Below are positions 1-64,000 of a DNA stretch of 64,000 nt, in pieces. Each line of letters begins with the position of its first letter. Positions within the stretch are counted from its first letter, which is position 1. The notes under the pieces are model-generated. The model made no database searches. It saw only the letters and a program-made list of their open reading frames with translations, and was not told the DNA's origin. The DNA is from Pirellula sp. (lineage in GTDB: Bacteria; Planctomycetota; Planctomycetia; Pirellulales; Pirellulaceae). Made by a program: the position numbers and the translations under genes. Location of the stretch: contig JAJTFB010000001.1 in the NCBI GenBank assembly GCA_021300015.1, positions 1-64,000 on the forward strand, given 5' to 3'.

Positions 1-1
1 G

Positions 2-319
2 ATCGCCGTGGCGATGGGGCTTGCGCTCGGCAAACCCTTGGGGATATTCCTATCCTGTTTCTTGGCTGTCCGAATGGGTTGGACCAAGCTCCCGAGTGGC
101 GTTAATTGGCCGATTTTCCTTGGAGGGGCATGTCTAGGTGGAATCGGATTTACGATGGCATTGTTCCTCAATGCGCTTTCGTTCCCGGTCGACGATTACC
201 CTGCATTGGAGGGGGCCGGGAAGATCGGCACCTTGGTCGGTTCGGCCCTAAGCGCGATCCTTGGAACTTTGCTTTTGCTGGTTTTCACAAGAACTTCCCG
301 AGCCGAGTCGCACTCTTAG
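2..319 (+). CDS. nhaA: Na+/H+ antiporter NhaA, C-terminal part
   Basis: The frame is open from the left edge, so only the last 105 residues are in the window. They carry the NhaA-type sequence GKPLGIF near the start and GIGFTMALF further on, with two or three hydrophobic helices and a polar tail. NhaA exchanges external protons for internal sodium in the inner membrane and serves pH and salt homeostasis. The true start lies upstream of the window; the GTG at 8 is internal. The next gene starts within about 70 bp on the same strand. Confidence 0.88.
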   Translation: MAVAMGLALGKPLGIFLSCFLAVRMGWTKLPSGVNWPIFLGGACLGGIGFTMALFLNALSFPVDDYPALEGAGKIGTLVGSALSAILGTLLLLVFTRTSRAESHS

Positions 320-361
320 GATTGCTTAAGAAGCTTTCTTTGAGGATGATGGAGGGAACCT

Positions 362-394
362 ATGGATTTTACCACCAAGAAGCGACTTCTATGA
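362..394 (+). other. possible 10-codon leader ORF, coupled to the ATPase gene
   Basis: A perfect GGAGGG Shine-Dalgarno at 351-356 lies 5 nt before an ATG at 362. That ATG opens a 10-codon frame (MDFTTKKRLL) whose TGA overlaps the ATG at 391 of the next gene as ATGA. The larger gene has no comparable ribosome site of its own, so the mini-ORF may load ribosomes for it by translational coupling. This is inferred from layout only; chance is possible. Confidence 0.35.
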
Positions 395-1893
395 CAGAAC
401 AAGAGTTCCTCGAACATCACCGACTAGCACGCAATCCCTTTGTCGACGAGGATGCGCAGACCGATACAGTCTTCCGTGATTTCTGCATCTCCGGCACCTT
501 CCATCCCTCGTGGAGTAAGGTCGTCGGTGACTCCAAGCAGCCTGCGACGGCCATCGTCTTTGGGGCGAAGGGATCCGGGAAGACGGCGATGCGATTGCAA
601 CTGATCCATCAGATCGCTAAGCACAATTCGGAAGATCCTGAGCGCAAGGTATTTCTGGTTTGCTACGACGACTTCAATGCGTACTTGGGGCCGCTGGAAG
701 AACACCTACCTCGACGCGCACGTGGGAATCCCGATCGCGTCCTCGGTTCGCTGCGGCTCTGGGATCATATGGATGCGATCCTCTCCGAGGCCGTCACGCA
801 ACTTGTCGACCGAATCCTTCAGCCCAACCATGCCACGACAGTAACGACCGCCATAGGTGGTGCGAGCGACACTCCGATTCCGATCGAGCGACTCGACCGT
901 GGTCAACGTCGCGACTTGATGCTTCTGACGGCCATCTACGATCACTCCAAGACCAGCAATGTACGCGATCGCTTCGGCGCTTTGCAACGACGGTTAAGGT
1001 TCCGTTCGTTGGCCACATGGGGTCCTTTGGTCTTCGGGTGTCTCTTGAGCCTCCTTGCCGCTTGGGTCTTGTTCTATTTGGTCAAGTCCGAAACGCTTTC
1101 GCTCCTGACTTGCCTCTACTGGGTTCCTGCCGCCATTGCTGCTGCTTGGGGTTGGTACGCTTTGCGATGGTGGGGCCGACATCGCCTCGCACAGAAAATT
1201 CGCAGGAATGTTCGTGTGCTCGAGCGTGAATCGAGCCAGCTTCGACCGATGCTCCTGGAGTTCAACCCCAAGGAGATCGACGAGCAACCCTCACCGACAG
1301 CCCAACGTTCCGACGACCGTTATGCACTTTTGGAAAAACTGCAGTTGATTCTGCGTACTCTGGGTTATCCAGGCTTGATCGTCATCATCGATCGTGTCGA
1401 CGAACCGGATCTGGTCAACGGGCAAGCCGATCGGATGAAGCAACTGGTATGGCCTTTGATGGACAACAAACTGCTCAAGCATGAGAGCTTTGGAGTCAAG
1501 ATGCTCTTGCCGAGCGAATTGCAACCCTATGCGGATCGAGAAACGCGAGAGTTCCATGAACGGGCTCGACTCGACAAGCAAAACGTGGTCGCTTCGTTCG
1601 ATTGGACGGGTGAAGCCCTCTACGATCTGCTGGCCTCCCGCATGAAGGCTTGCGCCATCCCCGGCACAACCCCAGCTCCCAAGAGCTTTTTTGGGGCGGA
1701 TGTTTCGGAGACTCGACTCATCGCGGCGTTGCAATCGTTGAAGACTCCTCGCAATGCCTTTCGCTACCTCTACCAACTGATCGCCGAGCATTGCAAACGG
1801 TACCGGTCTGAGGCCCCTAACTTCGTGATCTCCAGCGAGCTTTTCGAGAGCAACCTGGCGCTTTATCAATCCGAAGACCGGCGCAAGTCTTAG
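391..1893 (+). CDS. membrane-inserted P-loop ATPase, KAP-like architecture
   Basis: The product has 500 residues with a Walker A motif GAKGSGKT at 58-65 and a Walker B-like stretch GLIVIID at about 328-334. Two predicted membrane helices (about 209-231 and 238-260) lie between the two motifs. Membrane helices inserted into a P-loop domain recall KAP-family NTPases, but I cannot assign the family firmly. The start at 391 is chosen because the reading begins MTEQEFLEHH and overlaps the stop of a mini-ORF with a strong ribosome site; the frame stays open upstream to about 106 without a good ribosome site. Substrate and role are unknown. The CDF exporter gene follows 3 bp after the stop, so the two are probably co-transcribed. 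Confidence 0.7.
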   Translation: MTEQEFLEHHRLARNPFVDEDAQTDTVFRDFCISGTFHPSWSKVVGDSKQPATAIVFGAKGSGKTAMRLQLIHQIAKHNSEDPERKVFLVCYDDFNAYLGPLEEHLPRRARGNPDRVLGSLRLWDHMDAILSEAVTQLVDRILQPNHATTVTTAIGGASDTPIPIERLDRGQRRDLMLLTAIYDHSKTSNVRDRFGALQRRLRFRSLATWGPLVFGCLLSLLAAWVLFYLVKSETLSLLTCLYWVPAAIAAAWGWYALRWWGRHRLAQKIRRNVRVLERESSQLRPMLLEFNPKEIDEQPSPTAQRSDDRYALLEKLQLILRTLGYPGLIVIIDRVDEPDLVNGQADRMKQLVWPLMDNKLLKHESFGVKMLLPSELQPYADRETREFHERARLDKQNVVASFDWTGEALYDLLASRMKACAIPGTTPAPKSFFGADVSETRLIAALQSLKTPRNAFRYLYQLIAEHCKRYRSEAPNFVISSELFESNLALYQSEDRRKS

Positions 1894-1896
1894 CCG

Positions 1897-2820
1897 ATGA
1901 CGGCCCCTGCGTCTATCTCCTCGGTTCCCTTGGTCGGCGTGGCAGTCAACGCCTCGCTTGCCTGCCTGAAAATACTTGCGGGAGTCTTTGGGAACTCCTA
2001 TGCGCTGATCGCCGATGGGATCGAATCGACAGCCGACATCGTGTCGAGTTTGGTCGTCTGGGGTGGCCTGAGAGTCGCTGGTACCCCGGCCAATGAACGG
2101 CATCCTTATGGGTATGGGAAGGCCGAAGCCCTTGCAGGGGTCGTCGCAGCTTTAGGGATTTTGGCCGCCGCGGGAATCATCGCCGTTCAAGCGATCCGCG
2201 AAATTCTGACCCCGCACCATTTGCCCCATTGGTCGACCCTTTTGATCCTGCTTTTAGTCGTTGGAGTCAAGGAAACCCTCGCTAGATGGACCAATCGCGT
2301 TGGGGAGCAAGCCGACAGTGTTGCCCTGCAAGCCGATGCTTGGCATCATCGTGCCGACGCGATTTCGAGCATCGCGGCATTCATCGGAATCGCGATCGCT
2401 TTGGTTGGAGGCCCTGGGTATGAGCCGGCCGACGATTGGGCCGCCTTGGTCGCCTGCTTAGTGATCGCCTACAGTGGACTGCGACTCTTGTACATCACCT
2501 CGCGCGATATCCTCGATGCGGCACCTCCTAAGGAGGTCGAAGAGCAGGTCCGTTCGGTCGCTACCGGCATTCCTGGTGTCCGGGCCGTCGAGAAATGCAG
2601 GATCCGAAAAAGTGGCACTGCGTTGTTTGTCGAAATCCATGTCGAAGTCGACGGTCATGCGACGGTCGACGAAGGACATCGCATCGGAGGTGCAGTTCGC
2701 AGCAGCCTCAAATCGGCAGGTTTACGAATCGCCGATGCCTTTGTCCATATCGAACCCTATTCGGTGTTGGATCGGTCAGTGGAGCTTCCACTCGATCAGG
2801 TCCCCTTCGACGCACAGTAG
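1897..2820 (+). CDS. cation diffusion facilitator family metal exporter
   Basis: This 307-residue protein has the CDF layout: about six membrane helices, then a cytoplasmic C-terminal domain of about 90 residues. The metal-site motif DGIESTAD lies at 40-47 and the second site HHRAD at 152-156. CDF proteins export Zn2+, Fe2+ or Mn2+ from the cytoplasm in exchange for protons. The metal cannot be told from the sequence by eye. The ATG lies 3 bp after the ATPase stop. The 3' end overlaps the convergent pdeM gene by 45 bp. Confidence 0.9.
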   Translation: MTAPASISSVPLVGVAVNASLACLKILAGVFGNSYALIADGIESTADIVSSLVVWGGLRVAGTPANERHPYGYGKAEALAGVVAALGILAAAGIIAVQAIREILTPHHLPHWSTLLILLLVVGVKETLARWTNRVGEQADSVALQADAWHHRADAISSIAAFIGIAIALVGGPGYEPADDWAALVACLVIAYSGLRLLYITSRDILDAAPPKEVEEQVRSVATGIPGVRAVEKCRIRKSGTALFVEIHVEVDGHATVDEGHRIGGAVRSSLKSAGLRIADAFVHIEPYSVLDRSVELPLDQVPFDAQ

Positions 2821-3459
2821 CACCCGGTCCTGTCGGCTCGGTTGGATCGCATGGGTACCGACCCAGCCTCCATAAGCCGGAAGGACAATCGAGTCGGGTC
2901 GGATCCAGAAACAGGGAACCTTCGCGGTCCTTTTGGCGTCGACTGGGACGATGTAACTCGGGTGCAAATGGCCGCACAGCGTCGTGTTAAACGCTCGATT
3001 CTCTTGCGTTGAACTGGCCGTATCTATCGCATCGGGCTCATGGAGCCATCGCATCTTCCCATCGATCACCGGTGGCTCCTGGACGATCCACCCGAGTCTT
3101 CGCAGTTGCTGGTGGGAACGTCGATCGTGATTGCCTGCGACGAGCTCCCATCGAAGACCACCGGCCGATTGCATCGTTTCGCTGAGCATCGACTCGAGGG
3201 ACTCGGTCCAGCCGATTGCGGCGTGAAGCAAATCGCCAAGGACCACAAGACGTGTGATTTCCATCTCATGGATCTGCTTTTGCAAGCGTTGCAAGGTCGC
3301 TTGGGTCGCGCCCGAGGGGATAGCCAGTCCGGACTTTTGAAAGACCGTTTCTTTTCCTAGATGCAGATCGGCAACGAACAATGTGGTGTCCGATCGGATC
3401 GCCCCGCTGGCATAGAGTTCGAGAGCATGTCCACGGTGTTCAAGCTTCACAGTGTTCAA
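2776..3459 (-). CDS. pdeM: ligase-associated DNA repair metallophosphoesterase PdeM
   Basis: The 227 residues show the calcineurin-like phosphoesterase metal motifs in order: VADLHLGKE near 28-36, VLGDLLHA near 73-80, GNHDRR near 108-113 and CGHLHP near the C-terminus. This is the PdeM (YbpF-like) family, typically encoded with an Lhr-type helicase and an ATP-dependent DNA ligase in bacterial DNA repair clusters. The helicase gene is directly upstream, but no ligase is encoded nearby. The only start that keeps the conserved N-terminus is a TTG at 3459. It lies inside a 16-bp tandem repeat that offers several equivalent TTGs, so the exact start is uncertain. The 3' end overlaps the CDF gene by 45 bp. 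Confidence 0.88.
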   Translation of the reverse strand: MNTVKLEHRGHALELYASGAIRSDTTLFVADLHLGKETVFQKSGLAIPSGATQATLQRLQKQIHEMEITRLVVLGDLLHAAIGWTESLESMLSETMQSAGGLRWELVAGNHDRRSHQQLRRLGWIVQEPPVIDGKMRWLHEPDAIDTASSTQENRAFNTTLCGHLHPSYIVPVDAKRTAKVPCFWIRPDSIVLPAYGGWVGTHAIQPSRQDRVLLCVEGDLIEWKLH

Positions 3460-3495
3460 GCCTCACGGTATTCAAGCCTCACGGTGTTCAAGCCT
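3432..3495. repeat. 16-bp tandem repeat, four copies, at the lhr stop / pdeM start
   Basis: Four copies with consensus CACGGTGTTCAAGCCT begin at 3432, 3448, 3464 and 3480, with one to three mismatches each. On the minus strand each unit reads as a weak ribosome site followed by TTGAA. The pdeM start used here is the TTG in the second copy from the gene body, and the TGA of the helicase gene (3488-3490) lies in the outermost copy. The unit is not a multiple of three, so the TTGs fall in different frames. Confidence 0.9.
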
Positions 3496-6097
3496 CGGTG
3501 TTTTCATCTGGATTTAGTTTCCGTTGAGCTGCACGTTTGCTACGAGTCGGATTCGCGGAGATCGCTTCGGGTTCGACCGCAGCTTTTTCGAGCTGATTTT
3601 GCATCTTGCGGATCCGATCTGCAAGGGACTCATTGCCGATCCGATCCCGGATTCGTTCGACCATCAGCGGAAAGGAAAAGGGGGTCCATTGATCGACGAG
3701 CCGATAGACCCAGCGATTGGCTTGCATCCGACGGATGGCTCCTTTGAGCCTTTGAATTTGAAGCTGGTCGGCAAGCACTTCGTCGCTGGCCTGCCAGAGC
3801 AGCAGATTCTGTGCATCGTACTGTTTGAGGGCATCGAAGACCATGGTCGTCGACGCTTGGAGGTGACGCATCGATTTGGATTTACCGGGTGTACCCGAAT
3901 GGATCAACCCTGCGATGCGCGCGATGTCTCGAAACCTTCGGCGCGTCAATTCCGTGGCGTTTAAACTCGCGAGGATATCGACTTCCAGATTGGCAAGATC
4001 GAGGTATTGAGGAATGTTTGCAAGCTCGATATTCATCGGTTCGGCGCAATAGAGCATGACTCCGTAATCGTTCACAGCGATCGAGAGGGTATTGCGGTGG
4101 GCCTGGGAGATACGATAAGCCAGCAGAGCACCGATCCCCTCGCTGACCGAGCGTCCTTCGAAGGCATAGAGCATGATCGAATCGCCATCGCGGTTATTGC
4201 AACGCTCGACGAGGACTTCATCGAGTCTTGGAATATGGCTCCAGCGTTTTTGCAACTGCATCAGTTCCGAGAGCGACTCGAGCGATGGACTGACGGGTTG
4301 CCCGGAGGCGATTTGGTCGATCAGTCGCCGGACTCCCTCGGCCAATTCACTCGAAAGAGGCATATTCCCACCGAGCCATCTGGGCACCGCAGTCGGATCG
4401 CCCTTGGCCTTGCGAACCCAAACGGTTCCTTCGCGGATCCACTCCATTTCGAGCAATTTGCCACCGAGAAGAAACTTGTCCCCTTTTTTGAGCTTCGCAG
4501 CGAACGATTCTTCGACAAATCCGATTTTACCTCCGGACATGTACTGGACTTGAATCATCATGTCGGAGGTGATCGTACCGATGGCCATGCGATGACGTCG
4601 AGCGATAGCCACATCGCGCACCGAGTACTTTCCAAACTCCAGTGTGACGCGATGAAAGTCTTGGTAGGCATGCAGGCAGCCGCCGGTGGTTACAAAGTCC
4701 AAGACCCAATCGAGATGTTCGTCTGGAAGGTTCCGATAAGCCCAGGTCGAGCGGACCTCGTCGAGGAATTGTGATTTCGAATAGGGGGCGCTGAGAGCTA
4801 CGGTCACCGCGTGCTGGACTAGGCAATCCAAGGGGGCATCGAGGGTGCCTCGCTGTTCGATCTGCTGATTTTCGATTGCTTCGCGGGCGGCTTGGAGTTC
4901 GATGATTTCGAATGCATGCGAGGGGACGAAAGCCAGCTTGCTCGTGCGACCCGGGGAGTGTCCACTGCGGCCTGCGCGTTGGATCAATCGGGCGGTTCCT
5001 TTGGGAGATCCGACCTGAATCACTTGGTCGACCGGAGCGAAGTCGACGCCAAGATCCAAGCTGCTGGTGCACACGACGGCAACTAGCTTGCCATCGACGA
5101 TCGCTTGCTCGACCCAGGTCCGCAATTCAGGGGCAAGCGATCCGTGATGCACGGCGATACGTCCTGCCCAATCCGGGCGAGCTCGCAAGAGGGCTTGGTA
5201 CCAAAGTTCGGTTTGATTGCGTGTATTGGTGAAAACGAGGGTCGAGTTCGCTGCGTCGATTTTCTCGATGACATTCGAGAGCATCGCAAGCCCGATGTGA
5301 CCTGCCCAAGGAAACCGATCGATCGACTTGGGTAGGAGGATCTCGAGCTCCATCGCTCGGCGCTGATCGCTTCGGATGACCGAAACGGGGCGTAGGGGAG
5401 CCGGGCCGACGAGCGAGGACAGTGCATGCTCGGTATTTCCTATAGTCGCCGAAACGCCCCAGCGAAGCATGTTCGGAGCGATGCGCTGAAGGCGAGCAAG
5501 AGCCAGTTCGGTTTGAATACCTCGTTTGGATCCGAGAAGCTCATGCCATTCATCGACCACGACCGTGCGCAGATGCTTAAAGGTCTCAAGGGACTCCGGA
5601 TAGGACAGCAGCAGAGTAAGGCTCTCCGGGGTAATCACCATCGCGGTGGGGGGCGATTGGCGTTGGCGCAGTTTGGTCGCGCTGGATGTATCCCCAGTGC
5701 GTTGCTCGAGGGACCAAGGAAGATTCAAACCGTCGATGCATTCCTGGAGTGCCAAGCAGGTGTCGTTTGCAAGCGCTCTCAGAGGGGTGATCCACAAGGC
5801 CAGCAAGGGCGGGGCAGGGGACTGGCGCTTGCGCTGCGTCCAGAGAGACTCCGGGAGTGGGGATTCGAACCAATTGCCCAATGGCCCTAACCATGCGGCT
5901 TTGGTTTTCCCCATGCCCGTACTAGCTAGGATCAGTCCGTGGTGGGCCGATGCGTGCGCCGACCAAGCCTGGAGTTGCCAATCGAAGGGTGTTTGCTTCT
6001 TGGATTCCATCCACCGCTGGATCGCTTGGAGGGATGCTGCGCTGCCCCTTGTCGCAACAGGACAATGATCGCAAGAAGGGGTAGAGTCAGGGTCCAT
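3488..6097 (-). CDS. ligase-associated DEXH-box DNA helicase (Lhr type)
   Basis: This is an 869-residue superfamily 2 helicase with Walker A STGMGKT at about 59-65, a DEWH box at 182-185, motif III SATIG at about 217-221 and a second RecA-like domain with QRAGRSGH. The Lhr-type C-terminal region follows. It matches the class of ligase-associated DNA damage response helicases, which act with PdeM and a ligase in DNA end or single-strand repair. Length is normal for the class. Start at ATG 6097; the N-terminal 20 residues include a Cys-x2-Cys pair. The stop lies about 30 bp from the pdeM start, inside the tandem repeat, so the two form an operon. Confidence 0.9.
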
Positions 6098-6139
6098 TCG
6101 ACGTGTTGGATATTCGAGGAAGAATCAGGTGGTCCGGAC

Positions 6140-6316
6140 ATGGCACATCGCAAGGAGACTTTACCGCAGAAGCCGTGCGTTGGTTGCGGGAAGCTATTTT
6201 CCTGGAGGAAGAAGTGGGCAAGGGATTGGGATCAGGTCAGGTACTGTAGCGAGCGGTGCCGCCGAAACAAGCCTCCGAGTCCGAAACCTACTCCATTAGC
6301 TCCTACCCCAAAGTAG
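6140..6316 (+). CDS. DUF2256 zinc-ribbon-like small protein
   Basis: The 58-residue product has the DUF2256 pattern: [14 protein letters not shown], then [13 protein letters not shown], giving two Cys-x2/3-Cys pairs that probably bind one zinc ion, and a Pro-rich tail. DUF2256 proteins are small and of unknown function; they are sometimes encoded near cryptochrome or repair genes, here next to the divergent helicase. I chose the ATG at 6140 because it starts just before the conserved part. The frame is open further upstream, but that part is antisense to the helicase gene. Confidence 0.85.
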
Positions 6317-6420
6317 AGCTATGGTCCCCAATCGCTCTACACGACGCGCTAGCGGCGGCGTCTTCCAGTGTAGAGCTATTGTCCCCAATAGCTCTACACG
6401 ACGCGCTAGCGGCGGCGTTT
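6313..6420. repeat. two-copy 57-bp intergenic repeat with hairpins
   Basis: Two copies begin at 6313 and 6370. Each holds an inverted repeat around GTCCCC followed by a GC-rich segment containing the palindrome CGCTAGCG. In the second copy the arms GTAGAGCTATT (6370-6380) and AATAGCTCTAC (6387-6397) pair perfectly over 11 bp with a 6-nt loop; in the first copy the pairing is imperfect. The element starts on the stop codon of the DUF2256 gene. The rest of the interval to 6504 holds only a partial third similarity (GGGGACAAT near 6478) and no gene I can support. Confidence 0.85.
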
Positions 6421-6504
6421 TACGGGTTTCGGCTGTTTGGCCCACGGGTCACGGTGACTTATAGCGCCGATCGATTGGGGACAATCGATTTACACTGAGA
6501 TCCA

Positions 6505-6996
6505 CTAGCCGCGTTTCGTAGCATAGAGTTCGGCGTAGGCGATCGCCCAGTCGTCGACGGCTTTGTTGAAGCGCTCGATGTCGACTTGCCCTAGAGGTTG
6601 ATACAGAGCACGCGTCAGGAGCTCGCGGTCTGCAATGGTTCCTTTGGCTTGGACATCAAGCACGAAGAACTCGTTGACCGGTCGGACAACCAACTCGAAC
6701 CGAGAGTACTTGTTCGAACGCATCCCTTTTTCGATGACCAGATCATCGCGGGTGCAAGCACTCCCCCAACCGCTTTCGCCGAAGACCGATTGGTAGCGGA
6801 AGCCCGGGAACAGATCGATGAGTTTCTTCACGACCGATTCGATGCGCTCGGAGAGTTCCAAGCGGTACTTGCCATGGAGTCGCTTGTGCTCCTCGGCTTC
6901 TTGCTTCTTGCGTTGCTCTTCGGACAAGAGCGACTCGGCCTTACTTGCCCCGCGAGCAACAGCTTTCTTCAAACGTTCCTCGAACTCAGACATCAT
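6505..6996 (-). CDS. conserved-looking hypothetical protein, coupled to the Tex-like gene
   Basis: This 163-residue soluble protein has a charged helical N-terminus (about 1-60, rich in Glu, Lys and Arg) followed by an alpha/beta-looking region. I recognise no family. The start ATGATG at 6991-6996 overlaps the end of the upstream Tex-like gene (stop at 6986-6988), so translation is probably coupled. That suggests a role alongside the S1-domain protein, but this is inferred from position only. Base composition and codon use look like the neighbours. Confidence 0.7.
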   Translation of the reverse strand: MMSEFEERLKKAVARGASKAESLLSEEQRKKQEAEEHKRLHGKYRLELSERIESVVKKLIDLFPGFRYQSVFGESGWGSACTRDDLVIEKGMRSNKYSRFELVVRPVNEFFVLDVQAKGTIADRELLTRALYQPLGQVDIERFNKAVDDWAIAYAELYATKRG

Positions 6997-9900
6997 CGGT
7001 CCCGGGATTTGGGTTGTTAGCTCCTTCCGGTGTACCGCTTGGAGTCTCGTTGCTTGGGTTAGGGTCCGCAGGCGACGAGGGTGGAGGAGGGGTTTCTGGG
7101 GTGTTAGGACCTTTCTTGAGGTATTGCATCAGGTCGCCGAAGGAGCGGAGGGGTTCTTTGCCCTGCTGCATTGCTTCGGTGATTGGTTTTTCGGGAACCG
7201 GCCGGGAGATTTTCACTTGCCGATTCGAACGTCCTTCGCTGTTTTCGGAGTAGCCTTGGCCCGAATTGGACCGACGGTTCGAATCGGGTTTGCGGTAGGA
7301 TCCTCGCGAATCGCCAGAGGGCCGAGGGCCGCGATTGTCGGGGCCGCGATTGTCGGGGCGGTTGTTGTTGGGTCGATCGCCACGAGGCTGTGAGGATCCT
7401 CCGGCGACGTTTGGCCGACCGGGTCCTCTGCGGTCTTGGGGAGAGGCTTGTCGATCCGGACGGCTTCTCGAATCGTTCTGCTGGCGTTGGTTGTCCGTAT
7501 CGCGATGATTCGATTCGATTTCGGAGCCTGGCGCTCGGGTGGTCAATGCTACGCGCTTCTTTTTGTCATCGGTGTGCAGCACCCAGACTGGGATCACATC
7601 GCCGACCTGGACGAACTGGTGGGCGTCTTCGATGAACGAGGGCCCGAGTTGGCTGATGTGGATGAGTCCTGTGCAGTCTGGTCCAAGTTCGACAAAGACG
7701 CCAAAGTTAGCGATGCCGATGACCAAGGCTGAGAGCATGGAACCCGGTTCGAGGCGTTCCATCGTAGGGACGTAGCTTCGGAGTGGGACCGGATACTGGA
7801 AGTCGCGCCCATCGGCGAAAGGGAACTGCAGAGCGCGGGATACCGAGAGCAGTTTGGAGCGTCCGACTTGCCAGCTTCGAGCGAGTTTATCGGCGTCGAT
7901 GGCCAAGGCAGGGCGTTCCATTGGCTTTTCGGGAATCTCGGGCATGCTGACGGGAGTTCTTGTAGCTCCGGGGGGCGTCTCGCTCGGGGCGGGAGTTTGG
8001 GCCGACTCCTCGAGGGCTGCTGGGACCTCAGCGATCTGAGCCACCTCAGGATTTTCTGAAGTTGCAGAGGATTCTGTCGTGTTAGGAATTTCGGTGGTTT
8101 CGGTGGTTTCCGATGCTTGGCTCGTTGGCGTGGCTACTGCATCTGGTGCGACTGCTGCGTGCGATTCATCTGCTGCGTCTGCTGGGCTCTCCGATGCATC
8201 GGATTGGGATTCGATGACGCCGAAGTTGGGATTGATCTCGTCGGCATGGGAATCGAACCCGAAAGCTTCGACCAATTCGGAGCTTGGAGCATCGAGCGCC
8301 ATGGATTGAGCCGCAGCGATGGCGGCTGCAATTTTATCGTAGTCGGGTTTCGACCAGCCTTCGGGAGCCGAGGCAGGGGCTGGCAATTGGGCGTGCTCGA
8401 CGAGCCGCTCTGCGAGTCGGTAGTCTTCTGGATGGATGATGGTACCATCGAGAGTGTTATTGCTTTGGTAGACTCGAAGAAAACCGATAGCTTGTCGAGC
8501 ACGACTCTCGGAGAGAGACTCCTTGAGAAGTTTTCCGAGCGCGTCACGATCGTTGAGATTCCCCTTGGGGCGTTCCTCGACGAGTCGTTTTGCCGTGGGG
8601 TCGTCCATTCCGGGGATCCGTTTGAGGACTTCGATGTCGGCATGGTACATGTCGACGCCGGCTTTGGTGATCGCCGAGGAGATGGCTTCTTGAAGTGCTG
8701 CCTCGAGTTCGGCTTGGGGCAGTTCCCGTTGGTAGGATCCGAGGCGCAATCGGGCTGGTTCGATTTTCAGGATTTGTCGCAAGGGGTCTTGGAGTTTCCA
8801 AGCTAGCCAAACTGCGGCCCGGTGACGGCGGGATATTTTTGGTAGTTCGACGAGTGAGTTTCTCGAGGTGCAGAATGCGTCGGCGCCTTGGCGATCGGCA
8901 AACGTCCAGAACAAGCTTCCTTCGGCCGATTGTTTCATCAGTTCGGCGACCGAGTGGACTAGGTACCGACGGGCATGCCCGTTGGTCAGGGCCACAAGGG
9001 TGACTTGATGCTCATGGACCCACTGTCCGAGTTGAGCGACGTTTTGGGAGACAACATCGGACTTCGAGGAGTTGCATACGATATCACCGGTCATGAGCAA
9101 ATTGCCTTGCGCATCGACGATCGATACAGCGGCGGTTTTTTGGCCGACTGCATCGATCATCAGGATCCGGTGCCCTCGAACAGGCCGTTGGAGCATGACC
9201 GTTTCGAGGTGTTCGACAGCCGATTCGATCAGGGCTTGATTGGCATCTTCTTCGAGGATGGCCAAGACATCTTGTTGGAGTCTCGGCAGAAGGAATTCTT
9301 TGAGTCCTGTGTCGGCCACTTCCATCAGCAGTGGGTGCATCGGATGCCGGCCAGGGCAGAGCGAATCGCGGCAAAGTTGCACAAGGTGCTTCGAATCGAT
9401 TTGGAATTGGAGTTGGATGATCTGGGATCGCAGTCCGCGAGAGAGCATCAGGACCTGGAAGGGGGTCAGATCTCGGATGGGCTTGCGCAGTTTGCTGTAG
9501 GATTCGAGAATCCCTCTCAACCAGCGTCGGCGTCGTTGCCGGGGTGAGAGTTGTTTGTCGCTGAGACTTTTGGTTCGGATCTCTCGGGGCTTTTTGCGAT
9601 CGCTTTTGAAGGAGGCGATGGCTTCTGGGGATTCGAGCGTTGTACCGAGAGGATCAGCCGGTGGTTCACTTGCTGTTATCTCCGGAGCGGAGATCTCTTG
9701 AGCAACCGCTTCCGTACTTGTCTCCGCACTTGTCTCCGCGATTGGGGAATCTGCGGGGGGCTGGGCGGGTGGTAGATCCTCGGCGGGTTGGTTGTTGGTT
9801 TGAGAAGGCTCAGGCAGGACCTTGACGCTCACGATGGCGTTTTTCAGGAGCGTGCGTTGGAGTGAGAGCATCAACTGAGCGTCTTCGCTCAGGAGCAGTT

Positions 9901-10393
9901 GCAACCAGCGTTTGACTTTGGGGATCAGGAGATCGGCTTCTTGGGGATCGAGCCCTGTCTGGCTTTGGACCCAGGCTTGGAAGTCCTGGATGTTGTCGCC
10001 ACGGTAGAGCAGAATCGCTTGTCCGACTTTTTCGATATTTGGGTCGGAGTCGGCAAACGCTTTGGCGGTTTTTTTTCCGCGAAGATTTCTGGCGATTGCA
10101 TCGACTTGTGAGATCGATGTGCATTGGACGAGGACATCGGCGACTGCATCGTTGAAGTGGCCATCTTTTTGGAGGCCGATGACGATTTGATCTTTATGAT
10201 CCGATAGGTTCGATTCGTAGACGACCGATCGTTTGAGGCGTGCGAGAGTTTTTCCATCGAGGCCACCGAGCTCATCGGGCCTGTAGGTCGCCAAATAGTT
10301 TGGCTCGAACCCTTGATGAAAAAGCTCGACTGGGAACCGCAGCTGCTCTTCTGGGAGCCGCATGTAACGAGCGATCGCGGGTAGATCTTTCAT
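6986..10393 (-). CDS. very large Tex-family protein with HhH and S1 domains
   Basis: The product (1135 residues from ATG 10393) follows the Tex order: a helical N-terminus, a YqgF/RNase H-like domain at about 407-507 (HRILMIDAVGQ), helix-hairpin-helix repeats at about 570-645 (RIPGMDDPTAKRL) and an S1 RNA-binding domain at about 882-955 (IANFGVFVELG). Ordinary Tex proteins have about 770 residues. The extra length comes from two Ala/Pro/Glu/Ser-rich linkers (about 200-265 and 715-820) and an Arg/Gly/Asn/Asp-rich tail after 955. Tex proteins bind RNA and associate with transcription complexes. The frame is open to 10552, but residues before the methionine at 10393 look non-coding. A small gene overlaps its 3' end. 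Confidence 0.85.
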   Translation of the reverse strand: MKDLPAIARYMRLPEEQLRFPVELFHQGFEPNYLATYRPDELGGLDGKTLARLKRSVVYESNLSDHKDQIVIGLQKDGHFNDAVADVLVQCTSISQVDAIARNLRGKKTAKAFADSDPNIEKVGQAILLYRGDNIQDFQAWVQSQTGLDPQEADLLIPKVKRWLQLLLSEDAQLMLSLQRTLLKNAIVSVKVLPEPSQTNNQPAEDLPPAQPPADSPIAETSAETSTEAVAQEISAPEITASEPPADPLGTTLESPEAIASFKSDRKKPREIRTKSLSDKQLSPRQRRRRWLRGILESYSKLRKPIRDLTPFQVLMLSRGLRSQIIQLQFQIDSKHLVQLCRDSLCPGRHPMHPLLMEVADTGLKEFLLPRLQQDVLAILEEDANQALIESAVEHLETVMLQRPVRGHRILMIDAVGQKTAAVSIVDAQGNLLMTGDIVCNSSKSDVVSQNVAQLGQWVHEHQVTLVALTNGHARRYLVHSVAELMKQSAEGSLFWTFADRQGADAFCTSRNSLVELPKISRRHRAAVWLAWKLQDPLRQILKIEPARLRLGSYQRELPQAELEAALQEAISSAITKAGVDMYHADIEVLKRIPGMDDPTAKRLVEERPKGNLNDRDALGKLLKESLSESRARQAIGFLRVYQSNNTLDGTIIHPEDYRLAERLVEHAQLPAPASAPEGWSKPDYDKIAAAIAAAQSMALDAPSSELVEAFGFDSHADEINPNFGVIESQSDASESPADAADESHAAVAPDAVATPTSQASETTETTEIPNTTESSATSENPEVAQIAEVPAALEESAQTPAPSETPPGATRTPVSMPEIPEKPMERPALAIDADKLARSWQVGRSKLLSVSRALQFPFADGRDFQYPVPLRSYVPTMERLEPGSMLSALVIGIANFGVFVELGPDCTGLIHISQLGPSFIEDAHQFVQVGDVIPVWVLHTDDKKKRVALTTRAPGSEIESNHRDTDNQRQQNDSRSRPDRQASPQDRRGPGRPNVAGGSSQPRGDRPNNNRPDNRGPDNRGPRPSGDSRGSYRKPDSNRRSNSGQGYSENSEGRSNRQVKISRPVPEKPITEAMQQGKEPLRSFGDLMQYLKKGPNTPETPPPPSSPADPNPSNETPSGTPEGANNPNPGTDDV

Positions 10394-10776
10394 AGCCGAT
10401 TGGTGGGAGTCGTTTGTAGGGGCAGTCAATGCCTTATGAAGGTCGATACAAGTCAATCCTGGACCGTAACCTGGGACAGAAATCCGCCACGAGAACCGCA
10501 ATCGCCAAGTGGGGGAACTTGGGAATCTAGGGCAGAGGGGGGTAGTTGTCAAGCATTAGGCGAAAGCCGATTGGGGGATTCTCGTAGCCACTCATTTTAC
10601 CTGTCTTGCCAACCCCGCGAACGATTCGGCTTTTGGGGATCTTTTTTGCTCAAGTGAACTTAGAATTTCAGTCGATAATAAAGGGGAGCACGGAGCGGCA
10701 GGGGACGCCGGTATCCGGGCTTGAAATGACAACATTTGCTATTTGTTTTTCGCTTTTCATTAGAAATCCAGTCCCC
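10394..10776. other. 383-bp divergent intergenic region
   Basis: This separates the minus-strand Tex-like gene from a plus-strand small hypothetical gene. It should hold both promoters, but I see no convincing pair of -35 and -10 boxes; GATAATAAA near 10674-10682 is the only AT-rich -10-like stretch on the plus strand. No tRNA, terminator or strong inverted repeat is visible. Confidence 0.5.
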
Positions 10777-11151
10777 ATGACACCATCTGCTCCTGCGTCC
10801 AGTCTGGTCGATTCGATCCACGCAAGCATTCTTACCGTCGAGCCAGCGGCTCCGGGTTCCTTCACTCTCTCGCGTCCAGCGGATGCTCTTCGGTCGGTAA
10901 GCAACACCCGATTAGCTGTTTCCGGGGTTGCTTCTACGGGGGGACTTGGGTCGGAGCCCTCGTCGTTGGAGTCGCGTGCTCGCGTTCCGATGTCGGATTT
11001 GCTCGATGCTTTCAAGGCCTGTTTAGCGTACGACTTAGCTTGGATCGAGGATTTCAGTGACGATGATGTGGAGATCTCTCAAGACCTCTTTGGAGTCTTG
11101 CAGGCGTTTGCGGAGCTTCGGCGTCAATCGGCCGATGAGGCCCAAGGTTAA
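10777..11151 (+). CDS. small hypothetical protein
   Basis: The 124-residue frame from ATG 10777 begins MTPSAPASSL. Its first 70 residues are Ser/Ala/Thr-rich and probably disordered. A helical C-terminus follows with the acidic stretch EDFSDDDVEISQDL and FAELRRQ. No family is recognised. The frame is open upstream to 10606, but that part does not look like protein. The stop overlaps the end of the convergent SRAP gene by 4 bp. Support is the open frame, plausible composition and a sensible place between neighbours. Confidence 0.5.
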   Translation: MTPSAPASSLVDSIHASILTVEPAAPGSFTLSRPADALRSVSNTRLAVSGVASTGGLGSEPSSLESRARVPMSDLLDAFKACLAYDLAWIEDFSDDDVEISQDLFGVLQAFAELRRQSADEAQG

Positions 11152-11918
11152 AACAGGCCCTCAGGGTGACCGATGGCTTGGGGCTCGATAAGCTCTGGGC
11201 CTTGGTTTCGAGCCGAGTTGACTTTGCTCGAGACTTGAGTCGACTCGAGGGTTCCTTCGATGGCCGGACCGACAAGGTCGCTGATGGATTTCCAGCTTGC
11301 ATCGGCCGAGAGCCATCGGTGCACATCGAGCGGATGATTGAGAATCAAAGGCATTCGATCGTGGACAGCGGAGGTATCCAGGCCGGCATGGGTCGTGATG
11401 ATGCTCGTCGAGAGGAACGCCTGAGAGCTTGCCGTCGGGTCTTGGATTTTGGAGTTGGATGTCCACAAACTTGCCAGGGCCAGGGGTTGATCGTCTCGTC
11501 GGTGGATCCAATGGGCTTCTTTGATCGGTTTGGCTTTTGGGCCAGGGAGCGTCTTCCATTCGTAGTAGCCATCGGCGATGAGGATGCAACGTCCGTGGTC
11601 GATCAGGGGCCGATAGGACGGTTTCTCTTCGATCGTCTCGCAGCGGGCATTGATCATGCTATAGGCGATTTTTGGCGAATCGGCCCAAGCAGGAACAAGG
11701 CCCCAGCGCATGGCTTCAATTTTCGGTTCGGCGTTGGGAGAAAATTGCCGAATGACCAGGACATCTTGGGTCGGAGCGATGTTGTAGCGAGCTTGGAAAA
11801 GCTCGGATCGCTCGTCGGCTAGGCCTGCGATTCGGGCCGGCCACAGGTCCCTGTAGGCGGGGAAAAGCTCGGCGAGCCAATCGAGCAGCGAGGTGAAAAG
11901 GGTCAGTCTTCCGCACAT
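11148..11918 (-). CDS. SOS response-associated peptidase family protein (SRAP/YedK)
   Basis: The 256-residue protein starts MCGR, so Cys2 becomes the N-terminal nucleophile after methionine removal, as in YedK/HMCES. Other family landmarks are ARYNIAPTQ, RWGLVPAWA, NARCET, ADGYYEW with the catalytic Glu, and HDRMPLIL with the catalytic His. SRAP proteins crosslink covalently to abasic sites in single-stranded DNA and protect them. The start must be the ATG at 11918 because Cys2 is essential. The frame runs upstream through a 15-bp tandem repeat into the end of the preceding gene, which would add an AQSKP-type repeat and destroy Cys2. Confidence 0.92.
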   Translation of the reverse strand: MCGRLTLFTSLLDWLAELFPAYRDLWPARIAGLADERSELFQARYNIAPTQDVLVIRQFSPNAEPKIEAMRWGLVPAWADSPKIAYSMINARCETIEEKPSYRPLIDHGRCILIADGYYEWKTLPGPKAKPIKEAHWIHRRDDQPLALASLWTSNSKIQDPTASSQAFLSTSIITTHAGLDTSAVHDRMPLILNHPLDVHRWLSADASWKSISDLVGPAIEGTLESTQVSSKVNSARNQGPELIEPQAIGHPEGLF

Positions 11919-11924
11919 GATCGG

Positions 11925-11984
11925 CTTACTCTGGGCTGGCTTACTCTGGGCTGGCTTACTCTGGGCTGGCTTACTCTGGGCTGA
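11925..11984. repeat. 15-bp tandem repeat, four copies, between two minus-strand genes
   Basis: Four copies of CTTACTCTGGGCTGG begin at 11925, 11940, 11955 and 11970; only the last base of the last copy differs. The copy at 11970-11984 contains the last codons and the TAA of the upstream 658-residue gene. The array therefore looks like a duplicated gene end that now forms the leader of the SRAP gene. Near-perfect identity points to recent slippage. Confidence 0.95.
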
Positions 11985-13947
11985 CCTCGACCAATGGTTC
12001 GTAGGTCCCATCGTCGCGGAGGAATCGGCCGGCGTAGAACTCCATGCCTAGGTGCAGGCCCATGAGGGTGCGGCGAGAGCAGGGCGCTAAGGAGCGGTAG
12101 AAGACCCATTGGTCGTCGTCGATCTGCACGCGGCAGCCTTGGGCGATATCGTCGGAAACCTTGTGTAGATTTTCGGCGACGGTGAGTGCTCGCCAAGTGA
12201 ATTTTGGGGAGCGGCTTTTGGATCCGACGGCCAGGAGCATCGAGCTGAGGAGTCGTGTTCGGGTGGTGCGTGCTTCGAGGGTGACTTTGCCATCCTGGCC
12301 GCTGAGGGATCCTTGGGTGCTCCCGCGTCGCCACTCGGGGAGGCTCAGAGGCAAAAGCAGTGCGACGGTTTCGGATCGATCCTCACCGGTGCTCTCGTCA
12401 TGGAAGTGCCTTTCGATTCGACCTTCGTTGCTTTTGGCTTGTGGGACAAAGCTTGCAGCAGCATCGAGGGTCCAAGTCGAGGTGGTCTTCCAGTCGGCCT
12501 TGAGGTCCTCGGGGTTTCCCAGCAGGGAGTCTGCCATGTAGACCATTGCTTCGTGTCGCATGAGCATGACTTGGCGGTAGATCGTGCAAGTCCCTTCGAG
12601 GTCGCATTCGAGTTCTAGGTAATCGACATCGTCGTCGGAGAACCAGCAGACTTCGTTCCAAGCCACATCGATATTGACGGGTTTGCCGCGGTATTCAAGG
12701 CCGATATCCCAGTCGCCCGAGAGGATTCGGTTGCCGGCCTCATCGCACAGATCCAGCCAGATCGAATCGCGGGAGAAGTCGATAGCGAGTTGGCAGTCTT
12801 TTTTGCGCCAATTTCGGCGCATCGAGACCAGTTGGTTGTTTTCCCAGTAGTGGCTGGGGTTCGGAAGCCTTGCGTCGTTGGTTTTGTCTTTGCGAAGTTT
12901 CGCCGGTTTGAAACCTTGTCCTTTTCCGATTTCATCGGGCAGTGCGACGGCCGTGGCGAGCTGAACTTTTTTATGTTCCTTGCACAGCTTCATCAGCGAC
13001 GCCCAGAACTCTGGCTCGTAGCGACTGGCATCGGTCTGATCGAGCATGGCATGACCGGTGGGGTCGGTCAGGTGCAGCATGATCGATTGAAGTTTGGCTA
13101 GGCCCCGACGTTGTGGGGGATACCATTTGCGGGCTCCGACGTTGTCTGCAGCCCAACGGCTGCGGATCAACGAGGCGACGAAGGCTCTGAGGTCTTGAGC
13201 GCCGAAGGCCAGGAGGTTTTGGGGGTCTTCGGCAGTCTGTTCGATCAACAGAGCGAGTCGGTTGAGGGTTTCGCTGACGATGCGATCTTTGCCTCCCAGG
13301 TGCGACATCTGCTTGGCTAGCGCCAGGGGGACTTCGCAAGCCCAGATCACCCATGGGAAGAGACCTTCGGATGGGCCTTGTTCCCAAGCTCGATCGACTT
13401 GGGTGAGTGTCGACTGGAGGACTTCGAGCCACAGAGCCGGCGGGATATCTCGGCCGACTTCGGGAAGGGCGTAGAGCCATCCGGTGGCAGTCAGTGCCAC
13501 GTAGGGGTCATAGCTGGATTTGGGGAGTTGCTGGGTGATCCAATTGCCGATTTTGGTCGCTTGTGCGACCTGCTGAGCCCGGATCTCATCGGGCACGGCC
13601 TGAGCTTGCTTGGAGCGTTTGGTTTTCCGCAAGTGGGTTTCGAGGCTGTAGCCGAAGGGCTCTTCGCCGAAGGCATCGACGAGGTCTTGGAGGAACTCTC
13701 GATGGGCCGGTTTAGCCACTTCCCAGTTGCCGATCCCCCAGAGCATGGCCTGGAGGTATTGGTGGATTGGAAAGTCGGACGGCTTGTGCTTGGATTTTTT
13801 CGTCTCGACGGGCAGGGAACTTTGCAGCATAGCCACGTTGTCGACGCAAAGCTTTTCGAGCCATTGGATGGCCGATTGATTGTCTGCATCGCCAAGGGTC
13901 TCGTCTTTGGCGCGGTTTGCACGATGCTTGGGCTTTACCCAGTCCAT
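11971..13947 (-). CDS. large hypothetical protein
   Basis: From the ATG at 13947 the product has 658 residues and no signal peptide. The N-terminal half is helical with charged segments. The C-terminal half looks beta-rich, with many acidic residues (FSDDDVDYLELECDLEG) and a final block FYRSLAPCSRR. No family is recognised. A weak likeness in layout to heparinase-type proteins (helical toroid then beta sandwich) is only an impression. The frame is open to 14031, but the added residues are not protein-like. The stop lies in the 15-bp tandem repeat before the SRAP gene. Confidence 0.7.
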   Translation of the reverse strand: MDWVKPKHRANRAKDETLGDADNQSAIQWLEKLCVDNVAMLQSSLPVETKKSKHKPSDFPIHQYLQAMLWGIGNWEVAKPAHREFLQDLVDAFGEEPFGYSLETHLRKTKRSKQAQAVPDEIRAQQVAQATKIGNWITQQLPKSSYDPYVALTATGWLYALPEVGRDIPPALWLEVLQSTLTQVDRAWEQGPSEGLFPWVIWACEVPLALAKQMSHLGGKDRIVSETLNRLALLIEQTAEDPQNLLAFGAQDLRAFVASLIRSRWAADNVGARKWYPPQRRGLAKLQSIMLHLTDPTGHAMLDQTDASRYEPEFWASLMKLCKEHKKVQLATAVALPDEIGKGQGFKPAKLRKDKTNDARLPNPSHYWENNQLVSMRRNWRKKDCQLAIDFSRDSIWLDLCDEAGNRILSGDWDIGLEYRGKPVNIDVAWNEVCWFSDDDVDYLELECDLEGTCTIYRQVMLMRHEAMVYMADSLLGNPEDLKADWKTTSTWTLDAAASFVPQAKSNEGRIERHFHDESTGEDRSETVALLLPLSLPEWRRGSTQGSLSGQDGKVTLEARTTRTRLLSSMLLAVGSKSRSPKFTWRALTVAENLHKVSDDIAQGCRVQIDDDQWVFYRSLAPCSRRTLMGLHLGMEFYAGRFLRDDGTYEPLVEVSPE

Positions 13948-14133
13948 AGGATCTCGTCCAACGAAGAAAAACGTGTTAGTATATCGGGCGACAACAAGGC
14001 CCAATTGTTGTTCCAGAAATTTCAGATGCAAGATTCATTTCGGATGATTCCTGGAATCGACAGCCCCCCTACTTGGGTGCACCATTGCCGAAAGAACCTC
14101 TGTTGTATGTTGACAATCCTAGGTGTTTATCTG

Positions 14134-15030
14134 ATGTTCAAACGATCCAAGGTCGTCTTGTCGACAATCTTTACACTTTTTTTCTTTGCATGGCTCGGAA
14201 CCTTTCGATGCGGCTTGGTCCTCGGCCAGGACGAAGGCTGGGTAGAGCAGCCCGAAATCCTCAAACGCATCGAGAAGGGCTTCCTCGATCCTCCCGAATG
14301 CAAGAAGGTGGTCGAGGACGGTAGGATCTGGATCCATCGCGACGAACAAGCGGTGATCGTCGATGGTTATATTTGCCAACGCAACGCTCCTCTGGAGATG
14401 TTCGCTTGCCCCATAGGCACCAAAGAGCACGAGTCGATCGTCGCGGTGTTTGCCAAATCTCGATTCGTCCATGCATCGCTTTTGGCCGTCGGGGGCTCTC
14501 CGGGTAAGCCCGTTGCGTTCGAGCCCAAATTCACCCCAGCTAGCGGCACGACGGTTCGCGTCTATGCGCTCTGGCACGACGAAAAAGGGGAGACTCAAGC
14601 GATCCTGGCACAGAACTGGATCCGTCAGACCGGCACCAAAAAACCGATGCTTTGGGACTGGGTCTTTGCCGGCAGCAAAATCTACAAGGACCCCGACACT
14701 GGAAATGAATCGTATTTGGGCGACGGAGGCGAACTCGTCAGCGTGGCGAACTTCATGACCTCAACGCTCGATGTGGCCGTCAAAAGCGATGCGGCCAACT
14801 CCGGGTTGGTCTTCGAAGCTTACACCGATAAAATCCCAAAACGCTTTACTCCGATCCGCTTGGTTATGGTCCTGAGCGACCAGGCTCCTTATTCGAACGA
14901 CCAAGCGAAACCAGACCCAAACAAAGAGAAAACCCAGACCGACGAGAAGGACCAAGTCGAATTGCCCAAGCACCTTACCGAACCGGTCCCGAAGCGACTC
15001 CTGGAATTCCTGCCACCGAAGAAGTCTTGA
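14134..15030 (+). CDS. secreted YdjY-domain protein
   Basis: The 298-residue product begins with a basic start and a hydrophobic segment (about 8-30), consistent with a signal peptide cut near GLVLGQ. The body has YdjY-type features: IHRDEQAVIVDGYIC, APLEMFACP and GTKEHESIVA. YdjY proteins are common in planctomycetes and of unknown function, probably periplasmic. The tail after about residue 245 is Lys/Asp/Pro-rich. An in-frame ATG at 14107 would lengthen the N-terminus by nine residues. pyrF follows after 1 bp, so the two are co-transcribed. Confidence 0.75.
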   Translation: MFKRSKVVLSTIFTLFFFAWLGTFRCGLVLGQDEGWVEQPEILKRIEKGFLDPPECKKVVEDGRIWIHRDEQAVIVDGYICQRNAPLEMFACPIGTKEHESIVAVFAKSRFVHASLLAVGGSPGKPVAFEPKFTPASGTTVRVYALWHDEKGETQAILAQNWIRQTGTKKPMLWDWVFAGSKIYKDPDTGNESYLGDGGELVSVANFMTSTLDVAVKSDAANSGLVFEAYTDKIPKRFTPIRLVMVLSDQAPYSNDQAKPDPNKEKTQTDEKDQVELPKHLTEPVPKRLLEFLPPKKS

Positions 15031-15031
15031 T

Positions 15032-15949
15032 ATGATCCCGTTTGGACAGCGACTGGCCCTAGCCGTAAGTCAAAAGAAGAATCCGGTGTGCGTGGGGATC
15101 GACCCCCGCGCAAGTTCCTTGCCCGAGTCGCTCAAGCCCAAGTCTGGAGCAAGCCCGGAGTCGATCATCGAATCGATCGAGAAATTCTGTTTCGAGATTG
15201 TCGATACAGTGGCAGACTTGGTACCGATCGTCAAACCTCAATCCGCATTCTTCGAGGAACTAGGCCCCTTGGGGATGCTTGCCCTGCACCGAATCGTGCG
15301 CTACGCGAGCCAGCGAGGACTGCTCGTGGTCATGGATGCCAAGCGCGGGGATATCGGCACAACCGCCGTGGCCTACGCAAACGCGTATTTGGGCGCCGGA
15401 GCACCGGGCAGTCCTGCCTACAGCCCCTGGGGTGCTGACGCCTTGACGATCAACCCGTATTTAGGTGCCGATACCCTTGAACCTTTTACCCAGCGCTGTG
15501 CATCGAGTGGCTCTGGGGTCTTTGTCTTGGTCAAGACCTCGAACCCCGGCAGCAGTTTCTTGCAGGATCAGCCGCTCGAAGACGGTCGAACGGTAAGCCA
15601 GAAGGTTGCCGACACCGTCGAGTCGTTGTCGTTTGCGACGCGCGGTGAACTAGGTTACGGCGATATCGGAGCGGTCGTCGGGGCGACTTATCCCAAACAG
15701 CTCGAAGAGATGCGCACCCGAATGCCTAGCACCTGGATCCTCATACCCGGGTATGGGGCGCAAGGGGGATCGGCCCAGGACGTCAAGCTCGGGCTCGATA
15801 CGCGAGGGCTAGGGGCCATTGTCAACAGCTCGCGAGGCATCATCTTCGCCTACGAACAGACTCGCTACCAGACTTCTCCCTACCAAGCCACCCGTTGGAC
15901 CGAATCGGTGCGCAAGGCGACTTTGGACATGATCGAAGCCCTCAGCTAA
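15032..15949 (+). CDS. pyrF: orotidine-5'-phosphate decarboxylase
   Basis: This 305-residue enzyme converts orotidine monophosphate to UMP, the last step of de novo pyrimidine synthesis. The active-site signature MDAKRGDIGTTA is present at about 107-118, with the charged Asp-Lys-Asp network. The long form with VGIDPR at the N-terminus and VGATYP / LIPGYGAQGG in the phosphate site matches the type 2 family. It starts 1 bp after the YdjY gene stop. Confidence 0.95.
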   Translation: MIPFGQRLALAVSQKKNPVCVGIDPRASSLPESLKPKSGASPESIIESIEKFCFEIVDTVADLVPIVKPQSAFFEELGPLGMLALHRIVRYASQRGLLVVMDAKRGDIGTTAVAYANAYLGAGAPGSPAYSPWGADALTINPYLGADTLEPFTQRCASSGSGVFVLVKTSNPGSSFLQDQPLEDGRTVSQKVADTVESLSFATRGELGYGDIGAVVGATYPKQLEEMRTRMPSTWILIPGYGAQGGSAQDVKLGLDTRGLGAIVNSSRGIIFAYEQTRYQTSPYQATRWTESVRKATLDMIEALS

Positions 15950-15959
15950 GATTGCCGGG

Positions 15960-16415
15960 CTAGAACCATTCCTTCTTCTCGACCGCATAGGTTTGATAGA
16001 AATCGTCCTGAGATTTCGTCAGGTACAGGACTCCTTCGATCAGTCCGATCAACCCCATGATGGCCGGTCCGAAAAGGGGAAGGATCAAGCAAGGACCGAC
16101 GACGAGTCCCGAGAGGCTCACGGCCAGCATGATCAGACCGGCGTTGTTGAGGCCCAGGATGAACTTGTGAACGCCAAAGCCACCGAGGAGAATTCCGCAG
16201 ATTCCAGCGGAGAGTTTTTTGTCGACGAAATCCCGGTATTCCGGATCCATCCCGCCCTGGTTAGAAGAGTCCAAGGACGACGGGGCAGCCGTCTTTGCCA
16301 TCGGGACCGGAACGAGAAACCTCCCTTGGCAAATCGAGCACTCGCTGATTTCTCCAGCTCGCGATGGATGGACCGATAGGATGGCTTGGCAGTGGGGGCA
16401 ATTCAGTTGCAACAT
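15960..16415 (-). CDS. zinc-ribbon plus TM2-domain membrane protein
   Basis: The 151-residue protein starts with a Cys-x2-Cys ... Cys-x2-Cys zinc ribbon (CPHCQ, CSICQ) followed by a linker. A TM2 domain begins near residue 70: a charged DKKLSAGICGILLGGFG-type helix, a short turn with HKFILG, then a second hydrophobic stretch. TM2 proteins sit in the inner membrane; their function is unknown. The zinc ribbon in front is a common planctomycete arrangement. The gene is convergent with pyrF. Confidence 0.82.
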   Translation of the reverse strand: MLQLNCPHCQAILSVHPSRAGEISECSICQGRFLVPVPMAKTAAPSSLDSSNQGGMDPEYRDFVDKKLSAGICGILLGGFGVHKFILGLNNAGLIMLAVSLSGLVVGPCLILPLFGPAIMGLIGLIEGVLYLTKSQDDFYQTYAVEKKEWF

Positions 16416-16652
16416 AGGGACCGTCTAGTTTAGCGTAACGGTGCTTTGTGGACTCTGATGGCATGTCGTTTTTCGAGGTCGGATCTTGGATGATTTTCTT
16501 TTTTTTTGAGAAGTTGTCCTCGGGAGTGCGAGGGTCGATGAGGATCTTGCAACGCACCACCCGAATCGATACCCTGAAACCCGCTCGGAAGAGTCCGACG
16601 GATCCCGCCAAGGGCCTAGCACCATTCGCCAACAGCACACGCGAGCCGATCG

Positions 16653-18380
16653 ATGAAACACCGGATGAATTCGCCGTCAGGGTCTTGGGGTTGGGTTTGG
16701 CTCAAGCGGCTGAGTCTATTGGGAATGCAGGCAGCCGCGTGCTTGGCGGCGGCCTATTGGGATCTGGATCGCGAGCTCTATGCGCAGCAGACAGCCGGTG
16801 CGCAGCAGGCAGCCAGTACCAAGCCGGCGGTGATATTGGTTCGGCCCGAGCAATGGTCTGAGTCGCTCGATGAGTGGAAGGCTTACAGGAGTGGGCAGTA
16901 CCGATTCATCGAGGTCGACTCGGTCCCGAGTGCCAAGGAGTTGCGCAAGCGGATCGCGGTGGCAGCATCCGATGCCGGCTCGCCTCCTGCGGCCCTGGTG
17001 CTCTGCGGGGATGCGGCCCTTGAGGTCTCACCGAATCGATGGCGCGCTCTGACCCCTGGTATGCTCATCGACACCCAAATACGGCTCGGGGAGACGACGA
17101 CCCAAGAGCTCTGTACCGATTCGCTTTACGGGGATTTCAACGACGATGGTTGTCCGGATCTGGCCATCGGACGGCTTCCGGCCAAGACTCCCGAGGAACT
17201 AGCCAGGATGCTGCGACGAAGCATTGACTACGAAGCGATCGGACCTGGGCCATGGAATGACATGGTCCATGTGACTGCCGGGGTCGGAGGTTTTGGCTTT
17301 CTGGCCGATGCGGCGATTGAAACCGTAACGCGAAGGTTCCTGACCGAGGGGATACCGGCTCACTTTCATATGAACGTGACGGTTGCTAGTTGCACGAGTA
17401 CTTACTGTCCCAACCCATGGAAGCTTCGGGATGCTTATATCGATAGGATCAATCAAGGAGGGCTATTTTGGGTTTACATCGGGCATGGCCAGGTCAACGA
17501 ACTCGATCATTACTTGGTGGCCGATCAATGGTTGCCGATCGGTCAGCCGGCCGACGCATCGAAATTTCGTTGCCCGACGCGTCCCCCGATCGCGTTGATG
17601 CTAGCGTGTTTTACCGGAGCCTACGACGCGCGGGTCGATTGCTTTTCCGAGCATTTGTTGGCGCAGCCACAAGGTCCGATCGCGGTGATAGGTGGATCGC
17701 GCGTGACGATGCCTTATGGCCTGAGCCAATTCGCAAGCGAGCTGATCAACGGATGTTTTCGGGATCGCGTCCCAACACTCGGCGAATTGGTCTTTGAGGC
17801 CAAGCGTCGCGTATGGATCGACGACGAGGAGAGCGCAAGTTCGATGAAGCAAGCCGAGGGTTTTGATGTGCGCAAGCGTTATCGTAAGATCGTCACCGAC
17901 ATGGCACAGGCCTTGAACCCGAGCGATCATGATCTGACTCTCGAACGACGCGAGCATGTCCGCTTGATGAACCTGCTGGGCGATCCGCTCCTGAAGATCC
18001 CTTATCCTGCCCCGCTGGATCTCAAGGTGCCGAGCAAAGGAACCAGTGGGGAGTCGGTTGCGATAGAGGGTCACTCGGGGATCGCCGGGCGATTGGTGGT
18101 CGAATTGGCCATGGCACGCGATCGGGTTCCAGATAACGCCGTGGCCTTGCGATCGTATCGAGGAACCCAAGAGGACCATCAGCAGATGGATTTGAATTAT
18201 CAGGCCAGCAATCAATTGGTGGTGCATCGCATGGAGCGATCGATCGAGTCGGGTGGTTTCGAGATCGATTTTCCGATCCCTGAAAACTGCACTGGGCGTT
18301 ACGTGCTCAGCGCGTATGTCTATGGGGACCGCGACTGGAGTGTTGGAGCCGAAAAGATAGCGATTCGGAAGCCACAATGA
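16653..18380 (+). CDS. C25-type (gingipain-like) cysteine peptidase domain protein, exported
   Basis: The 575-residue protein has a hydrophobic N-terminal stretch (about 18-36) ending LYAQQ, consistent with export. The central region follows the C25 plan: DFNDDGCPDLAIGRLPA, then YIGHGQ carrying the likely catalytic His and ACFTGA carrying the likely catalytic Cys, then GPIAVIGGSR. The last 130 residues look like a beta-sandwich domain. C25 peptidases process surface or secreted proteins. No propeptide or sorting domain is evident. The stop overlaps the start of the rRNA/tRNA methyltransferase gene as ATGA. Confidence 0.8.
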   Translation: MKHRMNSPSGSWGWVWLKRLSLLGMQAAACLAAAYWDLDRELYAQQTAGAQQAASTKPAVILVRPEQWSESLDEWKAYRSGQYRFIEVDSVPSAKELRKRIAVAASDAGSPPAALVLCGDAALEVSPNRWRALTPGMLIDTQIRLGETTTQELCTDSLYGDFNDDGCPDLAIGRLPAKTPEELARMLRRSIDYEAIGPGPWNDMVHVTAGVGGFGFLADAAIETVTRRFLTEGIPAHFHMNVTVASCTSTYCPNPWKLRDAYIDRINQGGLFWVYIGHGQVNELDHYLVADQWLPIGQPADASKFRCPTRPPIALMLACFTGAYDARVDCFSEHLLAQPQGPIAVIGGSRVTMPYGLSQFASELINGCFRDRVPTLGELVFEAKRRVWIDDEESASSMKQAEGFDVRKRYRKIVTDMAQALNPSDHDLTLERREHVRLMNLLGDPLLKIPYPAPLDLKVPSKGTSGESVAIEGHSGIAGRLVVELAMARDRVPDNAVALRSYRGTQEDHQQMDLNYQASNQLVVHRMERSIESGGFEIDFPIPENCTGRYVLSAYVYGDRDWSVGAEKIAIRKPQ

Positions 18381-19201
18381 ATATCGAGACGATCGCCTCG
18401 TTGGAGGATCCGCGACTCGAAGCGTATCGAAGCCTTCGTACGACGAATCTGACCCGCTTTAGCGGTCGGTTCATCGCCGAAAGTCGGCCCCTAGTACAAC
18501 GTCTCTTGGCAAGTGGATTGGAGGTCGAATCGATCTTGGTCGACCAGGACGATCTGGAGCAGGCCCGAGATTGGCTTCCCGACGACGTCCCGATTTTGGT
18601 GGTCCCTCACGATTCGATCGCCGAGTTGATCGGATTCCATTTCCATAGGGGTTTTATCGCCTGTGGTAAGCGACCGCCGATGATCCCTTGGGATCCGGCG
18701 CTGCTTGCAGGCCCTCAAGGAACCATGGAAGCCGACTGGACAGGGGTCATGCTCGTGGGGGTTCAGGATCCGGAAAACATGGGTTCGATTTTTCGATCGT
18801 GTGCGGCTTTGGGGATTCGCCATGTGGTGCTCGGGCCAAACTGCGTCGATCCCTTTGCCCGACGGGTGCTGAGGGTTTCGATGGGCAATGCGTTCAAGCT
18901 TTCTTTTTTCAGTGTTCCAGAAAGTACGCTCGGTGGTATCCCGCCGATGCTCCGAGGCGCCCAGGGGCTAGGGATCGAGTCGTTGGCCGCTTGCTTATCA
19001 GCCAAGAGTGTGGAGCTAAGGCAATACCGTCGGAGAGGTCCGGTGCTGGTGCTCTTTGGCAACGAGGCCAATGGACTGCCCGACGAGGTGATCGATGCGT
19101 GCAGCAAGGGGATTCGAATCGAGATGGCCTTGGGGACCGATTCGCTCAATGTGAGTGTCGCCGCCGGGATCTTGCTCCATTACACCTGCCGCATCGCTTG
19201 A
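18377..19201 (+). CDS. TrmH/SpoU-family RNA 2'-O-methyltransferase
   Basis: The 274 residues carry the SPOUT knot motifs: QDPENMGSIFRSC, LFGNEANGLP and SLNVSVAAGILLHY at the C-terminus, after an N-terminal substrate-binding domain. The family methylates ribose 2'-OH in rRNA or tRNA with S-adenosylmethionine; the site cannot be told from this sequence. The ATG overlaps the stop of the C25-peptidase gene by 4 bp, so translation is coupled. Confidence 0.92.
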   Translation: MNIETIASLEDPRLEAYRSLRTTNLTRFSGRFIAESRPLVQRLLASGLEVESILVDQDDLEQARDWLPDDVPILVVPHDSIAELIGFHFHRGFIACGKRPPMIPWDPALLAGPQGTMEADWTGVMLVGVQDPENMGSIFRSCAALGIRHVVLGPNCVDPFARRVLRVSMGNAFKLSFFSVPESTLGGIPPMLRGAQGLGIESLAACLSAKSVELRQYRRRGPVLVLFGNEANGLPDEVIDACSKGIRIEMALGTDSLNVSVAAGILLHYTCRIA

Positions 19202-19232
19202 TCCGAGGGATCGTGCATCGCACCGGATTTCG

Positions 19233-19532
<300 letters not shown>

Positions 19533-19587
19533 TGCGGGTTAAACGATTGTTCGTGCTTCAGGTCGATATTTCGTCGGGCTGGCGATG

Positions 19588-19618
19588 AAAAAAGGCTGCC
19601 TGTGTGCAGGCAGCCTTT
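19588..19618 (-). terminator. Rho-independent terminator of the DUF1559 gene
   Basis: A perfect 12-bp stem (19591-19602 with 19607-19618) and a 4-nt loop are followed, in the minus-strand direction, by six T residues (A run at 19588-19593). It lies about 40 bp past the stop of the DUF1559 gene and points the right way. It is the clearest intrinsic terminator I see in the window. Confidence 0.9.
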
Positions 19619-19659
19619 GAAGGTTTAGATCTGAAGGTTTAGGTCGAAGGGACAGAGGA

Positions 19660-20658
19660 TCAGTTTTCCAACGTTGCGACTTCCCGTCCGGCGATCGATG
19701 CAACGGCTTTAAGTACCTTCATATCGGCGCTGTAGCTGACGGTCCGGATCGAACCGTCGGCCATCACCGCGTTCCAGCCCGGGATATGAGCGCTGCCGAA
19801 ATCGTGGCAGGAGGTGCAGCTATCCGGTACATCGGAATGGGTACCTCGAGCGATGAATCGGACGTAGGAGTTTGTCACGCCGTGGTATTCGGGCATCCCG
19901 GCAAGTGGAGCCCGATCCCCGTAATCGCTCCCGGTTTTGTAGCGGATTGAGCTCATGGCTTTCTCACCGATGAAGAGCGTGTTGCTCGTTCCGTCGGTGA
20001 TTTCCTTCATCTGGATTTTATTCCCGAGCGACCAAACCCCCTCGGCCTCGAGATCCACACCGGCGAGGTTCGGGTCGGAACTGTAAGCGGCCCCTCCGCA
20101 CATCGCGTAGTCGGTTCGAGCCCCATATTCGCCGTATCGGTCTTTGAAGGGAGCCAGCAGAGGATAGGATTTAGCGTCCCGACGGCTAGGGCAGTAGAAG
20201 CCTTGGACGACCGCTTCGATGAAGCTGTAGTCGCTCTGAGAGATAGGCACGGCTGCCGGGATGGTGTCGCAGATTCGACCGAGGTTTTTCGCCAGTTGCT
20301 CTTGTTCCATATGGGGCAGGATTTGGACCATCCAGGGAACACCTTTTTTGTCGGTCCTGACGATGCCACCGACCATGTTGACCGCAAGGGGAGCATGTTC
20401 GCCGGCGTAGCCTGGCAGGCGTTTGGTAGCCGACTCGTAGTTGTGCGATGCGAGCACGATTTGCCGCATGCGGTTTTGGCAATCGGCACGGCGGGCCGCC
20501 TCGCGAGCGGCTTGGACCGCAGGCAAGAGCAATCCGACGAGCACTCCGATAATAGCGATGACGACCAAGAGTTCGACCAAGGTGAACCCTTGGCGTACGC
20601 TGGAACGTCGAGGGTGCTCCTGAGCACCGGACCAAGTCGACAAAAGAGAATAGGACAT
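19660..20658 (-). CDS. DUF1559 protein with prepilin-type N-terminus
   Basis: The 332-residue product has a type IV-pilin-like leader: a basic stretch, RQGFTLVELLVVIAIIGVLV with the conserved G-F-T-x3-E cleavage context, then the DUF1559 motif AVQAAREAARR. The C-terminus has the H-x9-DG signature (HIPGWNAVMADG). DUF1559 proteins are expanded in planctomycetes and are thought to be pseudopilin-like surface or secretion components. Processing would need a prepilin peptidase. The gene stands alone and ends in a strong terminator. Confidence 0.95.
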   Translation of the reverse strand: MSYSLLSTWSGAQEHPRRSSVRQGFTLVELLVVIAIIGVLVGLLLPAVQAAREAARRADCQNRMRQIVLASHNYESATKRLPGYAGEHAPLAVNMVGGIVRTDKKGVPWMVQILPHMEQEQLAKNLGRICDTIPAAVPISQSDYSFIEAVVQGFYCPSRRDAKSYPLLAPFKDRYGEYGARTDYAMCGGAAYSSDPNLAGVDLEAEGVWSLGNKIQMKEITDGTSNTLFIGEKAMSSIRYKTGSDYGDRAPLAGMPEYHGVTNSYVRFIARGTHSDVPDSCTSCHDFGSAHIPGWNAVMADGSIRTVSYSADMKVLKAVASIAGREVATLEN

Positions 20659-20968
20659 TGTCAGACTCCGAAAGAAAAAAGGGCATACGACAGAGAAGAA
20701 CGAACCGAGCCTAAGGACAGAGCCTTGACCCGTATAAGCAATTTAACGGGTCTAAAAACCACTTCGCAACAAGATTTCCAAGGGACTCATGAATAAATCG
20801 GGAAAATATTTGCCTCGTTTCTACACTCTGAAGATTGTTTCTGGGCGATTTTCGCCTTTTTTCAAAGCTCACCCAGGGAAAGTTCTCAGCAACCTGACTG
20901 GGCGCGAACGCACCCCTTGTAGGGAAAAACTCTACGGATAAACCAAACGATTCAAAAGGAAATGGCTC
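20659..20968. other. 310-bp divergent intergenic region
   Basis: This lies between the DUF1559 gene (minus) and the peroxiredoxin gene (plus) and presumably holds both promoters. It is AT-richer than its surroundings around 20770-20860. A ribosome site AAAGGA lies just before the peroxiredoxin ATG. I see no tRNA, no strong hairpin and no recognisable operator. Confidence 0.5.
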
Positions 20969-21451
20969 ATGTCTGACTGGCTCGAAGTAGGAACCAAAGC
21001 GCCCGCGTTGACTCTCCCGGATGCTCAGGGCAAGAAGGTCAAGCTTTCGGATTTCAAAGGGTCCCCGGTGGTCCTTTACTTTTATCCCAAGGACGATACG
21101 CCGGGGTGCACCAAGGAGGCCTGTGCGTTTCGCGATCAGTCCGAGGCATTCAAGAAGCTCGGAGCCGTCGTCTTGGGGGTCAGTGCCGACTCTTCGGCTT
21201 CGCATGCGAAATTCCGGGACAAGTATTCTTTGAATTTTCCTTTGCTGGCCGACGAGAGCCATGAAGTATCGGAGAAATATGGGGCTTGGAGGGAGAAGAA
21301 CATGTACGGAAAGAAATCCATGGGGATCCAGCGCAGCACGTACCTGATCGATGCGGAGGGCAAGGTGGCGCGGGTTTGGAAGAAAGTCAGTGTCGATGGG
21401 CACGACGCAGCGGTCTTAGAGGCCTTGCAGGAGCTCGTCGCATCGGATTAG
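20969..21451 (+). CDS. bcp: thioredoxin-dependent thiol peroxidase, BCP/PrxQ type
   Basis: The 160-residue peroxiredoxin has the peroxidatic Cys in [18 protein letters not shown], with the second Cys five residues on, as in the PrxQ class. It reduces hydrogen peroxide and organic peroxides in the cytoplasm using thioredoxin. Other family landmarks are [16 protein letters not shown] and [10 protein letters not shown]. An AAAGGA ribosome site precedes the ATG. dapB follows 53 bp downstream on the same strand. Confidence 0.95.
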
Positions 21452-21504
21452 ATATCGGGCCTTGCCAAGGTTGGCCCCCAATTCAATTTTTTGCTGAGCA
21501 GACT

Positions 21505-22305
21505 ATGACTTCTAAGATTGCACTGGTCATTCACGGTGCTTCAGGCCGAAACGGCAAGCGACTCTTGGCCCTCGGGTCGATCGATCCTCAAGTGCAGATC
21601 GTCGGAGCGTTGGTCCGCGGCGGATCGAGTGCGCTAGGGCACGATGCGGGAAGTTTCTCGGGGATAGAGCCCATGGGCTTGGCCATCGGTGATCGTTGGC
21701 CAGAAGCCTTTGACTGCGCGATCGACTTTTCGAGTCCCGATGGGTGCATGCGAGCTTTGGAGCAATGCCTCGAACGTCGATCGAGCATGGTGATCGCCAC
21801 GACGGGCTTGGAAGCAAAGGATCTTGATAGGATCGAGAAAGCTTCGTCAAAGATTCCGATTTGTCTGGCTCCCAACACCAGCGTGGCAGTCAACATCGGA
21901 ATGAAACTCGTCGAGCAAGCTGCCAAGGCGTTCAAAGATGTGCCCGGCGGAGCCGACGTCGAGATCATCGAACGCCACCATAGGTACAAGGAGGACAGTC
22001 CTAGCGGTACGGCGATCAAGCTCGGGCAGATCATCGCCCAGCAGATGGGGATCGATAGCCACGTGCACGGTCGTCAAGGGATGGTCGGCAAACGCCCTCA
22101 CAACGAGATCGGCTACCATGCGGTGCGTGTTGGAGACGATGTGGGTCAGCACACGGTCGTCTTTGGGATGATGGGAGAGCTTGTCGAAATCCGAGTCGCG
22201 GCCTCGAGCCGAGATAGCTATGCATCCGGAGCGATCTCGGCGGCCAAATTTCTCGTGGGCAAAGCCCCGGGTATGTATACGATGGCCGATGTGTTGGGTC
22301 TATAA
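21505..22305 (+). CDS. dapB: 4-hydroxy-tetrahydrodipicolinate reductase
   Basis: This 266-residue enzyme reduces 4-hydroxy-tetrahydrodipicolinate with NAD(P)H in lysine and diaminopimelate synthesis. The N-terminal nucleotide loop is HGASGRNGKR, and the substrate and catalytic signature EIIERHHRYKEDSPSGTA is intact. I use the ATG at 21505, which directly precedes the Rossmann strand; the open frame upstream covers the end of the peroxiredoxin gene. Presence of DapB fits a diaminopimelate pathway and probably peptidoglycan. Confidence 0.94.
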   Translation: MTSKIALVIHGASGRNGKRLLALGSIDPQVQIVGALVRGGSSALGHDAGSFSGIEPMGLAIGDRWPEAFDCAIDFSSPDGCMRALEQCLERRSSMVIATTGLEAKDLDRIEKASSKIPICLAPNTSVAVNIGMKLVEQAAKAFKDVPGGADVEIIERHHRYKEDSPSGTAIKLGQIIAQQMGIDSHVHGRQGMVGKRPHNEIGYHAVRVGDDVGQHTVVFGMMGELVEIRVAASSRDSYASGAISAAKFLVGKAPGMYTMADVLGL

Positions 22306-22308
22306 GCC

Positions 22309-22677
22309 ATGGCCAAATGCGATCAGGGTTATCTGTGCAGAGTCTGTGGCCAGGAGGTCGAGACGCTCTGCGAAAGCGCCCTATACTTGCGTTTCGTGAT
22401 CGGGGAGATTGACCCTGAGACTCTCCATCTGAGTTCCGAGTGCCATCTGCGATGCAATCCGGTCCTTGCGCAATTCATCGTCGATGAGCGTTTTGAAAAT
22501 GCCCCACCGGTGCCAGAGGGCTTTGGGGTGGAGTATCTCGACGCTAGGTACGCAGCAGCCAGGAAGGAACTCATCACGCGTGGCTATCGAAGGTTGCGTG
22601 AGATCCAATCGAATCGCAAGAGGTTCCCGCACGTGCAGAACTACGTGCTCGAGGAGTTCGAGGGTAAGTGGAAGTAG
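22309..22677 (+). CDS. small hypothetical protein with Cys pairs
   Basis: This 122-residue soluble protein has a CRVCGQEVETLC stretch near 11-22 and another CHLRC near 46-50, suggesting a zinc-binding fold. The C-terminal half is charged and helical (RYRRL- and RFPHVQNYVLEEF-like segments). No family is recognised. The ATG lies 3 bp after the dapB stop, so it is probably co-transcribed with it. Confidence 0.65.
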   Translation: MAKCDQGYLCRVCGQEVETLCESALYLRFVIGEIDPETLHLSSECHLRCNPVLAQFIVDERFENAPPVPEGFGVEYLDARYAAARKELITRGYRRLREIQSNRKRFPHVQNYVLEEFEGKWK

Positions 22678-22709
22678 ATGTACAAGCAGATTGAGGTCTG
22701 GCGGTTTTT

Positions 22710-24455
22710 TTAGCCGACCTGCAAAGAGGCTTCGAGCGAGCGTAAGATATCGGGCACTTGCATCGAAGTATTGCCCACTTGGAGGGACTCCTTGCCATCG
22801 ATCCAGCTTTCGACCTTTTTCTGAGCTGAGATGACCGTCGAGTGCTGGCGGTTGCCGAAGTATTCGCCGATTTCCGATAGGGCTGTCCGGGTGTGTTTGC
22901 GTGCAAGGAACATCGCGAGCATTCGTGGCTGGCTCAACGACTGGCATTTGGATTTGGTCTGGAGCTTCTGGTGTTCCAATCCGAACGCCTTGCAAACGGC
23001 TTGTTCGATATCGTGCAAACGAACGATCGGGCGGTTGGCACGGACGATGTCACCGATGGCGCTGGTGGCTTCCTCGGGGCTCAGTTCGCGACCGAGCATA
23101 CGGTGTTTGGCTACGAGGCGAAGCACGATTCCTTGGAGGACCCGCGCGTCGGACCCGCATTGCTCGGAGATCCAGCCTAGGACATCCTCGTCGATGCTCA
23201 AGGAGTGTTGCGAACAGAGTCGGCCGAGCAACGAGCGCCGAGTCTGCGCATCCATCGGTTCAATCGGACAGATCATGCCCCCCGAGAGCCTCGCATGCAG
23301 GTCATTGCCGAGCCCATCGAGCTCATGCAATCCTCGGTCGGAAACCAAAATGACTTGGCGGGATTCACGCAGCAACATATCGATCGTGTTGCGCAGCTCG
23401 ATCAGCGTACCGGACTTTCCCAAACAGAACTGAACATCGTCGATGACCAAGACCTCGACATCGCGGTACTTCTTGCGGAAGCTGGCAAAGCCACCTGACT
23501 TGGCGTTCTCGGTGTACTCGATGGTGAATTGCTCGCCGGTTAGGAAGATCGCGCGGCGGTATCGCTGCTGCTGCTTGAGCCTTTGCGACAAGCCAAGTGC
23601 CAAGTGGGTCTTGCCGACTCCGTGCGGTCCGTGGATCAACAACGGACTGATCTGCCCGGGGCGCTCGAGGACCATCTGGCAGGCGGTCCATGCGAACCGA
23701 TTATGAGCACCGACGATGAACTCATCCCAGCGGCGTTCCTGCTGGCGACGCATCGCGACCAAGCGGTCGATTTCCCGATCCTGAGCGTTCCCCTCGTCGT
23801 GCAAGCTGCCTTGGCTCGGCGATCCCTTGGCATCGGGATTTCCCGATTGGAGGTCTGCCGATCGGGAGTCCTCTGGACGGACCAACCTCAAGGGCCCAGC
23901 AAGCGTCTGGATCGCAGGATCGCAATCCGTCGGTCCAGACGCTTGAGGTACGGCAGCAAGAGGTATAGCGTTCACGGGCGATGGGCTTGGAAGGAGGCTC
24001 GAATCGGGTGCGACAGATGGTTGGTAAACGGACGGTTGGTCAGGGGATTGGACCGGGACTCCATGGTAAGCGATCTGAGAGGTCTTGCGACCGCCAGGGG
24101 CAGATTTCCGTCTAGAATTCTCTTTCGAGCAGGTTGGGTTTGTCTCTTGGGCGGGAGTTGCTTGGGCGACATGGAGCTCAAAACCCCACCCATCGCCAAA
24201 AACCTCAGAAACCACACTTCGGAGATCCTCGCGGAACATCCTCAGGATGCATTCGGACACAAAGGCCGATCCGACAAGGACTTGGAGCTTCTGATCGGCC
24301 GTGACTTGCCAGCCGACCTGCGGTCCAAACCACAAATTCATGCGATCCATGCCCAGCCTTTGCCGGAGGGTCGCAGCCAACTGCGGAACCAACCGGATTT
24401 GTGCCTCAGCAACATCATGCGCTTCGAGCATCGCAATCTCCCAACCCTGCGACAT
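22710..24455 (-). CDS. dnaA: chromosomal replication initiator DnaA
   Basis: The 581 residues show the four-domain DnaA plan: an N-terminal domain (about 1-98), a very long linker (about 100-240, rich in Pro, Ser and Gln), an AAA+ domain with Walker A GPHGVGKTH at 276-284 and Walker B VLVIDDVQF at about 335-343, and a C-terminal DNA-binding domain with EIGEYFGNRQHSTVI (about 530-545). E. coli DnaA has 467 residues; the linker accounts for the difference. A second in-frame ATG at 24431 has a better ribosome site (GGGAG) and may be the true start. No dnaN, recF or gyrB is adjacent, and I see no cluster of TTATCCACA boxes. Confidence 0.88.
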   Translation of the reverse strand: MSQGWEIAMLEAHDVAEAQIRLVPQLAATLRQRLGMDRMNLWFGPQVGWQVTADQKLQVLVGSAFVSECILRMFREDLRSVVSEVFGDGWGFELHVAQATPAQETNPTCSKENSRRKSAPGGRKTSQIAYHGVPVQSPDQPSVYQPSVAPDSSLLPSPSPVNAIPLAAVPQASGPTDCDPAIQTLAGPLRLVRPEDSRSADLQSGNPDAKGSPSQGSLHDEGNAQDREIDRLVAMRRQQERRWDEFIVGAHNRFAWTACQMVLERPGQISPLLIHGPHGVGKTHLALGLSQRLKQQQRYRRAIFLTGEQFTIEYTENAKSGGFASFRKKYRDVEVLVIDDVQFCLGKSGTLIELRNTIDMLLRESRQVILVSDRGLHELDGLGNDLHARLSGGMICPIEPMDAQTRRSLLGRLCSQHSLSIDEDVLGWISEQCGSDARVLQGIVLRLVAKHRMLGRELSPEEATSAIGDIVRANRPIVRLHDIEQAVCKAFGLEHQKLQTKSKCQSLSQPRMLAMFLARKHTRTALSEIGEYFGNRQHSTVISAQKKVESWIDGKESLQVGNTSMQVPDILRSLEASLQVG

Positions 24456-24718
24456 TTGTCCAACAAACTCCTCGATCGGGTACCTCCCCGATCGTTGCTC
24501 GGGAGGACCATTGGGATTCGATGTCGAAGCCCACGGTCTACCGAGCGGGTCCGGATTTTAGGATTGCTAGCATTCGAGTCAAACAAGAATGCCAAAGAAG
24601 ATTAAAGTTTTCCCGGCGGGCGTGTGAAGATGCTGTAAAGAACGGAGCAAACCGTCGGGTAGAAATGTCTTTTATAAACAAGCGACGGTCCCGAAGTCGG
24701 TGGAAAACCCGTCAGGTT

Positions 24719-25210
24719 TCAGGCTTGGTTTTTTCGACGCTCGTAGCGTTCGTACCGGGTGGGCCAATCGTTGTGCAAATCGCTTGGAATCGACTCGCTT
24801 TCCAACAGGGAAAACTCGTGCAATGGCAGTGGTTCCAACACGGTATCGCCGTCGATATCGGCCAGGACGCGTGTCAGGTGGATTGTATCGACGCGTGGTA
24901 GGCACTGGCGGTAGATCTCTGAGCCACCGACGACGAAAAGCGATTGTCCCTCAGGGACTTGCGCATAGGCTTGTTCAAGATCGTTTACAACGATTGCACC
25001 GTCGATTCGGTAATCGATTTGCCTTGTGAGGATCATCGTGGTGCGGCCTGGCAGGAGCCGTCCGATCGACTCGTAGGTCTTGCGCCCCATCAGGAGGGTT
25101 TGGCCCATGGTCAAGCGTTTGAATCGCATCAGGTCCGAACGGAGTTTCCAGGGCAAGCGGTCTTGGAGACCGATCGTACCGTTGCGGGCCATGGCCACGA
25201 CGAGTCGCAT
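24719..25210 (-). CDS. folA: dihydrofolate reductase
   Basis: The product (163 residues from ATG 25210) reduces dihydrofolate to tetrahydrofolate with NADPH. Landmarks are the N-terminal MRLVVAMARNGTIG, LPWKLRSDLMRFK with the acidic substrate residue, the cofactor loop MGRKTYESIG and VVGGSEIY. The frame extends to 25285, but the extra 25 residues overlap the next gene's end and lie before the conserved strand, so I take 25210. It is the last gene of a minus-strand run fabZ - small hypothetical - folA. Confidence 0.93.
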   Translation of the reverse strand: MRLVVAMARNGTIGLQDRLPWKLRSDLMRFKRLTMGQTLLMGRKTYESIGRLLPGRTTMILTRQIDYRIDGAIVVNDLEQAYAQVPEGQSLFVVGGSEIYRQCLPRVDTIHLTRVLADIDGDTVLEPLPLHEFSLLESESIPSDLHNDWPTRYERYERRKNQA

Positions 25211-25227
25211 GCTAGGTGGGCTTGGAG

Positions 25228-25542
25228 CTAGGGTCTGACGATTTGGACTTTGGTGATTTGAAACTTCTTGAGCCACTCGAGCCACCGTTCATGATCTTCG
25301 CTCAATTCGATCTCAGCGACCGATTCGGCGTCCAAGGGGGAAACCACGGAGAAACAACCATCATCCAACCAGCGATCGACATTTTGGGGTTCGATCCAGT
25401 ATTCGTTGGGACCGAGTTTAGGGGCGTTTGGGGAATCATCGGGGGTCATGAAGTAAACGACCTCCAATCGAAACCGCTCGGGCATGTCTAGAGGTGGGGT
25501 CGCAAGCCCATCGAGCGGGATGATTTTCAAGGAATTGCTCAT
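25228..25542 (-). CDS. small hypothetical protein
   Basis: This 104-residue acidic soluble protein contains PERFRLEVVYFMTPDDS, YWIEPQNVDRWLDDG and EHERWLEWLKKFQI. No family is recognised. The ATG at 25542 is chosen because it gives no overlap with fabZ; the frame opens at 25587. It sits between fabZ and folA with short gaps, as in an operon. Function is unknown. Confidence 0.6.
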   Translation of the reverse strand: MSNSLKIIPLDGLATPPLDMPERFRLEVVYFMTPDDSPNAPKLGPNEYWIEPQNVDRWLDDGCFSVVSPLDAESVAEIELSEDHERWLEWLKKFQITKVQIVRP

Positions 25543-25558
25543 GGATCCAGCCGCTGAA

Positions 25559-25993
25559 TTACTCGGGTTTGGCGACGCTGCAGGCAAAGTCCAATCGGGC
25601 GGCTAGTTGACCATCGACGGTCACCTTGCCGGTCATAAAGTAAGCGTTGGAAACGACTTCCTTCAAAACTACTTGGATGTCAACTTTCTCGCCCGGTCGG
25701 ACCATCCGCTTGAACTTGGCCCCGTCGATCCTTGTGGCCACTGGCACAACCCCTTGGTTCGGGGTGACATTGGCCAGCAGGATCGCGCCGCTTTGCAAGC
25801 AGCATTCGCAAAGGATGACGCCTGGGACCAGCGGAAAGTTCGGGAAGTGCCCTTGGAGGAAGAATTCATCCGGCTGAAACGTCTTGACGCAATGGATCGT
25901 CGAGTCGGTCTGTTCGAGAACTTCATCGACAAGCAGCATGGGCTTGCGGTGAGGAATGAGAGCCTCGATTTGGGCTCGGGACATCGCGGTCAT
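25559..25993 (-). CDS. fabZ: 3-hydroxyacyl-[acyl-carrier-protein] dehydratase FabZ
   Basis: The 144-residue hot-dog-fold enzyme dehydrates 3-hydroxyacyl-ACP in type II fatty acid synthesis. The catalytic His is in LQGHFPNFPLVPGV, and the catalytic Glu is in the following helix ILCECCLQ. The start has two close in-frame ATGs (25993 and 25984). It lies downstream of dcd on the same strand with a 40-bp gap. Confidence 0.94.
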   Translation of the reverse strand: MTAMSRAQIEALIPHRKPMLLVDEVLEQTDSTIHCVKTFQPDEFFLQGHFPNFPLVPGVILCECCLQSGAILLANVTPNQGVVPVATRIDGAKFKRMVRPGEKVDIQVVLKEVVSNAYFMTGKVTVDGQLAARLDFACSVAKPE

Positions 25994-26033
25994 GAGGGTT
26001 CCTGGTAGGACGGGATTTAACGTGTGGGTATTT

Positions 26034-26672
26034 TCAGGCGTAATGGGATGGATCTTCCCCTGAGTGTTCGCCGGTCGCCTGCGCGACGCACTGTTCGACG
26101 CACGAGGCAGCCAGCGTATCGAAGTCGAGTTGTAGTTGTTCGTACTCGCGTCTGCCGGAGAACTCCTTGAACATCAAGCTCGGTTGGATGTCGAGGCTGT
26201 TTTGGTATTTGCTCGAGCAACATTCGCGCACATCCCCGACGATTTCCTGGTAGGCGATCTGACAGATCTTCACACCCGGATAGATTCGAATCGGTTGGAT
26301 CGTGTAGAGTTCGATCGTCCAGTGCCCGCGATATCCGATGCTTCCAAAGCCGCCCGATCCGTGGACGAAAAGGCCCAATCGCGACAGCGAGGATCGGCCT
26401 GAGATCATCGGTACCAACCGATGGGTTTCGGTGTACTCGACGGTCCGTCCGAGGTAGAGTTGCCCGGGGCTCAGAATCAACCCATCCTCGGGGATTCGAA
26501 GCCTTCGGAAACGATTGGGCTCTTTGATGTCCAGCACGACTTCTTCGTAGACGAGAAGTTCGTTATGAAGGGTCAAGTCGTAGCTGTTGGGATTGCAATG
26601 CTCGTCTGCAAATGGGCTTATGCAAACGTCCGATCCCAATCGAGTGCGTATCTCTTCACCGGAAAGAATCAT
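26034..26672 (-). CDS. dcd: dCTP deaminase family protein
   Basis: The 212 residues begin MILSGEEIRTRL, the usual Dcd start. They contain GRSSLSRLGLFV and GYRGHWTIELYT, which match the nucleotide-binding and catalytic Glu region of dCTP deaminases. The enzyme makes dUTP from dCTP for thymidylate synthesis. The C-terminus (about 165-212) is longer and differs from short Dcd proteins, so a bifunctional dCTP deaminase/dUTPase cannot be excluded. The upstream open frame to 26750 is not protein-like. Confidence 0.88.
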   Translation of the reverse strand: MILSGEEIRTRLGSDVCISPFADEHCNPNSYDLTLHNELLVYEEVVLDIKEPNRFRRLRIPEDGLILSPGQLYLGRTVEYTETHRLVPMISGRSSLSRLGLFVHGSGGFGSIGYRGHWTIELYTIQPIRIYPGVKICQIAYQEIVGDVRECCSSKYQNSLDIQPSLMFKEFSGRREYEQLQLDFDTLAASCVEQCVAQATGEHSGEDPSHYA

Positions 26673-26838
26673 GGAGAATCCTTGCCAGAACCTAAAAGGG
26701 GCAAAAGGGGACGAGCCGAGAACGTCGAGCGGAGAACTCGCCCAAAGCATACACCCGCCAAGGGGGGCTTCGCTAGCACTCCCCGAGGTTTCTTGGAAGA
26801 AAATCTGCCCGAGCTTGGAAATCGCATGCTTGTGTTTT

Positions 26839-27785
26839 TTAAGAGGGAGTCATCCCCAACTGCGCGAGCCAACGTTGGCAAGCAACCGGCCAATCCGAGG
26901 TGCCTGGAATCGATCGGGCAAGCCCCACGCCATGGGGTCCCTTTTGATACACATGCAATTCCCCTGGAACCTGCTTTGCGACCATCGCTTGGTAAAAGAC
27001 TAAAGAATTTTCGACCGGCACGGGTTTGTCTTCCAGGGTATGCATCAGAAAGGTCGGAGGTGTATCGGCTCGGACGTTGCGCTCGCTGGCAAACGCTTGC
27101 AGGGTTTCCTTCGAAGCGTTTTCTCCAAGCAGATTCACCTCGCTGCCACGATGGGTAAAGCTGCTGCCCATCGAAATAACGGGATAGCAGAGGATGGCAA
27201 AATCGGGTCGTGAGGATTGCTGGGCGATCGGATCCGAAGCGTTTTTGTCTCCGGTGTCGAACTGGGTGATGACCGTTGCCCACCAGCCGAAAAGCCGATG
27301 ATCCCAATTTTGTTTGGATCGATGTTCCATTCGGCGGCCTTGGCTCTGACGGTGCGCACGGCCCGCTGAGCATCCTGCAGGGGGGCCGGATGGCCGTACC
27401 CCTTGCCCCGATGGCGATAATCGCAAAGCACGGCCGTCAATCCGATCGAATTGGCCCACTGGACCATCTGCTTGCCCTCGTGATCCATGGCCAAGCCGCC
27501 GTAGCCACCCCCTGGACAGATGATCAGTGCACCGGTCGGTTTTTCGGATGGGACTTTCCGAACCGTAATTTTCGGCACGTCCTTGGCTTCGGTGCCCAAG
27601 GCTCCCGGTGCGCCATCGGCCCAGAGCGACATTTCCAGATCTTCCTGGTATGCTGATTCGATCGGATTTTCCAAGGTGGCCCCGTCGACTTGCCCAACCC
27701 CAAGCATCATTCCCAGCAGGAGCATGCACCAGAGCCAAGCCGAGCCAACTCGAAGCTTCCTTCCAACAGGATCGCTAAGCGACAT
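26839..27785 (-). pseudogene. secreted alpha/beta hydrolase (acetyl esterase type), frameshifted
   Basis: Two overlapping frames give one protein. The first (27785 down) has a signal peptide, CPGGGYGGLA (oxyanion hole) and the nucleophile elbow GFSAGG. Right after the elbow the family sequence jumps to the next frame, which continues TVITQFDTGDK, then DTPPTFLMHTLEDK (acid) and KGPHGVGL (catalytic His) to 26839. The junction is at about 27272-27285. The family usually has H-L-A after the elbow; restoring the frame there needs about 7 bases. The intact protein would have about 317 residues. Either a recent inactivating deletion or a sequencing error is possible. The divergent redoxin fusion gene shares its promoter region. 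Confidence 0.82.
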
Positions 27786-27953
27786 TGTGTTATTCTTTCC
27801 TATGTAGTTTACTTAATTCCAAGAGAACCGGACTCAAAACGAATACTCCAGCGGAGTGACTATCCAACGGAGGTTCCACAAGAAGCCCCTGAGGACATCC
27901 CTTTAACGAACATCTTTACCGAACATATCGTACAGGATTTTTCGGACCGACCC

Positions 27954-29885
27954 ATGAAACGAACTAGAGTTTTTGCCGCCCCATCGATCGATCCGAGACC
28001 CGTCGCTGGAAATCCCCTGCGTAGAAACACCCCTTGCGAGTCGAACTCCAGGCGGGCTAAGGTCTGGGTGCCTTGCTTCTTGATGGGTTTCCTGACAAGC
28101 TCGCTTCTTGCAGGCTTGGCTTGGGGCCAAAATGCTCCGACCCCTAAGCCTCAGACGCGAGAGCCTCAGACGCCAGAGACTCAGACGCTTAGCAAAAAGA
28201 TCGATGCGATTGCGAACGTCGAAAAAACCGATTGCTTGGGTAAGCAGTGGAAATGGGCCGAGTTGGCCGGGAGCAAAGGAACCGTCGTGGTGTTCCTAGG
28301 AACGGAATGCCCGCTGGCCAAGCAGTACACGCCTCGGATCGAGGAGTTGCGCAAGAAATACCTCGAGCGAGGGATCGGCTTTGTCGCAATCGATCCGAAC
28401 ATCCAAGACTCCTTGGCCGAGATGGCTGCCCATGCTCGTCGCTTTGAACTCCAAACCCCTTTCCTCAAGGACCCCGACCAATCGCTCGCCGATTTGCTCG
28501 GTGCGACCCGAACCCCCGAGGTCTGCCTGATCGATGCTCAAAACACCATTCGCTATCGAGGCCGAATCGACGACCAGCACGGCATCGGATTTTCTCGCGA
28601 GACTCCGACCCAAAACGAACTTGCCGATGCGATCGAATCGCTCATCGCCGAGCGTCCTGTCTCGACCTCCTGGACCCAAGCCTCCGGATGCTTGATCGGT
28701 CGCAACCGATCGAAGGCCGAGTCGGCCGACGACTCCCAAGCGATCACATACGCACAGCACATCTCGCACCTGCTCGAGAGCCGCTGTGTCTCCTGCCATC
28801 GTTCCGGGGATATCGGACCGATGGACCTATCGACCTACGACGATGCTGCAGCTTGGGCGGACATGATTCTCGAAGTCACCCAAAACAAAACCATGCCCCC
28901 GTGGCATGCGACCGACGAGCACGCTCAATTCCGAAACGACCGACGCCTGAGCCAAAACGAACTCGATCTGATCGAGCAATGGGTATCGCAAGGCAAACGG
29001 CGAGGGGACACGAGCTTGGAGGCCAAGCCCCAGGCCGGCCGCATCGCCGAGAACACAGGCTGGCTCTTGCCAAAAACTCCCGACATCATCATCCCGATGA
29101 GCGATCGGCCCTACAGCGTCCCTAAAACAGGGGTGGTCAATTACCAGTACTTCCGCGCCGACATGAACAACGACAAAGATCTATGGGTCCAAGGCATGGA
29201 GATCATCCCCGGGGCTCGCGAAGTGGTCCACCACGTGTTGGTGTTTGTGAGAGACAAAGGCTCTAGAAAAAGAGATTTAGGAGGAGCACGATCCTTCTTG
29301 GCCGGATACGTCCCAGGCACGCGAGCCGAAATGATGCCCGAGGGTTACGCCAAGCGAATTCCCGCAAATAGCGAACTGATTTTCCAAGTCCACTACACGC
29401 CCAATGGAACGGCGCAAACGGATTTGAGCAAAGTTGGATTCATCTTGGCCGACCCCGACCAGATCACCCACGAGGTCAAAACCACCAGCGCCGTGAGCCT
29501 CAATTTCCAAATCCCCCCTGGGGCTTCCGATCACCGCGTCACAGCCTCTCTCCCGGAAAAGCTTCCCGAATGCGAACTGCTGGCCATGAGCCCTCACATG
29601 CACGTGCGAGGCAAATCGTTCCGCTACAGCTTGGTCCACCCCGACCGCAGACGTGAAGTCCTACTGGATATCCCCAGTTACGATTTCAATTGGCAAACCG
29701 AATACCGGCTAGCGACCCCGATGAAACTACCAGCAGGCACCAGGATGTTCTGCGAAGCGACCTTCGACAATTCCGATGCCAACCTCAACAATCCCGACCC
29801 CAAGGCTTGGGTCCGTTGGGGGGACCAAACCTACGAAGAAATGATGATCGGGTATTTCCACTACGCGGAAAAACGCCGACAATAA
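27954..29885 (+). CDS. redoxin - cytochrome c - copper monooxygenase fusion
   Basis: This 643-residue exported protein starts with a hydrophobic segment (about 40-58, ending GLAWGQ) and a short repeat rich in Pro-Gln-Thr. Domains in order: a thioredoxin/redoxin-like domain at about 80-230 (FLGTECPLAKQYTPR, with one Cys in place of C-x2-C), a haem motif CVSCH at about 281-285, and a region resembling type II copper ascorbate-dependent monooxygenases with VVHHVLVF and SPHMHVRG as candidate copper ligands (about 420-640). This composite architecture occurs in planctomycetes, but its reaction is not known to me. The ATG at 27954 is chosen before the export signal; upstream in-frame residues are unlikely to be translated. 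Confidence 0.78.
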   Translation: MKRTRVFAAPSIDPRPVAGNPLRRNTPCESNSRRAKVWVPCFLMGFLTSSLLAGLAWGQNAPTPKPQTREPQTPETQTLSKKIDAIANVEKTDCLGKQWKWAELAGSKGTVVVFLGTECPLAKQYTPRIEELRKKYLERGIGFVAIDPNIQDSLAEMAAHARRFELQTPFLKDPDQSLADLLGATRTPEVCLIDAQNTIRYRGRIDDQHGIGFSRETPTQNELADAIESLIAERPVSTSWTQASGCLIGRNRSKAESADDSQAITYAQHISHLLESRCVSCHRSGDIGPMDLSTYDDAAAWADMILEVTQNKTMPPWHATDEHAQFRNDRRLSQNELDLIEQWVSQGKRRGDTSLEAKPQAGRIAENTGWLLPKTPDIIIPMSDRPYSVPKTGVVNYQYFRADMNNDKDLWVQGMEIIPGAREVVHHVLVFVRDKGSRKRDLGGARSFLAGYVPGTRAEMMPEGYAKRIPANSELIFQVHYTPNGTAQTDLSKVGFILADPDQITHEVKTTSAVSLNFQIPPGASDHRVTASLPEKLPECELLAMSPHMHVRGKSFRYSLVHPDRRREVLLDIPSYDFNWQTEYRLATPMKLPAGTRMFCEATFDNSDANLNNPDPKAWVRWGDQTYEEMMIGYFHYAEKRRQ

Positions 29886-29968
29886 GCCGCCAGTAAATCG
29901 TCGGCTTTGGAGCATCAGGCTCGAAGCATCATTGCGTACCTGCTCTGCGTTTCGAATCGGTGGATCCT

Positions 29969-31741
29969 ATGACATCACGAACCCTACGAGCGGGCTTTTG
30001 CCTCGTCGCATTGCCCATCGCTTCTTGGGCGATCGAATCCGTTGCTCTTGCCCAGGAACCTTCGGTGGCCAAACCCACTCCGATCGGCCGCTACGATCGA
30101 CCTTCGGGGCCCATCTACCAGAGTCGCTCGGTGGTCGTGGCTCAACATGGAATGGCCTGCACATCGGATCCACGGGCTACGGCCGCCGCGATTGGTATCT
30201 TGGAAAACGGCGGGTCGGCGGTCGATGCGGCCATCGCGGCCAATGCCGTCTTAGGAGTCGTCGAACCGATGAGTTGCGGTATCGGCGGCGATCTTTACTC
30301 GATCCACTGGGATAGCCACACGGGCAAAATCTCTGGGCTGAACGCAAGCGGCCGCTCGCCAGCAAAACTGAATCGGCAAGTCTTCGCCGATCAAGGGCTC
30401 AAAGAGATCCCGCTATATGGTCCGATGTCCTGGAGTGTTCCAGGTTGCGTCGCGGGTTGGTATGACCTGCATTCGAAGTTCGGGAGAAAGAGCATGGCAG
30501 AGGTCCTTGAGCCCGCCATCGCGTTGGCCGAAAATGGGTTTCCTGTCTCACCGGTGATCGCTGGGTATTGGGCCAAAACCGAACAATCGTTCCTCCCTTG
30601 GAAAGACTCCCAAGCGACCTTCTTGATCGACTCCAAGCGAGCTCCTAAGACGGGAGATAAATTCCGCAATCCACGCTTGGCCGAAACGTATCGCCGCATC
30701 GCTCAGTTCGGACCGGATCACTTTTATCGAGGCCCCATCGCCCAAGCGATCGTCGGGTTTAGCGAAAGCAACGGAGGGTACTTTGGTCTCGAGGACTTTG
30801 CCAACCACACCAACGAATGGGTCGAACCGGTCTCGACCAACTACCGTGGATACGATGTTTGGCAAATCCCACCCAACGGCCAAGGCCTTGCGGTATTGCA
30901 AATGCTCAATGTGCTCGAGCGGTACGATCTTCCATCCATGGGCTGGGGATCTGCTGACTACACGCATCTGTTGATCGAGGCCAAGAAACTCGCTTATGCC
31001 GATCGAGCTCGATTCTATGCCGATACGGCCTTTGAGTCCGTTCCCATCGAGCCCCTGAGAAGCAAATCCTATGCAGAGATTCAAAACCGACGCATCGACC
31101 CCCAGCGGGCTCTGGTCGATGTCCCCCATGGCGACCCGAAACTGGTCCAGGGCGATACCGTCTATCTGTGCGTGGTCGATGCGGATCGCAACTGCTGCTC
31201 CTTGATCCAAAGCAATTTCCACGGGTTCGGGAGTCAAGTTGTCCCAGGGGAAGTCGGCTTTGCACTTCAAAACCGAGGCAATCTTTTCTCCCTCTCGGAG
31301 GATCACCCCAACCGATTGGAACCCAAGAAACGTCCTTTCCATACCATCATCCCATCGTTGGTCACCCGCGATGGCAAGCCCGTTTTCGTCTTTGGGGTTA
31401 TGGGAGGTGATATGCAACCGCAGGGGCAAGTCCAAGTGCTCGTCAACTGGATCGACTTCGGGATGAACATTCAAATGGCCGGCGATGCGGCTCGCGTCCG
31501 CCACGAGGGGAGCGCCTCGCCGACGGGAACCCCCGCCGATGCAGACGGAGGTGTCGTCCATTATGAATCGGGATTGCCCCAAGAGACCCTTGAAGCACTT
31601 GCCCGGCGAGGCCACCGACTCCAAGCCTCTCGGTCCTCGTTCGGCGGCTACCAAGGGATCCTTATCGATTGGCAGCGCGGGATTCTCCAAGGTGCTACCG
31701 AGAGCCGCAACGACGGGTTAGCCCTCGGAACGGATCGATAG
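29969..31741 (+). CDS. gamma-glutamyltransferase family protein, exported
   Basis: The 590-residue protein has a signal peptide cut near SVALAQ. The gamma-glutamyltranspeptidase fold follows: GMACTSDPRAT, GGSAVDAAIAAN and GIGGDLYSI in the large subunit, then the likely autoprocessing Thr in GDTVYLCVVD, which would begin the small subunit. The enzyme family cleaves glutathione or transfers gamma-glutamyl groups in the periplasm. Some residues around the nucleophile differ from classical enzymes (TTHxS is replaced), so cephalosporin acylase-like or other amidase activity is possible. The ATG at 29969 has a GGTGG ribosome site; a GTG at 29960 is an alternative. Confidence 0.88.
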   Translation: MTSRTLRAGFCLVALPIASWAIESVALAQEPSVAKPTPIGRYDRPSGPIYQSRSVVVAQHGMACTSDPRATAAAIGILENGGSAVDAAIAANAVLGVVEPMSCGIGGDLYSIHWDSHTGKISGLNASGRSPAKLNRQVFADQGLKEIPLYGPMSWSVPGCVAGWYDLHSKFGRKSMAEVLEPAIALAENGFPVSPVIAGYWAKTEQSFLPWKDSQATFLIDSKRAPKTGDKFRNPRLAETYRRIAQFGPDHFYRGPIAQAIVGFSESNGGYFGLEDFANHTNEWVEPVSTNYRGYDVWQIPPNGQGLAVLQMLNVLERYDLPSMGWGSADYTHLLIEAKKLAYADRARFYADTAFESVPIEPLRSKSYAEIQNRRIDPQRALVDVPHGDPKLVQGDTVYLCVVDADRNCCSLIQSNFHGFGSQVVPGEVGFALQNRGNLFSLSEDHPNRLEPKKRPFHTIIPSLVTRDGKPVFVFGVMGGDMQPQGQVQVLVNWIDFGMNIQMAGDAARVRHEGSASPTGTPADADGGVVHYESGLPQETLEALARRGHRLQASRSSFGGYQGILIDWQRGILQGATESRNDGLALGTDR

Positions 31742-31948
31742 CCCGTAGCGTTTCAAAATTCAATGAACCCTCGACGACGCAGGGACCTTCTCTGGCCCAT
31801 AGTCCGCTACGCGAAGTCGATCGAAACTGCTATCCTAGACGGCACAGGAGTTGTTCCGGGGAATCCAGTTGTTTCAATCGCTTAGCAATACGTAAGTAGC
31901 CCCCCTTCGAAGCCCCCACGCACAAGAAACACCACGCAAGGAGCACCG

Positions 31949-33277
31949 ATGGTCAAGCACTGGTTGCTCAATCTGCTCTATGCAGCGCTGCTGCTTGCGA
32001 TCTCGCCATGGATCCTTTGGCGCAGAGTCCGACAAGGAAGGTATCGAAATGGATGGAGCCACAAGCTCCTAGGAGCTTTACCTCAACCGACCCAAACACT
32101 TGGACCGAACCGAACCTACACGATTTGGTTCCATGCCGTCAGTGTCGGTGAACTGCAAGTCATCCGGCCTCTTGTCGAGCGAGCTGTTCGGGAGTTGCCG
32201 ACGGCCAAACTGGTCGTTACCACCTCGACCGATTCGGGCTACGAACTGGCCCAAAAGCTCTACCATGCACACACCGTTGCTTATGCTCCCATGGATTTTA
32301 CTTGGGCAATCCGCCGAGCGCTCGATCGCATCGAACCGGATCTGTTGGTCTTGGCAGAACTAGAACTCTGGCCCAATTGGATCTCGATCGCCTCGCAACG
32401 CCAGGTTCCTATCGCAGTCATCAACGGTCGGCTTAGCCAGAAATCCCTTGAAGGCTACCGCCGCATCGCCTCGATTGTCCGGGGGATCGTGCGCAAAATC
32501 GATTGGATCGCTGCGCAGAGCGACACGGTCCGCGAGCGGTTCATCGAGCTGGGTTACGATCCTGCGAAAATCCAAGTCGTTGGGAACATCAAGTTCGATG
32601 GTGCCAACAACGACCGTGCGCATCCCGAGGTGCTCGCTAGGTCCGGTCCACTCGGACTTTGCGATGGCCACTCGACCGTCTGGCTCTGCGGGAGCACCCA
32701 AGATCCCGAGGAACGCATCTGCTTGGAGACCTTCGGACAGATCGCCGATGAATTTGCGCATTTGAAGTTGATTTTGGTTCCGCGCCACGCCGAGCGATTC
32801 GAGGAAGTTGCCAGGATGGTAGAAGCGACCGGATTTGCATGGGGACGTCGAAGCCTTATGCACAGCCAGGAGCTGGATCCTTCGTGGCGGATCTTTCTGG
32901 CCGACAGCGTCGGAGAATTGCGTTGGTGGTGGGGCATGGCCGATCTAGGGTTCGTCGGCGGGAGCTTTGGGGCACGAGGTGGCCAAAACATGATTGAGCC
33001 CTGCGCCTATGGCGTCGCGACCTGCTACGGCCCAAACACCCGAAACTTTACCGACATTGTCCAGATTCTCGATCAGGCCGATGCGGCCCGTCAACTCGCA
33101 AGTCCCGAGGAGCTCAAGCCCTGGTTGGTGGGAATGCTCCAGGACGAGTCGTTGCGAACTGGTTGTGCAGGCCGGGCTGTATCGATCACTCAAAAGCATC
33201 GTGGAGCGACCGACCGGACCTGGAGCAAACTCGTTAGCTTGCTAGAAAGTAAGGATCTGCGATCGCCCAGGGATTAG
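31949..33277 (+). CDS. waaA: 3-deoxy-D-manno-octulosonic acid (Kdo) transferase
   Basis: The 442-residue enzyme has an N-terminal membrane anchor (about 5-22) and the WaaA landmarks WFHAVSVGELQ, VVTTSTDSGY, LAELELWPNWI and FVGGSFGARGGQN. It adds Kdo to lipid A at the inner membrane. Its presence supports a lipopolysaccharide-type outer membrane in this organism. An AAGGAG ribosome site precedes the ATG. A 15-bp tandem repeat lies between it and holA. Confidence 0.92.
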   Translation: MVKHWLLNLLYAALLLAISPWILWRRVRQGRYRNGWSHKLLGALPQPTQTLGPNRTYTIWFHAVSVGELQVIRPLVERAVRELPTAKLVVTTSTDSGYELAQKLYHAHTVAYAPMDFTWAIRRALDRIEPDLLVLAELELWPNWISIASQRQVPIAVINGRLSQKSLEGYRRIASIVRGIVRKIDWIAAQSDTVRERFIELGYDPAKIQVVGNIKFDGANNDRAHPEVLARSGPLGLCDGHSTVWLCGSTQDPEERICLETFGQIADEFAHLKLILVPRHAERFEEVARMVEATGFAWGRRSLMHSQELDPSWRIFLADSVGELRWWWGMADLGFVGGSFGARGGQNMIEPCAYGVATCYGPNTRNFTDIVQILDQADAARQLASPEELKPWLVGMLQDESLRTGCAGRAVSITQKHRGATDRTWSKLVSLLESKDLRSPRD

Positions 33278-33338
33278 GTGCGATGGGCTCGTCGAGCCAA
33301 AGCCCATCGGGAAATTCGTGAACCTTGACAAAGGCTCT

Positions 33339-33398
33339 CTTGCCGGTGGAAAGCTTGCCGGTAGAAAGCTTGCCGGTGGAAAGCTTGGCAGTAGAATG
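33339..33398. repeat. 15-bp tandem repeat, four copies, between waaA and holA
   Basis: Units of CTTGCCGGTGGAAAG start at 33339, 33354, 33369 and 33384; the fourth is degenerate. The 201-bp interval has an open frame on the minus strand (to 33500) and two on the plus strand because the unit is a multiple of three, but none looks like a gene. Confidence 0.9.
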
Positions 33399-33478
33399 CA
33401 AGCCTGCATCCAACGCGATGGTCGTTTCGGCGATGCGCCGATGTGGGGTTTCCTTTTTGATACCAGAGAATCCGATCC

Positions 33479-34534
33479 GTGGCGGAAAAAACCTCAGCAA
33501 AAAGCAAATCGGAGGCCACTGTGCATGCCTTCGATTACTTGGCCCAAAACGAGACTCGGGAGTTGCCGGTGCTCGTCGTGGCCATTGGACCCGACGATTT
33601 CCTGCGCCGCGAATCGATCCAACACGCCCTGAAACTCGGTGGGCTCGAGCCGATGAGCGTTACCCGATTCGACGGCGAGGACGCCCAGTGGCGGGATGTT
33701 CATGACGAGCTCTCGACGCAGAGTCTCTTCGACCAAGGGGGCCCGAAGGCAGCTTATGTGCGCAAGGCCGATTCGTTCGTCAGCAAAAATCGCGAAGCAC
33801 TAGAGCGGTGGATCGAACAGGCCGAACTCGGAACGACACTTCTTCTGGACATGCAGACGCTACCGTCGAACCAGAGGCTCTACAAGCTTGCGCAGAGCAA
33901 AGGTTTTTTGGTGGGCACAGCCGAGAGCAAAGGGGCAGCGTTCCCTGCCTGGATCGCTCGATGGGGAGCCGCTAGGCACAGCGTTCAACTGACCGTCGCC
34001 CAAGCCTCTTTGGTGGCCGATCGTGTCGGATATGTCTGCGGAATGGTCGATTGCGAGTTGGCCAAGCTCGGGCTTTTTTGCGACGCCAAGGGCAAAGTCT
34101 CCGACGCGCGTGTCGACGAGTTGGTCGGCGGGTGGCGGACCCAGACGGTTTGGAATATCAGTTCGGCGATTGCCGAAGGGAAAATTGCCGAAGCGATCGA
34201 TGGGGTCGATAAGCTCATCATGGCAGGTCAAACCCCGGTGGGGATCGCCGCTCAACTCTCCTGGAGTCTTAGACGCTACGGGGTCGCGGCCGCTTGGATC
34301 GACCAACAGAAGCGGTATGGCGTCCAAGGCGTGACGCTTTTCGATGCGCTTTCGCGAGCGGGATTCCGTTTCGAACACGCCCTCGAGGAAAAAAGGCTCA
34401 AAACGATCAGTTGGAATCGGGCTAAAGATCTCCTGAACTGGTTGGTCGAACTCGAAAAGGAATTGAAAGGAAATCACAGCCAGGAGGATCTCGCCCGTCT
34501 GGCTCTGGAGAAATTCATATTTCGCTTTCGATAG
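33479..34534 (+). CDS. holA: DNA polymerase III delta subunit
   Basis: The 351-residue protein has the HolA plan: an N-terminal AAA-like domain beginning VLVVAIGPDDFLRRESI, the strand AAYVRKAD, then the helical lid and C-terminal collar domain with LARLALEKFIFRFR. Delta opens the beta clamp as part of the clamp loader. The start is a GTG at 33479; the first 15 residues are Lys/Ser-rich. Confidence 0.88.
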   Translation: MAEKTSAKSKSEATVHAFDYLAQNETRELPVLVVAIGPDDFLRRESIQHALKLGGLEPMSVTRFDGEDAQWRDVHDELSTQSLFDQGGPKAAYVRKADSFVSKNREALERWIEQAELGTTLLLDMQTLPSNQRLYKLAQSKGFLVGTAESKGAAFPAWIARWGAARHSVQLTVAQASLVADRVGYVCGMVDCELAKLGLFCDAKGKVSDARVDELVGGWRTQTVWNISSAIAEGKIAEAIDGVDKLIMAGQTPVGIAAQLSWSLRRYGVAAAWIDQQKRYGVQGVTLFDALSRAGFRFEHALEEKRLKTISWNRAKDLLNWLVELEKELKGNHSQEDLARLALEKFIFRFR

Positions 34535-34660
34535 TCGTCGGCGGCAAGAAAACTCCGGCGGATCGATACCCAGAGACCGGACTTCGAAACTTCGACTACA
34601 ATCCGATTACAATTCGATGAAAAGCGATTTTTTGGGGCTTGCCCAGGTACACTCTGGCCG

Positions 34661-36247
34661 ATGAGGTTTGCGATGAAGAATCGATCTGCGATAGAATCAA
34701 GCTTGCACCTGCGATCGGCCATGGTGGTGTTGGCCAAGTTGTTTTTGATTGGCATTGCAAGTTGCGTTTTTGGTTTTTTGTCCAACGCATCGGTCGGTCG
34801 GTCTCAGGATTTCTTCGTATTGCGTGCCCCTGGAGTGGCCGTGGAGTCGTCGGCAAGGCTCAGTCTCGAGGAGTTGCAGATCCGAGACCAAGCTGGCCAG
34901 ATAACCGTCTATTCGAGGCTTCGTCGCTACGACACTCCCGATGGTGGGTATATCGGCTACGGATCTCGCCAAGCCCAGCGCGTGATCCAGTGGCCGGTGG
35001 CAAACCGTGGCAACATGCGCATCGGAATTTTGAGCAATGGACAGATCGAATTTACGCCCAGCCGGATGGCTGTCTTTGCGATCGATCCGACGAATGGGGC
35101 AAGTCTCCCGACGGAGACATGGACATTGCCGCAGGGCTCATCGGCAAGCAGTGAGGCTGGCCAGTGGAACAAGACCGGCGAGTTGAGCAAGTCCGTGCTG
35201 TTGTCGACCGGGGAAGTCGGAAATCGATGGTTCATGAAGGCCGGAGGCCAAGGCCAACTTCAGTGGATTCCAGGCGGTGCGGCTGGAGCACCCCTGAATG
35301 ACCCGCAGGGGGCTTGGATGATCACCCCCGTCGGGAGCGACATGGTTCGGATCCAGCAATCGGTCGGCAATCAGTGGTTGGCGCTCAGTGCCGATCCGCA
35401 GCAGGCGGGTAACTTCGGCAACGGCGTTTTGGCTCAAAGAGGCCAGAGGTCTTCGGTCCGCCTCATGGGGATCAACAATTCGATCGCTCAGTGTTGGAGG
35501 TTGCAGCAATTCAATGGTGGTTACTGTTTCGAAAGCGTCATGATGCCAGGCTGCGGATTGACCTATATCCCCAACAACGGCCTATGGCTTCAGCCGATCC
35601 TCTATTCCCCTTGGCAAGTTTGGTGGCCTCAGCAACCCGCATTCGCCTTGCCAGCCCCAACTTACCGAGTGGTATCCGAGCAAGTCGTCTCCAATGCGCC
35701 CTTAGGTCCGGTGACTCTGCGGATCGCCAATACCCACAGCGATGGGTTGTTGGTGCTTTTGGCCGACCGTCGCAACTCCGGGGCAGCCAAGAGGATTCGG
35801 ATCCCTCAAGGGGGATCCGAGACCGTGGTGCTCGAACGCGACAGTGGGTCGACCGTCATTCAAACGGTCGAATACCTAGATGGTTTTGGGAACTGGGATC
35901 GGCGGGAGGTTCAGGTTCCTGTGCCGCCCGTGGTGCTCTACGACGTGAGTGTTTACGAGGAATTCTTGCAATCGATCGCTATCGATGCGACCGGCAAGAG
36001 TCCGAATGTCATCGAGGATATCAATTATCAGCCTCGGAGTGTTGGCTTTTTATTGCTCCCTGCGGGGGATCAGTTGCAAGACAACAGCGTGATCGATGTC
36101 TACCCCGCAGCGGCCGATTCGCGTAATCCAGGCGCGGTTCGTCGTTTGGCGCCAACCGACTACCAACGCAGTTCCTCGCAGGCGACTCCGAAGGACCCGC
36201 TTAAGGAACTTCTGGAACAATTGCAAAGCAAGCGAGGCGCGTTTTGA
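34661..36247 (+). CDS. secreted hypothetical protein
   Basis: The 528-residue product has a basic start and a hydrophobic export segment (about 21-42). The mature part is rich in Gln, Gly and Trp, with repeated short beta-like stretches (RWFMKAGGQGQLQWIPGG, QWLALSADPQ, CWRLQQFNGGYCFES) recalling a beta-trefoil-like arrangement; this is an impression. A second beta-rich part follows from about 345. No family is recognised. The last codons overlap the TTG start of the prepilin-peptidase-like gene. Confidence 0.7.
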   Translation: MRFAMKNRSAIESSLHLRSAMVVLAKLFLIGIASCVFGFLSNASVGRSQDFFVLRAPGVAVESSARLSLEELQIRDQAGQITVYSRLRRYDTPDGGYIGYGSRQAQRVIQWPVANRGNMRIGILSNGQIEFTPSRMAVFAIDPTNGASLPTETWTLPQGSSASSEAGQWNKTGELSKSVLLSTGEVGNRWFMKAGGQGQLQWIPGGAAGAPLNDPQGAWMITPVGSDMVRIQQSVGNQWLALSADPQQAGNFGNGVLAQRGQRSSVRLMGINNSIAQCWRLQQFNGGYCFESVMMPGCGLTYIPNNGLWLQPILYSPWQVWWPQQPAFALPAPTYRVVSEQVVSNAPLGPVTLRIANTHSDGLLVLLADRRNSGAAKRIRIPQGGSETVVLERDSGSTVIQTVEYLDGFGNWDRREVQVPVPPVVLYDVSVYEEFLQSIAIDATGKSPNVIEDINYQPRSVGFLLLPAGDQLQDNSVIDVYPAAADSRNPGAVRRLAPTDYQRSSSQATPKDPLKELLEQLQSKRGAF

Positions 36248-37563
36248 CCGAACTGGATTCCTCCTTGGATCCGTCTCTGGATCCGTCTTTGGATCCGTGC
36301 TTGAATCCATCCCTAAGTGGTCCCATTCGAGCGCGCCGCAAGAGTTTGATTTCGTTGCGACGCGATTGGCCCCTGATGCTCCTGCTCGCAGCGGTATTTG
36401 CTGGCTGGGTTTTCTACGCCATGATCCTCCCGCCGATTCAAATCCGGCACAAGATCGCTGCATCGCCTTGGAAGATCGACCCCAGAGATCCCGAGATTTC
36501 CTTTGGCCTATGGTTTGCTCGTCGGACCTTGGAATACTGGATGGTCTGCTGGTTCTTCTATCTCGGAGCGAGCATCGGTAGTTTCATCAATGTCGTTGCG
36601 AGCCGAACGCCCAAGGGGCAGACGATCGTCACGCGAGGATCGCATTGCCCCTACTGCGATCGCGCGCTGAGCATGATCGACAACTCACCGGTCTTTGGTT
36701 GGCTCATGCTGCGAGGACGCTGTCGGGGATGTCGGCTGCCGATCTCCCCGAGATACCTCTACATGGAGATTCTCTTCGGGTTGATTTTCCTTCTGGTAGC
36801 AGCCATCGAACTGCTAGCCAACGGCCTGAATCTGCCTTACCGGGAATGGCGCATCGGGACCGGGATCGTCTGGACTGTGTTCTATCCGAAATGGGATTTG
36901 ATCGGGGCATTGGTCCTGCACTTGAGCCTGTTTTCCGTCGCGATCATGCTCATCGCTACGGAGTCGGAGCGATTGAAGTTTCCCAGAACGCCGCTGCTGG
37001 TGATCTTGGGGATCTATATCGCGGGTTTCGTCTCGAATCGAGTCGTGGCTCGCGTCCGCTGGACCGAGCCTTGGGGGGAACGCTTCCCCAGTTATGGAAA
37101 TCCGTTGACCGATGGATCCCTGGCGGCGGCCCATGCCATGAGCTCAGGAATCGGACTTGCGCTCGGAGCGATTCTCGGCGTACTCAGCGGCCTGCTCCTG
37201 CGCCACCTGTACTGGCCCAGCCCTCAGGTCACCGGCTCCCCCGAAGACATTACCGGGCCCGAAGAGACGGGCGAACGTCAAGACTTCCAGGCTCGGCAGG
37301 AGCAGGGCAGGGGAGCATTTCTTTGGCATTGGAGCATCTTGCATGCCCTCTCAGGAGCCTTGCTCGGCTGGCAAGCCATCGGCCTGACGAGCCTCGTAGC
37401 GAGCTTGATCGCGATGATTCTCTGCGGATGGCTTGCGAGGAACTGGAACGATGGCCGCATCCAATTCCGAGGTCCGGTTATTGCATTGGGAATCTGGACC
37501 TGTACTCTATTGATTCACCATTGCGGGTGGAGATGGATCGCGATGGCTTGGTACGGGTTCTGA
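36244..37563 (+). CDS. prepilin-peptidase-like membrane protein lacking the usual catalytic aspartates
   Basis: The 439-residue protein has about eight membrane helices. The N-terminal A24 domain is well kept: GASIGSFINVVASRTPKG near 108-124, then CPYC (135-138), SPVFGWLMLRGRC (148-160) and a second Cys pair C160/C163. The peptidase part is not: the helix that normally carries the first Asp reads MLIATESERLKFP (about 235-247), and the GxGD motif is not recognisable (GIGLALGAILG). The start is a TTG overlapping the previous stop. The first 24 residues come from a 12-bp tandem repeat (SLDP units), so the true start may be further in. Confidence 0.72.
   Translation: MTELDSSLDPSLDPSLDPCLNPSLSGPIRARRKSLISLRRDWPLMLLLAAVFAGWVFYAMILPPIQIRHKIAASPWKIDPRDPEISFGLWFARRTLEYWMVCWFFYLGASIGSFINVVASRTPKGQTIVTRGSHCPYCDRALSMIDNSPVFGWLMLRGRCRGCRLPISPRYLYMEILFGLIFLLVAAIELLANGLNLPYREWRIGTGIVWTVFYPKWDLIGALVLHLSLFSVAIMLIATESERLKFPRTPLLVILGIYIAGFVSNRVVARVRWTEPWGERFPSYGNPLTDGSLAAAHAMSSGIGLALGAILGVLSGLLLRHLYWPSPQVTGSPEDITGPEETGERQDFQARQEQGRGAFLWHWSILHALSGALLGWQAIGLTSLVASLIAMILCGWLARNWNDGRIQFRGPVIALGIWTCTLLIHHCGWRWIAMAWYGF
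36253..36312. repeat. 12-bp tandem repeat at the start of the prepilin-peptidase-like gene
   Basis: Five units of TTGGATCCGTCT-type sequence begin at 36253, 36265, 36277, 36289 and 36301. They encode S-L-D-P repeats just inside the gene start. Confidence 0.9.
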
Positions 37564-37642
37564 CCCGCAGCACGCAGCTCCTACTGACCCTCCTTGATTT
37601 CCTCCCTGTTGTTTTCGTCTCTTTGAAAGGTCTTTGATTCCC

Positions 37643-39193
37643 ATGACCCAACTTGTATCGACTGATTTGAATCGAATTCGATGGTCTCGGCGCGGATTGT
37701 TTTCGATCGCGTTGCTAGCCGGAACTTTTGCAGCCGACGGGGCTATGGCCGAGGTCAAGCTCCCGAATATCTTCACCGACTCGATGGTGCTTCAGCAGAA
37801 GCAAGAAAATCGGATCTGGGGCAAGGACAATCCTGGCCAGGCCGTCACGATCAGCGTTGGGGAAACGAAACTAACTGCGACAACCGATGCGGCGGGGAAT
37901 TGGGAAGCCAAACTCCCAGCGATGGAAGTCGGCGCCCCGTTGACGATCACCGTAGTCGGGAGTTCGACCAAAACGATTTCGGACGTGTTGGTCGGAGAGG
38001 TCTGGGTCTGCTCAGGCCAGTCCAACATGCAATGGTCGGTGGCCCAGTCAAACGATCCGGATTTAGAGCGACTGGCCGCGAACTATCCGAACATCCGAAT
38101 GATCAATTTCCCGCAGACCGGCTCGCAGGAGCCGATCTGGAGCCATGACGATCGAAAGTGGAAAGTATGCAATCCAGAGAACGTGCCCCAGTTTTCCGCA
38201 GTGGGTTATTTCTTTGCTAGGCAAATCCACCAAACGACTGGCGTTCCGATCGGGATGGTCAACAACGCTTGGGGGGGGTCGGCCTGCGAAGCTTGGGTCA
38301 ATCCTGAATTGCTCAAGTCCGATGGTCGCTTCAACAAAATGATGGACAACTGGTCTGCCAATGCAGCGCGATTCAAGACGCTGAGCGATAAAACAGATCG
38401 CAGCCAAGAAGAAGAGGACCAACTGAAAAACCTCGGCAACCAAATGCGAGGCAATCAGCGTCCTGCGAATATTTACAACGGGGTCCTCAAGTCCCATCTC
38501 GGTTATGGCATCAAGGGAGCGATTTGGTACCAAGGGGAATCCAACGCATCGAGAGCCTACCAGTACCGTGACTTGTTCCCGTTGATGATCGACAACTGGC
38601 GCAAGGAATGGGGCCAAGGGGACTTCCCATTCTATTGGGTTCAATTGGCCGACTTTAAGGCCGAAGCCAAAGAACCAGCAGAGAGCGATTGGGCCGAGTT
38701 GCGAGAGGCTCAGACGATGACCCTTGATCGACTGGCCCATACGGGCCAAGCGGTCATCATCGACATCGGAGAGGGCAAGGACATTCACCCGAAGAACAAG
38801 GTCGACGTCGGCCGACGGTTGGCACGGCTGGCTTTGGCCAATGAGTATGGAATCCAAGTCGATCCGCAAAGTCCTCGGTATGCATCGATGCAAGCCGACG
38901 CCGATGCGATCGTCTTGAGCTTCAATCATCTAACCGGCGGATGGCGTCCATTTGACGTCAACGAGCCGATCGGCTTTACGATTGCAGGGGAGGACAAGAA
39001 GTTTTACCCCGCGGTGGCCAAGATCGTCGAAGGGAACAAGGTTCGCGTCTCGAGTCCTAGTGTGCCCAAGCCGGTATCGGTGCGGTATGCTTGGGCCGAC
39101 AATCCGGTTTGCAACATGTTCAGCACAAGCGGCTTGCCATTGACCCCATTCCGGACCGACGACTGGCCCGGGGTGACCGCCGGCCGCGAGTGA
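37643..39193 (+). CDS. sialate O-acetylesterase family protein, exported
   Basis: The 516-residue protein has a signal peptide (about 12-34, cut near DGAMA). The SGNH-type esterase landmarks are VCSGQSNMQW with the nucleophile Ser, WYQGESNAS, and KDIHPKNK with the catalytic His. A beta-sandwich domain before the first motif (LPNIFTDSMVLQQ) is typical of this family. The family removes O-acetyl groups from sialic acids or xylan-type sugars in the periplasm. The ATG at 37643 follows a GAAAGG ribosome site. Confidence 0.9.
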   Translation: MTQLVSTDLNRIRWSRRGLFSIALLAGTFAADGAMAEVKLPNIFTDSMVLQQKQENRIWGKDNPGQAVTISVGETKLTATTDAAGNWEAKLPAMEVGAPLTITVVGSSTKTISDVLVGEVWVCSGQSNMQWSVAQSNDPDLERLAANYPNIRMINFPQTGSQEPIWSHDDRKWKVCNPENVPQFSAVGYFFARQIHQTTGVPIGMVNNAWGGSACEAWVNPELLKSDGRFNKMMDNWSANAARFKTLSDKTDRSQEEEDQLKNLGNQMRGNQRPANIYNGVLKSHLGYGIKGAIWYQGESNASRAYQYRDLFPLMIDNWRKEWGQGDFPFYWVQLADFKAEAKEPAESDWAELREAQTMTLDRLAHTGQAVIIDIGEGKDIHPKNKVDVGRRLARLALANEYGIQVDPQSPRYASMQADADAIVLSFNHLTGGWRPFDVNEPIGFTIAGEDKKFYPAVAKIVEGNKVRVSSPSVPKPVSVRYAWADNPVCNMFSTSGLPLTPFRTDDWPGVTAGRE

Positions 39194-39290
39194 TTTCGGC
39201 TGCTGCATCTATGGCTCCCGCTCCGCGCGCCGGAGAGGTAGCCGGGGTCTGAGGGTTGTTGGTTCATCGTAAGAGATTCATTGGTTTTTT

Positions 39291-39538
39291 GCCCCAACGG
39301 GGCGCAAGGTGATAGCCCAGGGCAAAGCGAAGCGCCGCCCTGGGTTCGAATGTCCCGTAAAATGGGTCTGCGACCCGTTTTGGATGATCGCGATCGATTC
39401 GCCACCTACTCGCACGGCCTCGGAGGGCCATGCTACGCTTGGCAACTCACCTTCCGTTAAATGGGTCTGCGACCCGTTTGTGGGTGATCGCGATCGATTC
39501 GCCACCTACCCGCACGGCCTCGGAGGGCCATGCTACGC
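39291..39538. repeat. composite intergenic repeat element
   Basis: The 357-bp gap between the sialate esterase and the convergent oxidoreductase gene is filled with repeats. GCCCCAACGGGGC at 39291-39303 forms a hairpin, and AGCCCAGGGC with GCCCTGGGTT (39315-39345) forms a second one. Then an about 83-bp unit occurs twice (39355-39437 and 39454-39538), each starting with the hairpin AAATGGGTCTGCGACCCGTTT and containing GATCGCGATCGATTCGCC. No gene is supported here. Confidence 0.85.
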
Positions 39539-39550
39539 CCCCCAAATCAC

Positions 39551-40942
39551 TTAGGAATCGCCGTATTCGCGGGTCGTTAGGATCCCTGGCTGAGGCACCG
39601 GATAGATGCCTTGTGCGTTGGCTCGGACCGGTGCTGGGCTATCGAAGCTCATCGTCTCGAGACCCGGTGCAAACTCGTGCTCGCAATTGAGCATTTCGTC
39701 ATAAGTCACCTTCACGCCGGTGTGAGCCGCCATTCGTCCCATGCTCGTTACCACGCTTGCTTTGACCCCTCGCTCGACCTCGTTGTAAGGCAAATCCTTG
39801 CGGATAGCATTGATCAGATCGTTCCATTCGAGTTGATATGGGTTCGGCTCGGACTTTGGGCCCTCCCAAAGGATATTGTTGCGGGTCATGTTCTGACCTT
39901 GGTAAATCCTGCACTTGGCCGGCGAGTGGCCCGATGCCGAGATCACCGCGCTGCCCTTGGTTCCGTGGGCATAGCTGGCAAACTCGTTGTGGCAACCTGG
40001 AATCGTGCGCCCGTTGACGAACATCTTGGTGCCGTCAGCAAACGTGTACTCGATCGAATAGGTATCGAAGTTCTGGTCGACGCAATCGTTTCGATAGTGC
40101 CTTCCTCCGGAAGCTACCGCGTTGACCGGCCAGTCTTCCTTCATCCAGCAGCATTCGTCGATGTTGTGGATCAAGAAGTCGCTGACAGCGCCGCCGCTGG
40201 CCCAAAGAAATCCGTGGAATCGGCTCAGTTGGTAGAGCAGTTCGCTCTTCATGTCCTCGGGTTGTTTGGTCGCAGCAGCCGAGCCGGTTGGACCGGCCAT
40301 CCGGTAGGCTCTGAGCATGAGCAGATCGCCGATCTCGCCGTTGCGAATCCTATCGAGCAACTCTCCGCGCACGATGCAGTGTCGGCACATGAGGCCAACG
40401 CCGACTTTCAAATTCCGTTCGACCGAGAGCTTGCCCAACTCGAACATCTTGCGGCTCGCAGGACCATCGACCGTCACGGGCTTCTCCATAAAGACGTTGA
40501 GTCCCTTCTCGATGGCGTACTTGAACATCACCCAGCGAAACGCAGGTGGAGTGGTCAAGATCGCCACGTCGCCAGGACGCAGGGTATCCATCGCCTGCTT
40601 GTATCCATCGAAGCTCACGAATTGCCGTTCCTTGGGCACATCGACCTTCTTGGGATGATTTTCTTTGAGTCGCGAGTAGCTACTGGAGAGTCGATTTTCG
40701 AAGACATCGGCCATGGCGACGAGCTCGATTTCGCCGTTGTCGACTTGGAGTGCGTTTTCAGCCGCCCCGGTACCACGCCCCCCGCAACCGATCAGCGCCA
40801 CACGAATCTTGTTGTCCTCGGCCGCATGGACCGAGCGAGAGAGGGTCGAGGTCAAGCCTGCGGCGGCAGCCAAGCTTGTGGAGGTCTTCATAAAGTTTCT
40901 TCGGCTAGCCGAAGACGCAGCAGGGTTGTTTTCAAGGTTCAT
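39551..40942 (-). CDS. Gfo/Idh/MocA family oxidoreductase, Tat-exported
   Basis: The 463-residue protein starts with a twin-arginine signal (SRRNFMKTST then a mild hydrophobic stretch ending SVHAA). The Rossmann domain begins IRVALIGCGGRGTGA, and EKPVTVDGPASRKM carries the family's catalytic Lys region. These NAD(P)-dependent enzymes act on sugars. Folding before Tat export fits cofactor loading in the cytoplasm. The ATG at 40942 is chosen at the head of the Tat signal. SUMF1 and DUF1080 genes lie upstream on the same strand. Confidence 0.93.
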   Translation of the reverse strand: MNLENNPAASSASRRNFMKTSTSLAAAAGLTSTLSRSVHAAEDNKIRVALIGCGGRGTGAAENALQVDNGEIELVAMADVFENRLSSSYSRLKENHPKKVDVPKERQFVSFDGYKQAMDTLRPGDVAILTTPPAFRWVMFKYAIEKGLNVFMEKPVTVDGPASRKMFELGKLSVERNLKVGVGLMCRHCIVRGELLDRIRNGEIGDLLMLRAYRMAGPTGSAAATKQPEDMKSELLYQLSRFHGFLWASGGAVSDFLIHNIDECCWMKEDWPVNAVASGGRHYRNDCVDQNFDTYSIEYTFADGTKMFVNGRTIPGCHNEFASYAHGTKGSAVISASGHSPAKCRIYQGQNMTRNNILWEGPKSEPNPYQLEWNDLINAIRKDLPYNEVERGVKASVVTSMGRMAAHTGVKVTYDEMLNCEHEFAPGLETMSFDSPAPVRANAQGIYPVPQPGILTTREYGDS

Positions 40943-41023
40943 AGCAAGACTCCGAATTTGGAAGGATTCAATCCGTAAGGGATTCAAGAATAGGAATGGA
41001 GGAAGTGGTAGGAAGGTAACGTT

Positions 41024-42130
41024 TTAGCGTTCGAGGGGTACAGCGCGTTCCTTTTGGATCGGTTCGGAGTACTCCCAGAATTTGTTTTTTTCTTCTTCGG
41101 TCGGTTCGTTCAGAGGTCGAACGATCCGGAACCCGACATGCAGTGCGTCGGTCAAATACCAAATGCTCACCGGTGACTGTGGGTCTTGTGCGATCCAATC
41201 CTCGGTGGAGCCTTCGCGCGATCCGCTTCGCAATGCCTGAGCATCCTGGTTCCATCCACCCCCCCGAACGACTCGAGGATACAGGGTCTTGGGGACCAGC
41301 AACGGATTCTCCTTGGGCAAATCTGCCGGGAAGCCTTCGGGCAAGTGCTGATCGAGCACCCACTCGGCAACGTTCCCGTGCATATCGTGCAATCCCCACG
41401 GATTAGGCTTCTTGAGCCCGACCTTGTGGTAGCCTTCGCCTGCGTTGTCGAGAAACCAAGCGTAGTTTTCTAGTTCGGCCGGATCCGATCCGAACGAATA
41501 AGCGTCCTTGGTACCGGCTCGGCAAGCGTATTCCCACTCGGCTTCGGTGGGCAAGCGGTAGTACCGTCCGGTCTTGCGAGAGAGCCACTTGCAGAAGGTT
41601 CGCGCGGCGTGCTGGGTCATGCAGATGGCTGGATATCCGTGCTTGCCCATCCCGAAGGTCATGTCGGTATAGGGCTTGGTCGGCTGGCTTTTTTGGAATT
41701 CGTCGGCCAGTTCGTCCCGCTTGGTGGCTTGGACTTTATTGACCTCGCGGTAAAAAACGTCCAGGTCAGACATCCAAACATCGTAGGCGTCCCAAGTGAC
41801 TTCGAACTTGGCCATCCAAAATGGACCGACCTGAACTTCGTGCACCGGGCCTTCGTCGCCCTTACGGCCTGTCTCGGATTCGGCCGTGCCCATCGCGAAG
41901 CTTCCGCCGGGGATCGGCAGCATCTCGATTTTCGCAGGCGAGTGTTCGATGCGTTCGATGTACGGGCGCATCTGCTCCTGGGTTGTAGCGACCGACTCGG
42001 GGACCAGGAGTTGAAGTTCCTCGGCCGAAGCCTTGGTCTCTTGGGACCGAGCCGATTGCAAAGAGCAAACGACCAGCGAGACGGCCAAGCAGCCGATAGC
42101 CACTTGGAGTCTTAGGATTCTACGATTCAA
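41024..42130 (-). CDS. SUMF1 / formylglycine-generating-enzyme-fold protein, exported
   Basis: The 368-residue protein has a signal peptide (cut near SARSQ). The SUMF1 fold follows, with IPGGSFAMGT, EVQVGPFWMAKFEVT, YRLPTEAEWEYACRAGT, NVAEWV and VVRGGGWNQDAQALRS. Active sulfatase-modifying enzymes need two Cys near the C-terminus; I do not see that pair, so it may be a binding or structural member. The start is a TTG at 42130 with GAAAGG upstream; no ATG lies near the signal peptide. No sulfatase gene is in the window. Confidence 0.87.
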   Translation of the reverse strand: MNRRILRLQVAIGCLAVSLVVCSLQSARSQETKASAEELQLLVPESVATTQEQMRPYIERIEHSPAKIEMLPIPGGSFAMGTAESETGRKGDEGPVHEVQVGPFWMAKFEVTWDAYDVWMSDLDVFYREVNKVQATKRDELADEFQKSQPTKPYTDMTFGMGKHGYPAICMTQHAARTFCKWLSRKTGRYYRLPTEAEWEYACRAGTKDAYSFGSDPAELENYAWFLDNAGEGYHKVGLKKPNPWGLHDMHGNVAEWVLDQHLPEGFPADLPKENPLLVPKTLYPRVVRGGGWNQDAQALRSGSREGSTEDWIAQDPQSPVSIWYLTDALHVGFRIVRPLNEPTEEEKNKFWEYSEPIQKERAVPLER

Positions 42131-42205
42131 GACGAGACCTTTCGTAACGAGTAAAAAAAGCGACCGACATCGGGCCTGAGAGACTCAGCGAGGATGGATT
42201 TCGAA

Positions 42206-43552
42206 TCAGTTACCCAGGGGCAAAACTTCGATGCTGCGGAACTTCACAGGATCGGAGTGGCCTGCAAAGCCGATGTGGCCGCTGGCTCGGTCCTTGCCCG
42301 GGTGAGGCGTGTTGGCCATGAATTCGCTGATGGTAGCCAAGTCGGTATCGAGGATTCGCGTGCCGTTGAGTTCGACGACAATCTTCGATCCGGTGACTTC
42401 GATCCGTTCGTGGTTCCATTGTCCGGTGGGGCGCAGATAACCTCGCTTGGCCGCTGCCATGCCGTAGGCGCTGCCGTGGGCTTGTCGCGGGTCGATGGTT
42501 TTGTAATTTGCGTGCCCATCATCGAGGACTTGCAGTTCGGTCATGCCGACATAAGCGGCATCGCCGTGACGAAGGTCTTTGGGGAGTTGTTCGATTTCCT
42601 CGACGCTTGGGTAGCGGATTGCGATCCCGTTGTTACCAGCAGGTGGCAATTGGAAATCGAAGCGGAAGACGAAGTCGCCGTAGCTTTTTTCGGTGTACAA
42701 AACACCTCCCTTGCCTTGCATGCATTGGATGGCACCTTCGCTGACGGTGTAGTTTCCAGTGGCACCTTTCCAGCCGGCCAAGTCCGTGCCGTTGAAAAGA
42801 ACGTTGAACTTCGAAGCATTCTTCTGGATCGCTTCGGATTCGGCTTTGTGGAGAATCTCGTTGGCTTGGGTGTCGGAGTATTCTTGGATCGTGATATTGC
42901 GGAAACGGATTTCACCTCCGTGGGTCTGGAGTTGGATCGGTCCACGTTGGATCAGAGGTTGCCCTGGGGCGAAGAAATCGTGCAATCGGGCATCGGCGAC
43001 AACCGCTTTACCGTTGAGCCAAACCCAGCAGCGTTCTCCGACCAAACGCATCTTCATGGTGTTCCATTGGCCGATGGGGTTATCGGCCCGGACCATCGGG
43101 TCCTTGCCGGTCCAACCCGCGGGGTTATTCCACAGGCCACCGCTCCCTTTTTCGTTTCCGTTCCTGCGATTGTTCTCTGCATCGGGATCCCAGATTTGGA
43201 CTTGGGGGATGCCTCGGAGGTAGATACCCGAATCACAATCCTTGGCGATTTTGTAATCGAGCGAGAGCTCAAAATCTCCGTAGTCAGCGTTGGTCGAGAG
43301 GTAAGCCCCTTTTCCATCGTTGATGATTTCGTTGCCTTCGATTTTCCAATGGTCTGCGATTTCCTGGTTCCATTTGACTTTATCGGCTTCGGGAGTCGAT
43401 TCCCATTTGCGAGGGTCGACCGTGGGGCGACCGTGCCAGCCGCTTAGGTCTTTGCCGTTAAAGAGCGCCACAGGTTCTGCGGCTTGGGCCATCGAGACGG
43501 CGAGCAATGCCGGGGAAACCCAAGCAAATACGTGACGGAGAGTTTGATTCAT
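42206..43552 (-). CDS. exported protein with two DUF1080 (3-keto-disaccharide hydrolase) domains
   Basis: The 448 residues begin with a signal peptide (cut near AQAAE). Two DUF1080 units follow: VALFNGKDLSGWHG at about 28 and NVLFNGTDLAGWKG at about 243. Each is a concanavalin-like beta sandwich; the first has DYGDFELSLDYKI and DSGIYLRG, the second YGDFVFRFDFQLP and GIAIRYP. The family is linked to sugar binding or 3-keto-glycoside cleavage. It is probably co-transcribed with the SUMF1 and Gfo/Idh/MocA genes. Confidence 0.9.
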   Translation of the reverse strand: MNQTLRHVFAWVSPALLAVSMAQAAEPVALFNGKDLSGWHGRPTVDPRKWESTPEADKVKWNQEIADHWKIEGNEIINDGKGAYLSTNADYGDFELSLDYKIAKDCDSGIYLRGIPQVQIWDPDAENNRRNGNEKGSGGLWNNPAGWTGKDPMVRADNPIGQWNTMKMRLVGERCWVWLNGKAVVADARLHDFFAPGQPLIQRGPIQLQTHGGEIRFRNITIQEYSDTQANEILHKAESEAIQKNASKFNVLFNGTDLAGWKGATGNYTVSEGAIQCMQGKGGVLYTEKSYGDFVFRFDFQLPPAGNNGIAIRYPSVEEIEQLPKDLRHGDAAYVGMTELQVLDDGHANYKTIDPRQAHGSAYGMAAAKRGYLRPTGQWNHERIEVTGSKIVVELNGTRILDTDLATISEFMANTPHPGKDRASGHIGFAGHSDPVKFRSIEVLPLGN

Positions 43553-43876
43553 AGCGGATAGCAAGGTGGGGTTAGAAGGACCGATGGGGCAACAGGTGCG
43601 AGTGCACCGACTGAGCGTGGAGTTCGATTTTACCAAGAAAATCCACGTCGGTCGATTTTGAAGTTCGATTTTGAGGGTTGAAATTGCGCCTAGAAACCAA
43701 GATAAATTACCGGACCCGTACCCTGCCGTCTCCCAAGATGTAAAGTATTGGAGCGAATTCCATCGATCAGGTCATCCCAGCAAGGCACCGGAGTGCTCAT
43801 GATCGCTCTGGAATGTCTGGAGTGTTCTTAGGCAAATCCCCGGAATTTAGAAACACCTCAACGATTCTTGTAACTT
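43553..43876. other. 324-bp divergent intergenic region
   Basis: This separates the minus-strand DUF1080 gene from the plus-strand ABC ATPase gene. It is AT-richer near 43655-43760. I see no tRNA, no perfect inverted repeat and no clear promoter boxes. The ABC gene has only a weak ribosome site. Confidence 0.45.
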
Positions 43877-44872
43877 ATGGTCTCCACGTCGACCAAGCTC
43901 TTGGCGATTGATGTTCAACAACTCTCCAAAACCTACCGCGAAGGTATCGTCTTTCCTCGGCTGCACCCTGCGCTCAAGGATGTCTCGTTGCAGGTTCGCA
44001 GCGGCGAAGTCTTTGGATTGCTCGGTCCCAACGGAGCTGGCAAAACGACACTGATCAAAGTCCTTCTCGGGATCCTGCACCCGACTCAAGGGGTCGCCGA
44101 GGTCTTGAAGCAACCGGCCGGCAGCAAAGCCGCCCGCCGCAAGATCGGATACCTGCCGGAGAACTTGGTCTTCCCAAGACACCACACCGGGCGAAGCGCC
44201 CTGTACTTCTACGGTCGCTTGAGCGAGATGAGCGACTCGCAAATCGCGGCCCGTGAAAACGAACTTTTTGACTTGGTCAGTTTGCAAGGGCGTCAGAATG
44301 AAGCCGTCCGTCGCTACTCCAAAGGGATGCGTCAGCGGCTCGGACTGGCCCAAGCGATGTTGCACGACCCGGACTTGCTAATCCTCGACGAACCGACCGA
44401 CGGCCTCGATCCCATGGGCCGCTCGCAAATCCGGGATGTGCTCGACAAACTCAAGCAGCGTGGCAAGACGGTCTTTCTCAACAGCCATATCCTCCAGGAA
44501 GTCGAACTGATCTGCGACCGAGTTGCGATCATGGCCCTGGGCCGCCTGCGCGGCATCGGAACGATCGATGAACTGATACGAAGCCACAGCGATGAACAAG
44601 CCGGGAGTCTCAAACTGGAAGTGTTCGCATCGCCCGATCGAATCCGTACGTTGTCGATTGTCCCGGACGGTGGACTTGTCGAAACGATCGACTTCGGTGG
44701 ACTCAACGACCAGAGCCTAAGTCGCATCGCTGTCGAGAAGATCGACCAAGCCGGTGTGGACCGATTGGTCGATGGGCTTCGAAACGCCGAGTTGAGTATC
44801 CTGCGGATGGAGCGAGCCCGTCCTAGTCTCGAACAGGTCTTTATGAATATCGTCGGAGCAGCCAAGTCATGA
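43877..44872 (+). CDS. ABC transporter ATP-binding protein (ABC-2 type exporter)
   Basis: The 331-residue ATPase has Walker A GPNGAGKTTL, signature YSKGMRQRLGLAQ, Walker B LLILDEPTDGLDP and a switch His in LNSHIL. A C-terminal domain of about 100 residues follows, as in ABC-2 multidrug, gliding or Nos-type exporters. It overlaps the permease gene by 4 bp (ATGA), so the pair forms one exporter. The substrate is unknown. Confidence 0.93.
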   Translation: MVSTSTKLLAIDVQQLSKTYREGIVFPRLHPALKDVSLQVRSGEVFGLLGPNGAGKTTLIKVLLGILHPTQGVAEVLKQPAGSKAARRKIGYLPENLVFPRHHTGRSALYFYGRLSEMSDSQIAARENELFDLVSLQGRQNEAVRRYSKGMRQRLGLAQAMLHDPDLLILDEPTDGLDPMGRSQIRDVLDKLKQRGKTVFLNSHILQEVELICDRVAIMALGRLRGIGTIDELIRSHSDEQAGSLKLEVFASPDRIRTLSIVPDGGLVETIDFGGLNDQSLSRIAVEKIDQAGVDRLVDGLRNAELSILRMERARPSLEQVFMNIVGAAKS

Positions 44873-47298
44873 AGCCCTACATTGCCGTTCTCTACGATAG
44901 CTTGATCGAATCGGTCCGATCGCGCGTGCTCTGGATTCTCATGGCCGGTTGGCTGTTGATCCTCATCGCGCTATTTCCACTTTCGATGTCCGAAGAGGAA
45001 ACGTATCGGATCAGTTCCTCGGACCTTACCAACGCCCGAGCGATGCTCGATCAGTTAGCCCAAGCCACCGCAGGGCGAGGGACCCGAGCCCAACGCGCCG
45101 TCTACGAGAAGCTCGACGAAGACCTCCAAGGCACCTTGAAGGATCGACTGCGAACGCAAAAACGAGTCCCGGTCGGGCAGCTTGTCGCTTCGCTCAACGA
45201 ATTGCTAGGCCGAGAGGACCTGTACGAAAAAGAAGCTTGGCCCACGGCCGAGCGACGCGAGGAACTCAAGGAACTCATCGAGGACAAGTCAAAGAACCCA
45301 GCGGAACTCCAGAAACTCAACCGCAGACTCATCGACTTGGCATTCCCGGGCTCGATCCGATCGGCGAGCGGACAAGCCACCTGGATCACTTACGCGGGGA
45401 TGAAGTTCATGGATCCGCTCCCCTTTACCCTGAGGCAGATTCGACCCTTCATCGAAGCCTCCTTGTTTCCATTCATCATGTGGCTCGGCCTTGGCCAAAT
45501 CGCCATGATGGTCGCCATCGTCGTGACCGCGCCGATGATTCCCGATATGTTCCAAACCGGCTCGCTCCACCTGCTCTTGAGCAAGCCCCTGTCTCGAAGC
45601 TTGCTGTTTTTGAGCAAATACCTAGGCGGCTGCATTTTTGTCGCGATGAACGTCGGGGTCTTTTTGGTAGGCCTGTACTTCTACGCCGGAATACAACTGG
45701 GAATCTGGAACCGAGGGATCCTCTGGTGCATCCCGCTCTTTATTTTTTCCTTCATGATCTTCTATTCGGTCTCTGCTTTGGTAGGACTCGTTTGGAAAAA
45801 CCCCATCATCTGCGTCGTTCTCACGGCCCTGTTCTGGGGACTGTGCTTTACCATCGGTGTAGTCCGCGGTTTTGCCGAAGGCTTCCTCAAAGGCCCCCCG
45901 ACAATCCAATCGATCGTCGCCGTCGGCGATACCCCCATCGCGGCCAACCAACAAGGGCGATTGCTGTTTTGGAACGAGCCCCTCAATACATGGCAAGTCG
46001 GTTTCGGCGAAGTCAACGGCCAGCGTGTCCTCGGACCGATCATGGATACCCAGCAAGGCATCCTCTACTTCGGACGCACTCGCTTTGTCCCCTTCGGCTT
46101 AGGCGGTAACGACTCGCCAAGACTCGATATCGTGAAGCTCCCGGAACTGAAACTCCCGGCACTATCGGGCAAAGCATCCGAGGCGACGGATATCCCAGCA
46201 ACGGAGATCCCAGCAACGGAGATCCCAGCGACAGATATCCCAGCGGATATCCCAGCGACTAGCGAGACCGAGACGGCCAAGAAAAAAACTCGCAACCTGT
46301 GGGACGACTCAAGACTCGATACGGCCCCGGAGTTGCCCAATGGCACCTCCGAGATTCTCCCCTGGCGGGATTCGTTTTTGTCCCTGACTGCCGATGGACT
46401 TTTTTGGTTCGATCGAGAGTCGGCCGCCAAAGCCGATCAACAAAAGATCTCGGTGTTGGGATTCGATCTGAAATTGCCCCAAGCGACCGAAGCGCATAAG
46501 AAAATCACCGATGCCGATTGGGACTACCGCCGACCGATCGCTGCGAACATCGTTCCAGGGAGCGACTCGGTCGTTCTGGCGTCCAAAGGAAAATTGGTGC
46601 GATTGGATTTCGACGGCAAGAAGCTTCAGAAACAAAACAGCATCGATCTGGATATCCCCGCCGAGACCGTCGTGAACCTTGTCGTATGCGGTCGCATCGC
46701 GATCGTATGCCCCGATACGATGCCCCCTGTATTGGTCGACATCGATCGGATGGAAAAGGTCGGTACCCTCGAGGCCATCGGCCAAAAGACGATCAAGCGC
46801 ACCGCCCAATGCGACGACGGCAGAGTCGCACTCTTGGAACGCGACGGCCGCCTGTGGGTCCTGAGCAGCAACCCAAATGGTCCACTGCCAGTGAATCTCA
46901 CCGCACCGAATCTCTCTGGCCAAGGAAACATCTCTTCGATGGCTTTCGACAAGTCGGGCCGATTGTGGGTGGCTCACCATGTCAAACAACTCGATGTTTG
47001 GGACAATCAATTGACCCGCTCTGAAAAAGCCTATCGCCCGAGCCGAACGACTCCTGAGTTCCTCTACGACTACCTGATCAACCCGTTCTACTTGGTCAAT
47101 CCCAAGCCTTCGGCGATCCAAGAGACGATCCAATACGTTCTGAAAAATCCCGAAAACAAAATCAGCGCCATCGATCGCGCCGACTTGGATATGCCCCAGG
47201 TCGTCTCGGACCCTTGGCAGCCCATCTGGAGCAACGGCATTTTTATCGCTGTGATGCTTTCGGTAAGCTGCTGGCTGTTGTACCGCCAGGACTTGTAG
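44869..47298 (+). CDS. ABC-2 type permease with large inserted soluble domain
   Basis: This 809-residue partner has a first helix (about 18-40), a helical soluble stretch (about 60-170), then about five helices between 190 and 345. A long soluble region at about 350-780 has short propeller-like repeats (GRIAIVCPD, DGRVALLERDGRLWVLSS, SGRLWVAHH), and a last helix follows before the C-terminus. Around residues 440-465 a 15-bp DNA repeat gives A-T-E-I-P units. ABC-2 permeases are usually 250-500 residues long, so the soluble domain is an addition. Its side of the membrane is unclear. Confidence 0.83.
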   Translation: MKPYIAVLYDSLIESVRSRVLWILMAGWLLILIALFPLSMSEEETYRISSSDLTNARAMLDQLAQATAGRGTRAQRAVYEKLDEDLQGTLKDRLRTQKRVPVGQLVASLNELLGREDLYEKEAWPTAERREELKELIEDKSKNPAELQKLNRRLIDLAFPGSIRSASGQATWITYAGMKFMDPLPFTLRQIRPFIEASLFPFIMWLGLGQIAMMVAIVVTAPMIPDMFQTGSLHLLLSKPLSRSLLFLSKYLGGCIFVAMNVGVFLVGLYFYAGIQLGIWNRGILWCIPLFIFSFMIFYSVSALVGLVWKNPIICVVLTALFWGLCFTIGVVRGFAEGFLKGPPTIQSIVAVGDTPIAANQQGRLLFWNEPLNTWQVGFGEVNGQRVLGPIMDTQQGILYFGRTRFVPFGLGGNDSPRLDIVKLPELKLPALSGKASEATDIPATEIPATEIPATDIPADIPATSETETAKKKTRNLWDDSRLDTAPELPNGTSEILPWRDSFLSLTADGLFWFDRESAAKADQQKISVLGFDLKLPQATEAHKKITDADWDYRRPIAANIVPGSDSVVLASKGKLVRLDFDGKKLQKQNSIDLDIPAETVVNLVVCGRIAIVCPDTMPPVLVDIDRMEKVGTLEAIGQKTIKRTAQCDDGRVALLERDGRLWVLSSNPNGPLPVNLTAPNLSGQGNISSMAFDKSGRLWVAHHVKQLDVWDNQLTRSEKAYRPSRTTPEFLYDYLINPFYLVNPKPSAIQETIQYVLKNPENKISAIDRADLDMPQVVSDPWQPIWSNGIFIAVMLSVSCWLLYRQDL
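46187..46260 (+). repeat. 15-bp tandem repeat inside the ABC permease gene
   Basis: Units resembling GCAACGGAGATCCCA repeat about five times and encode alternating A-T-D-I-P and A-T-E-I-P. The array lies in the linker before the propeller-like region and stays in frame. Confidence 0.8.
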
Positions 47299-47338
47299 AG
47301 TCCACTCGGCTGGCTCACAATGAGCAGCGAATCGATCG

Positions 47339-47383
47339 CCTGAGGTTTACTTGCCCGAGGTTTACTTGCCTGAGATCCATCTG
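47339..47383. repeat. 15-bp tandem repeat upstream of the PhyH gene
   Basis: Two near-identical units of CCTGAGGTTTACTTG (47339 and 47354) and a degenerate third (47369) lie in the 123-bp gap between the ABC permease and the dioxygenase gene. Confidence 0.8.
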
Positions 47384-47421
47384 CATCCACTTACATCCCC
47401 TCTCGAAAGCACACTGGTTCC

Positions 47422-48165
47422 ATGAGCAAATTCAGCATCACGCCCGACGCCCAATCGCTTCAAGCCATGGGCCGGGACCTGAACTTCTATCCGGTCGAAA
47501 ACAACGCTCCGAAGACCTTATCGAGCCAGCAGATCGACCACTACAATACTCAGGGATTCATCGCTCCACTGGACGTCTACTCCCCGAGCGAGATCCAATC
47601 GATCCGCAAGTACTTTGACGAACTGCTCGAGAAGGTCGTCGCCGAAGGTGGCAACAGCTACTCGATCTCTTCGGCCCACCTCAAGTACGGACCGGTCTAC
47701 GACATCCTCACCGACCGCAGAATCGTCGATTATGTCTCGGACCTTTTGGGCCAAGACGTCATCGCTTGGGGCTCGCACTTCTTTTGCAAAATGCCTCACG
47801 ATGGAAAAATGGTCGCTTGGCACCAAGACGCCAGCTACTGGCCTTTGTCTCCCTCCAAAGCCGCCACCGTGTGGCTAGCCGTCGACGATGCAGACCAGGA
47901 AAATGCCTGCATGAAGTTCATCGCGGGTTCCCACCATTTCGGACACATGACCTACCGCGAAAGCGACAGTGCCGAACACAACGTGCTGAACCAATCGATC
48001 GACAACGCCGAGCAATACGGGCAGGTCGTCTACGATGTGCTCAAGGCCGGCTGTGCCGCAAGCGTTCGAGCCGGGATGCAATGGAACGAGAAAGGGATCC
48101 ACGTACGGGGCAGCGACCCGAGCCAACACTGGTCGAACAACGCGCGACCCGATCGGGTCTTCTAG
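47422..48165 (+). CDS. phytanoyl-CoA dioxygenase (PhyH) family protein, C-terminus doubtful
   Basis: The 247-residue protein matches the PhyH fold: a start IDHYNTQGFIAPLDVYS, the iron ligands H-x-D in AWHQDASYWPLSP, then KAATVWLAVDDADQENAC and FIAGSHH. The distal His may lie in IHVRGSDPS near the end. PhyH enzymes are Fe(II)/2-oxoglutarate oxygenases of small hydroxylation reactions. The protein stops soon after the distal His, where relatives usually continue with an Arg-rich strand that binds 2-oxoglutarate. Another frame just there reads RSGLLARVMTT, which looks like that strand, so a frameshift near 48135-48150 is possible. Confidence 0.8.
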   Translation: MSKFSITPDAQSLQAMGRDLNFYPVENNAPKTLSSQQIDHYNTQGFIAPLDVYSPSEIQSIRKYFDELLEKVVAEGGNSYSISSAHLKYGPVYDILTDRRIVDYVSDLLGQDVIAWGSHFFCKMPHDGKMVAWHQDASYWPLSPSKAATVWLAVDDADQENACMKFIAGSHHFGHMTYRESDSAEHNVLNQSIDNAEQYGQVVYDVLKAGCAASVRAGMQWNEKGIHVRGSDPSQHWSNNARPDRVF

Positions 48166-48229
48166 CTCGGGTAATGACGACTCGAGGAAGCGGTCAGACG
48201 AGGCCGAAACGGGGATTGGTAAAAACACG

Positions 48230-48916
48230 ATGACCGCACACCCGCTGAACGCTGAAGGCGACTTCTATGTCGAGCACGGATGTTGCACTGCTTGCGACGT
48301 GCCGATGCAATCCGCACCGTCCCTATTCGCCTACGATGAGACATCGCACTGCTTCGTAAAACGTCAGCCGTCAACCCAAGCTGAGTGCGACATGATGTTT
48401 GAGGCAATTCGAGGCGCAGAGTTACGATGCATCCGCTATCGCGGGAGAGACAACGATTGGTATCGCCGTCTGGTGTCATCGGGCGATTTGGACGTATGCG
48501 ATTACCCACCCAACAGACCTGTCGAACCACGGATTCGCTCGGTGGTCGAATGCGATACAGAATACGATTCCCTTGACGCTCTGGCGGATGCATTTGAACA
48601 ACATCTGAAATCGACGGAACTGGAACATTTCCACTTCGACTTCAAGCGAACCGAATCAAGCGATAGCCTCTTGCACTCTCATCGATATTCGGTGACTGCC
48701 GGTTCCTATCACCACGTGGGATCATTCGAAGAGATTGAGATAGCGTTCCTTGACGACAAAAAAGTAAGGATTGTGCATCAGCATGAAATGACACTCGGCC
48801 CGACTGCAATCATCGCCAAGTGGATAGCTTCGGATGACAGGATGCACTCGCCGAAGTGGTTCACGCGCGATCGCGAAACTCAGCCCGACGTTCCGGGCTT
48901 TGACCATCCGTGGTAA
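48230..48916 (+). CDS. ferredoxin-like protein with unknown C-terminal domain
   Basis: The 228-residue product starts GDFYVEHGCCTACDVP (Cys 18, 19, 22) and continues to CIRYRGRD (Cys 67), resembling short ferredoxin-like proteins that bind one Fe-S cluster. Residues 75-228 form an unrecognised domain rich in His, Asp and Glu (EHFHFDFKRTESS, KVRIVHQHEM). The ATG at 48230 immediately precedes the ferredoxin part; the ribosome site is weak. Composition is less GC-rich than its neighbours, and repeats follow directly, so transfer is possible. Confidence 0.68.
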   Translation: MTAHPLNAEGDFYVEHGCCTACDVPMQSAPSLFAYDETSHCFVKRQPSTQAECDMMFEAIRGAELRCIRYRGRDNDWYRRLVSSGDLDVCDYPPNRPVEPRIRSVVECDTEYDSLDALADAFEQHLKSTELEHFHFDFKRTESSDSLLHSHRYSVTAGSYHHVGSFEEIEIAFLDDKKVRIVHQHEMTLGPTAIIAKWIASDDRMHSPKWFTRDRETQPDVPGFDHPW

Positions 48917-48924
48917 ACCCGCAT

Positions 48925-49076
48925 CCTTCCGTGTGTTCCGTGTTGTCCGTGGTTAAAAAAACAGCAACCACTGAACACTCCGAACACACGGAAGTAAGGC
49001 ATAACCGTGCGACGATTCCTTTCCGTGTATTCCGTGTTTTCCGTGGTTAAAGACAGCAACCACCGAACACTCCGAA
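48925..49076. repeat. two-copy intergenic repeat of about 60 bp
   Basis: Copies at about 48925-48987 and 49017-49076 share TTCCGTGT(G/A)TTCCGTG, CCGTGGTTAAA and CAGCAACCAC(T/C)GAACAC. They are direct repeats with a few differences, lying between the ferredoxin-like gene and the end of the MerC gene. The unit also has internal TTCCGTG repeats. Confidence 0.85.
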
Positions 49077-49085
49077 CCTGCCGAT

Positions 49086-49715
49086 CTAGCAATCGGTATC
49101 GGAGCAACCGGCGGCAGTGCATTTGCGGCACCGGAGATTCAACCGGAGATTCAATCCGTGAGCAAACATCAAAAACACGCCTCCTAGGGGCGTCATCCAC
49201 GGTTGAATGGATCCGATACCCGCGAGTTGCATCGTTGGGCTCTGCCCGTGAGCATGCTCGTGGTCGTGAGCATGGTCGTGGTCGTGGTCGTGCCCATGCT
49301 CATGCTTCAGGGCGACTTGGACCTCTTTCTTGCAGCAGCTTTCGCTGCAACAATCAGCCGACTCGCTGGTCTTGGAGACATGGGAATCGGAGACAAGGGC
49401 TAACGGCTGGCCGCTTGGAAGTTCCTTCGAGCAGCACTCGTCAGGCAAAACGAACGCGGCGCTGAGGATAAGTCCCAGTCCCAAGCTCGAGAGGGACAAG
49501 ATCCGGTAGTCTCGGAACTTGAGAAACGACGGCCAAATCGCAACCGCGACAATACTGCAGCAAGCCACTGCGGCGAGCTGATGGAAAAGTGGGCTTGCCA
49601 TCCACTCGGTGAATTTCAAGGCAGGAAGGGTCGCCAGCAGCACCGGGGTCGCAGCGCAGTGGACGGCACAAGTTGCCGAAGCGAAAATTCCCAATCGATC
49701 CTTCCAATTACCCAT
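49086..49715 (-). CDS. MerC-domain membrane protein with Cys- and His-rich loop
   Basis: The 209-residue protein begins with a MerC-like domain: ASATCAVHCAATPVLL with a C-x3-C pair in the first helix, then three further helices to about 92. A soluble loop contains DECCSKE, DCCSESCCKK and a run of alternating His and Asp (about 140-160), followed by a last helix and a Cys-rich tail (RCRKC, CSDTDC). MerC proteins take up or bind mercuric or other soft or transition metals. The His run suggests zinc, nickel or copper binding too. No merA or merR is nearby. Confidence 0.85.
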   Translation of the reverse strand: MGNWKDRLGIFASATCAVHCAATPVLLATLPALKFTEWMASPLFHQLAAVACCSIVAVAIWPSFLKFRDYRILSLSSLGLGLILSAAFVLPDECCSKELPSGQPLALVSDSHVSKTSESADCCSESCCKKEVQVALKHEHGHDHDHDHAHDHEHAHGQSPTMQLAGIGSIQPWMTPLGGVFLMFAHGLNLRLNLRCRKCTAAGCSDTDC

Positions 49716-49855
49716 CGACCTTGGTCCAATGCACTCTAGGGGTGTCTCTCGCGGTATTCTATGGCGGTCTCGATCCTAGGATCGACGCTGGCATTGTACA
49801 CAAACCAGTTCTATTTGCAATCGGATTGCGGAAAGATCCTCTTTGAGGAACCAAC

Positions 49856-50590
49856 ATGGCGTTAAATCCGGACTTTGAGGAATCTTTGGACCCCGATCGC
49901 CTCGCAAAAAACCTGGAATTGGTTCGCTTGCAGATCGATCAAGCTTGCCAAAAAGCGCAGCGAAAGCCCTCCGAAGTAACGCTGGTGGCCGTGACCAAAA
50001 CGGTTGGAGTCCAGACCTGCAACGAGCTGATTCGGCTCGGGTGCTCGGATTTGGCCGAAAATCGACCGCAGGTTCTTTGGGAAAAAGCGACCCGAGTCGA
50101 CCCTAGCGTGCGTTGGCACATGATCGGCCATCTGCAGCGGAATAAATCGCCTCGGACAATCCCGTTGCTCTGGATGATGCACGCGATGGACTCCGAGCGG
50201 CTCGGCGAGCAAATGGCCAAGGATGTGGTTCTCGAATCCGAAGGGCGGGGCCAACGGCTTCGGATCCTCCTGGAGCTCAACGTGACCGAGGACAGCACCA
50301 AGACCGGTTTGAGCCCCGAGGAGGCTCAGCAGGTGTTGCACAAATACCTATCGACTCCGCTATGGCAGCAGCGGTTGGATCTTTGCGGGCTTATGGGGAT
50401 GAGTTCCCTGCAAGGAGACGTGGACCAGACGCATCGGGAGTTCGAGCGACTGAGGCACCTGCGGGACCGTTGGCAGGTGGACTTTGGTATTCCGCTGCCC
50501 GAATTATCGATGGGGATGAGTGACGATTTTCAGATCGCCATCGAGCAGGGTTCGACGATGGTCCGAATCGGTTCGTTGCTCTACCGTTGA
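49856..50590 (+). CDS. YggS-family pyridoxal-phosphate homeostasis protein
   Basis: The 244 residues show the alanine-racemase-like barrel of YggS/PROSC: VTLVAVTKTVG with the PLP Lys, WHMIGHLQRNK, LELNVTEDSTKTGL, LCGLMGMSSL and LSMGMSDDFQIAI. These proteins balance free PLP and amino acid pools. A GAGGA ribosome site precedes the ATG. The 3' end overlaps the convergent kinase gene by 87 bp. Confidence 0.92.
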   Translation: MALNPDFEESLDPDRLAKNLELVRLQIDQACQKAQRKPSEVTLVAVTKTVGVQTCNELIRLGCSDLAENRPQVLWEKATRVDPSVRWHMIGHLQRNKSPRTIPLLWMMHAMDSERLGEQMAKDVVLESEGRGQRLRILLELNVTEDSTKTGLSPEEAQQVLHKYLSTPLWQQRLDLCGLMGMSSLQGDVDQTHREFERLRHLRDRWQVDFGIPLPELSMGMSDDFQIAIEQGSTMVRIGSLLYR

Positions 50591-52918
50591 TGGGTTGTTT
50601 TGGGTCTCGAAACGGGTCAGCCGTTTGAGCCGATCGGAGACTTGGTGGCTGGCCAGGGCATTGTTCGGCGCAAGCTCCAGTGCCTTTTGGGATGCTCGGT
50701 ACGACTGCGTTAACGCTTCGATAGCCGCCGGATCGTCATCGCGTCGCAGGGCGTTTTTCCAAGCTTGCAAGTAGGCCTCGCTTCTGGCCAAGTAGAGACT
50801 TGGATGGTCGGGATAGAGATCCAAGCAGATATCGCATACCGCTAGGTAGCCGCGTTGAATGTGTTCGGCTCTATCCAATTGACCCTTGAGTCGATGGTGG
50901 GTGCTGACCCCAGCGACGAAGCGGATGAGATCCTCTTGAAAGACCAGAGGCAGGATCGCATCGCCGCCCGGGACATCGGCAAGTCGGTCGCTTAGGCCGA
51001 CGATCCGTTTGCGAGGATCCTGCGGAGAGTCACCATGGTATTCGAAGACATGGCCACCGAGCTCTGCGGCGATCAGCTCGCGTGTGAGCATTGGAATGTC
51101 CTCGGCGAACAACCAGGCCCTCGTTGCGTCGCTGTGGCGGAGTTGTTCGAGGACTTGCGGTTCTTCTTCGGGAGCCAAGGCCAGTCTCAGGCGTACCTGA
51201 AGGTCTTGAGCTTGAAGTGACCTGTTCGACACGAGGAGCTTTTCGAGGATTGCCACACAGATTTTCTCTGAGTGGACGACCAACTCCATACTGCTGGTTT
51301 GGCCCCCCCAGCGAGCCGTCCGTCGGGACCCCCGCAATTCATCGAGGACCCGTGTGGACCAGAAGATTTGCTGAACAGGATCTTTCAAATCAGCCACCAG
51401 ACGGCATGTTTCTTCAAGGGCTTCGAGACGGCTTTGGAAGTACTCGTCATAATGGGGAATGTCTTGGCTATGGTAACGCAAGAGGCCTGCCGCATATTGC
51501 GTCGCGATGGCCTCTTTGAGCAAACTGGAGTCCTCGGGGTGGTGCGCTCGCAGAGAATCCATCAAGGAAATGGCATTCGAGAGCAGGTCGCGCGCCAAGG
51601 GCATCCGCTGGGTGTCTAATTTGCCTGCCATCCTTTCCGCGGCGCTGCGTTGTAGGACCGCATAGCGAAGGGCTTGCTCGGGCTCCTTAGAGACCATTCC
51701 GTTGGCGATAAAGGTGTTGGTCCAACGCGAACTCGATTCGGAAAGCTCCACGGCGATCGAATCGGTAATCGCCTCAGGGGCCGTGTCGAGGGTCGCGAGC
51801 CAAGTCGCAAGCCCCATCGCTTTGGGGGTGCTTTTAGATTGCCCCAAACGCATCCACTGGCTGAGCGAAATGAGCATCGTGATCAAGACGAAGGCCCACC
51901 CGATCGTCTGCAATGCTGCAATCGGTTTGCGATGGTTTCTACTAGGCCGATCGAGCCAAGTTTCGATCGCCGCTATGAATTCAGCAGTCGACGCATATCG
52001 ACGCTGGGGATCGATTTCCAAGCAGCCCTCGCAGATCGTTTGCAAGCCATGCCGCTGGTCCGATTCAGGCCGATGATCGAGCCATTGTTGAAGGATTCGG
52101 CCTAGTGCGAACAGATCGGCCTTGGGGGTCAGAAGTTCGTCCAGCCCGAGCAATTGCTCCGGGGCCATGTACGGAAGGGTTCCGAACCCCTGGAATTCCT
52201 CAGACTTGTGAGACTCAAGATCGCTCGGACCTGCCTTCAATCGGATGGCCCTTGAGATTCCAAAATCGGAAATTTTCGGTACCCAGCTATCGGGCGAATC
52301 GCCAGCCGAACGGTCGATCAAGATATTCGAAGGTTTGAGGTCCAAGTGCAAAAAACCCATCGTGTGGATTTTGGAGAGCCCTTGAGCGATCTGGACCATC
52401 AGTTTGGCGATCTCCCCGGGGTTGCAGTCCCTTGAAAAAACACTTTGAAGGGTACCACCGGCGATGTACTCGAAGACCAGGATGAAGGCGAGTTGGCTCT
52501 CCTGCACGCTGTAGAGCCGAACGAGATTGACGTGGTCCATCCGGGCCGCGACGAGAATCTCGCGACGCCAGGCATCGATTTGAAGTGCCCCGTCGCAGGA
52601 GGGCTTGGGGATGACCTTCAAAGCGACGTGCCGTCGAGTCGATTGCTCGACGGCTAGATAGACGCAAGCTTGGCCACCGCGACCGAGGAGCTTCAAGATT
52701 CGGTAGCCAGGGATCGGTTCGACCAACGACTTGTCGAGTTGCTGCTGTTGGTCGGCCAAGATCTCCTCGAGTTGCCGTTGGCATTGCTGGCAAGCTTCGA
52801 CATGCTCCTCGATCGACTGCAGGTCAGGTCGATCTGAGATACCCTGGGGCAAAACCTCCAGACTTTTAAGGATTTCGATCGAGGGGCAGGTCGGGAGGCG
52901 GGTCGAGGGGAGATTCAT
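50504..52918 (-). CDS. Ser/Thr protein kinase with zinc-finger N-terminus, membrane-anchored
   Basis: The 804-residue protein opens with an anti-sigma-type zinc site H-x3-C-x2-C (39, 43, 46). The kinase domain follows at about 70-335: LLGRGGQACVYLA, HVALKVI, HLDLKPSNIL, ISDFGIS and MAPEQL. The catalytic loop has Leu in place of the usual Arg of HRD. A membrane helix lies at about 340-365, and the C-terminal half (about 370-800) is helical and TPR-like. The ATG overlaps the sigma factor stop (ATGA), so the kinase probably acts on or with that sigma factor. Confidence 0.9.
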   Translation of the reverse strand: MNLPSTRLPTCPSIEILKSLEVLPQGISDRPDLQSIEEHVEACQQCQRQLEEILADQQQQLDKSLVEPIPGYRILKLLGRGGQACVYLAVEQSTRRHVALKVIPKPSCDGALQIDAWRREILVAARMDHVNLVRLYSVQESQLAFILVFEYIAGGTLQSVFSRDCNPGEIAKLMVQIAQGLSKIHTMGFLHLDLKPSNILIDRSAGDSPDSWVPKISDFGISRAIRLKAGPSDLESHKSEEFQGFGTLPYMAPEQLLGLDELLTPKADLFALGRILQQWLDHRPESDQRHGLQTICEGCLEIDPQRRYASTAEFIAAIETWLDRPSRNHRKPIAALQTIGWAFVLITMLISLSQWMRLGQSKSTPKAMGLATWLATLDTAPEAITDSIAVELSESSSRWTNTFIANGMVSKEPEQALRYAVLQRSAAERMAGKLDTQRMPLARDLLSNAISLMDSLRAHHPEDSSLLKEAIATQYAAGLLRYHSQDIPHYDEYFQSRLEALEETCRLVADLKDPVQQIFWSTRVLDELRGSRRTARWGGQTSSMELVVHSEKICVAILEKLLVSNRSLQAQDLQVRLRLALAPEEEPQVLEQLRHSDATRAWLFAEDIPMLTRELIAAELGGHVFEYHGDSPQDPRKRIVGLSDRLADVPGGDAILPLVFQEDLIRFVAGVSTHHRLKGQLDRAEHIQRGYLAVCDICLDLYPDHPSLYLARSEAYLQAWKNALRRDDDPAAIEALTQSYRASQKALELAPNNALASHQVSDRLKRLTRFETQNNPSTVEQRTDSDHRRTLLDGDLKIVTHPHR

Positions 52919-53613
52919 GGCCTAGTCCCACAGTCGGTCCCACAGCCAGTCTCGCAGTCAGTCTCGCAGTGGCTAGATTTCGACTGGAGCGATTCAGCGC
53001 GAAGCATTTTGTTGACACGCGAGACGGCGGCAAAGACCGAGGCATATCGCATCGAATGCGCGCGGGCTACATCTCCGACGGTTTGATTCTCGATCGTCAC
53101 TTGCCAAAAAAGCTCCCATGTCTGCGCCGAGACCCGATCCTGGACTCGGTTTTGAATTTCCAAGATCCGATCGATCGACAACCCGGTTGGGTTGGATCGG
53201 GGCAAGTTCGATTCGTTTGAGTTCGGTGTCCGGGTCGACGTTGGTGTCGGTGTCGCTTTGGCAAACCCCATTGCAAACGATTCGGAAGCTTGGTCTGCGA
53301 AACGAACCAGGTGACTTCGATAGCGGCGCTGTTGCTTGAGGTAGTCGAGCACACGGCTTTTGTGCAAGGACTTGAGCCAAGCTCGAAAGGAGCGTTTCGA
53401 GTCGTAGTGGAAACCTGGGAGGCGATGGACCAGTTCGCACCAAATGCGTTGAGAGACCTCATCGACATCGACTCGGTTGCCGAAATGGGCTCGGGTCCAG
53501 CGTTCGAGCATCGGGTTGTAGCGGTTTACCAGTTCGGACCAAGCCGCTTGGTCATCGCTGCGTTGCACGCGTCGCAAAAGGGTGCCGCTGGTCCGAGGTT
53601 CTCTTGCCGTCAT
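52915..53613 (-). CDS. ECF-type RNA polymerase sigma factor
   Basis: The 232 residues contain a region 2 with WSELVNRYNPMLERW and DEVSQRIWCELV, the aromatic FRAWLKSL, a linker rich in Thr, Pro and Asn (about 118-140) and a region 4 with VGDVARAHSMRYASVFAAVSRV. It belongs with the planctomycete ECF groups found beside Ser/Thr kinases. The last 17 residues come from a 12-bp tandem repeat that encodes alternating Cys, Glu/Gly and Thr. The gene overlaps the kinase gene by 4 bp. Confidence 0.9.
   Translation of the reverse strand: MTAREPRTSGTLLRRVQRSDDQAAWSELVNRYNPMLERWTRAHFGNRVDVDEVSQRIWCELVHRLPGFHYDSKRSFRAWLKSLHKSRVLDYLKQQRRYRSHLVRFADQASESFAMGFAKATPTPTSTRTPNSNESNLPRSNPTGLSIDRILEIQNRVQDRVSAQTWELFWQVTIENQTVGDVARAHSMRYASVFAAVSRVNKMLRAESLQSKSSHCETDCETGCGTDCGTRP
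52926..52973. repeat. 12-bp tandem repeat at the 3' end of the sigma factor gene
   Basis: Four units start at 52926, 52938, 52950 and 52962, with a common TC(C/T)C(A/G)CAG core. They encode the repeated C-E-T-D / C-G-T-D tail, just before the overlap with the kinase gene. Confidence 0.85.
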
Positions 53614-53768
53614 GATGGCTGTGGGCTCCGCTCGGGTCGTGAGGACGCTTGTGGATGTGTGTAGATATCCGTCGTAACGATCTTGGGAGGGAGAGGCATC
53701 CTCGGTATCGCCTCTGTGAGAATAAACCTTTTTTGGATAGGACGCAACTTTTTTTGTCGAAGGATTGC

Positions 53769-54647
53769 TTAGCTATGCGCTGCGCGGTATTGGCGAAACG
53801 CAGCGGGGAGAGCATCGATCAGGTCGGTGCCCAGGGTGCTCGGGGTACCGAGTTGTCGGTGGGCAATATCCCCGGCCAATCCATGCAGGTACACGGCCAG
53901 AACGGACGCATCGTAGTCCGTAAGTCCTTGGCAGACCAACGCGACGATCATCCCGGTGAGCACATCGCCACTCCCTCCGACGGCAAGACTAGGGTTGCCA
54001 GTGGTGTTGCGATAATGGCGTTGCCCGTCGGTCACAAGGGTTTGATGTCCTTTCAAAACAACGATGCATTGAGTTCGCTTGGCCAGTTCGACGGCCGCGC
54101 GCTGTTGTTCCTCGGGCTCATCGGCTTGGATGTTCGACAGGCGTGCCCATTCGCCCGGGTGCGGGGTAAGGATCCGAGAGCCGCAGGGAGTTGCAGCCGA
54201 GCTCCACCCGAAGGTGCCCTCGGAGATCGCATTGAGGGCATCGGCATCGAAGACAGCGGTCCCTGGCCAGCTTTTGAATAATTCGACGACCATTCGGTCC
54301 TGGCTTGATTCACGCCCCAAGCCCGGACCGATGCCCAGGACGGTCCCTGGCGAATATTTGCCGAGCAAGATTTTCGCAGAGGATTCGGCTAGGTAGCCTT
54401 GGGAGACCTCCTCGAGGGGCATGGTCATGGCACAAGGAGTGGTCGTTTGGACGATTTGGCGTGTGTGAGAACGGGCAGCTACGGTGGTCCGACCTGCGCC
54501 GCATCGCAGGGCGGCTAGGGTTGCAAGGCAGATCGCACCGGACATACCAGGTCCACCGCCGACGAGGAGTGCGTGGCCGAAGTCCCCTTTGTGGGCATGT
54601 GCTTCGCGAGGTTTGAGGAAGGGCAGGGGGACGTTGGAGTCTGTCAT
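53769..54647 (-). CDS. nnrD: ADP/ATP-dependent NAD(P)H-hydrate dehydratase
   Basis: This 292-residue ribokinase-fold enzyme repairs hydrated NAD(P)H. Landmarks are KGDFGHALLVGGGPGMSGA, GPGLG, VFDADALNAI, LTPHPGEWARL, KGHQTLV and TGNPSLAVGGSGDVLTG. Length fits the stand-alone dehydratase without the epimerase domain. It begins downstream of the Rpn gene on the same strand and ends about 155 bp before the sigma factor gene. Confidence 0.92.
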   Translation of the reverse strand: MTDSNVPLPFLKPREAHAHKGDFGHALLVGGGPGMSGAICLATLAALRCGAGRTTVAARSHTRQIVQTTTPCAMTMPLEEVSQGYLAESSAKILLGKYSPGTVLGIGPGLGRESSQDRMVVELFKSWPGTAVFDADALNAISEGTFGWSSAATPCGSRILTPHPGEWARLSNIQADEPEEQQRAAVELAKRTQCIVVLKGHQTLVTDGQRHYRNTTGNPSLAVGGSGDVLTGMIVALVCQGLTDYDASVLAVYLHGLAGDIAHRQLGTPSTLGTDLIDALPAAFRQYRAAHS

Positions 54648-54691
54648 GCAGATGACTTGGGTACTGGGAAATGCAACGAATGTTCCCGAAG

Positions 54692-55705
54692 CTAATTACG
54701 CTCACGGACCTGTTGACGAAGTTCGGCTGTGATCGCTTGCAACTGACCAAGCGATCGGTCTTGGAAAGTCGATGCATCGCTCAGCGGTAATCCTAGAATC
54801 TCCTGCAGGGTTTGGATCAGTTGGATCTGGCCCTCCTTGAGTCCCTCCTGCTTGCCCTCCTGCTTGCCTTCCTGACGACCTTCCTGACGACCCTCTTGAC
54901 GACCTTCCTGGATCCCCTCCAATCGACCTTTCTTCATATACTCGTCGGCGATCGAACCTGGCTCGATTTGCGTTGGAAATATCTTTTGGATCGTCATCGC
55001 AAGGGTCTCCATGGGAATCGAAGGAGTAACTGTCGTAATATAGACCAACACCGCATCCAAATGCTCTGCCTGCAACTCCGCCGTGCCGATTTCAAGCAAA
55101 CACCGCAAAATGGACTCAAGCTTGTCCCTGAAGTTTCTTGTCCGACTATATTTTAGCAGTCCAAGCACACTTTGCAAAAAGGGGTCGGTCGCCAGCAATT
55201 CATCCGGTATCTGTCCAATGTCCACGACCGGATAAGCCATTCGAACACCTTGTTCAAAGAGAATACTCGGACCACCGATCAACTCTTCGAGGCTAACGGG
55301 AGCCGACCAAGCCTCCTGGCCATGATAGAGCACCAGCGGGAATACAGGGCACAAAGCTTGGCCCTTGCGCAGTCGCTGCTCCCATATCCGGACGATGTAA
55401 CGGAGCAACTGAAAACAGGTCATCGGATCCGACTGGCTCTTGTGCTCCAAAAGAATATAAACCTGTCCCTCGACCGGCTCACCGTCTTGGCCCGAGAGCC
55501 GGATCGAATAGAGCATATCCGAGTAAGTGTCCCGCAATTCGTCATCGACAAACGAATCTTTTTGAAGCTCGAGCGAATCAAGATCCAGGATCTGGACCAA
55601 ATCGGCAGGCAGGTGCAATTCGATCAAATTCCTGGCCGCCGCAGGATGCGAAAACGCATATTGGAAAAAGTTGTTGTGCGGCGTAGGTAGCTTGGATTGG
55701 TCCAT
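54692..55705 (-). CDS. Rpn-family recombination-promoting nuclease / transposase-like protein
   Basis: The 337-residue protein starts PHNNFFQYAFSHPAAARNLI and has the PD-(D/E)xK core: acidic residues in DDELRDTYSDMLYSIRL and E-x-K in VYILLEHKSQSD. This is the Rpn/YhgA class, DNA endonucleases that raise recombination. The C-terminal part holds about six in-frame E-G-R/K-Q units. The ATG at 55705 is chosen just before the conserved start; the frame opens at 55726. No terminal inverted repeats are visible around the gene. Confidence 0.88.
   Translation of the reverse strand: MDQSKLPTPHNNFFQYAFSHPAAARNLIELHLPADLVQILDLDSLELQKDSFVDDELRDTYSDMLYSIRLSGQDGEPVEGQVYILLEHKSQSDPMTCFQLLRYIVRIWEQRLRKGQALCPVFPLVLYHGQEAWSAPVSLEELIGGPSILFEQGVRMAYPVVDIGQIPDELLATDPFLQSVLGLLKYSRTRNFRDKLESILRCLLEIGTAELQAEHLDAVLVYITTVTPSIPMETLAMTIQKIFPTQIEPGSIADEYMKKGRLEGIQEGRQEGRQEGRQEGKQEGKQEGLKEGQIQLIQTLQEILGLPLSDASTFQDRSLGQLQAITAELRQQVRERN
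54831..54932 (-). repeat. 12-bp tandem repeat in the Rpn gene
   Basis: Units of CTGCTTGCCTTC or CTGACGACCTTC type recur about seven times and encode E-G-R-Q and E-G-K-Q. Such runs near the C-terminus are typical for this family and can vary in number. Confidence 0.85.
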
Positions 55706-55883
55706 AGCTCCCAATTTTAGGACCAAGTGAGATTTGCTTTAGAATTTGGTCGAATTTTTTATTCAGGTGACCTTTCCTGTTCCTCGTTCGGATCGTTCCA
55801 GAGATCGCTCCGAGACCTTACAATAAATCCCGCGGGCTCGGTTCCCGATACCCAAACTTGCTCCCCCCAGAAACCAACACGCT

Positions 55884-57431
55884 GTGTCTGACTCCTCGAC
55901 CAAAGGCAAAATCGTACTCGTCGCGCTGACTTGGCTGGTCCTGCTTGCCATAGGAGTAGGGATTTGGCGATGGATCATCGTCCCGAAAAAAAACCAGCAG
56001 CAGCAGCAAGCGACCAAGCAGCAGGCCGATCAGACCCTGGCGGCCACCTCGGGCACGAGCCGCTATCGCTTCGAACTGAACCTTGGACTCGATAACTTCT
56101 CGGGCTATGCGGTCCTTCGGTCCGAAGAGTTCCGCAAGCAACTTGCCGATCGAGGCATCCGGATCAACAACGTCGACGACGGTGCCAACTACACCCAGCG
56201 CGCCGCGGAACTCGAAAACGGCAAACTCCAACTCGCAGCCTTTCCGGCTGATGCCCTCCTGAAACAGTTCTCCGGCAAAGAATATCCGGCCGGAACAATC
56301 GTTGGAATCATCGATGAGACCCGCGGTGCCGATGCGATGCTGGCTTACAAAACCAAATTCCCCGACGTCGATAAACTCAATCGGCCCGAGGTCCGTTTCG
56401 TCCTGGTCGGGGACTCTCCGAGCGAGACCCTCGCCCGCGTCGTGATGCAAGACTTTGGCCTCGATCAATCGAACACTGCGAGTATTCAAAACGTAGCCTC
56501 ACCCGAAGCCGTCTTGGCCAAGTACCGGGCAGCGACCCCTCAGACCGATGAGGTCTATGTCACCTGGGAGCCTTACGTTTCCCAGATGCTGGCCAACGAC
56601 CAACTCCACGTGCTGGTCGACTCGTCACGCTTCACCGGATACATCGTCGATACGTTGGTCGTCAGTCGCGACTTCCTCCTGAAAAACGGACCTGCCGTCG
56701 AGTCGATCCTCGAAGCCTACTTCACCGCACTTTATAACTTCCGCGAAGAAGAGGCCATGATCAAGCTCCTGCTTCAGGATGCCAAAGAGACCAAACAGGA
56801 ACTGACCGAGGCACAGGCCAAGCGGCTCGTGCAGGGGATCCAGTGGAAGAACACCCAGGAGAACCTCGCTCACTTCGGAAAACGCGCCGGTGCTCTGGTG
56901 CACATCGAAGACATCCTCGGGCGAATCTCGAATGTGCTGGTCAAAGCCGGCACGATCGACGAACCAAACAACGCAAACCGATTCACTAAGTACTTCTACG
57001 ATCGCCCCCTGGAGAGCTTGCTCAACAAGAGCTTCCACCCAGGGCTTGCCAACGAAACGATCCGCGAGGAAAACAAACTCAAGGCTCTAACGGATGCGCA
57101 ATGGGGGAAACTGACAACCGTCGGAACCTTAAGCGTCCCGGAATTGGTCTTTGTACGGGGAAGCCCAAACCTGACCGATGCGAGCAAACGCACCTTGGAT
57201 GATCTTGGCCAAAAACTACAAGCTTGGCCCCAGTATTACCTGATCATCCGAGGCAATGCTTCCCAAGCCGGAGACATGCAAGCGAACCTCAAGCTCGCCG
57301 CTCAGCGCGGCGATGCAGCCATGAAGTATCTGCTCGGGCTCGGGATCCCAACCGAGAGAATGCAAGTCAGCACCGAGGGCATCACCGGCCAGACGCGCGT
57401 GACGTTCGTCGTAGGACAAGTCCCTTACTGA
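55884..57431 (+). CDS. membrane-anchored substrate-binding domain fused to an OmpA-like domain
   Basis: The 515-residue protein has an N-terminal membrane helix (about 10-33), a Gln-rich linker and a periplasmic binding-protein-like domain (about 58-390). The latter shows NLGLDNFSGYAVL, LAAFPADALL, EVRFVLVGDSPSET and DEVYVTWEPYVSQML, in the style of nitrate/taurine-type binding proteins. The last 110 residues resemble OmpA domains (LVFVRGSPNLTDASKRTLDD, IRGNASQ, RGDAAMKYLLGLGIPTERM), which bind peptidoglycan. The start is a GTG. It is the first of five genes in the same direction, 6 bp before the next. Confidence 0.85.
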   Translation: MSDSSTKGKIVLVALTWLVLLAIGVGIWRWIIVPKKNQQQQQATKQQADQTLAATSGTSRYRFELNLGLDNFSGYAVLRSEEFRKQLADRGIRINNVDDGANYTQRAAELENGKLQLAAFPADALLKQFSGKEYPAGTIVGIIDETRGADAMLAYKTKFPDVDKLNRPEVRFVLVGDSPSETLARVVMQDFGLDQSNTASIQNVASPEAVLAKYRAATPQTDEVYVTWEPYVSQMLANDQLHVLVDSSRFTGYIVDTLVVSRDFLLKNGPAVESILEAYFTALYNFREEEAMIKLLLQDAKETKQELTEAQAKRLVQGIQWKNTQENLAHFGKRAGALVHIEDILGRISNVLVKAGTIDEPNNANRFTKYFYDRPLESLLNKSFHPGLANETIREENKLKALTDAQWGKLTTVGTLSVPELVFVRGSPNLTDASKRTLDDLGQKLQAWPQYYLIIRGNASQAGDMQANLKLAAQRGDAAMKYLLGLGIPTERMQVSTEGITGQTRVTFVVGQVPY

Positions 57432-57437
57432 GATGCC

Positions 57438-58169
57438 GTGGAAGCGTTAAGAAAAAGAATTCTCCGTGAGATTTTCATCGCACCCTCGGTGGTATTGCCC
57501 GTCGTCGGCGGAGCGAGTGCTTGGCTACTGTCCTGGGCTGGCGGGGGAAACGATTGGCTCAATCTTGCCGGCCTTGTAGGGGTCCTAGGCGGAGTGGGCT
57601 GGTTTGCCACCCGATTCATCTTTCAGCTCGACGGAATTTCAGAGAAAGCGATGCAGGATCTGGCCGAGGAAGCCCTGCAAAAGGAGGAAAAACACCTCAA
57701 CGAACTCCAGAAACGCTTGGCCAACGATCGAGACCCCCGGACCGAGCAATACTTGATTTTGCTCCGTGAAAACCGCACCGAGCTCGAACGCATCGCCCGA
57801 ACCCCCGGAATCGAACTTCGAAGCCTCGAGATTGTCAAGCAAGCTCGGCAGTTGTTCTGGGCAGCTAGCGACCAACTCGACCAATCGATGAAAATGTACG
57901 AGCTTGCCCAAAAGCTAACCGGGGCCGAAAAACAAGGCGTTTTGGCCCAGCGCGAACGGTGTTTGGAAGAGGCCCGCGAAAGCTCCGAGCACCTCCGCGA
58001 TGCGATCGCAACATTCCGTCAGTTTGCCGACAAAACCCTCGAACGCGACATGGATACCCTCCAACTCGAACTTGCCGAATCGATCCGAGCGGCCAAGCGA
58101 TCCGAGGAGCGAATGCGCGAACTGCAAAACCGACCCGACTACGAAAGATATTTCAATCCTGAAAGCTAA
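57438..58169 (+). CDS. two-helix membrane protein with long coiled coil
   Basis: The 243-residue protein has two membrane helices (about 15-33 and 40-60). The rest is almost wholly helical and charged (KHLNELQKRLAND, ENRTELERIAR, AESIRAAKRSEERMRELQN), so a cytoplasmic coiled coil is likely. I recognise no family; a resemblance to XpaC-type proteins is a guess. The start is GTG at 57438, 6 bp after the previous stop. The place between an OmpA-linked binding protein and a PspA-like protein suggests a shared membrane role. Confidence 0.72.
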   Translation: MEALRKRILREIFIAPSVVLPVVGGASAWLLSWAGGGNDWLNLAGLVGVLGGVGWFATRFIFQLDGISEKAMQDLAEEALQKEEKHLNELQKRLANDRDPRTEQYLILLRENRTELERIARTPGIELRSLEIVKQARQLFWAASDQLDQSMKMYELAQKLTGAEKQGVLAQRERCLEEARESSEHLRDAIATFRQFADKTLERDMDTLQLELAESIRAAKRSEERMRELQNRPDYERYFNPES

Positions 58170-58290
58170 ATTGGCCGACGCGAATTTAGCCAAAGTTTGT
58201 ACACTGTACCGTGTGGCGAGATTCGCCCTAGACTTCACTACCCATTGAAACCTCTAACTTTTCCTTTCTTGTATCAGGAGCGACCCTGCG

Positions 58291-59100
58291 ATGTTCAATG
58301 CCCTCAGCCGCCTATTCCGGGCTGTGAAATACCTCTTCACCGGCAAGGTAGACGCTGCCGCCGATTCCTTGAGCACCAACCCGACGGTCATCTCGGCCAA
58401 CTACGATCGGATCGTCGAGGAGAAGCGCAAGCGGCTCAATCAGTACGTCGATGCCGTCGGTGCGATGATCGCTCAAGAGGAGAACAAGAAGGCCAAGCTC
58501 ACCCAGTTGACCGAGGAAGTCCAGAAGCTCGAAAAGCTCAAAGCCGGTGCTGCAGCTCGAGCCAAACAACTCGTCGACAAGTACAACGGAGATGTCACTG
58601 CGGTCAAAAACGACCCCGAGTATGCCAAGTGCCAAGCGGCCTTCAAGGACTTCTCGAGCACCCTCGCTGAGAAACAACAACGAGCCCTAGAGCTCGAAGA
58701 AGACATGAAGCAATTGGTCGGCAACGTGACGAATCACAAGAACCAAATCCAGTCGCTCATGCGAGAACTCGAGAAGCTCAAGGAAGAAAAGCACGATGCA
58801 GTAGCCGATGTGCTTTCTGCCAAAGAAGAAAAGCAAATCGCCGATATGGTCAACGGAATCACCAACGACAAGACGGCAGCCGATCTACAACGCTTGAGAG
58901 AACTGCGACAAAAGGCAGCGGCAAGCGCCCGCGTCTCGCGAGAGGTGGCAGGCTTGGACTCCAAGCGAGCCGAGTCGGAGTTCTTGGAATACGCCCAACA
59001 AGTAGCCTCGGATGACGAATTCGACGCCTTGATCGGACTGTCCAAGGATCAAAAAGCCAACGATGCACCAGCTCGCGATACGAAGATTCCCGAGGCCTGA
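58291..59100 (+). CDS. PspA/IM30 (ESCRT-III)-like coiled-coil protein
   Basis: The 269-residue protein starts with an amphipathic helix (MFNALSRLFRAVKYLF). About 200 residues of charged helix follow, with the PspA-type hairpin pattern (AKLTQLTEEVQKLEKLKAG, QIQSLMRELEKLKEEKHD). PspA/Vipp1 proteins polymerise on stressed inner membranes and are bacterial ESCRT-III relatives. Identity with classical PspA is weak by eye, so this is an assignment by shape. An AGGAG ribosome site precedes the ATG. It is the third gene of the run. Confidence 0.7.
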   Translation: MFNALSRLFRAVKYLFTGKVDAAADSLSTNPTVISANYDRIVEEKRKRLNQYVDAVGAMIAQEENKKAKLTQLTEEVQKLEKLKAGAAARAKQLVDKYNGDVTAVKNDPEYAKCQAAFKDFSSTLAEKQQRALELEEDMKQLVGNVTNHKNQIQSLMRELEKLKEEKHDAVADVLSAKEEKQIADMVNGITNDKTAADLQRLRELRQKAAASARVSREVAGLDSKRAESEFLEYAQQVASDDEFDALIGLSKDQKANDAPARDTKIPEA

Positions 59101-59175
59101 TCCGAGCCATTGGATCTTGGACTGACCCCTGCGCCCTTATGCCCCCAGACGGAAACAACTCCACGGAGCTTTGCT

Positions 59176-60384
59176 ATGAAGATGCGGTTTGATTCACGGT
59201 TGCGATTTGCCTCCTTGGCCACCTCCTGCACGCTAGCCCTTTGCACGGTCGCTTGGTTCGGCGCGTTCCAAGGCTGCACCGATTCGAAGCCTGCGGCCAG
59301 CACGAAGCCTGCGGCCAGCACCGCAGCGGGCTCGACGGCGGGTTCGACGGCGGGTTCGACGGCCAGCCCGTCGACTGGCTCAGCCGGAAACTCGACCAGC
59401 AAACCGGCCACCTTCACGCTGGCCTGGAGCGAGTACCCCTCGTGGAGCATCTTCGGTGTGGCCGATGAAGTCGGCTTGATCGATGGCAAAGAAGGGCAGA
59501 TGGGGTCGATCGAGAAGAAATACAACGTCGATATCAAGTTGGTTTTGGCCAGCTACGACAGTTGCATTACCCTCTATGGCAACTCCCAAGCCGATGGTGT
59601 GTGCATCACCAATATCGACATTCTCGGAGCGGCCGGTTCCCGCAACTCCGTCGCGGTCCTACCGACCTCGACCAGCGCGGGGGCCGATGCGTGCATCGTC
59701 GCCGGGGTCAACTCCCTCGAAGAGCTCGCCGGGAAACCCACGCGGGGATTGGAAAAGAGCGTCTCGCAGTACTGCTTCGAACGCTGCTTGGAAAAACTCG
59801 GCAAGAACCCCGCCGACTACCCCTTCTCGCAGATGGATCCCGAGCAAGCCGCTCTGGCGTTCCAAGGCAAGAACGATGGGATCAACTCGATCATGGTTTG
59901 GAACCCGTTTGTTATGCAATCGATCCGTAGCCGATCGGATGCAAAAGTCCTCTTCAGCTCCGAGACCATTCCCGAAGAGATCATCGACATGGTCGTCGTC
60001 GGCAAAGACTCCCTTTCCAAACCCGGCGGAGAAGCTTTCGCCAAAGCCGTCGTCGAGACCTTCTACACCATGACCCAACGGATGGCCGATCCGAAAACCT
60101 CCGACGAAACACTCATCGGGATCGGGGCTCGCTTTGCCAAGCTTGAACTCGATGACATGAAAACGATCGTCCAACAGACAAAATTCTTCAGCGACCCCAA
60201 CGATGCGAAGCGATTGTTTGCCGACGAACGGTTCCAAAAAGAAACGATGCCCTTGGTCAGCAAGTTCTGCGTCAAGTACGGGCTGACAACCACCCCAGTG
60301 GAGCTTTCCTTTGGAGATGCAAAGGGGCTCATGGACTTTAGCACCAAGTACATCTCGGGCTATGCCGAAAGCCAAACAAAATAG
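59176..60384 (+). CDS. ABC transporter substrate-binding protein (nitrate/sulfonate/taurine-like)
   Basis: The 402-residue protein has a signal region (about 10-33) ending FQGC, which may be a lipobox, then a low-complexity stretch from a DNA repeat (A-A-S-T, G-S-T units). The binding domain begins FTLAWSEYPSWSIFGVADE and has SVSQYCFERCLEKLGKNP, MDPEQAALAFQ and MVWNPFVMQSI. This fold binds small anions or organic compounds for SsuABC/TauABC-type import. The ATG at 59176 has GGAG 8 nt before it. The permease gene follows after 61 bp. Confidence 0.85.
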   Translation: MKMRFDSRLRFASLATSCTLALCTVAWFGAFQGCTDSKPAASTKPAASTAAGSTAGSTAGSTASPSTGSAGNSTSKPATFTLAWSEYPSWSIFGVADEVGLIDGKEGQMGSIEKKYNVDIKLVLASYDSCITLYGNSQADGVCITNIDILGAAGSRNSVAVLPTSTSAGADACIVAGVNSLEELAGKPTRGLEKSVSQYCFERCLEKLGKNPADYPFSQMDPEQAALAFQGKNDGINSIMVWNPFVMQSIRSRSDAKVLFSSETIPEEIIDMVVVGKDSLSKPGGEAFAKAVVETFYTMTQRMADPKTSDETLIGIGARFAKLELDDMKTIVQQTKFFSDPNDAKRLFADERFQKETMPLVSKFCVKYGLTTTPVELSFGDAKGLMDFSTKYISGYAESQTK

Positions 60385-60445
60385 GCCCATTGGCCCCTCC
60401 AAACAGCCTCAAAAGACCCGAACCTAGAACCTCGGTAAACCGACT

Positions 60446-61258
60446 ATGATTCGACGCGTCATTCCGACATGGCTCTTTTTTGCCCTAGCGATCGCCGGAG
60501 TGAGCGCCCTGCTTGTCAGCTACGAGTTCCTCTCGCAGCGGCAAACTCGTATCAACCCCAAGCAGACGACCATCCCTTCGTTTGAAAAACTCGGGGAAGG
60601 TGTCAAGCGAATGTTTGCTAAACAAGGAACCCAAGAGAATCCCAAGCCGCCGATGTTTTGGAACGACATGCGAGCCACTCTATGGAGGTTGTTTATCGGC
60701 ATGGGGATCGGAGTTTTGGCTTCGGTACTCGTCGGCGTCCTGATGGGAGCCTACCGCTGGATCGAGGCTCCCTTGAGTCCCATCGTGATGTTTCTCTCAA
60801 AAATCCCCCCGACGGGGATGATGCCCATCTACTTCGCGATTGCGGGCACCGACCAACGCATGTTCACCTCCATGGTCGCCTTGGGAATCTTCTTTTCCAT
60901 GACCCAATCGATCTACCAATCGGTCCGCGACAACGTCACCGACGAGGCCATCAATAAGGCTTATACACTTGGGGCTTCGGAATCCGAGGTGATTTTCGAG
61001 GTGATATGGAAGCAGATTTTGCCGAATGTCATCGATTGCATCCGGGCCCAAATCGGACCTGCGATGATCTTTTTGATCGCCGCAGAGATGGTCGTCAGCG
61101 ATGCAGGCTTGGGGTATCAGATCCGCATGCAATCGCGAGTCTTGAATATGAACATCGTCTTTGTCTACCTGCTGGTTCTCGGGCTCATCGGCGTGGTGGC
61201 CGAGTATTCCCTGCTGTGGGTCCGCCGCCGATTGTGCCCGTGGTTCGAGGGAACCTAA
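60446..61258 (+). CDS. ABC transporter permease, SsuC/TauC type
   Basis: This 270-residue protein has a hydrophobic start and about five further helices. It carries the EAA loop that normally contacts the ATPase: [20 protein letters not shown], then LP seven residues on. It pairs with the preceding binding protein. No ABC ATPase gene follows; the next gene is leuB. The importer must therefore borrow an ATPase encoded elsewhere or work in another way. Confidence 0.9.
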
Positions 61259-61286
61259 GGCTTGTATTCCCTGGCAAACATTCTTT

Positions 61287-61299
61287 GGAGGTTCTTTTG
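61287..61299 (+). promoter_or_regulatory. ribosome-binding site that fixes a TTG start for leuB
   Basis: A perfect GGAGG at 61287-61291 lies 5 nt before TTG 61297. No ATG or GTG is in frame between the site and the conserved first strand of LeuB. Confidence 0.8.
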
Positions 61300-62370
61300 A
61301 AAGCTACGATCGTCCTGCTCCCTGGAGATGGGATTGGACCTGAGGTCATCCGTTCGGCCCATCAGGTATTGGTACAAGTCGCCCAAAGACATGGGCACAC
61401 GCTGGAGTTTCAGGAGCATACGATCGGAGGCATAGCAATCGATCAGTATGGGGATCCCCTTCCAGAGCAGACCACCGAAGCGTGCAAGCGATCCGATGCG
61501 GTGTTGCTCGGTGCCGTCGGTGGTCCAAAATGGGACGATCCGAACGCCAAAACAAGGCCCGAGGCCGGGTTGCTCAAAATCCGCAAAGAACTTGGACTCT
61601 TCGCCAATCTAAGGCCCATTGTCACGTTCCCCGAATTGCTCGATTCCTCGCCGCTTAAGCGATCGATCATCGAAGGCACCGACATCCTGTTCTTCCGCGA
61701 ATTGACCGGTGGACTGTATTTCGGACCCTCGGGCTGCGAGACCCTCCCCGACGGCCAGCAGAGAGCTTACAGCACCGCAGTCTACACCACCCATGAAGTC
61801 GAGCGGATAGTCCGTATGGCCGCCGATGCGGCAAGGACACGCCGCAAGAAGCTCACCATGGTCGACAAAGCCAATGTCTTGGAAGCGTCCCGATTGTGGC
61901 GTCGCGTCAGTGGCAAAATCATGCAGGAACAGTACCCAGACTTGGACTACGAAGTCGTCTTGGTCGATTCGATGGCCATGCATCTGCTCAGCCGACCGAC
62001 CTCATTCGATGTCGTCGTGACGAGCAACATGTTCGGCGATATTCTGACCGATGAAGCCTCGATGCTACCAGGATCGCTTGGAATGCTCCCTAGCGCTTCG
62101 ATCGGCAGTTCAGGTCCGGGTTTGTATGAACCGATCCACGGCTCAGCACCCGACATCGCGGGCAAGGGGATCGCCAATCCACTCGCGACAATCCTGGCAG
62201 CAGCCATGCTCTGCCGTCACTCGCTCGGGTTGCATGCCGAGGCCGATGAAATCGAACAGGCGGTTCGCAAGGTGTTGGCCCAAGGCCACCGAACAGCGGA
62301 CTTAGTCCCCCGTGGCCAACCTTCGATCGGGACCGAAACGATGACTCAGAAAGTGCTTGAGAACCTATAA
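61297..62370 (+). CDS. leuB: 3-isopropylmalate dehydrogenase
   Basis: The 357-residue enzyme oxidises and decarboxylates 3-isopropylmalate with NAD+ in leucine synthesis. Landmarks are [45 protein letters not shown] and [13 protein letters not shown]. The start is a TTG, set by the GGAGG site; the long open frame upstream overlaps the permease gene. fhcB follows after 12 bp. Confidence 0.95.
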
Positions 62371-62382
62371 GGTCCAATCCCC

Positions 62383-63627
62383 GTGCCAACGATGGACGAG
62401 TCGAATCCAAAACCCAAGCTCTGCTCGTTCTGCTCTCTGGTGTGCGAATTACCGGATCTGGACGATCGCTCCGCTGGACCTGAGCCCTGGTGCATCAAGC
62501 GATCAGGCCTGGGGAAGCTCGTCCCGCTGCGACTCGCAAGCATGGCCAGCGCCCACCGCTCCGCAGTCACTTCAGACGCACAAGAGTCCTATTTTGAGTC
62601 CTCATTGCGAATCGCAAGCCAGCAGCTTCGACGCGCAAGCTCGATTTTGGTGACTGGCCGGATCCACTGCGTCGAATCAGCCCGGGGATCCATCGAGCTA
62701 GCGCGGCGGTTCGACGCCGCAATCGATCCTTGGGATAGCGACACGGCCTCGGATGCGATCTCGGCGATGCAGCGAGGGGGGGGATATGGTGTCTCGTTGG
62801 GAGAAGCGCGAGATCGCGCCGAACTGTGGGTCGTCGTCGGCCAGGATTCCTTGCTCGAACAAACACCCAGGCTTCCAATTGCGATGCACCGAGGCGAATC
62901 GGTTCCGTTGCTGCTTCTGGGGCGCTGGAGCGATGCGAGCATTGAAAACTTTAGAGAAGCTGGATTCGATGTGGTCTGCATCGAATGCGAATTGGAGGAT
63001 CTGCCCAAGAGGCTCGGGCAATGGACGCGAGTCGGCCAGACGCACTCCGAGAGCCAAGTCGGACAGTGGCTCTTGGGGGCTAAGTACACCGTGTTCCTTT
63101 ATGCTCCATCGGCACTGGATGTCGAGGGTCGGGACCTATGGATCGAAGCGCTCGATCGATGGGTGCTCCAACGCAACGAAACCACTCGAGCCGTGACCCT
63201 GTCTTGGGGGACATTGCAATCTTCGTTCCATCAAACCTGCACTTGGCTGACGGGTTTTCCTGGCAGGATACAGTTTCGTGAGGGCATACCCCAGTACGAT
63301 CCGCATGGGTATCGAGCCAAGGACTGGGTGGATCGGCAAACGGCCAGCGCGCAAGCCAAGTCGAGATCGTTGCTCGTCTGGGTCGACGATTCGCTCGAGG
63401 AGCTGCCCGGCGAATTGCTTGAACTCGATCTTCCCAAATTGATCATCGGTCCGAATCCGGGCTCCTCGAACCATCAGGCGGATCGATGGTTGCCTGCGGG
63501 GATCGTCGGAGTGACCCATACGGTCAACATGTTTCGGGGCGATCAGACGATCCTTGCAAACGTGCATAGCGATTGCCCACCGGGCTCTCAGATGCCTTCG
63601 CAATGGCTCAAGAGGTTCCTCTCATGA
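62383..63627 (+). CDS. fhcB: formylmethanofuran dehydrogenase subunit B (FhcB)
   Basis: The 414-residue protein starts with a Cys cluster (CSFCSLVC then WCIKR) and continues with the FwdB/FhcB body, recognisable in CTWLTGFPGRIQFREGIPQYDP. In methylotrophic bacteria and planctomycetes the Fhc complex is a formyltransferase/hydrolase of the methanopterin-linked C1 pathway, releasing formate. The start is GTG at 62383, with AAGG upstream; ATG 62392 is an alternative. It overlaps fhcA by 4 bp. Confidence 0.88.
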   Translation: MPTMDESNPKPKLCSFCSLVCELPDLDDRSAGPEPWCIKRSGLGKLVPLRLASMASAHRSAVTSDAQESYFESSLRIASQQLRRASSILVTGRIHCVESARGSIELARRFDAAIDPWDSDTASDAISAMQRGGGYGVSLGEARDRAELWVVVGQDSLLEQTPRLPIAMHRGESVPLLLLGRWSDASIENFREAGFDVVCIECELEDLPKRLGQWTRVGQTHSESQVGQWLLGAKYTVFLYAPSALDVEGRDLWIEALDRWVLQRNETTRAVTLSWGTLQSSFHQTCTWLTGFPGRIQFREGIPQYDPHGYRAKDWVDRQTASAQAKSRSLLVWVDDSLEELPGELLELDLPKLIIGPNPGSSNHQADRWLPAGIVGVTHTVNMFRGDQTILANVHSDCPPGSQMPSQWLKRFLS

Positions 63628-64000
63628 GGGTAACGCGTCTAAAGAACGTTCGGATCGTCGACGGGATCCACGCTTCTTCCAAGCCCACCGATTTGTACCT
63701 AGTCGGCCCGTCGCTTGCCAGACAGCTCCCCCCCGAGACCCGCATCGATGCGACCTATGATCTGGAGGATCATATCGCGATGGCAGGTGGAATCGATATC
63801 CATACACACATCGGGGGGGGCAAGGTGAACTTGGCCCGCTTGATGTGGCCCGAGAGGTCGACCAAAGAAGCCGATGAAAAGCCCTGGCTCCGTCCCTTGA
63901 GCGCTCCGGTCCCTGGAACTTGGGAGACCGGCCAACGCTACTTGCAGATGGGCTACACAACCTGCTTTGAGCCGGCGATGTTGCCGGCCAACGCAAGGCA
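63624..64000 (+). CDS. fhcA: formylmethanofuran dehydrogenase subunit A (FhcA), N-terminal part
   Basis: The frame begins at ATG 63624, overlapping the fhcB stop as ATGA, and runs off the right edge after 125 codons. It starts MRVTRLKNVRIVDG and has MAGGIDIHTHIGGGKVN, the metal-binding His-x-His of the amidohydrolase-type subunit A, then GYTTCFEPAMLPANAR. This subunit hydrolyses formylmethanofuran-like carriers. The rest of the fhc operon (C, D) should lie beyond the window. Confidence 0.9.
   Translation, partial: MRVTRLKNVRIVDGIHASSKPTDLYLVGPSLARQLPPETRIDATYDLEDHIAMAGGIDIHTHIGGGKVNLARLMWPERSTKEADEKPWLRPLSAPVPGTWETGQRYLQMGYTTCFEPAMLPANAR

Follow-up and report, generated by a model that had tools for sequence, protein, structure and literature searches.

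A five-gene envelope locus and its missing parts

The window analyzed is a stretch of 64,000 nt from contig JAJTFB010000001.1 of Pirellula sp. At one locus it carries five open reading frames (ORFs), all on the + strand and separated by gaps of 6, 121, 9, and 61 bp, in that order, confirming the original prediction of five codirectional genes with the first two 6 bp apart:

55884-57431, + strand: gene 1, ompSBP1; 515 aa, GTG start; N-terminal hydrophobic anchor, NitT/TauT-type binding-protein region, and OmpA-like domain
57438-58169, + strand: gene 2, TMcoil; 243 aa; membrane segments and coiled coil, no known family
58291-59100, + strand: gene 3, PspA/ESCRT-III-like helical protein (P0003); 269 aa
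59176-60384 (listed ORF, 59110-60384), + strand: gene 4, binding protein (SBP), probable lipoprotein; nearest to TIGR03427 (urea-type SBP)
60446-61258, + strand: gene 5, TauC/SsuC-like ABC permease; 270 aa, EAA-type loop kept

The next gene 3' of the permease gene is leuB, and no ATPase gene adjoins. A promoter scan returned 1 site versus a shuffle mean of 2.3, and the terminator-like sites (11 versus 7.9 in shuffles) were all on the - strand. The five-gene order, conservation of which had been proposed as a check, recurs across the genus and beyond, and sequence comparison indicates that this recurrence is more than chance.

The five genes had been taken for the whole module. Four more parts went unnoticed, as they lie elsewhere in the window genome: an AAA+ ATPase, a partner binding-protein/OmpA fusion (ompSBP2), a vWA protein, and a dedicated ABC ATPase, which with the window's five genes make up a set of nine. 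The window genome keeps all nine parts, split over three contigs, with AAA-ompSBP2-vWA on contig C20 and the ATPase on contig C124.

The PspA-like protein and its membrane neighbor

P0003 scored 14.7 bits against PF04012, under the gathering cutoff of 33.9, and is therefore termed PspA-like here rather than a Pfam member. Seven of the 13 members of its family match PF04012 at an E value of ≤0.1; the best score, from a Hydrogenedentota member, is 27.2 bits (E = 3.6e-6; cutoff, 33.9), and every member with a shown PF04012 score is under the Pfam cutoff. Two of the PspA-like proteins scanned from PspA-AAA dyads (see below) had no PF04012 match at an E value of ≤0.001. Proteins that do pass PF04012 adjoin a related AAA gene in sister operons.

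The predicted model of P0003 (pLDDT, 70.4; pTM, 0.42), examined for the alpha0 helix and long alpha1/alpha2-3 hairpin of PspA/IM30, has helices at residues 2 to 16, 31 to 97, 109 to 189, and 196 to 247. Its best ten Foldseek matches in the PDB were all Vipp1, two of them with an E value of <0.001, at rmsds of 10 to 36 Å. VIA-align placed Vipp1 (6zvs) at rank 39 of 50 shown (Z, 11.5; rmsd, 3.5; 133 aligned residues) and scored unrelated hairpins at equal or higher Z, so that it is not discriminating for P0003. The prediction of an envelope module with a PspA-like protein was right; a model unlike PspA had been named as refuting, and Foldseek did not refute the resemblance, with VIA-align uninformative. 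Comparison of the P0003 family with the sister PspA family was not significant (hhalign probability, 0.6%, with low-diversity profiles), and PDB sequence searches with P0003 and its family returned coiled-coil chance matches only. The PspA identity of gene 3 is thus weak by sequence and is suggested by fold ranking of the predicted model and by genomic context, not by Pfam.

The TMcoil model was of low confidence (pLDDT, 66; residues 1 to 67 under 50), with no PDB match at an E value of ≤0.001 and no ESCRT-III among the 50 structure matches listed. The single PHROG match was phrog_1009 (E = 0.00059), a family without known function. The XpaC fold suggested originally for gene 2 was not recovered, XpaC being absent among Pfam and NCBIfam matches at an E value of ≤1. 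A PspA/Snf7 identity, corresponding to the “Snf7 with a TM segment” of Ravi et al., likewise gained no support from profile comparison (3.7% across 57 columns in hhalign against the P0003 family) or from this weak model. A TMcoil paralogue adjoins PspA in five genomes (G006, G012, G022, G024, and G030).

Binding proteins, OmpA domains, and vWA protein

The ompSBP1 protein is conserved in relatives and combines an OmpA domain (42.2 bits in Pfam) with weak NCBIfam matches to SsuA/urea-type binding proteins. The columns of the peptidoglycan pocket, to which the HxD Asp and a conserved Arg of OmpA-type domains belong, were located by aligning the family with solved OmpA domains. Of the 57 aligned ompSBP1 rows, 53 are ungapped here, and all 53 have another residue for the Asp and keep the Arg; ompSBP2 keeps both residues in each of its 27 rows, among which one genome occurs twice. 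Because the Asp is missing in every ungapped row, the predicted peptidoglycan binding by the OmpA-type end of gene 1 is doubtful.

The listed ORF of gene 4 begins at TTG 59110, but homologues begin at or near ATG 59176 (402 aa), which is the likely start. As a lipobox-like site (FQGC) lies downstream of this homologue-supported start, the product is probably a lipoprotein. It scored 145 bits against TIGR03427 (cutoff, 333.9). PDB sequence searches with the lipoprotein and ompSBP2 profiles yielded one weak SsuA match (E = 0.0042) and one chance match (E = 0.091). The DxSxS motif of the vWA protein is kept in 10/10 sequences. A PlsC-like acyltransferase gene precedes ompSBP1 in 9 of 56 loci.

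Permease and ABC ATPase

The permease scored 59.4 bits against BPD_transp_1 (Pfam), and the EAA loop region noted in the original prediction is present. The accompanying claim of “no ATPase” holds for the neighborhood in the window and fails for the system. An orthologous ATPase lies outside the window in the same genome (G000:C124:5098-5973); it is 68% identical to the operon-borne ATPase of G024 (next best in the same genome, 40%) and carries Walker A and B motifs and an MSGG signature (read by eye). Furthermore, an SsuB-type ATPase, the finding named beforehand as refuting, adjoins the permease in many relatives. Strong permease and ATPase matches occur together in 22 of 60 genomes, a sample made up of the window genome and those of 59 relatives; the permease was found without the ATPase in G001 (89% complete) and G008 (93%), and the ATPase without the permease in G011.

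An orphan permease acting as a sensor without an ATPase had been suggested from the neighborhood in the window, where leuB takes the place next to the permease. The orthologue on C124, the permease-ATPase adjacency in relatives, and the joint occurrence of the two genes refute this as a feature of the system and make it very improbable. The fallback suggestion, an importer with a distant ATPase, is borne out by the same orthologue. The set holds the permease, a dedicated ATPase with nucleotide motifs, and a binding protein, as in NitT/TauT importers; permease and ATPase are paired by gene context, and the scores of the importer parts are under all equivalog cutoffs.

AAA+ ATPase

The best NCBIfam matches of the AAA+ ATPase were CDC48 (53.1 bits) and CdvC (44.7 bits), neither of which reached its own cutoff. 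GxxGxGKT, Walker B (DEAD), and RRPGR are invariant in 10/10 sequences, giving the classic AAA module of Vps4/CdvC with Walker A/B and an arginine finger. The N-terminal ~300 residues lack Walker A (by eye), and no Pfam-recognizable MIT domain was found in the three AAA proteins scanned (E ≤ 0.1 or E ≤ 0.5).

The AAA gene was found in 28 of the 60 genomes and PspA in 27, with both in 27, so that a PspA-like protein is present in 27 of 28 AAA-bearing genomes. Seven of eight genomes with a strong AAA match and no strong ompSBP1 match were examined (G320, with no ompSBP1 match, was left out); PspA and AAA are adjacent in five, and no PspA was found beside AAA in G419 and G414. Within the genus, AAA does not adjoin PspA. 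In G030, a TMcoil paralogue, PspA, and AAA form a cluster that is separate from the other seven genes.

Distribution and splitting of the nine-gene set

The nine families all occur together in 8 of 56 loci, among them loci of Hydrogenedentota and Phycisphaerae; one of the eight, L134, has its PspA divided into two pieces. Another 13 regions, chosen for an AAA or ompSBP1 match, include 4 with the full set. The complete set was seen in Planctomycetota and Hydrogenedentota, and four of its genes were seen in a contig labeled Lentisphaerae; the wide contig scan for the set used two exact peptide patterns, so that these phyla are a minimum. All nine parts are present in 21 of the 60 genomes, and 31 carry no part. 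For these counts, absence was assigned to eight AAA matches (E values of 1e-48 to 1e-54), to any permease match weaker than 1e-60 (including a 26-residue contig-end match in G011), and to any ATPase match weaker than 1e-90; for the other parts, a partial match at a contig end counted as presence. Genome and locus counts are not independent, since the 27 genomes with AAA and PspA belong to one genus or nearly so, apart from G030 and G050, and the 56 loci overlap these genomes.

The set is also found in pieces. Three genus members lack the transporter: G006 (one contig) and G026 (82% complete) keep only PspA, AAA, and the TMcoil paralogue, and G012 (76% complete) keeps these with a partial ompSBP2. 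Permease-ATPase pairs lie apart from the other parts in eight genus members. TMcoil is followed directly by the SBP, without PspA, in 9 of 56 loci, and downstream genes are absent within 10 kb in L127 and L151. Among the 60 genomes, just two have the outer part with core parts missing: G003 (77% complete, 970 contigs) and G016 (1,040 contigs, AAA kept). A sister operon in other planctomycetes (L050 to L054) combines PspA, AAA, binding-protein/OmpA, permease, and ATPase genes.

Two further readings bear on this pattern. The system may be primarily a NitT/TauT-type importer with three tethered binding proteins, in which PspA and AAA only stabilize the membrane around a trans-envelope complex. 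The complete importer set, including ATPase and permease loop, the nearness of the binding protein to the urea type, and the separate permease-ATPase pairs speak for it. It is nevertheless rather unlikely, as one-contig G006 has no importer part yet retains the PspA-AAA-TMcoil trio, two incomplete genomes show the same loss, and a pair of OmpA-type fusions plus a vWA protein is more than importers are generally known to need. Alternatively, the operon might house two systems that have neither physical nor functional contact, one for the membrane (PspA-AAA-TMcoil) and one for the envelope (ABC/OmpA/vWA), consistent with the subsets in G006, G012, and G026, the two clusters in G030, the PspA-AAA dyads in five distant genomes, and the nine loci with TMcoil directly before the SBP. 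Such independence is improbable given that only G003 and G016 of the 60 genomes carry the outer part without core parts and that the sister operon again unites components of both.

Relation to described systems

The original prediction knew of no described system of this kind. That was not quite right, since the operon class is mentioned in one paragraph of Ravi et al. 2024 (PMC11237479), the available text of which reports operons with PspA, AAA+, ABC ATPase, permease, and PBPB-OmpA protein; this gene content is found in one operon in the same 8 of 56 loci. Shared features there include a two-AAA-domain protein with an inactive N-terminal copy and a proposed link between membrane remodeling and solute transport. 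The main text, in its available portions, contains neither vWA nor planctomycetes; its section 18 names a single PBPB-OmpA protein and mentions neither a lipoprotein binding protein nor splitting. The operons in that text are matched more closely by the sister operons than by the window's set, and what is described here is the fuller nine-gene set and its scattering over the genome. Among the matches listed for literature combining PspA, vWA, OmpA, AAA, and ABC, only Ravi et al. 2024 was on the subject by title, and a search pairing Pirellula with PspA returned nothing on the subject by title.

Like ESCRT-III/Vps4 (CdvB/CdvC), the system has an ESCRT-III-superfamily-like helical protein and an AAA+ ATPase nearest to CDC48/CdvC; unlike it, it is bacterial, tied to a transporter, and without a Pfam MIT match. 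The FtsZl1/vWA/OmpA system, as given in the available text of Makarova and Koonin 2010 (PMC2875224), likewise consists of predicted membrane-remodeling operons with a cytoplasmic polymer-type protein, vWA (MIDAS mostly intact), and OmpA-family proteins, with planctomycetes among the carriers, but has an FtsZ-like GTPase in place of PspA, and that text names no AAA core or ABC importer. SsuABC/TauABC and TIGR03427 urea-type importers share the permease, ATPase, and binding-protein families but differ from the present system, which has OmpA-type domains on two of three binding proteins and scores far under equivalog cutoffs.

A proposed model for membrane maintenance

There is an even chance that the window's five genes are a fragment of a nine-component envelope system in which a PspA-AAA core is joined to an ABC unit. 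Its composition, recurring order, intact nucleotide motifs, and co-occurrence are evident at the sequence level; its mode of action we infer. Most likely, an ATP-driven, ESCRT-III-like core for membrane maintenance works together with an ABC unit that binds a ligand, the proposed element being their coupling. In the cytoplasm, TMcoil would hold the PspA/ESCRT-III-like protein at the membrane, where its polymers may bend or seal the inner membrane, and the CDC48/CdvC-like AAA+ ATPase would extract and recycle the subunits. On the outer face, wall-held ompSBP2, membrane-anchored ompSBP1, the lipoprotein SBP, and the MIDAS-type vWA protein would lie over the NitT/TauT-type permease and its ATPase; this outer unit would sense or import a small ligand and signal the site or moment of action to the PspA-AAA core. 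Against this model stand the weak sequence identity of the PspA-like protein, the loci and genomes in which parts are missing or AAA does not adjoin PspA, and two published statements, taken from the available text of their sources: PspA rods reportedly hydrolyze ATP themselves (PMC11746142), and systems with both ESCRT-III and Vps4 are limited to archaea and eukaryotes in a 2024 survey (PMC10936438).

More tentatively, the system could be a bacterial counterpart of ESCRT-III/Vps4, with a PspA-like polymer, a dedicated CDC48/CdvC-type disassembly ATPase, and trans-envelope sensor control by tethered SBPs, a metal-dependent vWA protein, and an ABC transporter. According to the available text of Liu et al. 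2021 (PMC8281802), it is unclear whether PspF serves PspA as Vps4 serves ESCRT-III and whether an equivalent ATPase assists Vipp1. The co-occurrence of AAA and PspA, their adjacency in several distant genomes, and their retention in G006, a complete genome lacking the transporter, make the ATPase question testable with two purified proteins. If the model is true, an outside ligand or the state of the wall would direct ATP-driven membrane remodeling inside the cell, and the outer unit would be a new route linking envelope sensing to membrane remodeling.

The five genes and their surroundings

The predicted run of five co-directional genes is borne out, with all five reading frames present at 55884-61258 and separated by gaps of 6, 121, 9, and 61 bp:

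55884-57431, +: gene 1 (ompSBP1), N-terminal hydrophobic anchor, NitT/TauT-type binding-protein region, and OmpA-like C terminus
57438-58169, +: gene 2 (TMcoil), membrane segments and coiled coil
58291-59100, +: gene 3 (P0003), helical protein of 269 residues
ending at 60384, +: gene 4 (SBP), binding protein, nearest to urea-type TIGR03427
60446-61258, +: gene 5, TauC/SsuC-like permease with EAA-type loop

No known family in Pfam or NCBIfam matched gene 2. Gene 4 scores 145 bits against TIGR03427, under the cut-off of 333.9; its homologues begin at the ATG corresponding to 59176, or close to it, and have a lipobox-like motif. On the opposite strand, 5′ of the run, lie genes for an NAD(P)H-hydrate dehydratase and an Rpn-family recombination-promoting nuclease (54692-55726, − strand), the latter containing a stretch of EGRQ/EGKQ repeats. 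The 3′ neighbor is leuB, directly followed by a C1-transfer gene (62383-63627) for a formylmethanofuran dehydrogenase subunit B-like protein (75 bits against TIGR03129, cut-off 327.8).

A nine-component system

The run is part of a nine-component system, whose commonest complete order is AAA-ompSBP2-vWA-ompSBP1-TMcoil-PspA-SBP-permease-ATPase. GTDB species genomes were scanned with a gene 1 profile via two exact peptide patterns, giving 185 stretches and 56 confirmed loci, many of which stop early. In six-frame profile searches of these loci, the five-gene order on whose conservation the original prediction depended recurs in relatives: co-directional neighbors ≤600 bp apart were ompSBP1-TMcoil in 49 loci, TMcoil-PspA in 33, PspA-SBP in 30, and SBP-permease in 29. 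The outer adjacencies were vWA-ompSBP1 (31), ompSBP2-vWA (27), permease-ATPase (14), and AAA-ompSBP2 (9), and TMcoil directly precedes SBP, with PspA absent, in nine loci. Five of the seven loci without TMcoil stop ≤71 bases from ompSBP1; L127 and L151 continue for 10 kb without it. All nine families occur together in 8 of the 56 loci (L126, L134 [PspA in two pieces], L140, L143, L146, L153, L154, and L156) and in 4 (G391, G180, G153, and G438) of 13 further regions chosen for an AAA or ompSBP1 match. L153 and L154 are titled Hydrogenedentota and Phycisphaerae, respectively; four of the families occur in L157, whose title gives Lentisphaerae. The AAA gene is at the opposite end of the set in L153, L154, and G153, and the ATPase gene is divergently oriented in L140, L143, L146, G391, G180, and G438.

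Across 60 genomes, comprising that of the window and those of 59 relatives, all nine parts were found in 21, eight in 3, seven in 1, none in 31, and a partial set in 4: two parts in G003 (77% complete); PspA, AAA, and a TMcoil paralogue only in G006 (one contig) and G026 (82% complete); and these three plus a partial ompSBP2 in G012 (76% complete). The genome of the window is 81% complete, in 160 contigs. It carries AAA, ompSBP2, and vWA together inside contig C20, the five genes inside C51, and the ABC ATPase inside C124 beside neighbors common to relatives; the split is not due to contig breaks.

The permease and its ABC ATPase

The 60 genomes were searched for the permease and larger stretches were then examined. 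The module was predicted to lack an ATPase, which holds for the window's run and for close genus members, where the five-gene order is conserved and the ATPase again absent, but not for other relatives. Eight other genus members pair the permease with an ABC ATPase, the other four genes being absent there, and a third group has the five-gene run followed by the ATPase. An ATPase is present in 17 of the 29 permease loci; of the other 12, 3 stop within 273 bases and 9 are contigs that also belong to same-genus members of the 60 genomes. The two samples, 56 loci and 60 genomes, thus share members and cannot be counted as independent.

The suggested distant ATPase exists: the operon-borne ATPase P0006 (from G024) has an orthologue in the window's genome (C124:5098-5973; 68% identity, E = 1.5e-141; second-best match, 40% identity) with Walker A and B motifs and, read by eye, an MSGG signature, and the pair may operate as an importer. 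Of the 60 genomes, 23 match the ATPase strongly (E < 1e-90) and 24 the permease (E < 1e-60); 22 match both. In genus members L064, L066, and L067, the relocated ATPase lies 3′ of a gene for a DUF808-type membrane protein (349.7 bits in L066, the one scanned), near a putative superoxide-dismutase-like gene.

The outer unit

In OmpA-pocket columns set by alignment to solved OmpA domains, ompSBP2 retains both the HxD Asp and the Arg in all 27 rows, among which one genome appears twice. Gene 1 was predicted to have a peptidoglycan-binding end; it does have the OmpA-like C terminus and keeps the Arg, but the Asp is absent from all 53 ungapped rows of 57. A wall-held position is suggested for ompSBP2 and a membrane-held one for ompSBP1. 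A PlsC-like acyltransferase gene directly 5′ of ompSBP1 in nine loci (L114-L119, L130, L136, and L152) also points to the membrane; the PlsC-like gene at L074:10697-11641, which also lies immediately 5′ of ompSBP1, scores 79 bits against Pfam Acyltransferase and 67.5 against the 1-acylglycerol-3-phosphate acyltransferase model (cut-off 102.95). All 10 vWA sequences retain DxSxS, and the vWA protein has a hydrophobic stretch at its C terminus.

The PspA-like protein and its proposed AAA partner

P0003 scores 14.7 bits against PspA_IM30 (PF04012; cut-off 33.9). Among 13 diverse family members, PspA_IM30 was the joint most frequent match (7 of 13) and had the lowest E value of the 25 families listed (3.6e-6; 27.2 bits, under the cut-off). 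The AlphaFold model (pLDDT 70.4, pTM 0.42) has the helix order of PspA, and in Foldseek Vipp1 accounts for all ten of its best PDB matches (E = 3.8e-4 to 1.1e-2, rmsd 10 to 36 Å), which does not refute the predicted resemblance; no Vipp1 was among the 50 matches listed for the gene 2 model. Against PspA identity, the VIA-align match to Vipp1 (Z = 11.5, rmsd 3.5, 133 aligned) ranks amid unrelated hairpins, hhalign found no significant match between the P0003 family and the PspA family of sister operons, and two proteins from PspA-AAA dyads had no PF04012 match at E ≤ 0.001.

These divergent sister operons of other planctomycetes (L050-L054, in G055, G056, G046, G029, and G043) comprise a PspA_IM30 protein (detected in four of five), AAA, a binding-protein/OmpA fusion, permease, and ABC ATPase. 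The two PspA proteins scanned pass PF04012 (48.5 and 49.0 bits) and adjoin a related AAA gene; both fusions scanned have the OmpA domain, with permease and ATPase nearby. L053 also encodes a protein of ~96 aa.

At its C terminus the AAA protein carries an AAA module whose GxxGxGKT, DEAD, and RRPGR motifs do not vary in any of 10 sequences; Walker A is absent from their N-terminal half. Its best NCBIfam matches, both below their own cut-offs, are CDC48 (53.1 bits) and CdvC (44.7 bits), the latter being the archaeal Vps4 homologue. AAA occurs in 28 of the 60 genomes, PspA in 27, and both in 27; only G030 and G050 of the 28 are outside the window's genus, and in G030 a TMcoil paralogue, PspA, and AAA cluster apart from the other seven genes. 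Among 392 genomes of the phylum, AAA is matched strongly in 15 (E < 1e-190) and ompSBP1 in 8 (E < 1e-60), 7 of the latter with both. In five of seven examined AAA-only genomes (of eight), a PspA-like gene adjoins AAA (245 to 309 bits to the P0003-family profile); none was found near AAA in G419 and G414. Giant DUF3686/AAA proteins (“ATPase involved in DNA repair”) of 1787 and 1745 aa are encoded at L169:11246-18721 and L045:7719-12953; such a gene adjoins the dyad in G170 and is near the permease-ATPase pair in G021. The gene after it in L169 encodes a product of ~693 aa that has a hydrophobic segment at its N terminus and matches nothing in Pfam at E ≤ 0.001.

Relation to known systems

Ravi et al. 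2024 (PMC11237479) described, in one paragraph, operons of PspA, a two-domain AAA+, ABC ATPase, permease, and PBPB-OmpA, and proposed a link between membrane remodeling and solute transport. The operon class is already known and shares these five components with the nine-gene set; vWA and planctomycetes are absent from their main text. An analogous system in the account of Makarova and Koonin 2010 (PMC2875224) also combines vWA and OmpA, but with an FtsZ-like component.

The sequences establish which parts are present, their order, their motifs, and their co-occurrence. As to how the set most likely works, we infer that the PspA-like protein would polymerize, that AAA would drive disassembly of the polymer, and that the pair may be coupled to the ABC unit, which would sense or take up a small ligand. 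ESCRT-III with Vps4 is described as restricted to archaea and eukaryotes in the relevant part of a 2024 survey (PMC10936438), and PspA rods themselves hydrolyze ATP according to a 2024 study (PMC11746142). Whether an ATPase acts for PspA or Vipp1, and which one, was left open in the pertinent passages of Liu et al. 2021 (PMC8281802), and the main value of the nine-gene set is that it bears on this question.
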